Positions 1 to 41,096 of a DNA stretch of 41,096 nucleotides are shown piece by piece. The stretch comes from Planctomycetota bacterium (GTDB lineage: Bacteria > Planctomycetota > Phycisphaerae > Sedimentisphaerales > Anaerobacaceae). The stretch spans positions 1-41,096 of the forward strand of contig DAOWID010000084.1 in NCBI GenBank assembly GCA_030641115.1, given 5' to 3'. Both the position numbers and the translations under genes were made by a program. The notes below the pieces were generated by a model. It was given only the letters and a program-made list of their open reading frames with translations. It did no database searches and was not told the origin of the DNA. Every line of letters begins with the position of its first letter. Positions within the stretch are counted from its first letter, which is position 1.

Positions 1-3
1 TAG

Positions 4-26
4 TCAATAATAAATAATCAATTATA
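4..26. repeat. AT-rich 23-nt direct repeat overlapping a stop codon, copy 1
   Basis: TCAATAATAAATAATCAATTATA, identical to 8472-8494. Confidence 0.85.
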
Positions 27-1368
27 ACTGGCTCACCTGCAAAGTCTCTACCGGCTTTAGCCTCGCTGCCAGCCACGTCGGTACCAGCGCACCTGCCAGA
101 CAGGCAACAATCGCTGAAAGGACAATCACCAACAAAACCTTCAGTTCGACCTGGTTCGGAATTTCACCTATAGCATAGATTGTCCTATCCCATAACTGAA
201 ACTTAAAATTCTTAAAAAGCCAGTCTTCTATCCCATTTATTTTCAGCAAGAACAACCAGCCGGCAAACGTGCCGAAGCAAGAGCCTAAAAGACCCACCAA
301 GAAAGCAAAACCCAAAAATAGGATCATAATATTTGTGTTCGAGACGCCTATGCTTTTTAAGATGCCTATATCTTTGCTTTTATGGCTTATGAGCATATAA
401 AAGACGACAAAGACAATAAAAACAGTTGTAATTCCCACAAGAGCAAACATCATTGTCAGCATTGCCTGTTCCTTCTCCATTGGCGCTATGAACGCACGTC
501 TATAGTCTTTCCAGCTTTGCACTGTCACGTTCTCCAACAACCCTGCCTGGCTTTGGCCGGCCTTTTCTTCCTTAAATCTCTGCCAGAGCGAGGCGACTTC
601 ATCACACCCAGCTCGCAGTTTGACATTGGGCTTGAACTTCACATAGATGGCGTTCGCTCTCTTGAGGAACCCAGCCATACAAAGCAACTGGGCCTGATCA
701 AACGGCAAGTAAATCATCGAGCTGTCTACTTTGGCTAAACCACTTTGGGAGGTGTCACTAAAATAGAAGGTTTTCGTATTGGCCGACCCAACGCCTGCCC
801 TCGCCAAAGCACCTCTTGCAGTCAGTGGAAAACCGCTTATCGCAAGAGCTGCCTTGATGGGACTGGAACCATGCAGGTATCTGCCTTTCGGATCACGTTC
901 CAGCCACCGGTCAATCCCTATCACGAAACCCAACAGGTTAGGGTCGTAGGTCGGAGCAAACGCGTCCACAAATTCATTCTTACGATAATGCAGGGTTCCG
1001 GCAAAGCCGGTAGCCATACTGTGCAAGGCTGGATCAATGCCCATCATTTCCAAACCGTAGTTGTCCTCTAAGCCGGCCGGGGTCACCAGTACGTAGCTCT
1101 TTATTACAGGCGAGACCGCTTCGACAAAATCCGCTTGTTTCAGCACATCTGCAAAATCTTCATAGTACACAAAGCCCACTAACGATTCAGTGCCAACAAC
1201 GCAGTCTCCCACAAAACTGTGATTCTTCTGCGTGAAGCCGGTCACCAGGCCCGTCATAACCGTCATCACCACAACAACGATAAAGACACAAAGCGCGACC
1301 GCTAACACCGCAAAATACGTTATGCGGCGTTTCACTAAATACCTGATTGCAAGAATAATCTTGTACAT
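22..1368 (-). CDS. FtsX/LolC-family ABC transporter permease
   Basis: N-terminal TM then periplasmic domain then three C-terminal TMs; motif 'KSKDIGILKSIGVSNTNIMILFLGFAFLVGLLGSCFGTFAGW' typical of MacB/LolC/FtsX permeases. Confidence 0.85.
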   Translation of the reverse strand: MYKIILAIRYLVKRRITYFAVLAVALCVFIVVVVMTVMTGLVTGFTQKNHSFVGDCVVGTESLVGFVYYEDFADVLKQADFVEAVSPVIKSYVLVTPAGLEDNYGLEMMGIDPALHSMATGFAGTLHYRKNEFVDAFAPTYDPNLLGFVIGIDRWLERDPKGRYLHGSSPIKAALAISGFPLTARGALARAGVGSANTKTFYFSDTSQSGLAKVDSSMIYLPFDQAQLLCMAGFLKRANAIYVKFKPNVKLRAGCDEVASLWQRFKEEKAGQSQAGLLENVTVQSWKDYRRAFIAPMEKEQAMLTMMFALVGITTVFIVFVVFYMLISHKSKDIGILKSIGVSNTNIMILFLGFAFLVGLLGSCFGTFAGWLFLLKINGIEDWLFKNFKFQLWDRTIYAIGEIPNQVELKVLLVIVLSAIVACLAGALVPTWLAARLKPVETLQVSQL

Positions 1369-1425
1369 AACTTAGGTGCTAAGAATCTTGAATATCGAAT
1401 TTAGAATACTGAACCTCGAAGTTAG

Positions 1426-1550
1426 TTAGTTCCTGTTGTGGAAAGCCAAAACTGGCCATGTCACCCCTGCGAAAGCAGGGGTCTACACCGAAAAAGCTGG
1501 ATTCCTGCTTTCGCAGGAATGACAAACGTTGTTTCCGCAACAGGAACTAA
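1426..1550. repeat. Family A palindromic element with 19-bp outer inverted repeats
   Basis: TTAGTTCCTGTTGTGGAAA / TTTCCGCAACAGGAACTAA flank 'tgtcacccctgcgaaagcaggggt...attcctgctttcgcaggaatgaca'. Confidence 0.88.
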
Positions 1551-1564
1551 TTACTCGACACTCG

Positions 1565-2923
1565 TTATTCATATCGTAGAATTTCCACCGGCTTTGTTCT
1601 TGCCGCGACAATCGCCGGTATCAGCGTCCCGATAGCTGCAGCTATAATTGCGAAAAGTACGATACGCAACGCCCAGATCCAGTCAACCTCATTAGGTATT
1701 CTGCTGAACATATACACGCTGCTTTTCCACAGCTTCAACCCAAAGATTACGCTTATCCTGTACTCGATAGCATTGATGTTCTCTGTAATCGCGTACCCAA
1801 GGACAGTTCCAATCCCTGAACCGACAATACCAATACACGCACCAAATCCAACGAAGACCCAAGCTACCGAGGTACTCGCCGCACCACAACTTTTTACTAT
1901 TGCGATGTCTTTCTGTTTCAATCCTACAATCATATAGAATATGCAGAATATCAACACAATAACGCTAAAACTCACAACGCCGAATATCACTAACAAAACT
2001 CCCATTTGCTTTCTCAATTCAGCGATATACCGCCTTTGCAGATCTTTAGCAGTGCGGATAGTAGTCTGACTTATCAGGTATTGGGCCCAAGCAAGCTCTT
2101 TGGCAGCGAATGTCTGCCACACGCCCCAAATCTCCGCCAGTGCAACATCTGTTCGCACGTCATCAGCCAGTTTAATTTGAATTTCGTTGGCGAACTGGCC
2201 GTCCTCGTTTGGGTGCAGAGTTTTCTGCAATGCTTCTATGGGCAGATACGTAAATCTCTTGTCGAGATCATAGACGCCCGTCTCGACGATATCCACGATC
2301 GTAAATCCCAGGACCCTCCTCTTAAATTGCGGGTCGCGACCGTCTGCCCCGCTCACGGTTGAATCTTGCGCTTCTGTCACTGTCCCTGTAGTAAGGATTA
2401 CCCGCTCGCCGAGTATCTCTTCGATGACGCGTTCATCATATTCATCCGTCTTCTCATTAGGCTCGGCTACCAAGCCGATCCCAACAAACCCGCCGACCCT
2501 GTCCACAAAGCCGGGGACTTCAAAAGATGGGTCCTCGTCAGATTCCCCTTGTTTGCGCAGGAACTGCTTAAAGCCTGTCACCTTTGCTCGGCGTCCCGGC
2601 TCAATCCCCCAGACTTTTACTGCACGCACCTGGCCTCTGCCTAAGTGCAGTAAGCCTTGAGCCGACAGAGTCGCCGTTGCCGCCTTTACAGCGCCCGTTT
2701 CCTCCAGGCGCTCAATTAACAGCGGGTACTTTGCAAATCTCGGTGCGGCCAGACTAACATCGCCCACCGCCTCAACTGCGCTCTGCTCCAGCGCGTTGAT
2801 AAAACCGGTGAAGAGGCTGGCAACAACTATCAGCAGAGCGGTCGACAGCGCAACTGCCGCAATACTCAGAAGCACAATCTTTTTCTTGCGAAGGTATCTC
2901 AGCCAGAGAAATAATTTCAACAT
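1565..2923 (-). CDS. FtsX/LolC-family ABC transporter permease (paralog of the neighbouring gene)
   Basis: Same architecture; 'LKQKDIAIVKSCGAASTSVAWVFVGFGACIGIVGSGIGTVLGY' motif. Confidence 0.85.
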   Translation of the reverse strand: MLKLFLWLRYLRKKKIVLLSIAAVALSTALLIVVASLFTGFINALEQSAVEAVGDVSLAAPRFAKYPLLIERLEETGAVKAATATLSAQGLLHLGRGQVRAVKVWGIEPGRRAKVTGFKQFLRKQGESDEDPSFEVPGFVDRVGGFVGIGLVAEPNEKTDEYDERVIEEILGERVILTTGTVTEAQDSTVSGADGRDPQFKRRVLGFTIVDIVETGVYDLDKRFTYLPIEALQKTLHPNEDGQFANEIQIKLADDVRTDVALAEIWGVWQTFAAKELAWAQYLISQTTIRTAKDLQRRYIAELRKQMGVLLVIFGVVSFSVIVLIFCIFYMIVGLKQKDIAIVKSCGAASTSVAWVFVGFGACIGIVGSGIGTVLGYAITENINAIEYRISVIFGLKLWKSSVYMFSRIPNEVDWIWALRIVLFAIIAAAIGTLIPAIVAARTKPVEILRYE

Positions 2924-2960
2924 TGCATCAGCGTTAGTTTTTCTGGTTGTCCATATTTAG

Positions 2961-2979
2961 CCCCACGTTTTACGTGGGG
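2961..2979. terminator. Short strong hairpin between lysS and the downstream permease
   Basis: CCCCACGT-TTT-ACGTGGGG; no T tract, so it may be an RNA hairpin and not an intrinsic terminator. Confidence 0.45.
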
Positions 2980-2986
2980 TCCGGTT

Positions 2987-4540
2987 CTAATCCCTTACCG
3001 GTTTCAGAAGTGGAAACAGTATGACGTCGCGAATATTCAACGCCCCCGTCAAGACCATTACCAATCTGTCAATTCCAATACCGAGCCCCCCTGCCGGCGG
3101 CATACCGTATTTCAAGGCCGTTATAAAATCATCGTCCATTTTTGCCATCGACTCTTCCTGGCCGCGAAGCTGGATAAGGAAATTTTCGTATTGTTCGGCA
3201 GGATCATTTAACTCAGTGTACGCATTGGCCAATTCCATCTGTGCGATATACAGCTCGAATCGCTCGGCATATTTGGGGTCCTCTTTCTTACGTCTGGTTA
3301 GCGGACACAGTGCCGCCGGATAATCAATCACAAAGGTCGGAGAAACGAGCTTATCCTCAACGGTAGCACCGAACAGCTCATCAATAACGACCACATCATC
3401 CATCTGGGCTTCGTCCAACTCAAGCTCGGCGGCCTTCTTTCTGACAGCCTTGATGTCGTCAATGTCACAGCCGCTATGTGTCTTTAGCAGCTCTGCGTAC
3501 TGCACCCGCGGCCACGGTCGGCTAAAATCGACTTTCATATCCCCAAACTGTACCTGACTGCCCCGGCAATATTCTTCTACCAGCAGAGAAATAAGCTCCT
3601 CGGTCAAATCCATCATCACGTTGTAATCGCCATAGGCCTGATATAATTCCAGCATTGTAAATTCCGGATTGTGCTGCCGGCTGAGCCCCTCGTTCCGGAA
3701 ATTTCGGTTTATCTCGAAGACCTTTTCCATTCCGCCGACCAGCAGTCTCTTTAGAAACAGCTCCGGCGCGATCCGTAAAAACAAATCCATATCCAGGCTG
3801 TTATGATGTGTCACGAAGGGTTTGGCTGCAGCCCCGCCGGCCCGCTGCTGCATCATCGGCGTCTCAACTTCCAGAAAACCGCGGTCCTGCAGAAACTTGC
3901 GAATAGTAGCAATGATGGCACTGCGCTTCTTGAACCGCTCCATCACTTCAGGATTGGCCCACAGGTCAACGAACCTGTACCGATACCGCAGGTCAATATC
4001 TGCCAGGCCGTGAAACTTCTCCGGCGGCTGGCGAAGACACTTGCTCAGAAGCGAAAGGTTATCGGCCCATATTGTAATCTCGCCTGTTTTGGTCTTGCCC
4101 AATTGACCTGAGGCGCCGATTACGTCACCAAGCTCAAGCAGCTTGGCAAGCTGCCATTGCACATCTGTTTCTTTCACCGCCGAGTCCGCAGAGCTCGCAG
4201 AAGAAGATTTCTTTTTATTTTTTTTAGTCTCCGCGGTCTCTGCGCCCTCTGCGGTTAATCTTTTTTTGCTCAAGCCAACCTGGATAGTCCCGCTCCTGTC
4301 GCGCAGCGTGAGGAAAATCAACTTCCCAATATCTCTGAGCAGTACAATTCTGCCCGCGCACTTGGCTTGTTGGGTTTCATCGCCCTGCTTAAATTTGCAC
4401 TTGATGTCTTCGGCTGGCTCAGCCCCCTCATACCTGCCGCCATAAGGGTCAATGCCCAATTCCTTGATGCGGGACAGCTTCTGGTGCCTCTGTTGCTCGA
4501 ATCTATCTACCCCGTTAGAAATCTTCCCTTCTTGCGCCAT
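2987..4540 (-). CDS. lysS: Lysyl-tRNA synthetase (class II) with an insertion in the OB-fold domain
   Basis: Class II motifs: 'FLEVETPMMQQRAGGAAAKPFVTHHNSLDMDLFLRIAPELFLKRLLVGGMEKVFEINRNFRNEG', 'GMPPAGGLGIGIDRLVMVLTG'. Confidence 0.97.
   Translation of the reverse strand: MAQEGKISNGVDRFEQQRHQKLSRIKELGIDPYGGRYEGAEPAEDIKCKFKQGDETQQAKCAGRIVLLRDIGKLIFLTLRDRSGTIQVGLSKKRLTAEGAETAETKKNKKKSSSASSADSAVKETDVQWQLAKLLELGDVIGASGQLGKTKTGEITIWADNLSLLSKCLRQPPEKFHGLADIDLRYRYRFVDLWANPEVMERFKKRSAIIATIRKFLQDRGFLEVETPMMQQRAGGAAAKPFVTHHNSLDMDLFLRIAPELFLKRLLVGGMEKVFEINRNFRNEGLSRQHNPEFTMLELYQAYGDYNVMMDLTEELISLLVEEYCRGSQVQFGDMKVDFSRPWPRVQYAELLKTHSGCDIDDIKAVRKKAAELELDEAQMDDVVVIDELFGATVEDKLVSPTFVIDYPAALCPLTRRKKEDPKYAERFELYIAQMELANAYTELNDPAEQYENFLIQLRGQEESMAKMDDDFITALKYGMPPAGGLGIGIDRLVMVLTGALNIRDVILFPLLKPVRD
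4174..4266. repeat. CGCAGAG-type imperfect palindromic element inside lysS (in frame)
   Basis: CTCTGCGG/CCGCAGAG arms around a T-rich centre: 'caccgccgagtccgcagagctcgcagaagaagatttctttttattttttttagtctccgcggtctctgcgccctctgcggttaatc'; encodes AEGAETAETKKNKKKSSSASSADSAVKE on the minus strand. Confidence 0.75.
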
Positions 4541-4635
4541 ATTCTTGTAAATCCCTTCACAGAACCTATTGTGAACTTTCTGAGGGGGTTAATATCTTGA
4601 ATTCCGCCAAGGTCACACATCTCAAAAGTCAAAAG

Positions 4636-7059
4636 TCAATTTACGTTTGAAACCGGAACGCCAGTCTCAATGAGCTTGGTCTTAATAAGCAGAACACCAA
4701 CTGCCAACTGTGGATCCACCGCCAGAGTCTCTTCCGCCGTATGTCTTTTTAGCGATTCTTTGCTCTCGTCGCGGTCCGCCTGAACCAGTATGCTGTTATC
4801 CCTCTGAAGATTCAGCATGTTCTTGAGTTCCTCACTTGTTAATTTGATTTCCACATCTGGGGCAACCCCCCAATCCTTTGTGCCAGCTTTTTTCGCTGCA
4901 TCCCGGCTCTTGACTCTTTGGCCGGAAGGCAAATGGTAATATGCCATCGTATATTTGAGTTGTCCGCCAGAGCGGAAATGTATTATCCCCTGCACGAGAC
5001 CTTTACCGTGAGTCCTCTGACCTACCAAGACTGCACGCTCATGTTCCTTATCCGCCAACGCCCCTGCCACTATCTCTGAGCCACTGGCCGAGCTGGAATT
5101 TATCAGTACAACAAGCGGATAATCTGGATGCGTTCCCTTCTCATTTGCTACCTTCAAATCGCCTATCCTGCCAACCCCAGCCTGAGTTGTGACAATCAAT
5201 CCGTCTCTGAGGAATTCGTCGGTTACGCCAACGGCACTCTCAAAAAGCCCGCCCGTGTTGAGTCGCAAATCCAAAATCAATCCCTTCAAGCCTTCCTTCT
5301 CGAGCGTGCTGAGCGCCTTTTCAAGGCCTGGAACGGTCTTGCCCGAAAAGCTCGTGATGCGGACGTAACCGATTTTGTCTTGCTGGTCAATCATATACAG
5401 CCAACCAGCATCTTCTGTCCTCTGCCAGCCGCGAATTGTCGGGACAGTTATTCTGTCTCTGGTTATGGTAATATCTCTGGTTTCGTCTTCGCCGGGTCGC
5501 CTTATGGTCAATATCACTTTCGTGCCTTTGGGACCGGTGATCTTTCGAACCGCACACATAAGGCTCATATCCTTTGTCTCAACACCATCCACGGCCTCAA
5601 TTACATCCTCTGCATCGAGGCCGGCTCTGTACGCGGGCGTATCAGGCAGCAAGCTTGCGACTGTCAACAATCCCTTCGGCTTGCCAATTTCTATCCCGAT
5701 ACCCGTAAACTCATTGGTCATCATCTTCTCGAAATCCTGCACTTGCTTGGGCCAAACGATAACCGTATATGGATCAAGTGCGGACAGCGCCGCTTCTGCG
5801 AAATGCGCAATCAGTACTTGCTCAGACAATTTCACAGTTGTTGTGTTCAGCGCCAGCACCTTTTCAAAAATTTCTACAAACTTATCTTTACTGAACCCTA
5901 TCAGTGACTGGCTAATTTCATCCGAAAGCGCTGCCAGAGCTGCTCCCCACGCCGTAAGCTCGTGGGTGTCAGGCGGCGAAAAAGAACTTTTGGAATCATC
6001 GCTTTGTGAATTTTCCGAAAATGATACCGCCATTACTTCCGCCAACAATTCACAACGCCTGATGGCTTTGCTCGCCATCTGGCCGTAATCCATAACGCTG
6101 ACGTAACGGTAATTCAGCGCCTCGATTGCGTGAAGAAATATCTCTTTCTTGATCCCCTCATAGCGCTCTTCGTGTGTCTCACAGGGGCTGTCTTGAAAAG
6201 AGATTACAATAGCCGCCTTATCTATAAGCTGTTCGGCGTAATCTAAATACGCCTCATTGTTCGGATCACTTGCCAGCAGCCAATAGTAGCAATTCGTGTA
6301 TGCATCAAGCCATTTGCCTTCTAACTCAAACTCGCCAGCCTTGTCTATCGTCCTTTGGAAGGTCTGCTTCACGAATGGTCTACCAAGAAGCTCACTTCTC
6401 TGTTGGTCGTCTGCAAGCGCACTGGCGTTGGCAATAACAGAAAGCACCGCAGAGATATCATTTACATCGTTTGCATCACTTATGTCGCTTACATCGTTTA
6501 CATCGTTGGCATCACTTATGTGGCTTACATCGTTTACATCATTTGCATCTTCTTTGTGCGGTGCAGTTCGAAGTTTGTCCAGCTCATCCAATTGTTCCTG
6601 ATATGCAGCCTCACGAGCTGACTCGCGCTGTTCGCTTATGTCCTTGTATTGCTGGACAATCTGCGCTAACTGGTTGAGCTGGGGTTGTGCAGTTGAGCCT
6701 GGGCTCGCGCTTAATTCGTGCTTGATCAGTTCACCGGCGGCATCGAAATCGCCCTGGCAGATTAGCTCGCTGGCTACTTCAACAACGCTGGCAGACGCTG
6801 ACGAAGACTCTGATACGTCAGCAACGTTGGGTTCTGTTGATTCAGACTTGGCAACTTCGACAGGCGCACGTTTAGAAAAAAAGCCGTAACCAGCGGACCA
6901 ACAGGACAGCATAAGAACACAAGAACACAAAAACGCCAACAGCAAAGCCGCTCCTGCGAATCTCGTCCGACGATGCCACGCTGATGGACCTGTAACTTGT
7001 GATTTATGGGCCTTATCTTCAGTTTCGAATAATGAGTTGCTTGATTTTTGTGACGACAA
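4636..7059 (-). CDS. S41-family C-terminal processing peptidase with PDZ domain; TTG start
   Basis: PDZ 'GIGIEIGKPKGLLTVASLLPDTPAYRAGLDAEDVIEAVDG' and catalytic region 'GLILDLRLNTGGLFESAV...SSSASGSEIVAGALADKEHERAVLVGQRTHGKGLVQ'; TTG start with AAGGAG upstream; N-terminal TM. Confidence 0.92.
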   Translation of the reverse strand: MSSQKSSNSLFETEDKAHKSQVTGPSAWHRRTRFAGAALLLAFLCSCVLMLSCWSAGYGFFSKRAPVEVAKSESTEPNVADVSESSSASASVVEVASELICQGDFDAAGELIKHELSASPGSTAQPQLNQLAQIVQQYKDISEQRESAREAAYQEQLDELDKLRTAPHKEDANDVNDVSHISDANDVNDVSDISDANDVNDISAVLSVIANASALADDQQRSELLGRPFVKQTFQRTIDKAGEFELEGKWLDAYTNCYYWLLASDPNNEAYLDYAEQLIDKAAIVISFQDSPCETHEERYEGIKKEIFLHAIEALNYRYVSVMDYGQMASKAIRRCELLAEVMAVSFSENSQSDDSKSSFSPPDTHELTAWGAALAALSDEISQSLIGFSKDKFVEIFEKVLALNTTTVKLSEQVLIAHFAEAALSALDPYTVIVWPKQVQDFEKMMTNEFTGIGIEIGKPKGLLTVASLLPDTPAYRAGLDAEDVIEAVDGVETKDMSLMCAVRKITGPKGTKVILTIRRPGEDETRDITITRDRITVPTIRGWQRTEDAGWLYMIDQQDKIGYVRITSFSGKTVPGLEKALSTLEKEGLKGLILDLRLNTGGLFESAVGVTDEFLRDGLIVTTQAGVGRIGDLKVANEKGTHPDYPLVVLINSSSASGSEIVAGALADKEHERAVLVGQRTHGKGLVQGIIHFRSGGQLKYTMAYYHLPSGQRVKSRDAAKKAGTKDWGVAPDVEIKLTSEELKNMLNLQRDNSILVQADRDESKESLKRHTAEETLAVDPQLAVGVLLIKTKLIETGVPVSNVN
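6454..6549. repeat. In-gene tandem repeat, about 36-bp unit (12 aa, DANDVNDVSDIS)
   Basis: Protein reads DANDVNDVSHIS-DANDVNDVSDIS-DANDVNDIS. Confidence 0.85.
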
Positions 7060-7284
7060 AGGACTGCTCCTTAAAAGGTTAAAAACTGAACTCTTGCAAA
7101 ACTCTTGTTAAAGCGAAAAAGTTAACAAAACATTATACCCTACACCGATCAGATGTGAGTCCAAGCTCAATGTGGCCGGGCAAAAGTCTTAACTCTCAAA
7201 CGTCGCCTTTCGCCTTACCCCGTCAGAAGCATGCTGTCTACTATCCAAGCTGCTGACAGGCGACTTCCAAGGGGGTGCGCTTGC

Positions 7285-8229
7285 TCACATGCACTCAGCC
7301 GCCTTGCCGGCACAGCCAAGAACGTGCAATTTGTGCTTCACCATTTCCTTGATAGCCTCTCTGCCCGGACCGAGGTATTTGCGCGGGTCGAACTCACGCG
7401 GAACTTCTGCAAAAACTTGCCTGATTTTTGCCGTCAGCGCCAGCCGTAAATCCGTATCAATGTTAACCTTGCAGATTGCCATCTTTGCAGCTTTGCTGAC
7501 GGCCTCTTCCGGAACGCCCATTGCGTTGGGCATGTCGCCGCCGTACTTGTTAATAAGATCGACGAACTCCCTCAACACACTGCTTGAGCCGTGCATAACC
7601 AGCGGAAATCCAGGCAGTCTGTCTGCTATCTCCTGTATCACGTCGAAAGCGAGCTTCGGCTCGGTTTTGAACTTATAAGCGCCGTGACTCGTCCCACAAG
7701 CTACCGCCAGCGAATCGCAGCCGCTCTTTTCAACAAACTCCGCGGCCTGGTTCGGGTCAGCCAAGTGTTTGCGCACGTCCTCTACTCCAACAACGTCCTC
7801 TTCGATTCCGCCCAACTGGCCCAGTTCTGCTTCGACAACTACATCTCTGGCATGTGCGTATTCGACTACCTTCTTTGTCTCTGCAATGTTTTCTTCAAGC
7901 GGCAGCTTTGAAGCATCTATCATCACCGACGTAAAGCCGGCGTCCACGAATTGTCTGCACGTCTCAAAATTATCCCCATGGTCCAGGTTTATGGCGATCG
8001 GAATGTCCGGATTCTCCTCGACCACCACATCAATGATAGCTCTCAAATAGCTGATCTTCGCATATTTGCGTCCACCTCTGGAGACCTGCAGGATAAGCGG
8101 GGCCTTCTCTTCGGCCACACCATCTATAATACCCTGCGTGATTTCCATGTTGTTCACATTGAACGCACCGACCGCATAGCCATTTTTATAAGCCATCTCG
8201 AACATCTTTTTGGTATTCACCAACGGCAT
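7285..8229 (-). CDS. fba: Fructose-bisphosphate aldolase, class II; start trimmed to the ATG at 8229
   Basis: 'MPLVNTKKMFEMAYKNGYAVGAFNVNNMEITQGI', 'IPIAINLDHGDNFETC', 'KVNIDTDLRLALTAKIR'; RBS AAAGGAGAGCACTATG; the longer ORF to 8355 reads into a repeat. Confidence 0.95.
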   Translation of the reverse strand: MPLVNTKKMFEMAYKNGYAVGAFNVNNMEITQGIIDGVAEEKAPLILQVSRGGRKYAKISYLRAIIDVVVEENPDIPIAINLDHGDNFETCRQFVDAGFTSVMIDASKLPLEENIAETKKVVEYAHARDVVVEAELGQLGGIEEDVVGVEDVRKHLADPNQAAEFVEKSGCDSLAVACGTSHGAYKFKTEPKLAFDVIQEIADRLPGFPLVMHGSSSVLREFVDLINKYGGDMPNAMGVPEEAVSKAAKMAICKVNIDTDLRLALTAKIRQVFAEVPREFDPRKYLGPGREAIKEMVKHKLHVLGCAGKAAECM

Positions 8230-8261
8230 AGTGCTCTCCTTTACCAATCGACTATTTACTA

Positions 8262-8385
8262 CTTGGTTCTTGTTGCGGAAACAGGATTTGTCATTCCCGC
8301 GAAAGCGGGAATCCAGTTTTTTGGCCCTGGCCCCCTGCTTTCGCAGGGGTGACATTAGCGGCTTTTGTTCTCCGCAACAAGTACG
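8262..8385. repeat. Family A palindromic element upstream of fba
   Basis: Outer arms TGTTGCGGA / TCCGCAACA; core 'tcattcccgcgaaagcgggaatcca...ccctgctttcgcaggggtgaca'. Confidence 0.88.
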
Positions 8386-8471
8386 ATTTATTATTTCCTA
8401 TTCACTGTGTTCGCTGACTGCTGTCCTGATTTTTTTCGGCTTCTGTTCTCATTCTTTTCAATCGTCAATAA

Positions 8472-8494
8472 TCAATAATAAATAATCAATTATA
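8472..8494. repeat. AT-rich 23-nt direct repeat overlapping a stop codon, copy 2
   Basis: TCAATAATAAATAATCAATTATA, identical to 4-26. Confidence 0.85.
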
Positions 8495-11400
8495 GCCGCC
8501 GCCCAGCTCCATGTACCTTCTCGGGCCAATCACCAGTTCCGGCACACCCGCGGGCCACAGACTAAATACTACTGAATGTTGGTCCAGCGACTCATCCGCG
8601 CTGTACGTAAGACCGAGGCATATCCTGTGATACCGCCTTATAAGCGTTACATCGCTGCGTATATTCGCACCGTAGTCGAAATCAAACTGCTGCGAGAACA
8701 CCAACGTGTATCGCGGGTCAAGCACATAGGTAGCGGCAAACGTAAACGCATTCGAGCCCTTTTCGCCGAAACCACTATCGACACGCCTCAAATATCTACT
8801 GCCTATATAATAACCTAAATTGGGCCAGCGCAGGTGCGAAAAACCAATATTAAATTGCTGCACCACTCCACTTTGCATGTCAAAATTCATATCGGACAGT
8901 ACCGCGGTCGTATCGCTCATGCGCCAGATATAGTCGGTGCTGAAATAATTGCGCCTCGGCCCAAATACATCGCTGCTGCGTCTATCCTTGGGCGGTGCCA
9001 TCATGCTGTACCTATTTACGAGCGGGATATACGGTTTGTTCCAGATGAACCGGTCCGGCCCACCGGCGGTATCACCCGAATCATTTACCCACGTAACGTC
9101 CATATCCAGCCGCATCCAGTCAACGGTCCGCTGTTTACCCGCGGGGCCTCGCCTGGTCTGTAATCGCTGAGAAATACCCACGTTCAATGTATCACGCTGC
9201 TCCACAACCGAGTCGCTCTGAGCATAGCCGACGGCTGTCACGTGCGGCTTGATGACGTGCCGCAACTGGTTCAAATCCCAAAAACGCGATTTGGCATCGG
9301 GAAAAACCTTCCAATATGGTTGCGCTGATGCGCGCACGCCAGCTTCGCCGAGCCAGACTCCATCTTTGTCGTCCACAGTCGAGCCGTCGATATCCGTCTC
9401 AAAGCCGACACCGTCCTCGTACCCTAACGTCCCCGCCACAAAAGGCACGACTTTCGACTTGCCAAGCCTCACCGGCATATCGACCTCGTTCCTCGTCGAT
9501 GCAAACGTGAAGAAATCTTCTGACATCGTGTCGTCCTCGGCCAGACGCTGACGGAATCGGCTGAGCTGGCTATCGCTGTAAAAGGTAAAGTTATCGTCAA
9601 GAAACGACTGACCCGTCCAGTGAAACTCCGCGCTGGGCAATTCTTCCACCTTATCAACAAAATCGTTCAGCCGCCATTTACCCAGCAAGGCTAATGCCCA
9701 GTTGTCTTCCAGCCGCTTCACGTGGACAATCGTTTCCTGCTCTTTGTCTGTGTTGAATTCACTGCGATAATACTGTTCTATGAAATTCGGATCAGATGCG
9801 TAACTGGCCTCGGTCGTAAACTGCCAGTTGTAAGGCAGGAACTGCCTGTGCTGCCAGCGGACCCGGCCACGAAGCTCACGCGGCGGCTCGAGGCCTCTTC
9901 GGCTGTCGTCCCTGCCAAGTCTGTCTTCACCGTGGTCGTCGATTATATAGCCTATCATCCTGCCGAAGTAATTCTCCCGTTCGTAGTTAATTTCCACGCC
10001 ACTACCGGGCCCGCGCTTGCTGTAATAGTCCAGCGAAACGGTGCTCTCTGTTCCCTCTGGCTCGCGCAATCCTAACAGCCGGGCCAGATGCCATCGCGTC
10101 TCAAGCGATGTGCCCCACGTTCCGTCATGACCGGCATGCACGCCTTTGAGTGGAATATCAGGCCGCTGCAGATTACTGCGCACGGAAGGCCAATAGAAAA
10201 TCGTCCTATCATACATCTTAAAACGCACATCACGCATCTGCACGTCATAACTACTATCGGAAATCCTGTCGCCTTGTTCGTCAATAGGGGTCGTATCCGT
10301 GATAATTACATTCGAAGCGTTGAGTGAAATCTGGGGCACATAGAATTCGCTGGTTGTCAAAGTGATATTATCAAACGCAAATTGATTCGCTGCGAGCTGT
10401 CTGAGTTTCGGTGCCCTGACATAGATCGGAATCCCACGGGACACATCGAAGTTTCTCATCACGACATTTGACGCCAGCGCCTTTTTTCGTTGGAAATCGT
10501 AGTATATTTCCTCGACCCGCGTTGTCCGCTGGCCTTGTGTCATCACGACCTCGCCGGACATATATATTGCTCTTATGGCGCCGCTGGTCAAAATATCTTC
10601 GACACTTGCTGCCTGCCGGGATTCTTGGTAGGCCTTTAAGGCTTCTTCGGAGTAGAATATGACCGCGTTATCAGCCTGCAACTCTACTAGTAGCAGCCGA
10701 CCGGTTGTCTCATCAAGTTCCTGCCACGACATATAGATTCCGCCGATCGCCGTGACAATCTCTGCGTCCCTATCCAGCTCGAATTGCAGCGGGACCTCAC
10801 CCACAGGCGCTATATTGACCGGATACCCGAAGCGAGGCTTTTTTTCTTTCGGCTCGGCAACTACTTTGGCGGGCTTTGCGGCAGCACAGGATTTGTCATT
10901 CCCGCGAAAGCGGGAATCCAGTTTTTTGGCCCTGGACCCCTGCTTTCGCAGGGGTGACATTGGCGGTTTCTCCGGTCCCACTTTTTCCTCTGCCTCCAGC
11001 CGGAACTCCGGCTCGACAGTCGTAACCGCCGCAAGAGCCTTTGTGTATAGCTCGAACCCACGAGGGTCGGCAACCTCCTTCTTATCCGCCGTCACAAAAA
11101 CTTCGCCGCTAACACCGAACCGGACCACCGTCGCCTGACCATCCTCAATAGCTGTCTGGCGCAAATTGGCGGTTTCCGTGGTTTCGGCTTTCTTGACCGA
11201 CACATTGCCCCGCAGATACATGCGACCTTCATAATCAAGACGAGCACTGTTACCGGATTCGGTTTTTATAGCCTCCAGCCACGCCACGGCGGTATCGCTG
11301 GTAAATAGACCAGCTCCTATCGACATCGAAAATCCGTCCCGGAACACCAGAACGTGGACGGCAGCGCGGCCGGTCCTTAGCTGATAGATTGTGAGCTCTC

Positions 11401-11569
11401 GCCCGGCCAAGTGCAGGTCCTGGCTAAGCCCACCCTGGCCGCCCGGCTGGACATCCGCCGCCTGGCGTCCTTCAGGAGAAACCAAGTCCTCTCGGCCCAG
11501 GATACCGGGCAAAGCCGGCTCACCCAGCAGAGCTAAGAAACCCAGAATAAGTAGTCCCTTACTTCGCAT
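8486..11569 (-). CDS. lptD: LptD/OstA-like outer-membrane beta-barrel protein; start trimmed to the ATG at 11569
   Basis: Signal peptide MRSKGLLILGFLALLGEPALP; OstA-like region 'GAIRAIYMSGEVVMTQGQRTTRVEEIYYDFQRKKALASNVVMRNFD'; long C-terminal barrel-like region with aromatic alternation. Confidence 0.7.
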   Translation of the reverse strand: MRSKGLLILGFLALLGEPALPGILGREDLVSPEGRQAADVQPGGQGGLSQDLHLAGRELTIYQLRTGRAAVHVLVFRDGFSMSIGAGLFTSDTAVAWLEAIKTESGNSARLDYEGRMYLRGNVSVKKAETTETANLRQTAIEDGQATVVRFGVSGEVFVTADKKEVADPRGFELYTKALAAVTTVEPEFRLEAEEKVGPEKPPMSPLRKQGSRAKKLDSRFRGNDKSCAAAKPAKVVAEPKEKKPRFGYPVNIAPVGEVPLQFELDRDAEIVTAIGGIYMSWQELDETTGRLLLVELQADNAVIFYSEEALKAYQESRQAASVEDILTSGAIRAIYMSGEVVMTQGQRTTRVEEIYYDFQRKKALASNVVMRNFDVSRGIPIYVRAPKLRQLAANQFAFDNITLTTSEFYVPQISLNASNVIITDTTPIDEQGDRISDSSYDVQMRDVRFKMYDRTIFYWPSVRSNLQRPDIPLKGVHAGHDGTWGTSLETRWHLARLLGLREPEGTESTVSLDYYSKRGPGSGVEINYERENYFGRMIGYIIDDHGEDRLGRDDSRRGLEPPRELRGRVRWQHRQFLPYNWQFTTEASYASDPNFIEQYYRSEFNTDKEQETIVHVKRLEDNWALALLGKWRLNDFVDKVEELPSAEFHWTGQSFLDDNFTFYSDSQLSRFRQRLAEDDTMSEDFFTFASTRNEVDMPVRLGKSKVVPFVAGTLGYEDGVGFETDIDGSTVDDKDGVWLGEAGVRASAQPYWKVFPDAKSRFWDLNQLRHVIKPHVTAVGYAQSDSVVEQRDTLNVGISQRLQTRRGPAGKQRTVDWMRLDMDVTWVNDSGDTAGGPDRFIWNKPYIPLVNRYSMMAPPKDRRSSDVFGPRRNYFSTDYIWRMSDTTAVLSDMNFDMQSGVVQQFNIGFSHLRWPNLGYYIGSRYLRRVDSGFGEKGSNAFTFAATYVLDPRYTLVFSQQFDFDYGANIRSDVTLIRRYHRICLGLTYSADESLDQHSVVFSLWPAGVPELVIGPRRYMELGGGYN
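10886..10966. repeat. Family A core inside the LptD-like gene
   Basis: 81 bp matching 8281-8361 with two substitutions by eye. Confidence 0.9.
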
Positions 11570-11757
11570 ACTAATCTCGTATCGCGTGACTAAGAGCTCG
11601 CAGAATCCAAGCCGGTTCACACTTGACGAGATTATAGCCGCCTCGTCCCACAAAGCCAGCAAAAATCGCCCTCATAGGACGACTGAGATTGCTTCGGTCG
11701 CTTCGCTCCCTCGCAACGACAATGGCAGATAACACCTTTGCTTTGTGACGGCTTTCC

Positions 11758-11766
11758 TGGTATACT
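11758..11766 (+). promoter_or_regulatory. Possible extended -10 promoter (TGGTATACT) upstream of pilT
   Basis: TGnTATACT about 73 bp upstream of the pilT ATG; no convincing -35. Confidence 0.35.
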
Positions 11767-11838
11767 ATTATTATCGGCCCAGAAAGGCTGAACAGTCAGG
11801 CGTGAGCGTTTCCACACAAAGACCATTGGAGGCAAGAC

Positions 11839-12975
11839 ATGGCCGAAGAATACCCCACTTCAGCAAAAGTATACCCGACCACAGAGCTTGGAAAGCTCAG
11901 CATTATTGATATGTTCGCCTACTTCGAAAAGCACGGTGCGATGCGAGTCTCAGATCTTCACATCAAAGTCGGCGCACCACCCACTTATCGCATCGACGGC
12001 AGCCTCGTAAAACTCAAAGGCTCAACCGTAACGACCCAGATAGCGAAGCAGCTTATCTACCCGCTTTTGAGTGAAAAGAACCGGTACACATTCCAGAACA
12101 AGAACAGCGTCGATTGCTCCTATCGATATGGCTCATTGCAGTTTCGAATAAACGTCTTTAGGGAAAACGATGGAATGGCTGCTGCAATACGAGCACTATC
12201 GCTGGATATTCCAAAAGTAGAAGAGATCGGCTTTCCAAATAATGTCTGGGAAGATATTATCAACCGCAAACATGGCCTCGTGCTAATGACCGGAATCACT
12301 GGCGCCGGCAAATCCACGACTATCGCGGCGCTAATTGGTCGAATCAGCGAAAAAAGTGCCTGCCGAATTATCACCGTCGAAGACCCCATTGAATACATCT
12401 TTCAGCAGAAATACTCCCTCATCTCGCAACGCGAGGTCGGAAGGGACGTTGAATCCTTTCACGACGGACTGAAGGAAATGATGCGAGAGGACCCTGACAT
12501 AATATTTGTCGGGGAAATGCGGGACCCCGAGACGATAGCCATGACACTTATGGCTGCCGAGACCGGCCACCTGGTCTTCTCCACATTGCACACGAGAGAC
12601 GCTACCGGCACGGTGACACGCGTCCTTGACTACTTTGAAGCCGGCCGGCAGGCAGAAGTCCGCAACCAGCTCTCACTTGGGCTCGCCTATATTATCAGCC
12701 AAAAGCTTGTCCCTAAAAAGGACGGAACCGGCAGGATTGTGGCGATGGAGATTCTCAACAATAACTACGCCTGCGCCAACTTGATACGCACCGGCAAAAC
12801 AGAGCAGCTCTATTCACAACTGCAAACCAAGACTCGAAACAAGCTGGGTGAAAAAATGATGACGATGGAAAAACATCTGGCAATGCTGGTAAAACAAGAC
12901 AAGGTTGACCTGCTGGAGGCAAAAAAATGGGCCAACAATATCAACGGCTTCGTTGACTGTATGCAGCACGATTAA
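11839..12975 (+). CDS. pilT: PilT/PilU-type twitching motility ATPase
   Basis: Walker A 'GITGAGKSTTIAAL', 'VEDPIEYIF', Walker B 'REDPDIIFVGEMRDPETI', 'AAETGHLVFSTLHT'; RBS GGAGG. Confidence 0.93.
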   Translation: MAEEYPTSAKVYPTTELGKLSIIDMFAYFEKHGAMRVSDLHIKVGAPPTYRIDGSLVKLKGSTVTTQIAKQLIYPLLSEKNRYTFQNKNSVDCSYRYGSLQFRINVFRENDGMAAAIRALSLDIPKVEEIGFPNNVWEDIINRKHGLVLMTGITGAGKSTTIAALIGRISEKSACRIITVEDPIEYIFQQKYSLISQREVGRDVESFHDGLKEMMREDPDIIFVGEMRDPETIAMTLMAAETGHLVFSTLHTRDATGTVTRVLDYFEAGRQAEVRNQLSLGLAYIISQKLVPKKDGTGRIVAMEILNNNYACANLIRTGKTEQLYSQLQTKTRNKLGEKMMTMEKHLAMLVKQDKVDLLEAKKWANNINGFVDCMQHD

Positions 12976-13073
12976 TTTCGCCGTGCGTCGTGCGTGACAC
13001 GTATCGCACAGAAAAAATAGGCATGGTTCAAATAGCTCAGATTCTGGGTAACATTGATTTGTGGCTCCATAGT

Positions 13074-13163
13074 GGGTGGCAGCCTCAAATCCGAAGGATT
13101 TGGGGATGGTTACGCCGCTTTTGGAGCTTTGCCATCCCCAAGCTGCGCTTGAGGCTGCCACCC
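13074..13163. repeat. 90-bp inverted-repeat element with perfect 15-bp ends
   Basis: GGGTGGCAGCCTCAA (13074-13088) and TTGAGGCTGCCACCC (13149-13163); inner arms TTGGGGATGG / CCATCCCCAA. Confidence 0.9.
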
Positions 13164-13212
13164 AGGATTCAACCATGCCTAAAAACAGGAGCCGTAATAC
13201 CGAGGGCATAAA

Positions 13213-14136
13213 TTGGCCGACTACCGCGTGAATCTTGACATCTTCGCAGGTCCTTTGGATTTGCTTTTGTATCTGGTCCGCAAGGAAGAGGTCGATATCT
13301 ACGATATTCCCATCGCCAAAATAACCGACCAGTACATCCGCTACATCGAGATGCTCAAAAGCCTTGACATTGATTTGGCCGGTGACTTCTTGGTTATGGC
13401 CTCGACGTTGATGGAGATAAAATCGGTCATGCTGCTGCCGAAAGCAGAGCCCGATCAGTTGGACATTGATGATTTGACGGACCCCCGCACAGAGCTGATT
13501 CGTCAGCTTCTCGAATACAAGAAGTTCAAGGACGCCGCCAACCTGCTCAACGCCGCTGTGGGTAGGCACAAGGAACGTTTTGCGCGTCCCGACAGCATTA
13601 TCGAACGATTGAAGCCTGATACCGAGCCCGAGCTCGACATAGACCAGGTGAGTGTCTGGGATCTGCTTGATGCCTTTGACTCTGTATGCAGGGCTACCGG
13701 CGTGGCTCGTGACATGAGTCACATCAAGGACGACACGCCCATCGATTTGTATCAAATAGAGATTTTGCACCGGTTGCAGACCGAAGGCCCGATGACCTTT
13801 GAACGCATCTTCGAGTCCAAGCCTAACCGCGTCGTAATGATAGGATTGTTCCTGGCGCTTTTGGAATTGATTCGAGAGAAGCTGATTTGGGCTAAGCAGC
13901 CGCGATCCTCGCCCAAGATTTACCTACAGTCCAAGACCGATGAACCCGCCGAACAGGCTGTGCGAAAAGCCATTCTTATAGTTGCCGAGATGAGCGGTGA
14001 GCTTTCTGCCCAAATCAGACAGCAAAAACCCGCCGAAGGCGGGCCCATTCCAATTGCCGAGATAACGCCCAAAGGCGGCCCGGCAGTCTCGCCTGATAGA
14101 CAGAAAGAAGAGATAAAGCCTGCCAAAGAGCATTAG
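13213..14136 (+). CDS. scpA: Segregation and condensation protein A; TTG start
   Basis: 'YRVNLDIFAGPLDLLLYLVRKEEVDIYDIPIAKITDQYIRYIEMLKSLDIDLAGDFLVMASTLMEIKSVMLLP'; TTG start with GAGGG upstream. Confidence 0.95.
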   Translation: MADYRVNLDIFAGPLDLLLYLVRKEEVDIYDIPIAKITDQYIRYIEMLKSLDIDLAGDFLVMASTLMEIKSVMLLPKAEPDQLDIDDLTDPRTELIRQLLEYKKFKDAANLLNAAVGRHKERFARPDSIIERLKPDTEPELDIDQVSVWDLLDAFDSVCRATGVARDMSHIKDDTPIDLYQIEILHRLQTEGPMTFERIFESKPNRVVMIGLFLALLELIREKLIWAKQPRSSPKIYLQSKTDEPAEQAVRKAILIVAEMSGELSAQIRQQKPAEGGPIPIAEITPKGGPAVSPDRQKEEIKPAKEH

Positions 14137-14232
14137 TGCAAAGCCGCGAATTAGTATTCGACGAACGTCCAGCGCAAATAGAGAGCACAGTCGCCGTGCA
14201 AGGTACGCCTCCGCTTAATTATGCGATGGTTC

Positions 14233-14261
14233 TTGACACACAACGTGCTAAGGGTCACAAT
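14233..14261 (+). promoter_or_regulatory. Candidate sigma70-like promoter (TTGACA ... CACAAT) before the NfnA-like gene
   Basis: TTGACA, 17-bp spacer, weak -10. Confidence 0.35.
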
Positions 14262-14300
14262 ATTGGTTTTTATGAATTCTTATAAGAAGGTGTAACGATA

Positions 14301-15146
14301 GTGTCACACAAGATTGTAGCAAAAGAACAACTCTCGCAGGATGTCTTCACTGCCGAGATTGAGGCGCCGCTTATAGCTCAGGCAAGAAAGCCGGGCCAAT
14401 TTGTCATTGTCAGCATTAACAACGAGTATAGCGAGCGTATTCCTCTGACAATCGCCGGCGCCGACCCTCAAAAGGGGATTATCCGTCTGATCTGGCAGCG
14501 TGTCGGCAAAACCACCGCTGAATTGGCTGACCTGCAGCAGGGCGACGAGATTGCTAACGTCTCCGGACCGTTGGGTAAGCCTACACACATCGAAGATTTT
14601 GGTACCGTTGTCTGTGTAGGCGGCGGTATCGGCAACGCTCCGTTACTGCCTATCGCCAGGGCCCTAAAGAAAGCCGGCAACAAAGTCGTCAGCATTCTTG
14701 GAGCAAGAACAAAAGAGCTGCTCATCCTCGAAGATGAATTCGCCAAGATAAGTAACGAACTGATAGTCACCACAGACGACGGCTCGTACGGGCGAAAGGC
14801 CTTGGTGACCGAACCGCTAAAAGAAGTCTGTCAGGGCGAACAGAAGCCGGACCAGGCCTTTGTGATAGGGCCGGCCATAATGATGAAATTCTGTTGTGAC
14901 GTGACCAAGCAATTCAATCTCCCCACACAAGTCTCGCTAAATACCATTATGGTTGATGGCACGGGCATGTGCGGCGGCTGCCGGGTCGAGGTTGATGGCA
15001 AGCCTAAATTCGTTTGCGTCGATGGGCCGGAGTTTGACGGTCACAAAGTGAACTTCGACTTGATGATGAAGAGATTAAATGCCTATAGAGAGCAGGAACA
15101 AAAGGCCCACGAACAGTATAAAAAACACCGATGCAAAATACCATGA
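14301..15146 (+). CDS. Ferredoxin-NADP+ reductase subunit alpha / sulfide dehydrogenase-type FAD/NAD-binding protein (NfnA-like); GTG start
   Basis: 'GGGIGNAPLLPIARALKKAGNKVVSILGART', 'MCGGCRVEVDGKPKFVCVDGPEFDGHKV'; RBS AAGAAGG. Confidence 0.9.
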   Translation: MSHKIVAKEQLSQDVFTAEIEAPLIAQARKPGQFVIVSINNEYSERIPLTIAGADPQKGIIRLIWQRVGKTTAELADLQQGDEIANVSGPLGKPTHIEDFGTVVCVGGGIGNAPLLPIARALKKAGNKVVSILGARTKELLILEDEFAKISNELIVTTDDGSYGRKALVTEPLKEVCQGEQKPDQAFVIGPAIMMKFCCDVTKQFNLPTQVSLNTIMVDGTGMCGGCRVEVDGKPKFVCVDGPEFDGHKVNFDLMMKRLNAYREQEQKAHEQYKKHRCKIP

Positions 15147-16648
15147 CAGATAAAGAAAGACAAAAATTCCTACAACAGCTACTGGACAAAAACAAAGCCG
15201 GCGAGCTAAAACCTGCTGATAGATTCAACATACCGCCTCAGGATATCCCTGAGCAAGACCCGATTGCCAGAAGAGCCAACGTCAACGAAGTAGCACTCGG
15301 CTATACTGAGACACATGCTCGACTCGAAGCGTTGCGCTGTCTCCAGTGCAAAAAGGCCCCCTGTATCAAGGGCTGTCCGGTGCAAATAGAGATAAGGGAT
15401 TTTATTGCCGCCATTGTTGATGGTGACTACGGCAAAGCCTTGAATATCATCAAAGAGAACTCGCTACTGCCTGCCGTCTGTGGCCGGGTGTGCCCTCAGG
15501 AAGTCCAATGCCAGCAAACGTGTACTGTCGGCATAAAGTTCAAAGATCCCACCAAAGCCGTTTCCATCGGTCGGCTCGAAAGATTTGTCGCCGACCTCGG
15601 CGAGGACAATGACAGCATCCCTGCCGTCGCACCCGCCACCGGTATGAAAGTTGCCGTCATCGGCTCAGGTCCCGGCGGTATCGTGGCCGCAGCAGATACC
15701 AGAAGAGCAGGACACGACGTCACTATATTCGAGGCCTTTCATAAGACGGGCGGCGTGATGGTTTATGGAATCCCGGAATTCAGACTCCCCAAGGCCATCG
15801 TACAGGAAGAAATTGACGTCCTCAAAAAGATGGGTGTCAAGATTGTCACTAACTTCATTGTGGGCAGAACAAGAACGATAGAGCAATTGATGAAAGAGGA
15901 CGGGTTCGATGCGGTCTATATCGGCGTTGGGGCAGGCTTGCCAAGATTTATGGGTATAGAAGGCGAGTCGCTCGTCGGCGTATATAGTGCCAACGAATAC
16001 CTCACCCGCGTCAATCTTATGAAGGCCTACGACTTCGGCAAAGGCGCTGATACCCCGATAGCTATTTCAAAAAGGGTTGCCGTCGTTGGCGGCGGCAACG
16101 TCGCCATGGATTCAGCCAGAACAGCAGTCAGACTCGGTGCGGAAAAGGTCTATCTGGTCTACCGAAGGACGGAAAAGGAAATGCCCGCCCGAATTGAAGA
16201 GGTCCATCACGCAAAAGAAGAAGGTATCGAATTTCACATACTGCAAAGCCCGAAGCGAATAATTGGCGACGAGAACAGCCATGTCACCGCCATCGAGTGT
16301 CTGAAATACAAACTCGGCGAGCCGGATGAATCAGGCCGACGAAGGCCTATCCCCATCGAAGGTTCGGAGTTTACAATCGAGCTTGACACCGTAATCATAG
16401 CTATCGGCAATGCTGCAAACCCGCTCATTCGCCAGACAACGCCCGGCCTTGAGTTCAACAAGTGGGGAAATATTGTCGTTGATGAAAACTGCAAGACTTC
16501 ATTGGAAGGTGTCTACGCCGGCGGAGACATAGTCTTAGGCGCCGCAACCGTAATCCTCGCAATGGGCCAGGGCCGAATCGCCGCAGCAGCAATAAATCAA
16601 TACCTCGCAGGAGATAAGAAGACACGGCCCCTGTTTTCGCCGGGATGA
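15143..16648 (+). CDS. NADPH-dependent glutamate synthase small-subunit-like oxidoreductase (NfnB-like)
   Basis: 'CLQCKKAPCIKGCPVQIEIRDFI', 'AVIGSGPGGIVAAADTRRAGHDVTIFEA', 'VAVVGGGNVAMDSARTAVRLGAEKVYLVYRR'; ATG at 15143 overlaps the upstream TGA (ATGA); alternative ATG at 15131. Confidence 0.92.
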   Translation: MTDKERQKFLQQLLDKNKAGELKPADRFNIPPQDIPEQDPIARRANVNEVALGYTETHARLEALRCLQCKKAPCIKGCPVQIEIRDFIAAIVDGDYGKALNIIKENSLLPAVCGRVCPQEVQCQQTCTVGIKFKDPTKAVSIGRLERFVADLGEDNDSIPAVAPATGMKVAVIGSGPGGIVAAADTRRAGHDVTIFEAFHKTGGVMVYGIPEFRLPKAIVQEEIDVLKKMGVKIVTNFIVGRTRTIEQLMKEDGFDAVYIGVGAGLPRFMGIEGESLVGVYSANEYLTRVNLMKAYDFGKGADTPIAISKRVAVVGGGNVAMDSARTAVRLGAEKVYLVYRRTEKEMPARIEEVHHAKEEGIEFHILQSPKRIIGDENSHVTAIECLKYKLGEPDESGRRRPIPIEGSEFTIELDTVIIAIGNAANPLIRQTTPGLEFNKWGNIVVDENCKTSLEGVYAGGDIVLGAATVILAMGQGRIAAAAINQYLAGDKKTRPLFSPG

Positions 16649-16862
16649 CAGTACTAAAACGCGTTGACGTAGATCAAAAATGACCGCATAGTCGTTCCTG
16701 CGAAGCCAGAGATCTACACTTGGCTTTATCTTCCACAGAGGTTTTCTTTCGCTAAATTGACTGTCGATTGCGCAGACTTGGAGCGGAGGTCGGGGATTCT
16801 ACGGGCGCAGAACGCCTCTGAGGGCTACTCTGTGAAATTCTGCGGTCGGTTAGGCCATGTAC

Positions 16863-17219
16863 CTATTGCTCAAAAGTAAATTCGTATTCCGTAGGGTCAT
16901 ATTCAAACATTTTGCCCGTGGCCAAATCGATTATTAAGCCAGGCCAGAACAATATATTTACCCAGTAAACTGGCTCAATCGATTTATTCAGACTAAGTGT
17001 TTGAGTGTCCTTTCCGTAGGATGCTTGTATAACATAATCCTTACCCCTTGGAATTGTCACCTGATAGGGTGTTTTTCCTTTATGAGGACCCACTCTTACA
17101 TCTGCGCCTTCGGGTTTTGAATCAATGGAAATAGTCTGAGGGCCAGATGTAAATATGCTGCAGCAACCCTGAGTGAAAATTAACATTGCCAATAATGTAC
17201 ATACAACTGAGTTTTTCAT
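16863..17219 (-). CDS. Small PEGA-like lipoprotein; start trimmed to the ATG at 17219
   Basis: Lipobox-like 'LAMLIFTQGC'; 'ISIDSKPEGADVRVGPHKGKTPYQVTIPRGKDYVIQASY'; RBS GGAGG. Confidence 0.75.
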   Translation of the reverse strand: MKNSVVCTLLAMLIFTQGCCSIFTSGPQTISIDSKPEGADVRVGPHKGKTPYQVTIPRGKDYVIQASYGKDTQTLSLNKSIEPVYWVNILFWPGLIIDLATGKMFEYDPTEYEFTFEQ

Positions 17220-17557
17220 AGTAAATACCTCCACGAAAAATACTTTTAATCTGACATTTCCCATATCAACCGTTCGCCTGCACAACCGTGATCCACTTAG
17301 ATTATACCGGCACCGGCCAGGATTTGTCAATCGTGGCAACTACGGGATTTTGCCAAAAAAATAAAAAAATCTTCCCCTGGCGTTGTCCTATAAAAGCCCA
17401 GCTCACAAGCTCAAAACGGCGCATAATGCTCCAAAGCGTCGTTTCTGCCACCGTAGGAGCTATAAACGAATGCTCGGAACAAGAGAATCAATTTCAACGA
17501 GAGGATTGAAGAAGCTGACTTGCTTTATGGGCTCCGAATCCATGCCAGCTTGCCGAA

Positions 17558-18631
17558 TCATTCAGCACTGATTGCTTGGATGAGGGCCTTGATGTAGCCG
17601 AAGGCAAATGCTAAGCCTTGAAGTTGGTCGGGGTCATCAGGATGCGCGGGTACGTGGTCCGGCATTACCATTCCAGAGTACCTTACTTCTTTAAGGACTT
17701 TCATCACTTTGAACATGTCGATATCGCCCTCGTCAGGATAGACTTCCTGAAAATTGTCACGTCTGCCACGTATGTTGCGGAAATGAACGTTGAATAATTT
17801 CTTGCGTTGGCCAAAGTGGCGGATCACATCCAATATCTCATCTGCAGAATTACGCAGGTTGCTCGCCACGGTGCCCACACAAAAGTTGAGCCCATGATAA
17901 GGGCTGGCTGAGGTTTCGACAAATCTCTCGAGCCCATCTACTGTGCCTAAGACACGTTGCACACCACGATAGGCCGCTGGTGGCACGCCTGGGTCATGCG
18001 GATGGCAGGCCATCTTGACCTTGTATTCCGCCGCGACTGGAATTACACGCTCTAAAAAATACGCAATTCGCTCCCAGAAAAGCTGTTCAGGAAACCGACC
18101 CGCGCGAGTCAATGACCTGTCTTTGGCTGCCTTGGCATACATCCATGTACTATAACTTGAACCTCCCCGTCCAGGCGTCCTGCCGGTCCTCAAGACGTCC
18201 AGAATGGTCATATTGTACTGTATCGCCGGGATGCCTGCTTCCGCTGCCATGCGAATTTGCCGGCAGGTCTGCTCGATCTGCCTATCACGATGGTCCTTAT
18301 CGCCAAGTAGCGCAACAGAGCGCGGCATTCCAAGGGGCACCATGTCCAACGTAATGCTATTCGCTGCACATCGTTCTTTCAATGCGCGCAATCCGTCAGC
18401 CGACCACTCATGTGGATTCCCGCACACATGGTTGACGCCACACCGCTTATAGAATTGGAGCATTCTGTTAGTCGAGCTTCTCTGCGTGCCGACATACATC
18501 AGTGGTTTTTCAGATTTCACTGCATTCCTTGAGTCTTTGAAGGCTCCGCCGGCGGCTCTCCCTGTGGGCGGACCGAGTGTGACAAGAGCAGCAGCGCCCA
18601 TTGTGTGGATGAACTGTCTTCTGGTAATCAT
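17558..18631 (-). CDS. Tat-exported mannonate dehydratase (UxuA)-like TIM-barrel protein
   Basis: N-terminus MITRRQFIHTMGAAALVTLG; C-terminal 'NVHFRNIRGRRDNFQEVYPDEGDIDMFKVMKVLKEVRYSGMVMPDHVP'. Confidence 0.8.
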   Translation of the reverse strand: MITRRQFIHTMGAAALVTLGPPTGRAAGGAFKDSRNAVKSEKPLMYVGTQRSSTNRMLQFYKRCGVNHVCGNPHEWSADGLRALKERCAANSITLDMVPLGMPRSVALLGDKDHRDRQIEQTCRQIRMAAEAGIPAIQYNMTILDVLRTGRTPGRGGSSYSTWMYAKAAKDRSLTRAGRFPEQLFWERIAYFLERVIPVAAEYKVKMACHPHDPGVPPAAYRGVQRVLGTVDGLERFVETSASPYHGLNFCVGTVASNLRNSADEILDVIRHFGQRKKLFNVHFRNIRGRRDNFQEVYPDEGDIDMFKVMKVLKEVRYSGMVMPDHVPAHPDDPDQLQGLAFAFGYIKALIQAISAE

Positions 18632-18886
18632 ATCTTCCCTTGCTCAAAGGCAAAAATCATCCTTGGTATGCCAAAAAGCAGAAAGGTCTTGAAACCGATC
18701 TTTTTCCAGAATACCTTGAAAAGAATATTGTCAATCATACCTGTCCAACTCTGCTGTTCTGTAGCTCTGTCCGTGATAGAATACATGTCTTTGCGGACAT
18801 CGCTGCTTCAACTGGCATTTCCACTTGATGGGCTTGTGCGGCTTACAATGACGAAAATTCAGTCAACCACCGACAAATAAAAACCG

Positions 18887-19558
18887 CTAAAAGTAGAATT
18901 TCAGATTTACCCCAAGCACATTGCTGTCTTTCCAATCGCCACCGGGTTTGGTCGAGCGCCGGAGGTAGTAAACCTCGCCTTTTATAGCTTTTGACAACTT
19001 GATGGCGACTCCTGAATAAAGCCTGTTCTCATCGAAATCTTCCTCGTTGAAATGAATAAATACCTCTTCAGCCACATAAGGTTGTAGTCCAAGCCCCGTA
19101 AGCTCGACTGGTAATTTCACCATAAACTTGTTTCTGTATCGCCAAACATCCGCTTTGTTCTCTCTATCCCGATATTCCAATCTTGACCTGTCACTCATAT
19201 CGAAACTGAACAGCTTGCCTTTTAGGGTAATATTCAGGTGTGGCCGATTTTCCCGCCTCCACTGGCCTTTGCTGTCTTTTTGGAACACCTGCCTGTAATT
19301 GGCTCCCACGTCTATCCAGTCCGCAAAACTTTTGTACACAAACCCCAAGTCCGAATGGTGATAATAAAGTTGCCCGGCATCATCCGCAAGCCTGAGTTCC
19401 TCTTCAAACGTAGCTTTCCAGTCTTTGTTAATATCCAAAGAGGCGTTCGCTGTGCTCCAGAATTGAAAATCTCCATCATCAAAAGCAAAACAAACCTCAC
19501 TGGCGAATAAAACACTTGTTACCGTTAGAATAAGAAATGCCCGATTTTTTGCTTTCAT
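18887..19558 (-). CDS. DUF2490-like outer-membrane protein
   Basis: Signal peptide; 'DDGDFQFWSTANASLDINKDWKATFEEELRLADD'; C-terminal Phe (LGVNLKFYF). Confidence 0.75.
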   Translation of the reverse strand: MKAKNRAFLILTVTSVLFASEVCFAFDDGDFQFWSTANASLDINKDWKATFEEELRLADDAGQLYYHHSDLGFVYKSFADWIDVGANYRQVFQKDSKGQWRRENRPHLNITLKGKLFSFDMSDRSRLEYRDRENKADVWRYRNKFMVKLPVELTGLGLQPYVAEEVFIHFNEEDFDENRLYSGVAIKLSKAIKGEVYYLRRSTKPGGDWKDSNVLGVNLKFYF

Positions 19559-19628
19559 TAACCAATTCTTTCAATACAAAAACCACATCCCCATTTTTTC
19601 CGTTCCTCTTCCACCTTAAAGATTATTT

Positions 19629-21026
19629 TCAAAACCTCCACTTAAGTATTGTCAAGCCGAAGATGCCCCAATATGCCAGCGCTCCCAAAAGCAAGGGAAC
19701 TCTAACGCCTGGGTCAAGCTTTTTCACAACAGGAGATCTATGGAAGGTCAACAAAGTAGCAGCCAAAGCAATGACAAGCAGCGATGCCGCCGCGAAACTT
19801 ATTGCCGGATAAAGCGCATTCAGTGCCGACTTGTCCAGCTCCAGCTTGCCGGCCAAAATCTTCTGAGCCGTCACAACACCTTTTGGGTCTGACAGCACAT
19901 AAGGCCAATAGGGAATGCGCGAGCTCATTTTGAATATTGCTTTGATCAGATGAGCCGACGCCATTGTCGGAAGCAGTAGCAGGGCGAAGGTTTTGGCAAT
20001 CGCTCCAAACGATGCCCTTGACAGTATCTTTGCCACAGCAACGACCGTCAGCAATAGAATCCCAGGAAACACAATAAACATAACGATGGCAGAGACCGAG
20101 CCTGCTACCGACCCCGTTATTCTCAGAGCACTAACCAGGTGCCTGGGAACCCACGTCAGGATTTCTTTGGAGACCTGCCATTCCGACAAGATTTCATAGA
20201 CGACAAATCCACTTACCAGGAGAACGAATCCTACCTGCGCAGCTCGTAGCTCAATAGTACGGAAGAAATCAGCGAACGGCCATCTGATGGACCATCGCAA
20301 GTTATCATGAGGACACGCCTTTAGACACTGTGTGCACAGCAGGCAGTTTTGATTATTCTTAATTGTAGCTGGATATAGGTTGCTGGTACACGAACGGCTA
20401 ACTACTCGGTAATGATTTTTCTTTACTATGCAATCTTTCGTTTTGCAGGCCTTACAGACGGCCCGATCGTCTGCCCGCCACTCGAATGGCGAGACAAGGG
20501 CGTATAAGCCAAGCAAGTGACCAACCGGACAAACGTAGCTGCAGAACGCCCGCTTCTCGTATATGAGGCTGACCAGGAGTGACACTGCAAGAAGCATTAA
20601 CATGTAAAGGGCCATTCGTTGCGGTATGCGATGGATGGCGAAGGTATGAACTCCCAGAATCACAACCAGCGTGTAGAAGATAGTGATTACCCAACCGCTC
20701 CTGAAAAACCGCGGTATTTTTCTGCGCAGCCCTATGCGCCCCGCCAGATAGGCTATCAGTTCCATTGGACACACCATGCACCAAACGCGACCCAGTATAA
20801 TTGCGGCAATGATGACCAGTGGCCACCAGTATGACCAGACCAAGAGGTTCGCCAAGTTTGTATTCCTAAGTATCTTGGCAAAGTCCATGTCATCTGTAGT
20901 CACGCGCAGGCCGCCTGCAATGAGCAGTCCAAATGCTGTCAACATAATCAACTGTGGCAGGATTGGGAACCAGCGAGAGGTGAGCAAGTTACGGATACAG
21001 CGAACATTCAGCAAATTCATTCTCAT
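19629..21026 (-). CDS. NapH/NosR-like polytopic membrane protein with 4Fe-4S ferredoxin motifs
   Basis: 'CMVCPMELIAYLAGRIGLRRK', 'CSYVCPVGHLLGLYALVSPFEWRADDRAVCKACKTKDC', 'NCLLCTQCLKACPHDNL'; multiple TMs. Confidence 0.83.
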   Translation of the reverse strand: MRMNLLNVRCIRNLLTSRWFPILPQLIMLTAFGLLIAGGLRVTTDDMDFAKILRNTNLANLLVWSYWWPLVIIAAIILGRVWCMVCPMELIAYLAGRIGLRRKIPRFFRSGWVITIFYTLVVILGVHTFAIHRIPQRMALYMLMLLAVSLLVSLIYEKRAFCSYVCPVGHLLGLYALVSPFEWRADDRAVCKACKTKDCIVKKNHYRVVSRSCTSNLYPATIKNNQNCLLCTQCLKACPHDNLRWSIRWPFADFFRTIELRAAQVGFVLLVSGFVVYEILSEWQVSKEILTWVPRHLVSALRITGSVAGSVSAIVMFIVFPGILLLTVVAVAKILSRASFGAIAKTFALLLLPTMASAHLIKAIFKMSSRIPYWPYVLSDPKGVVTAQKILAGKLELDKSALNALYPAISFAAASLLVIALAATLLTFHRSPVVKKLDPGVRVPLLLGALAYWGIFGLTILKWRF

Positions 21027-21190
21027 TTCCAGATGTTCCTAAATGACTTCATCCGTTTTTAGCATACGCGTTTGACAAACGGTTTCTTGTTTGGTATTAT
21101 TCGCAATTCTGTGGTTTTTGGCAATTGTATAAATGAGTTAGAAGTTTAGAGTTGTTGTGTAAGTGGCACTGGATTCCAGGTTTTAGTCAG

Positions 21191-22501
21191 ATGCAAGTTA
21201 AGCCCTTCAAAGCATTTAGGTTCAACGAAACAGTAGTTGGCGATGTGGCTAACTGTGTTGCTCCGCCCTATGATGTTATCAGCCCGTCCCAGCAACAGCA
21301 TCTCCACGAAAAGAGCAAATATAATATCGTGCGGATAATCAAAGGCAAGACAAATGCTTGCGACCACGAAAACAACAATCAATACACAAGAGCTGCCAAC
21401 TACCTCAATAGCTGGATAGAAAAAGGTGCCTTAAAACAGGACTCGGCCGAGACCATCTACGGCTACATCCAGGATTTCCGCTTGGCCGGCTCGCAATTTC
21501 AACGTCTCAGTTTCATTGCTTTGGCTCGGCTCGAGGAATTCGGCAAAACGGTCCGGCCTCACGAACAAATTATGAATGGGCCAATGCTCGACCGGCTCAG
21601 CCTCAAAAGAGCCACCACTGCCAGGTTCGGCCTGGTCTTTATGCTTTATGAAAACGAGCAAAAAATTGCAGACAAAATCATTGAAAACACCGGTACGCAG
21701 GAACCACTGATCGGCTTTGTCAATAGTCAAAACGTGCGCCACCGTCTCTTTGCAATAACTGCCGAAGAGGATATCGATGCAATAGCCAAAATGATGAGCG
21801 ACAAAAGCTGCATTATAGCTGACGGTCATCACCGCTACACGACAGGACTAACTTACTCTAAAGAGAGCGCCAACCCGGCTGCCAAATATCAAATGCTTGC
21901 TTTTGCCAATACCTGCCAGGATGGATTGAGGATATTGGCTACCCACCGCCTCGTCGGCAATCTCGCAAACTTCAATATCGAGAAATTAGTCACGGGGCTC
22001 GGGGACAACTTTGAAGTTACGGAGTTTAAGTTCAATTCACACGAGGCCAAGATAGAAGCAAAGCAAGAGATGCTGGCGCAGATGAGAGGCGAATACGACA
22101 CCGGCAAAAACGCATTTGGAATTTACAGCGGCACTGACGCCTTTTGCGTTGGAACCTTGAAAGACCACGGACTGATGGATGCAGTCGTGCCGGATAAAAG
22201 TCCAGCCTATAGGGTGCTCGATGTTTCTGTTCTGCACACGCTTATTCTGCAAAAGCTTTTGGGCATCGACGAAAAAAAGTTAGCCAAGGGTAAAAATGTT
22301 GAGTACGTGAAAGACACACCCACTGCAATTGACGATTCAATTTCGCAGGTGGACGCCGGGCAAAAACAAGCCGTCTTCTTTATGAATCCGGTAAAGATGG
22401 AGCAACTGAAGATGGTTACGGATGCCGGCGAACGAATGCCGCAAAAGTCAACGTACTTTTATCCAAAGATGTATACAGGCTTAACGATTCAAAAACTCTG
22501 A
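21191..22501 (+). CDS. DUF1015 family protein
   Basis: 'MQVKPFKAFRFNETVVGDVANCVAPPYDVISPSQQQHLHEKSKYNIVRIIKG', 'CIIADGHHRYTTGLTY'; upstream in-frame ATG at 21152 is less likely. Confidence 0.88.
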   Translation: MQVKPFKAFRFNETVVGDVANCVAPPYDVISPSQQQHLHEKSKYNIVRIIKGKTNACDHENNNQYTRAANYLNSWIEKGALKQDSAETIYGYIQDFRLAGSQFQRLSFIALARLEEFGKTVRPHEQIMNGPMLDRLSLKRATTARFGLVFMLYENEQKIADKIIENTGTQEPLIGFVNSQNVRHRLFAITAEEDIDAIAKMMSDKSCIIADGHHRYTTGLTYSKESANPAAKYQMLAFANTCQDGLRILATHRLVGNLANFNIEKLVTGLGDNFEVTEFKFNSHEAKIEAKQEMLAQMRGEYDTGKNAFGIYSGTDAFCVGTLKDHGLMDAVVPDKSPAYRVLDVSVLHTLILQKLLGIDEKKLAKGKNVEYVKDTPTAIDDSISQVDAGQKQAVFFMNPVKMEQLKMVTDAGERMPQKSTYFYPKMYTGLTIQKL

Positions 22502-22599
22502 CTTTTGCTATGCACCATTATTGGTCGCCATGCCTGGTTGGCAAAAACTGAACTTTTGTAAAACACTTGTAAAAACAACGACGCTCCCTATTTACATAT

Positions 22600-22932
22600 T
22601 TACAACAAAGGTAAAGTTTCCCCCTCTTTTATGAAATCTACAACCAATGAGGAGGATTCTTGCCACTGTTTTAAAGACACAGGAACAATATCAAAGGCAA
22701 GCTCGAATTTTTCCACAAGTGTCCATTTTAATCCTTTAAGCATCTCAGCTTTTTGAAAGACATCTTTTTCGTTGAAATCCCGAGAGATTACGGCTATATC
22801 TATGTCGCTACCCTCTGTATAATTACCTTTGGTGCAAGAACCAAAGATGATTATTCTATCAACCATTATATTGCGGTCTTTAAGGAGATTGTTTATTAAC
22901 TTTGCTGCTTCTCTAACTTCTGCTTCAGCCAT
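22600..22932 (-). CDS. MNT-type minimal nucleotidyltransferase domain protein
   Basis: 'IIIFGSCTKGNYTEGSDIDIAVIS' (GSx10DxD signature). Confidence 0.85.
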   Translation of the reverse strand: MAEAEVREAAKLINNLLKDRNIMVDRIIIFGSCTKGNYTEGSDIDIAVISRDFNEKDVFQKAEMLKGLKWTLVEKFELAFDIVPVSLKQWQESSSLVVDFIKEGETLPLL

Positions 22933-23176
22933 TTCAATGCCTGCGAGCTTTTAATTTTATCCATTTTGTTCTCCGGAACCATTCTATATCTATTCTTTCG
23001 GAACGTCAAGATTTTACAGCATCGTTTCTCTTTCCAAACATTTTTGTAGTTTACGTTGGAATTTTGGTGTAAAATTCTGTCCTTAATTACAAGTAGTGCT
23101 CTGTTACTGGTGTTTAACAAGTTGTCATTGCGCACCTGATGCGGCGCGACAATGAGAAAAAGAAGGGAGACGATGT

Positions 23177-24289
23177 ATGGTAGATTGGAAGAATCCGCCA
23201 AGATTATTCATTCCTGGTCCGGTGAAGGTCAATGAAGATGTCCTGCAGCAGCTTGCACGGCCAACATTGGGACATCGTGGCAAAGAATATGCCCAACTGC
23301 ACGGTGAAACGACTGATATGCTCAAGAAGATCTTCTTCACAGACCAGAACGTTTTTCTCTCAACTTCCAGCGCGTCAGGTATTTGGGAAGCGGCCATTCG
23401 AAATTGTGTCGGCCTTGATGAGACGGTCCTTGCTACCTGCTGCGGCGCTTTCAGTGATAAGTGGGCGACAGTAGCCAAGAACTGTGGCAGGAACGTTGAC
23501 GAATTGAAGGTGGAATGGGGCAAACCCATACTCCCAGAAATGATTGATGAAAAACTTGCTACGGGCAAATATGCGGCCATTACCCTTGTCTACAACGAGA
23601 CAAGTACCGGCCTGACAAATCCGGTCGGCCAAATAAGCGAGATGATGAAAGAGAAGTATCCGGATGTCCTCGTCCTTGTCGATGCAGTCAGCGCAATGGT
23701 GGCGCTTCCTTTGCGCTTTGACGATCTCGGCTGGGATGTAGTATTCGCGTCTGTGCAGAAGGCCTTTGCGATTCCGCCGGGATTCGCAGTCGCTTTGGTT
23801 AGCAACAGGGCTTTAGAGAAAAGCAAGAACATTCCCGGCAGAGGCTACTACTTCAACTTCGAGCTCTGGGCCAAATCAGCCGAAAAGAGCCAAACGCTCG
23901 TGACGCCGAGCATCCCGCACGTCATGGCCCTGAATTACCAGTGCGAAAAGCTTCTCAAAGAGGGCATGGGAAATGTCTGGCAAAGACACAAGCAGATGGG
24001 TGAGTTTGTGCGTGCCTGGGCTAAGGAGAAGTTTGCCCTTTTCTGCGATGAGAAGTACGCCTCAAACACTCTCACAGCCGTCAAGAATACGCGAGGCATC
24101 AATGTTGCCGAAACCATAAATGCCATCCAGCAGAAGCACGATACGATTTTCGGGAATGGCTACGGTAAGCTAAAAGAAGAAACTTTCCGAATCGCTCACA
24201 TGGGCGATATTACCCTTGACGAGCTAAGAGAGCTTCTTAGCTGGATAGACGACGAATTGGCTAAGGTCGCTGGCACCGCAGAAATATAG
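23177..24289 (+). CDS. Class V aminotransferase (alanine-glyoxylate / serine-pyruvate type)
   Basis: 'FIPGPVKVNEDVLQQLARPTLGHRGKEYAQL', PLP-lysine region 'WDVVFASVQKAFAIPPGFAVALVS'. Confidence 0.88.
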   Translation: MVDWKNPPRLFIPGPVKVNEDVLQQLARPTLGHRGKEYAQLHGETTDMLKKIFFTDQNVFLSTSSASGIWEAAIRNCVGLDETVLATCCGAFSDKWATVAKNCGRNVDELKVEWGKPILPEMIDEKLATGKYAAITLVYNETSTGLTNPVGQISEMMKEKYPDVLVLVDAVSAMVALPLRFDDLGWDVVFASVQKAFAIPPGFAVALVSNRALEKSKNIPGRGYYFNFELWAKSAEKSQTLVTPSIPHVMALNYQCEKLLKEGMGNVWQRHKQMGEFVRAWAKEKFALFCDEKYASNTLTAVKNTRGINVAETINAIQQKHDTIFGNGYGKLKEETFRIAHMGDITLDELRELLSWIDDELAKVAGTAEI

Positions 24290-24329
24290 AGCAGCGAAGA
24301 GCCGCTCTCGTAGTCGAGATACAAAGCGT

Positions 24330-25052
24330 ATGGACCTATCTGTTGTTATACCGGCTTTTGAGGAGAGCAACAAGATTGCCCGGGATGTTGAAGCGGTGGC
24401 AGCGTTTTTGAAGGATAATCATCTCGAAGGCCAGATCATAGTTGTCGATGACGGCAGCAGCGATGGAACCTGCGAAGTTGCGAAGCATGTTGAAGTTCCC
24501 TCAGGTGTCACTGTGAATGTTATCCGTTATGAGGACCACCGCGGCAAAGGCCACGCCGTCCGAACAGGCATGAAGCAGACTTCTGGTGAATATGTGATGT
24601 TTGCAGATAGTGGTGGCTGCGTGCCCTACGAAGATGTTTTGCGTGGTCTCGAGCTAATAAAAAGCGGAATGTGCGACATCGCGCACGGCTCAAGGAAGAT
24701 GCGAGGATGTCACATCGAAAAGGCTCAAAGTTTGTACCGGCGAATTTGCTCAAAGTTGTTCCACTGGTTCGTTACTTGCTATATGAAGATCCCTTCCGAA
24801 TTCACCGATACGCAATGCGGATTCAAGATATATCGCAGAGACGTCGCACGGCATTTGTACGGCGAATGTATTACCGACGGATTTGCATTCGACATCGAGA
24901 TTATTTTGCGCGCTCAAAAAGAGCGGTATCGGATAAGAGAATTTCCTGTCGATTGGGCCTGCGATCCTGACAGTCGATTATCGCCGAGCCGAAGTTCTTG
25001 GCGTGTGTTATCTGAACTGATAACCATCAAGCGCGCCCTATCAGAAAAATGA
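24330..25052 (+). CDS. Glycosyltransferase family 2, dolichyl-phosphate beta-glucosyltransferase-like
   Basis: 'DLSVVIPAFEESNKIARDVEAVAAFLKD', 'IIVVDDGSSDGT', 'DTQCGFKIYRRDVARHLY'. Confidence 0.88.
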   Translation: MDLSVVIPAFEESNKIARDVEAVAAFLKDNHLEGQIIVVDDGSSDGTCEVAKHVEVPSGVTVNVIRYEDHRGKGHAVRTGMKQTSGEYVMFADSGGCVPYEDVLRGLELIKSGMCDIAHGSRKMRGCHIEKAQSLYRRICSKLFHWFVTCYMKIPSEFTDTQCGFKIYRRDVARHLYGECITDGFAFDIEIILRAQKERYRIREFPVDWACDPDSRLSPSRSSWRVLSELITIKRALSEK

Positions 25053-25093
25053 GACTCCTGCTGTATTTCCGCAAAGAATAGTCCAGCGTCGTT

Positions 25094-26080
25094 TCAACCA
25101 CCGACCTTATCCCAGAGCCCGAAACGCAGGATTTTGTCTTTTTGACGCTTTCTGTCCCCATCCTTCAGTAGAATCATAGCCAGTGCGTTCGGATGGCGCG
25201 AACAATACTGCTCGATTTCATCCGGACTCATAACCATAAAGGCTGTGGAAAGGGCATCAGCCGTCGCCGCGTCGTGGGCGCAGGCCCAGGCCGCACGTTT
25301 ACCTTCAACCGGTTTAGCCGTGCGTGGGTCGATGATATGCTGGCCCTTCTGTAAGCCTGAGCCGCCCACTGCCTGATTCTCGATGTCAATACGAGCTATC
25401 GTTTGTCTGCCCACCTCGGGCGGACCGGGACTACTTAGCGTGAGAGGCCAGCCTTTTGTCCCCGGCGGCTTGTCAAGAGCCAAAACCGAGCTGAAGCCTC
25501 CATGAATCAGAGCGGTATCGATATCCCACTCGCGCAGCAGCTCAGCCATCTGATCGAGCGCATAGCCCTTACCGACGCCGCCCAGGTCAACCTGAACCGG
25601 GCTGGCCAGCAGCTCCACCGTATGCTGGGCTTGGTCCAATTTTATAAGGTGCATGCCGGTATGCTGGCGAGCGAGATTCAACTGTTTTCTCGAAGGAGTG
25701 CGCACTGTGTTGTCCTCGCTAAGCCAACAGGCCAGTAGTGACCCGATAGTGATATCGAAAGCTCCGTTGGTTTCGGCATAGATCCTTGCGCTGAGCTGCA
25801 AACATTCGAATGCAGCCGGTCCAATCCGCAAGGGCTGGTTGGTAGGGAGGTTATTGATTCGGGCGATGTCACTATTTTCGATGAACCGGCTAAGATCGCC
25901 TTCGAGTCGGTCAAGCTCATCGAAAGCCGCCGCTGCTGCCTGCTGAGCATAGCGAGTATCCTCATGTACGACCATGACCTCAAACGTCGTCGCCATAGCC
26001 TCGTGGGAAAAACGCTGCATCCCTGGGATTTCAGCGGAGCTGCTCTTAACGTAGGCGGCTTCCTGTTTCGGCTCAGTCAC
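25094..26080 (-). CDS. apbE: FAD:protein FMN transferase
   Basis: 'FSHEAMATTFEVMVVHEDTRYAQQAAAAAFDELDRLEGDLSRFIENSDIARIN', 'VQVDLGGVGKGYALDQM', 'HIIDPRTAKPVEG'; start overlaps upstream stop (ATGA). Confidence 0.93.
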   Translation of the reverse strand: MTEPKQEAAYVKSSSAEIPGMQRFSHEAMATTFEVMVVHEDTRYAQQAAAAAFDELDRLEGDLSRFIENSDIARINNLPTNQPLRIGPAAFECLQLSARIYAETNGAFDITIGSLLACWLSEDNTVRTPSRKQLNLARQHTGMHLIKLDQAQHTVELLASPVQVDLGGVGKGYALDQMAELLREWDIDTALIHGGFSSVLALDKPPGTKGWPLTLSSPGPPEVGRQTIARIDIENQAVGGSGLQKGQHIIDPRTAKPVEGKRAAWACAHDAATADALSTAFMVMSPDEIEQYCSRHPNALAMILLKDGDRKRQKDKILRFGLWDKVGG

Positions 26081-27765
26081 TTTTCCTTAGCCTTCTTGAT
26101 TAGCTCATTCGGGTCCGGCCCTCTGTGCAGGCTCTCCCACAGGTCTTTTCTGACAAACCCCTTCAGTTTGACTTTTGGGCGTAGCCAAATGTAATAAGGC
26201 TCTTCAAAAAGATACAGATACATTTGACGCTCTTGCCGAGGGGTCTGCACGTAGAGCTTGTTAGTCAATTCGGCCTCAACAGTGGACGAAGCTATAATTA
26301 GCGGCGCTACGTCATCGGGCACATTGCGGCGCCAGCCGATACTTGTGAAATGGCGCAAATACCACGGAAGAGGCCAATAGTCATCGCCCGGACATATAAC
26401 CTGAATCGGCAGGTTGTGACCATCTTCGTGCGCCTGGGCATACTGTTCCAGTTGCTCGGCTACAGTAAAGACCTCCGTAGTCGGATGAGCGTAAACGTAT
26501 GGATTGCGGCTATCTGCATAATACTTGTAACTGCACAGATAAGTCTGCCAGCCCAAGTGAACGGAGGCTTCCAACAGCAGGCAAAGTACGATCAGGCGAG
26601 GTAAGATGTTCGGCACCAGTCTTACCAACGCCACAGCTCCGACCCCGGCAAGCAAAATCATACCGTGCAAAAACCCCAGCATACACCAGGGCGTCTTATA
26701 GCGGATAATAGAATACAGAAGGGTCATAGTGAGCGTGTAAAAGGCAATGAATCTGAGAAGATGAATATTAACGGCAGGCAAGCCTTTCTTAGTCAGTACG
26801 GCTATGAAGCCTGCCACCGACAGCACAACAATAAGGGCCTCACTCCAGATGGGCCCGTCAGCATACCGGAAATAGATGAGCATCTTGAGGTAATAATGCC
26901 AGGGATGCTCGTGCAGCTGGTTATTGCTGGCCCGGTCGAAGTAGGTTGCGTAGGTTCGGAAGGAATCCAAAATTCCGTCGGGATTGCTGAGAAATGATGA
27001 GTGGAATAGGCCTGAGACTGTTGCGCCGACCGCAACTACCGCAATGAAATGCAAGGGCTTTATCGCTCTGACGGTCTCGATGAGGGTTGAGCCGCGTTTT
27101 CGCTGTCGTATTAAGAGCGTAAGCCAGAGGGCCAGCAGCATCGAGCCAAAAGCAATTATGCATGTCTCTTTTGTTGCGTGCATCAGCCCAACGAATACGC
27201 CGGTCAATACAGCCCAGGCAGTGTTTTTATTCTGGGTATATCTGTAGCCGCAAGCGATTGCGCCAAAGGTGAAACAGACCAGCAGCATTTCCTGAATGTA
27301 GTAGCGGCTGTAAAAAACCATAGCCGGCGAGATAGCTGTCAGCACCGCAGCACAGACCGTGGCAGCGCCACCTAACCCATCAAACATGAACAAAAGCAGT
27401 AGCACCAACAGCACACCGAAGAAGACCGGCACAATCCGCAGGGTAAACTCAGTGACCTGCGTTAGCCTCGCAGCGCCGCTAACCTTGGCCGGCACCAAGG
27501 TCAAGTAATTAAGAGTAGGGCCGTGGTATTCGTTGGGCTCGTAGCGGTAAAACCCTTCCTCCAGCAACAAACGGAACTTCTCGGCGTGAACAGCCTCATC
27601 GCCGTGCATGGGACGCTGCCCAAGTTGTGGTGTGCGCACTGCCACGGCGATGATTGTCGCGGCCAAAATCAGGACGCAACATTTTTTGGGCCATCCCTGC
27701 CTCCGTGGGGACGAGTTTACCCCTGCGCAAGCAGGGGCAGACGAAGCGGAACCAAGCGGTTTCAT
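26077..27765 (-). CDS. Agl23-like (TIGR03663-type) GT-C-fold membrane protein
   Basis: 'MHGDEAVHAEKFRLLLEEGFYRYEPNEYHGPTLNYLTLVPAKV' and multiple TMs; ATGA overlap with the upstream gene supports the start at 27765. Confidence 0.78.
   Translation of the reverse strand: MKPLGSASSAPACAGVNSSPRRQGWPKKCCVLILAATIIAVAVRTPQLGQRPMHGDEAVHAEKFRLLLEEGFYRYEPNEYHGPTLNYLTLVPAKVSGAARLTQVTEFTLRIVPVFFGVLLVLLLLFMFDGLGGAATVCAAVLTAISPAMVFYSRYYIQEMLLVCFTFGAIACGYRYTQNKNTAWAVLTGVFVGLMHATKETCIIAFGSMLLALWLTLLIRQRKRGSTLIETVRAIKPLHFIAVVAVGATVSGLFHSSFLSNPDGILDSFRTYATYFDRASNNQLHEHPWHYYLKMLIYFRYADGPIWSEALIVVLSVAGFIAVLTKKGLPAVNIHLLRFIAFYTLTMTLLYSIIRYKTPWCMLGFLHGMILLAGVGAVALVRLVPNILPRLIVLCLLLEASVHLGWQTYLCSYKYYADSRNPYVYAHPTTEVFTVAEQLEQYAQAHEDGHNLPIQVICPGDDYWPLPWYLRHFTSIGWRRNVPDDVAPLIIASSTVEAELTNKLYVQTPRQERQMYLYLFEEPYYIWLRPKVKLKGFVRKDLWESLHRGPDPNELIKKAKEK
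27694..27738. repeat. Family A repeat fragment inside the 5' coding region of the Agl23-like gene
   Basis: 'ccctgcctccgtggggacgagtttacccctgcgcaagcagggg' resembles 'ccccgcttccgcggggacaagtttacacctgcgaaagcagg' at the 3' end of the window. Confidence 0.7.
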
Positions 27766-28610
27766 CCTGCGGCTTTGCCGTAAACTGCCACTTCGATATA
27801 GTGGTTCATGTCGTTGCTTGTGTTGCCGTAGCTGTAAAGGCGGACATAGCGGCCCTGCGCGCCTTGGGCAAGGCAGTCAATGAGCTTACCTTCGGCAGTT
27901 TCGGTATAGTGCTTATCTTTGCCGACACCGAGACCAGCAGAGTTGTCGATGTCGTTATTGAACACAGTCTTAACGTTTGTTATGAAATCAGGGTCATCTG
28001 CAATCTGCACAACCACGTCATAGTAAACCACAGCCTGCTTGTGATAGTGCCATACGACGATGGCATATATTTCGTGCTTACCCTCCAAGTCGATAGTGAC
28101 GTGCTGAAGGAACGGGCCATACTCCACGTAACTGCCATCGGCGGCTTCTTTATCGTCGTCGGTGATATACTCGGTCTCACCGATGATTGGCTCTTCATCG
28201 CTGGCCGTCACCGGCTTTCCCAGAGCCACGTTCGTCGTTCCGACCGGGGCCAAAAACGACGGGCGGGGCTTGCCCAGCGGCTCTTCGCGGTTGGGTACTT
28301 TCGTATCTTGAGGTGTCCCGACAAACATCGGCTTAGGCAGCTCAAGCTTGATGGGCACGAATCCCGGCTTGGCTTGCACTTCCGTGGGAGTCTCCTTGAC
28401 CGTGTTGGGCTCCTCCGATACATCTGGGGGCTTCGGGACATCCGGCGCAGGTTTTTCCACATCGTTGGCATCGCCCTTGGGGCTTTCTTCGACCTGCTGC
28501 TGCGAGGGCTCGGGCGATGACTTTTTACACGAGAAAACAAAGCACAAAGACATCGCCAAGAGTAGCAGCACGCAGAGCTTCACAATCGAACTGAAACCTT
28601 CTCTCATCAT
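27762..28610 (-). CDS. Lipoprotein with discoidin (F5/8 type C)-like C-terminal domain
   Basis: Lipobox-like LCFVFSC; Pro/Glu-rich linker; 'NVALGKPVTASDEEPIIGETEYITDDDKEAADGSYVEYGPFLQHVTIDLEGKHEIYAIVVWHYH'. Confidence 0.75.
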   Translation of the reverse strand: MMREGFSSIVKLCVLLLLAMSLCFVFSCKKSSPEPSQQQVEESPKGDANDVEKPAPDVPKPPDVSEEPNTVKETPTEVQAKPGFVPIKLELPKPMFVGTPQDTKVPNREEPLGKPRPSFLAPVGTTNVALGKPVTASDEEPIIGETEYITDDDKEAADGSYVEYGPFLQHVTIDLEGKHEIYAIVVWHYHKQAVVYYDVVVQIADDPDFITNVKTVFNNDIDNSAGLGVGKDKHYTETAEGKLIDCLAQGAQGRYVRLYSYGNTSNDMNHYIEVAVYGKAAG

Positions 28611-28804
28611 TTCTTTTTTACCTCAAAAATCAAGAGTGTTACACAACTGACGACACTACATTCCATCAGCCAACTGCCCAGTTTTGAGCAGAACAATCTA
28701 TATAGCAGGGACTCGGCGTGCCCGAATCCCTGCGCTATTCACCGGTCCATCGCCGTGACAAACGGTCACAGCGTTATTCCGTGCTCTTGTGCACCCTGCT
28801 TTTC

Positions 28805-30223
28805 TTACGCCTTTTCCTTGCTCGGCGCCTTTTGTGGTGCGCTCTCAGCCGGCGCCGCAGCCATTTCAAGCAGGTTCGACTCAAGCCCCGCCTTGGCAAG
28901 CACATAATACAGCACGGCACCGACAATGAACGCCGCCAGCGGTGCCGCTGGAATATTCGCAATTCCGACTAATGGCGCCATTCCAACGGCAAAGCCAACC
29001 ACCCAGGAGATCCATCCGGCAAGGTTCCAACCAGCCCGAGGACCGGCCCACTTCTTGCCCGCCATAAGGTAATCAACCATCATCGCACCGCAGACCGGAC
29101 CAAACGAAGCCCCGATAACCGTAAAAACACCCATGACGTCACCCGCCCAGCCTGTCACGGCGAGCAGAATACTAACAGCAGTTCCCGCGCCGACTGAAAC
29201 AAAAGGATTGACCTTCGGCAGAGTCGTCTTGAAACTGTTCGCAGCTATAAACGACGAGAAGCACGCCGGCGGCAAGGCGGCAATGGCCAGCAGCAAACCC
29301 ATTGTCTTGCCGGCACCCTCCGAGCCCATAACGGTGCCCATAAAACTTGGAGCTGCTGTGTCAAGACCTGCCCCGAGGCCTTTACCGAAAGCTCCGGCTG
29401 CGACCAGAATCGCCGCTCCGCCCGCAACGATAGCAGCAAGAGCAATACCAACGAGCCCACCCATACTCACATCTTTCTCGTCCTTGTTGTTCATGCCGAA
29501 GTCCACACCCGCTGCTCCGGCCGTTGCAAAGAATCCGACGATGTAGGTTATGCACAGGGCGATCACTCCGAGAGCGCTCAAGCCAACAGCTTCACCGCCC
29601 TGGGCAGCACCTGCTGCAACTAACTTCTCCGCCTCAAAGTCGCCTATTCCGCCCAGAGTCTTGGCGATCATTATGAGCAATATGATCAACGGAATCAGTG
29701 GAAGAAAAGTAGCTACCTTAGCAACGTACTGGATGCCTTTCAAGCCGATAAACGCTGCCCCGGCCGCCCAAAGAATGGCAATCACTATCTGGGCCGTTTG
29801 ACTCCCCCCGAAAAGCGGTGCAAGCGCCATCGAGGCAAAATACGCATTGACACCAAGCCACCCGAATTGCAGTACTCCCATCAGGAAGCCCGGCATCAGA
29901 AAACCGCCTTGAACCCCATACGTCGAGGTCCCAACAACATAAAGCGGCAGCCCCGTCTTCAGCCCGAGAAGACCTGGAACCAGGTAGAACAGAAAGTGGC
30001 ACAGAAGGGCAGCTACGACAAGCCCAAGAAGAGCCACGCCAATACCCTGGCCCAGCACACCGCCCGGGGCATCCGATCCACCACTGGCCATCTTGTTCCA
30101 GAACACGAACCACAGGAAAATACCTGCATACGTCGGTGCCGTGTTCTTGTACCAGGGAGCCCGGTTGTCCGCCGGATTCGGCTTGGCCATACTCACATAA
30201 TCTGGAAGTACTCCATTACTCAT
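28805..30223 (-). CDS. NCS1/CodB-like cytosine/purine permease family transporter
   Basis: 'NRAPWYKNTAPTYAGIFLWFVFWNKMASGG', about 12 TMs; RBS GGAG. Confidence 0.75.
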   Translation of the reverse strand: MSNGVLPDYVSMAKPNPADNRAPWYKNTAPTYAGIFLWFVFWNKMASGGSDAPGGVLGQGIGVALLGLVVAALLCHFLFYLVPGLLGLKTGLPLYVVGTSTYGVQGGFLMPGFLMGVLQFGWLGVNAYFASMALAPLFGGSQTAQIVIAILWAAGAAFIGLKGIQYVAKVATFLPLIPLIILLIMIAKTLGGIGDFEAEKLVAAGAAQGGEAVGLSALGVIALCITYIVGFFATAGAAGVDFGMNNKDEKDVSMGGLVGIALAAIVAGGAAILVAAGAFGKGLGAGLDTAAPSFMGTVMGSEGAGKTMGLLLAIAALPPACFSSFIAANSFKTTLPKVNPFVSVGAGTAVSILLAVTGWAGDVMGVFTVIGASFGPVCGAMMVDYLMAGKKWAGPRAGWNLAGWISWVVGFAVGMAPLVGIANIPAAPLAAFIVGAVLYYVLAKAGLESNLLEMAAAPAESAPQKAPSKEKA

Positions 30224-30358
30224 AATCCGTTCTCCTAACTAAAATACCTTAATAACTCTCCCCGGCTTTTGCCGGGAACCTACCGGCGTATTCTTGCCAG
30301 GTCTATTCGCCGGGCCAACAGTATAGCTGACCGGATGACCTGCCGCCAGAGGAAAATC

Positions 30359-31471
30359 CTAATCTACGTTAGGGATTTCGATCCGCTTGCCGTCGTTCAT
30401 CGCCGACTCATGGGCACAGATCCCAGTCATTGTCCAATTTGCAGCAGTCTTTGCGTCGGCTGCCGACTCGCGGTCCTCAACAATCGCGCGAATAAACTCA
30501 TGGGTCAAATGTGGATGAGAGCCGCCGTGTCCTGCGCCTTGGATGAAGGAAGTGTGCTCGTGCTCTTCATCGTAGACGCCGTGCCCCGTGAAAGGAGCTA
30601 TCTCTTTTGGCAGCAAGTGCCCGTAATCGGGGGCCTCGACTCTCTTTGCATCTTCATAGCCCGAGTACATCACCGGCCCTTCACCGGCAACTTGCTCCCA
30701 TTCAAGTGAAAGCTTCGTGCCATATACGTCGAAACTTTCCCTGTACTGTCGAATTGTATCGAACAGTGACCTGGTTACTTCGCAGGCAAGGTCTGAGTCC
30801 TTGAGCTTAACTATAGCGGTTTCAACCGCAAATGGCGCATTGTATCGCTTGATGTAATCTTCACTAATTCGCCCTGAGCCGTGACAGACGAGCGACTCGG
30901 CTTGCTTTTTTGCGAGGCAGAGCAGGGGACTAACCGCATGGGTTGCGTAGTGCATAGGAGGAAAGCCATACCAGTACTCCGGCCAGCCCGGCAGCCCCAT
31001 ATTCTGCTGGTGTGAGCCCCTCAAGAACTGAATCTTGCCCAGCTTGCCGGAATCGACAAGCTCCTTCGCGTAGAGAAACTCGCGGGTATATACCGCTGTC
31101 TCCATCATCATATACACCTTGCCGGATTTGTTTCTTGCCTTGACAATGTCAAGACAGTCCTTGGTCGTCGTAGCCATTGGGACCGTGCACGCGGCATGTT
31201 TGCCGGCGTTCAAAGAGGCCAATGACATCCAGGCGTGGTCGGCAATCGGCGAAACGACATGGATGGCGTCCAGCTCGTCGATAGTTAGAAGGTCTTCAAA
31301 TTTCGTGAAGCGCCTTTCGATTCCAAATTGGTCACCTATCTCGTTGAGGTGGTCCTCGGTTCTCTGGCAGATAGCATAACATTCAGCATCAGGGTGCTTC
31401 TGATAGATAGGGATGAACTCCGCTCCAAATCCGAGCCCGACCACCGCTACTTTTACCTTTTCCATTTGCAT
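30359..31471 (-). CDS. Gfo/Idh/MocA family oxidoreductase (no export signal)
   Basis: 'VKVAVVGLGFGAEFIPIYQKHPDAECYAICQRTEDHLNEIGDQFG', 'LDAIHVVSPIADHAWMSLASLNAGKHAACTVPMA'. Confidence 0.9.
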   Translation of the reverse strand: MQMEKVKVAVVGLGFGAEFIPIYQKHPDAECYAICQRTEDHLNEIGDQFGIERRFTKFEDLLTIDELDAIHVVSPIADHAWMSLASLNAGKHAACTVPMATTTKDCLDIVKARNKSGKVYMMMETAVYTREFLYAKELVDSGKLGKIQFLRGSHQQNMGLPGWPEYWYGFPPMHYATHAVSPLLCLAKKQAESLVCHGSGRISEDYIKRYNAPFAVETAIVKLKDSDLACEVTRSLFDTIRQYRESFDVYGTKLSLEWEQVAGEGPVMYSGYEDAKRVEAPDYGHLLPKEIAPFTGHGVYDEEHEHTSFIQGAGHGGSHPHLTHEFIRAIVEDRESAADAKTAANWTMTGICAHESAMNDGKRIEIPNVD

Positions 31472-31494
31472 TTTCCCTTTGATAGATAATTAAT

Positions 31495-31667
31495 GAGTTC
31501 TGCAAAATTGCAGGTTAGGCATATATTATTTAAGAAAATCCGTTTTTTGATTTTCTTAAGTAATCGCTTAACTATTTGTTAAAGAACAACTTACTGTTTA
31601 ACAAGAAAAAACCAAAAACCGATTTTTTCTTGTCAAAGTATGCCTAACCTGCAATTTTGCAGAACTC
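31495..31667. repeat. 173-bp MITE-like element with perfect 29-bp terminal inverted repeats and internal hairpins
   Basis: GAGTTCTGCAAAATTGCAGGTTAGGCATA (31495-31523) and TATGCCTAACCTGCAATTTTGCAGAACTC (31639-31667). Confidence 0.93.
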
Positions 31668-31714
31668 CTGTAACAAATCACCAAACGAATTCCGAGCAAA
31701 TATACCAAAACGGC

Positions 31715-32329
31715 TCACTTGGCCGCCATTTTCTTCGCCTGCGTAAGGATTGTCAAGTAAGTATGTATAATCACAAGCAATGCAAACAGCAGTGCGCAGT
31801 AGCGATGCACGCTGGCAAAAAACTCCTGCCAATGGGTTCCGAAAAGTGGAAACATGCACACAATAACCGATAGAGCCAGCGGCAGGACCAATAAGATAAT
31901 CAGCCAGAAGCATACCTTCTGTGTCAGCTCGTGCTTTTCCGGCGCGGTCTCGTTGGCAGTTTTGCGCTGGAGAATTCTTTGCAGCCACGGCCAATACTTC
32001 TTATCGAGCCGGCAATTGTGTGCCCACATGACCGCCAAAACCGCAACACAAACTGCGAAAACAGGTGCCGCTGTTACATGTAACATCGACCAATAGCCCG
32101 AAATAGGCCTTGCGAACACTAATCGCGGGGCAAATCCGGTGACCAGTAACACCGTAAAGCAAAGCAGTGCCAGCAAATAGGCCAGCTTTCTCAAGACACC
32201 GATTAGGCTCGGCTTTTGTCGAGCTTTCTTGCTGCATAAGGCAGCCAATTTCGGACGAGAAGCCAGACAATGGATAGCGACACCAACTAACACGACCACA
32301 AAACACGTTATGGAAGCTGTGCGAAACAT
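31715..32329 (-). CDS. Membrane cytochrome b-like protein (cyt b561 / FdnI-like)
   Basis: Several TMs with conserved His; 'GYWSMLHVTAAPVFAVCVAVLAVMWAHNC', 'FFASVHRYCALLFALLVIIHTYL'; adjacent to a multiheme cytochrome. Confidence 0.65.
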   Translation of the reverse strand: MFRTASITCFVVVLVGVAIHCLASRPKLAALCSKKARQKPSLIGVLRKLAYLLALLCFTVLLVTGFAPRLVFARPISGYWSMLHVTAAPVFAVCVAVLAVMWAHNCRLDKKYWPWLQRILQRKTANETAPEKHELTQKVCFWLIILLVLPLALSVIVCMFPLFGTHWQEFFASVHRYCALLFALLVIIHTYLTILTQAKKMAAK

Positions 32330-32353
32330 ACCTTATGTATTCCTGAACAAAAT

Positions 32354-34255
32354 TTAGTGATCGTTACCAACAAGTGCCTTGGCCACACAGGCCAGAGCTT
32401 TTAACGCATACAGCAGCAAGACTGCGGCCAGAATCGCACACGAGCCGAGGATCACGATTTTCAGCCAGGGGCGGAACACAAATGTGAAAGCGAACGCCTG
32501 GGTAAACAAAGTGTCGATGTTCTGGAATTCCACCATTTCCTTGACGGATTTGCGTTCGGATTCGAGGGGAGAATCAACTGCGACCTTGCCGAAAAAGAAA
32601 GGAGCATCGGTCGCGTGGCAATCTTCGCAGCGGCGCACGCCCAGTGACTGAGCAGCCGGCCTGACATTATGTGCCAGGGGCCACATATAAGGCTGAGCTG
32701 CCGGATGGTCTTGCACTTCAGAAAGCTGGCCCGCGTCATTGAGCTGATAGAGTTTACCGCCGCAAACGTAAACGGCTTTGCCTTCGACTCCCTTGTCCTT
32801 CTGCAGTGACGTCAGAGCCTCAGTTATAAGCTCGGCAGTCAAGGCCGGCCAATCACCGGACCGCGGGACCTTATCCGTGCCGATTACCATGCCAACAACA
32901 TTCTGGACGGTCTCATAAACAATTGGTGTCACCTGCGCATCTTTCAACGTCCCCCAATAGGCAGGCCAGATCAGCTTATGAGCCCCGATCTTTCCATGCT
33001 CCTGCTTGGCTAAAACCGGGAACAAAATATGCGGCAGCACGTCAGGCGACCTGCTCGCCCCATGGACCCCCAAAGCGTGCGCCCGCGATGTCTTGCCGCG
33101 ATAGGTCTTTTCTACCGGCCATGGCCCAGAGTGACAGGCTGTGCACGTTAGCTTCTCGAAGTGTATCGGCGGAATCCCAGGATGCTCCGGCACCGGTGCA
33201 CCCAGACGCCCCGCCTGCGGAACCGATGAGGCCGTCCCCAAGTGACAACCTTCGCAAGTGGACGTGGCAGCCAGCTCATTCTCCGATACCTCTTGCTCGC
33301 CTTCGTATCCCCGCACAATGTCGTGGCCAAGACCGTTACGGTGGCAATCAACGCAAGTCATCCCCGCGGTCAAGTGGATATCCTCATCTGCCGCCCATTT
33401 CTCGTTGCCGTGCATGCCCACATTTACGTTGGAATGGCAGTAATAGCACCGTTCATTAGGCACCTTTCCAACGATGTGAAAAAGCACCTGATTCTTGTCG
33501 TCGAACGTGTCTTTGCGATATGTTGTAGAGATCGCCTTAGACATCAACGGGTCGTAGGTATCAGGCTGCCTCGCCGCCATGCCCTTGACCGAAGCAAACT
33601 CACACGCACCAGCCGCCGCCCAGCGGAGATTCTGACGGGCGATCTGGCTGGCATATTCGGCCTGGTCTTGGCCCGGATGAGCGTTATGGCATATCAGGCA
33701 GTTAATCTCCAGCTTGCCCGAAACAAACTGACGCATAATCTCATCGCTTTGAAGCTCTCCAACACCGCCGCCCGGCATGTGTCTGCCGAAAAAACGTGTC
33801 GTGAACTTAAAAGGCGTGATGCCGAGTTGCTCAGGACGAAAAGCTCCCGGCCACGGACGGTACGAAAGAGGAATCTGCAGAGCGATGCTCGCATCAGCGA
33901 GTATCCACGGCTGACCCGGCCGACCATGCTGCTCAGAAGGGCAATTCGGATCAGCCGCACTAAAATGCCACCCTTTGCTGATCGCCTTGTAGTTATGGCA
34001 CCTGCCGCAAGTCTGACGCGTAGAAAATGGCTGCACCGGCTCATCATCGGCGGTTATGGTGGCTTCCTCTTCATCGTACAGGGCAATCAGATGTGCCGAC
34101 GGTGACAGACTGCCGTCACTGACGTCGCCCAGAAGTTCCTGGGCAGTGGCAGCGTCACCGCATTGGACCCATCCGAACAGCAGGCAGCAAGCCACTGCGT
34201 ATATCAATTGTTTTCTCAACGTGCGCCCAGTCCCTTTCTCAGACTCAAACAGCAT
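32354..34255 (-). CDS. Heptaheme c-type cytochrome, exported, with C-terminal TM anchor; start trimmed
   Basis: Seven CXXCH motifs: CGRCH, CLICH, CYYCH, CVDCH, CEGCH, CTACH, CEDCH; signal peptide 'RKQLIYAVACCLLFGWVQCGDA'; C-terminal TM 'IVILGSCAILAAVLLLYALKAL'; ATG 34255 or TTG 34219. Confidence 0.88.
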   Translation of the reverse strand: MLFESEKGTGRTLRKQLIYAVACCLLFGWVQCGDAATAQELLGDVSDGSLSPSAHLIALYDEEEATITADDEPVQPFSTRQTCGRCHNYKAISKGWHFSAADPNCPSEQHGRPGQPWILADASIALQIPLSYRPWPGAFRPEQLGITPFKFTTRFFGRHMPGGGVGELQSDEIMRQFVSGKLEINCLICHNAHPGQDQAEYASQIARQNLRWAAAGACEFASVKGMAARQPDTYDPLMSKAISTTYRKDTFDDKNQVLFHIVGKVPNERCYYCHSNVNVGMHGNEKWAADEDIHLTAGMTCVDCHRNGLGHDIVRGYEGEQEVSENELAATSTCEGCHLGTASSVPQAGRLGAPVPEHPGIPPIHFEKLTCTACHSGPWPVEKTYRGKTSRAHALGVHGASRSPDVLPHILFPVLAKQEHGKIGAHKLIWPAYWGTLKDAQVTPIVYETVQNVVGMVIGTDKVPRSGDWPALTAELITEALTSLQKDKGVEGKAVYVCGGKLYQLNDAGQLSEVQDHPAAQPYMWPLAHNVRPAAQSLGVRRCEDCHATDAPFFFGKVAVDSPLESERKSVKEMVEFQNIDTLFTQAFAFTFVFRPWLKIVILGSCAILAAVLLLYALKALACVAKALVGNDH

Positions 34256-34262
34256 CCACACA

Positions 34263-34418
34263 CGTAGCCGTTCACGGGGTATGAGTCGCGTTTTTGGGGT
34301 CATTGCGAGGAGTTTACGACGAAGCAATCTAAAATGCAACGATTGAGATTGCCACGGCCCGCCAAAGGCGCACCTCGCAATGACATAAAACGGCACATTT
34401 GCCCCGTGAACAGTTGCC
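34263..34418. repeat. Nested family B element, copy 1 (short)
   Basis: Outer arms 'cgtagccgttcacgggg' / 'ccccgtgaacagttgcc'; inner 'gtcattgcgaggag ... gaagcaatct ... cctcgcaatgac'. Confidence 0.85.
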
Positions 34419-34450
34419 CACATACAAACCTATCACCAAAAAAGCACAAT

Positions 34451-35884
34451 TTACACCTTAAACTCCTCCGGTGCAAACTCAACCTTCCTACCCTCTATTA
34501 TTGCGTCGTTGGCCTTCAGCACGGCAACTGCCGTCTCGTATCCGACCTCGCCGGGGCAGTTCAGCTTCGCCTTACCCCGAATCGCATCAAAAAAGTTCTT
34601 CAGGTGAGGCTGATGAACGTGCTTCGTGCATCTCTGCAGAAGCGGATGTGGCCAGAGAACCTTGGTACCGCCAAGTACAAGAATTCTCTTATCCTTGCAC
34701 ACTGTAGGCAGCTCGAATTGCCCGCCAATCAGTTTCTGCCTGATGCAGTTGTTCCATCTCTTCATCACCGCATCATCGGACCTGGCGTAGTCCTCGATGC
34801 AGACCCAGCCATTATTTTCATCGGTGGCAAATTCCGATATCAACAACGTGCCGACGTCCCCCATAAACGTCTCGTAGTACTGGCCGTAGGTGCCCCAGCA
34901 GGTAGTGTTGAGAACCTGGTAAAACGCCCGCACACTACCTTGGTCGGTCTGGTAATCATAGATTGACATCACGTTTTCGTTGTGCTGGTAGTTGAAATAA
35001 TCATTAGCGCCGCTGGCCAAAACCGACTTCGGCTTCACCTGGCCAAGAAACCAGTTGAAGACATCTATCTGATGCGACCCCAGATCACCCAGCGGACCAC
35101 CGCCGAACTTCTCATACCAACGCCAGTTCACCAGCTCATCCATAGAGTCATAACCGTGCTTTTTCAGTGCTGCTTCATCCATCCATATCCTCTGGTTTGG
35201 CAAAGGAACCTTATGTGAGGACACGCTTCGGTTCCACTGGGCGTTAATGTTCAGCAGCTTTCCCAAGAGTCTGTGCTCACGAATGAGTTTCTCAGCGACC
35301 TGGTACCGTGGATTACTCCGCCGCTGATGGCCAATCTGCAAAAGCCTTTTCGTCTCTCTCGCTGTCTGCACCATCTTTTTGGCGTCTTGAAGGTTGTTCG
35401 ACATTTCCTTTTCGCAGTACACGTGCAGCCCCGCTTTGAGGCAGGCAATAGTCATCGGGGCGTGCAGCCAATCGGGAGTGGTGATGATCGCCGCATGAAG
35501 GTACTTCTCCTTGGCGAGCATCTCTTCATAGCTCTCATACGCGGTGACATCGTGCTTCCTGGCGATCTTGAGTCTTCTGGAAATGTATTTCAGTTTGTAC
35601 GGGAAGATATCGCAGACGGCCTTGAACCGAATGCCGTCTGTCTTATCCGTCCCGGTCTCAAAAATGGCGTCCATGAGTCGGCCGCACTGCACCCCCAAGC
35701 CGATCAGAGCCACGTTCATATTATCAACCTTACGGTTGTCGCTCTGGCCAAAAACTGCCGGATTTAGTACCAGACCTGCCCCTGCAGTCGCGGTCGATTT
35801 CAAGAATCTGCGACGGTCAACACAGTCACCCGCGCTTTCATTATGTTCTTTGTTATCTGTCACGACTCTGCCCAATGTCGTCAT
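34451..35884 (-). CDS. Tat-exported Gfo/Idh/MocA family oxidoreductase
   Basis: Tat motif 'DRRRFLKSTATAGAGLVLNP'; 'MNVALIGLGVQCGRLMDAIFE', 'GLHVYCEKEMSNNLQDAKKMV'; ATG at 35884 chosen over 35932. Confidence 0.9.
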   Translation of the reverse strand: MTTLGRVVTDNKEHNESAGDCVDRRRFLKSTATAGAGLVLNPAVFGQSDNRKVDNMNVALIGLGVQCGRLMDAIFETGTDKTDGIRFKAVCDIFPYKLKYISRRLKIARKHDVTAYESYEEMLAKEKYLHAAIITTPDWLHAPMTIACLKAGLHVYCEKEMSNNLQDAKKMVQTARETKRLLQIGHQRRSNPRYQVAEKLIREHRLLGKLLNINAQWNRSVSSHKVPLPNQRIWMDEAALKKHGYDSMDELVNWRWYEKFGGGPLGDLGSHQIDVFNWFLGQVKPKSVLASGANDYFNYQHNENVMSIYDYQTDQGSVRAFYQVLNTTCWGTYGQYYETFMGDVGTLLISEFATDENNGWVCIEDYARSDDAVMKRWNNCIRQKLIGGQFELPTVCKDKRILVLGGTKVLWPHPLLQRCTKHVHQPHLKNFFDAIRGKAKLNCPGEVGYETAVAVLKANDAIIEGRKVEFAPEEFKV

Positions 35885-35927
35885 TAAGAATTTAGAGCCT
35901 ATAACAAAATGAATATATGTTTGTGTC

Positions 35928-36050
35928 GTCATCCTGAGCGAAGCGAAGGATCTGGGTTACAGATGAGAACCTTCGTACTTTCTTTAGCCAGATTCTTCGC
36001 TTCACTCCGTTCCGCTCAGATCTGTCCTTGAGCAAAACGAAGGAATGACA
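35928..36050. repeat. Family C palindromic element between the two Tat-Gfo genes
   Basis: 'gtcatcctgagcgaagcgaaggatctgg ... ccttgagcaaaacgaaggaatgaca'. Confidence 0.7.
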
Positions 36051-36099
36051 TTATTTGATTATGTTAGACGTTCTTAGCTCTTGCCCTGCGTAGGCTATT

Positions 36100-37464
36100 C
36101 TAAACCTCAAATTCGCCTGGTTTGAACTCGACCTTCCGGCCCGTTTCGACTGCTTCGTTGACCTTTAGTACGGTGACAGCCGTTTCGTATCCGATTTCCG
36201 CAGGGCAGTTGAGTTTCGCCTTGCCGCGAACGGCATCGAAGAAGTTCTCGAGGTGAGGCTGATGGTAGGGTTTGTCCATCGTCACCGGCAAATTGTACTG
36301 CGCCACCGGCACCGTCTCGCGCACATCGAGCAATGTCGCACCGGCTTCGGGCTTTTCTTCCTTCTTAGGGGGCTCGCTCAAGTAGCCCAGCTTGACCCAT
36401 CTGGCCCACTCAGGTGCCGCCGGTTCCTGATACACATTACCCCTGCCGGCAGATTCCGATATCGCCAATGTCCCCTCATCACCCATGAACGTTTCAAAAT
36501 ATCCCTGGCTGCTGTTGGTCGTTATCGTCTGATAGAATGCTCTAATCGCTCCCTTCTTATTAGCTGCGTATTCGTAATCGTACTCATAAATGGCCATCAC
36601 CGTATCGTACCACTCACGGCCGTCCCAGTAGTCAATGCCTCCGCTGGCCATGACGGATTTGGGAGTCGCACCGAGGAACCAGTTATATATGTCGATCTGG
36701 TGCGAGCCGAGATCCACGATGGGACCACCGCCGAGCCCCTTGTACCACCGCCAGTTCTTGAACTGCTGCATCGACTTGAATCCAAACTTGTCAAGCGTTG
36801 CCTGGTCGATGACGGCCTTTTTAGGCCAGAGCCTAAATTCGCACTTCGCTTTGCTGCGATTCCACTGTCCATTGATCGTCGTAATCCGCCCCAACAGCTT
36901 GGCCTCTTTGACTAACTTCTCGTAGCAGAATATATATCGCGGGTTGCTGCGACGCTGATGCCCAATCTGCAGCAGCTTTTTGGTTTGCCTGGCCGCCTCG
37001 ACCATCTTGCGGGCGCCCTCGAGAGTGTTGGACATCTCCTTTTCACAATAGACGTCCAGGCCGGCCTTCAGACATGATACAGCGTGCTCAGCGTGCCAGA
37101 AATCCGGCGTGGCGATTAGCACCGCATCGAGGTCTTTTTCCTTGTCCAGCATCTCTTTGTAGTCCAAATAGGTATTGTGCTCGTGCTTATACGCCTTCAG
37201 TGTGCGTGAGACCCGCCTTTGATTATAAGCCTCCCAGATGTCACATACCGCCTTGAAGCGAATGCCCGGCATCTTCAGGCAGGCTGTCATCAACACTTGT
37301 CCCTGTTCGCCTCCGCCGAGCAAGGCCACGTTTATGTCATCTACCTTGCTGCCGGCTGCTTGTCCCAAAATCGCCGGCGAAAATACCAAGCCCGCCCCTG
37401 CTGCCGCCGTAGAATGTAGGAAACTACGTCTGTTGATCTGTCTGTTATTCTTCTGCTCGTTCAT
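36100..37464 (-). CDS. Tat-exported Gfo/Idh/MocA family oxidoreductase
   Basis: Tat motif 'NRRSFLHSTAAAGAGLVFSPAILGQ'; 'GLDVYCEKEMSNTLEGARKMVEAARQTKKLLQIGHQRRSNPRY'. Confidence 0.92.
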   Translation of the reverse strand: MNEQKNNRQINRRSFLHSTAAAGAGLVFSPAILGQAAGSKVDDINVALLGGGEQGQVLMTACLKMPGIRFKAVCDIWEAYNQRRVSRTLKAYKHEHNTYLDYKEMLDKEKDLDAVLIATPDFWHAEHAVSCLKAGLDVYCEKEMSNTLEGARKMVEAARQTKKLLQIGHQRRSNPRYIFCYEKLVKEAKLLGRITTINGQWNRSKAKCEFRLWPKKAVIDQATLDKFGFKSMQQFKNWRWYKGLGGGPIVDLGSHQIDIYNWFLGATPKSVMASGGIDYWDGREWYDTVMAIYEYDYEYAANKKGAIRAFYQTITTNSSQGYFETFMGDEGTLAISESAGRGNVYQEPAAPEWARWVKLGYLSEPPKKEEKPEAGATLLDVRETVPVAQYNLPVTMDKPYHQPHLENFFDAVRGKAKLNCPAEIGYETAVTVLKVNEAVETGRKVEFKPGEFEV

Positions 37465-37683
37465 TGTACTCTTGTTAACCTCACAAATTTAACAAATTGA
37501 TTTTGACTCTACTCGTCTACATTATTGTCCCGTTGTTGGTTGCCGTCAAGGAGACGTTCTGCAATTTTTATTTAGGGGTCGTCATTGACAACTCTGGCAG
37601 CGTTAGCATCAACCATCGCTACAAGTATTATTGCGCCGCAGGCGGATATGTTACACAAGACAGCAGGAATAATCATACAAAAT

Positions 37684-37901
37684 GCGTAACCGTTCACGGG
37701 GTAAATGTGCTGTTTTATGTCATTGCGAGGTCCGCCTTTGGCGGGCCGCGACAATCTCAATCTTTACATTTTAGATTGCGGAGCCTGTTGCGAGCGAAGC
37801 GAAGCAATCCCAGGATGCGAGTTTGCTTCGGCACTTTGTGCCTCGCAACCGTAAAACTCCTCGCAATGACCCCAAGAACGCAACTTATACGCCGTGAACG
37901 G

Positions 37902-37906
<5 letters not shown>
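37684..37906. repeat. Nested family B element, copy 2 (long, opposite orientation)
   Basis: Outer arms 'gcgtaaccgttcacgggg' / 'gccgtgaacggttacg'; same inner core plus about 65-70 bp extra. Confidence 0.85.
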
Positions 37907-39323
<1,417 letters not shown>

Positions 39324-39366
39324 TCGTCGGTACCTCATTGCAATTAACCTTAGAATTCCTAACAAA

Positions 39367-39462
39367 ATGAGATTGCTTCGCTTCGCTCGCAATGACATCC
39401 CATCATAGTCATTGCGAGGAGTCCGCCGAAGGTCCGCCTGTGGCGGAACGAAGCAATCTCAT
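39367..39462. repeat. 96-bp family B palindrome with perfect 14-bp ends
   Basis: ATGAGATTGCTTCG / CGAAGCAATCTCAT around 'ctcgcaatgacatcccatcatagtcattgcgag'. Confidence 0.85.
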
Positions 39463-39501
39463 TGACGGTAGAGTATTGGCGTTTCATTTTGTCAGAGCCT
39501 C

Positions 39502-40932
39502 TTACTTAAATGATTTGATCTTAAGATTCTTGAACCATATTGGGTTGCCGTGGTACTGCAAGCCCAGGTGTCCTTCGCGCGGCATATCCTTGTAGGCGGT
39601 GCGGAACTTATTCCTGGTTCCCGGTGGATCAGGATTCTTGCCGGGCTCGGTCCAGCGATCCAGATCCATGTCGATGATATCTTCACCGTCGAGATTCACA
39701 TAAATCTTATTGTCCAGACAGGTGATGATGTAGTGGTTCCACTGGCCGGGTTTTTTCGCAGCCATCTTCGAGGGCGAGAGACAGTCGTAAATGGCTCCGC
39801 ATTGGCCGTGCTTTGACCCGTCGGTGGTGGCGTGAATTTGGACTTCAATAGCGGTGTTGATCCAGTTCCTTATACTGCCGGTGCGGATAAAGACACCACT
39901 GTTGCCCCTTTCGGGGACTTTGAAGTCAAGTTCGAGCGTGAAGTTGCCGTAGCGTTCTTTGGTCCAGATGTCGCCGTGACCATCAGGTGTGGGTGAAAGG
40001 ACGCCATCTGCGTTAAAAGCCCAGGAGTCAGGCTCCATTACGGCATTCGAAAGGTCCTTCTTGAAGATGTCTTTGTACTCGGCGTCACTCAGCTCAGCTG
40101 CGGTCTTTCTAAAGAACTCCACACACTTCTTTATCTCCGGCATAGAGTTTAGCCAATTGTGTTCATACTCAATCGAGAACACGCCCTTGAAGTTCTGTCG
40201 GCTCAGCTCAGCCAGCATCGCCTTGGCATCACCGGCACCCGTGCCCCAAATCACATCGTGTGCCCCGCCTCCGACCTTATTGAGATCCTTAAAGTGCAGG
40301 CTGACGATCCGACCCCTGAGCTTTTTCAGGGCTTCGACCGGGTTAATACCGGAACGCATCCAGTGCCCCGTGTCCGCACATGCGCCGATCAGCTTACTGC
40401 GTCCTTCACAAACTTTCAGCACCGTGTCCGGACTCCAGTAGCGGGATGGCTTGGGATGATTGTGAATTGCCACTTTAATCTTATATTCCTTGCACAATTT
40501 CTCTATCAGGTCAAACGCGTCCTCCGGCGGCTCCGAAACAATCGTCTCAATCCCCATCTCTCTGGCAAAGTTGAATACATTTCGGCATTCCGCCTCGTTA
40601 TTGGGCAATCCTACTACTCCGTAGTTCACCAGCTTCACACCGGCGTCTTGCAGCTTCCGCTTGACTTGAGTTTTTGCCGCCGCCGACATGTTGTGGTGGA
40701 ACTTGACATCGCGTGTGTCCTTACTGAGCGTCTGGCCCGGATAGGCCTCGATGCAGCGCAGGCCGAGCGCCTTGTTCTTGTCTACCGCCTCAAAAAACGT
40801 AAAGCGGTTGAAGCTATAAGCCTGCATGCCAAGTCGCCAGTTCTCCTGGCTGTCAGCGTATGCTCTCGGCAAAAAGTTGATACAAACGGCAGACACCGCC
40901 AATGCAACAATAAACTTCGCTCTTGTGCTCAT
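39502..40932 (-). CDS. Exported sugar phosphate isomerase/epimerase-like TIM barrel fused to a DUF1080 domain
   Basis: N-terminal 'WRLGMQAYSFNRFTFFEAVDKNKALGLRCIEAYPGQ...GACADTGHWMRSGINPVEALKKLRGRIVSLHFKDLN'; C-terminal 'ERYGNFTLELDFKVPERGNSGVFIRTG...PREGHLGLQYHGNPIWFKNLKIK'. Confidence 0.88.
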   Translation of the reverse strand: MSTRAKFIVALAVSAVCINFLPRAYADSQENWRLGMQAYSFNRFTFFEAVDKNKALGLRCIEAYPGQTLSKDTRDVKFHHNMSAAAKTQVKRKLQDAGVKLVNYGVVGLPNNEAECRNVFNFAREMGIETIVSEPPEDAFDLIEKLCKEYKIKVAIHNHPKPSRYWSPDTVLKVCEGRSKLIGACADTGHWMRSGINPVEALKKLRGRIVSLHFKDLNKVGGGAHDVIWGTGAGDAKAMLAELSRQNFKGVFSIEYEHNWLNSMPEIKKCVEFFRKTAAELSDAEYKDIFKKDLSNAVMEPDSWAFNADGVLSPTPDGHGDIWTKERYGNFTLELDFKVPERGNSGVFIRTGSIRNWINTAIEVQIHATTDGSKHGQCGAIYDCLSPSKMAAKKPGQWNHYIITCLDNKIYVNLDGEDIIDMDLDRWTEPGKNPDPPGTRNKFRTAYKDMPREGHLGLQYHGNPIWFKNLKIKSFK

Positions 40933-40964
40933 TTCTCTTTCTCCAATGGCTAAAATTTAGGTTA

Positions 40965-41096
40965 ACTAGTTCCTGTTACGGAAACAGCATTCGTCATTCC
41001 TGCGAAAGCAGGAATCCAGCTTTTTCGCCGTAGACCCCTGCTCCCCGCTTCCGCGGGGACAAGTTTACACCTGCGAAAGCAGGTACAGGGGTGACA
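40965..41096. repeat. Family A element, truncated by the window end
   Basis: 'actagttcctgttacggaaacag' arm, then 'tcattcctgcgaaagcaggaatccagc...ccccgcttccgcggggacaagtttacacctgcgaaagcagg'. Confidence 0.85.

Follow-up and report, generated by a model that had tools for sequence, protein, structure and literature searches.

An lptD-like gene in the stretch of planctomycete DNA analysed here (41,096 nucleotides, hereafter the window) very probably carries a non-autonomous CGTC-type REP heterodimer (10886–10963) in its coding sequence, where the dimer survives in frame in a tolerant linker after entry by the route favoured below. The insertion is real and in frame, and it is probably tolerated. 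Its survival can be ascribed to a length of whole codons, to the lack of a stop in that frame of the dimer and to the position in a linker that is predicted to be unstructured and was already variable in length. We infer that the insert is translated and that the protein keeps its function in spite of it; how the insert entered the gene is likewise a reconstruction.

The REP dimer and its host gene

The features of the gene and of its insert are as follows.

8486–11569, minus strand: lptD-like outer-membrane assembly gene with the insert (Pfam LptD match, 19-sequence alignment, structural model)
10820–11010, minus strand: linker DNA, hypervariable and predicted disordered, holding the insert (alignment columns 245–350; model residues 186–249)
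10886–10966, coding strand minus: CGTC-type REP heterodimer in lptD (identity to 8281–8361; absence from a near-identical contig)
10895–10917, plus strand: REP unit 1, tag TGTC, stem ATTCCCGC/GCGGGAAT, loop GAAA, tail CCA (hairpin scan)
10936–10958, minus strand: REP unit 2, inverted relative to unit 1, tag TGTC, stem ACCCCTGC/GCAGGGGT, loop GAAA, tail CCA (hairpin scan)

The repeat at 10886–10966 shared 79 of 81 bases with the intergenic copy at 8281–8361, the mismatches lying at 10936 (A versus C) and 10962 (G versus A), and it was in phase 0 at both ends of an uninterrupted minus-strand ORF. The preliminary description had reported both the near identity, with two substitutions, and translation of the repeat without disruption of the frame, and was correct on each point. 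The 25-mer core of the repeat occurred four times in the window at up to three mismatches and was absent from shuffled sequences. In the protein the insert, which contains much Lys and Arg, reads PMSPLRKQGSRAKKLDSRFRGNDKSC, flanked by EEKVGPEKP and AAAKPAKVV. Its certain extent is about 10886–10963, as the right junction is ambiguous within a CGGTTT that is common to the native sequence.

Both units consist of an 8 bp stem and a GAAA loop, with stems starting AT in unit 1 and AC in unit 2. The tags face outward, the units at 10895 and 10936 are followed by the unpaired tails CCAGT and CCAGG, respectively, and the whole dimer had a computed fold of −40.4 kcal/mol. The outer inverted arms of its intergenic relatives are absent from the lptD copy, which therefore does not define the mobile unit.

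The ORF passed the threshold for Pfam LptD (PF04453; 31.8 bits against a cut-off of 22.4), and its product has an OstA-like N-terminal part, a linker, a second beta domain and a C-terminal LptD region. The open frame and family-wide conservation suggest that the gene works. Across 19 aligned homologues the length of the linker varied by tens of residues (about 45 extra in L153), and the inserted peptide was present in one sequence, that of the window. The linker is rich in Pro, Lys and Glu. An AlphaFold2 model of low overall confidence (mean pLDDT 43.3) contained beta-rich regions at residues 51–183 and 251–464 (blocks mostly 55–86) on either side of the linker, while residues 186–249 had pLDDT values below 50 and no secondary structure. 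This segment is thus predicted to be unstructured, at the low confidence of the model as a whole, and encloses the insert (residues 201–227 of the modelled chain).

Distribution of the repeat and its genic copies

The genome from which the window derives contained 87 exact pattern matches to the repeat, and exact copies were found in 59 of 89 family genomes, with counts of 0 to 135 per genome. The sampled stretches of the window's genome held 112 units at 80 loci, with at least two units at 32 of the 80, and the dominant pair, ATTCC.. and ACCCC.., had a fixed spacing. The constancy of GTC over the 112 units holds by construction, since the scan pattern demanded it, whereas the preceding T was not imposed. 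The dominant subfamily is an element of about 130 bp in which outer inverted arms (AGTTCCTGTTGCGGAAA / TTTCCGCAACAGATACT) surround the REP dimer. The window contains the following intergenic elements and an adjoining gene.

8249–8384, plus strand: full-length element between fba and lptD, intergenic and in the subfamily of the lptD copy (REP dimer plus outer arms)
1429–1564, minus strand: second full-length intergenic element, dimer core 1458–1526
40963–41096, plus strand: third intergenic element, truncated where the contig ends; its second hairpin holds one more, nested palindrome
7285–8229, minus strand: fba, the ORF of which runs 5' through the repeat

Nearly all sampled copies in the window's genome were located outside real genes, and open frames of at least 130 residues covering a unit were for the most part antisense or extended a gene at its 5' or 3' end. 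The ORF of fba is one such extension. Its aldolase domain begins only at residue 46, the likely start codon (8229–8227) is downstream of the repeat, and the frame continues 5' across the repeat only because the dimer contains no stop codon in it. Upstream of fba the peptide belongs to a spurious 5' extension, in line with the preliminary description. Peptides of the 'SRFRGNDK' type at gene starts (fba, dapB) usually reflect repeat DNA and not protein, which is a warning for annotation.

Only two clear deep genic dimers were detected among the 80 loci, one in lptD and one in an RNase R gene (G000:C344:2949-3017, L127). The latter belongs to another REP subfamily, is read in a frame different from that in lptD and falls between the RNB and S1 domains, at their boundary; RNase R proteins of known structure show a gap of about 14–24 residues relative to it. 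When 10 repeat-rich genomes were searched with two dimer frames, no further deep genic dimer was found in the long open frames checked, among the matches listed; these were ORFs that are probably spurious and 5' extensions (of dapB in L236, of a GDSL-lipase-like ORF in L234). A Gfo/Idh/MocA ORF on contig C311 was considered as a third genic case and discarded, as its PDB alignment had no clear insertion. A bias towards one reading frame, raised in the preliminary description, was unsupported and was rejected, because true genic copies are too few, the other clear genic dimer is in a different frame and stops are absent from four of the dimer's six frames. With four open frames, a whole-codon insert will often stay open and no frame bias is needed.

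One further dimer, with a single recognisable outer arm (L005, G000:C184:2969-3045), occupies the 3' end of a truncated ORF that resembles a transposase and looks IS30-like by eye. In several dimers, at 41019–41096 of the window and at L222, L224, L228 and L232, one hairpin houses another palindrome in its loop or stem tip, for example CCCCTGC-[TCCCCGCTTCCGCGGGG...]-CAGGGGTGACA. This suggests that REP hairpins are themselves targets of insertion. At L056 (G000:C176:8287-8312), two REP subfamilies meet in a perfect palindrome, one of them supplying the left context and the other the right, which suggests that dispersed copies have recombined.

The insert-free allele and the route of entry

Close relatives had been proposed as the place to look for an empty site, and such a site was identified on a near-identical contig (JAGMDR010000127.1 of MAG RS_18_13, here G019:C32), which is binned with another genus and carries lptD without the insert. 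Over about 4.9 kb of comparable sequence (window 7793–12779), the two contigs, both from metagenome bins in which strain mosaics are possible, differed outside the linker at one position (7795); past 12779 the contig diverged sharply. Another gene of the window had no match in G019, so the contig is probably a stray in that bin, and G019 as a true near-identical genome was rejected on the same ground. Relative to this allele the insert is a whole number of codons. The linker of G019:C32 reads EAELPVAEAPEEKVKQEKPAEEIAPAKPAKVV and that of the window EAEEKVGPEKP[PMSPLRKQGSRAKKLDSRFRGNDKSC]AAAKPAKVV, and when the native parts of the linker DNA were aligned by hand, the alleles proved to differ also by about seven substitutions and by a deletion of 24 nt. 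Because both junctions can be read, this pair of alleles, one with a genic copy and one free of it in otherwise near-identical DNA, provides a usable site for the question of how CGTC REPs move.

These comparisons bear on how the dimer arrived. The clustering of the linker differences suggests a recombined or diverged linker patch; alternatives are the errors of one template-switching event or strain switching by the assembler. Together with the absence of the private substitutions of the intergenic copy, the clustering makes a diverged, recombined patch more likely than a fresh local copy. An older insert, arriving in a recombined linker patch, fits the data better than a new copy from the neighbour. 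Under the favoured route, a core without outer arms would have inserted in some lineage by an illegitimate or template-switching event, and the linker allele with its insert would then have spread by homologous recombination. At one junction of the lptD insert, 6 bp (CGGTTT) are common to the repeat and the native sequence; a clear target duplication was not seen.

Fresh transposition or copying from the intergenic element 2.5 kb away is an unlikely source of the insert. The two copies are 79/81 identical, share subfamily and orientation, and alone among the copies listed have the spacer variant TTTTTTGGCCCTGG. However, the neighbour's two private substitutions are both missing from the lptD copy and are already present in the insert-free contig, where the fba–lptD element is unchanged. 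Over 77 bp, a copy on contig C440 matches the lptD copy just as well as the neighbour does (two mismatches each), the linker patch contains the additional substitutions and the deletion, and the outer arms are missing. The preliminary description had taken near identity to imply a recent insertion; this is unproven, as near identity indicates only that the copies are close relatives.

There is a small chance that the arm-less REP core moves by an unrecognised transposase-independent route, such as hairpin template switching, and that linker alleles bearing it are then exchanged by recombination among planctomycete strains. If true, repeat-coded peptides would be a standing source of variation in protein linkers.

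REP-associated tyrosine transposases (RAYTs) have been proposed to mobilize GTAG REPs; mobilization of the present unit by such an enzyme was rejected as improbable. RAYT-like Y1 transposase genes are present in 72 of the 89 family genomes, but REP dimers flanked none of 51 RAYT loci (a single unit was found far from the gene in two), and REP copy number was not correlated with RAYT number across the 89 genomes (Spearman 0.05, P=0.67). No RAYT match was obtained in two genomes, both incomplete, that contain 18 and 22 copies of the repeat. The tag TGTC also sets the lptD repeat apart from GTAG REPs with a RAYT.

It is very improbable that the dimer in lptD is an assembly artefact produced by a misjoin at the repeat. 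The window comes from a fragmented bin (490 contigs, 7.2 % contamination), the repeat is multicopy and the alternative contig switches sharply after 12779. Against this, unique lptD flanks are in the right order and frame across a whole-codon insert, and a misjoin would need to depart from lptD and return to it with the frame preserved. Adoption of the peptide for LptD function, for example as a charged spacer, would agree with its frame, its strongly basic character and its place between two beta-rich regions, but is scarcely credible given its occurrence in one of 19 sequences, the insert-free allele in otherwise near-identical DNA and a linker sequence that is not conserved.

Comparison with known palindromic repeats

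CGTC-1 REPs have a (C/T)GTC tag, often TGTC and with TGTC/CCTC variants, an 8 bp stem, a 4-nt loop and a CCA tail, and their stems 'almost invariably' start with A-T pairs at positions 1 and 2 (Di Nocera et al. 2013, PMC3733652). As described there, CGTC REPs form heterodimers with conserved spacers, have many intergenic copies, are sometimes part of larger palindromes and have no dedicated transposase; dimers also occur in genes, in frame, adding 20–30 residues. Neisseria dRS3 (CGTC-1) and Rickettsia RPE-4 and RPE-6 were placed in the CGTC superfamily (PMC3733652). The lptD repeat resembles CGTC-1 in the TGTC on both units, the CCA tails, the inverted heterodimer, the conserved spacing and the lack of RAYT flanking, and differs in the unit 2 stem, which starts AC rather than AT. 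Its host is a planctomycete and falls outside the five phyla given for CGTC REPs in the Results of that paper, the abstract of which names Planctomycetes for both superfamilies. In-frame CGTC REP dimers within genes being already described, the lptD case is a further example, and it indicates that a protein can gain sequence from repeat DNA where an insertion is tolerated. The gene lptD does not appear as a CGTC host in the portions of PMC3733652 drawn on here, its supplementary list aside.

The Rickettsia elements RPE-1, RPE-4 and RPE-6 are likewise palindromic, are found in frame in genes and add a peptide segment (Ogata et al. 2000, 2002, cited in PMC10969869); RPE elements are described as about 150 bp long. 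The lptD repeat resembles them as a palindromic repeat in frame in a gene, whereas a large share of RPE copies is genic and nearly all copies here are intergenic, with two clear deep genic dimers among 80 loci. The named relatives are also Planctomycetota/Phycisphaerae and not Rickettsia. A literature search for the peptide strings returned unrelated text matches only. MITEs are marked by terminal inverted repeats and a target-site duplication; in the comparison with them, the intergenic copies have outer inverted arms while the lptD copy does not. Unit 1 fits ATTCCC-N8-GGGAAT, the motif of Neisseria dRS3, but unit 2 does not; there are no clusters of the Neisseria type and the phylum is different.

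Two other kinds of repeat were observed in the window. A separate dispersed family at 34263–37919 consists of inverted and direct repeats (I2, I6, I8, D8) around CGTAACCGTTCACGG...GGGGTCATTGCGAGGAG, and a tandem array with a 9 bp period (ATCATTTACATCGTTTGCATC...) is located at 6457–6564, within a large minus-strand ORF (4636–7059).
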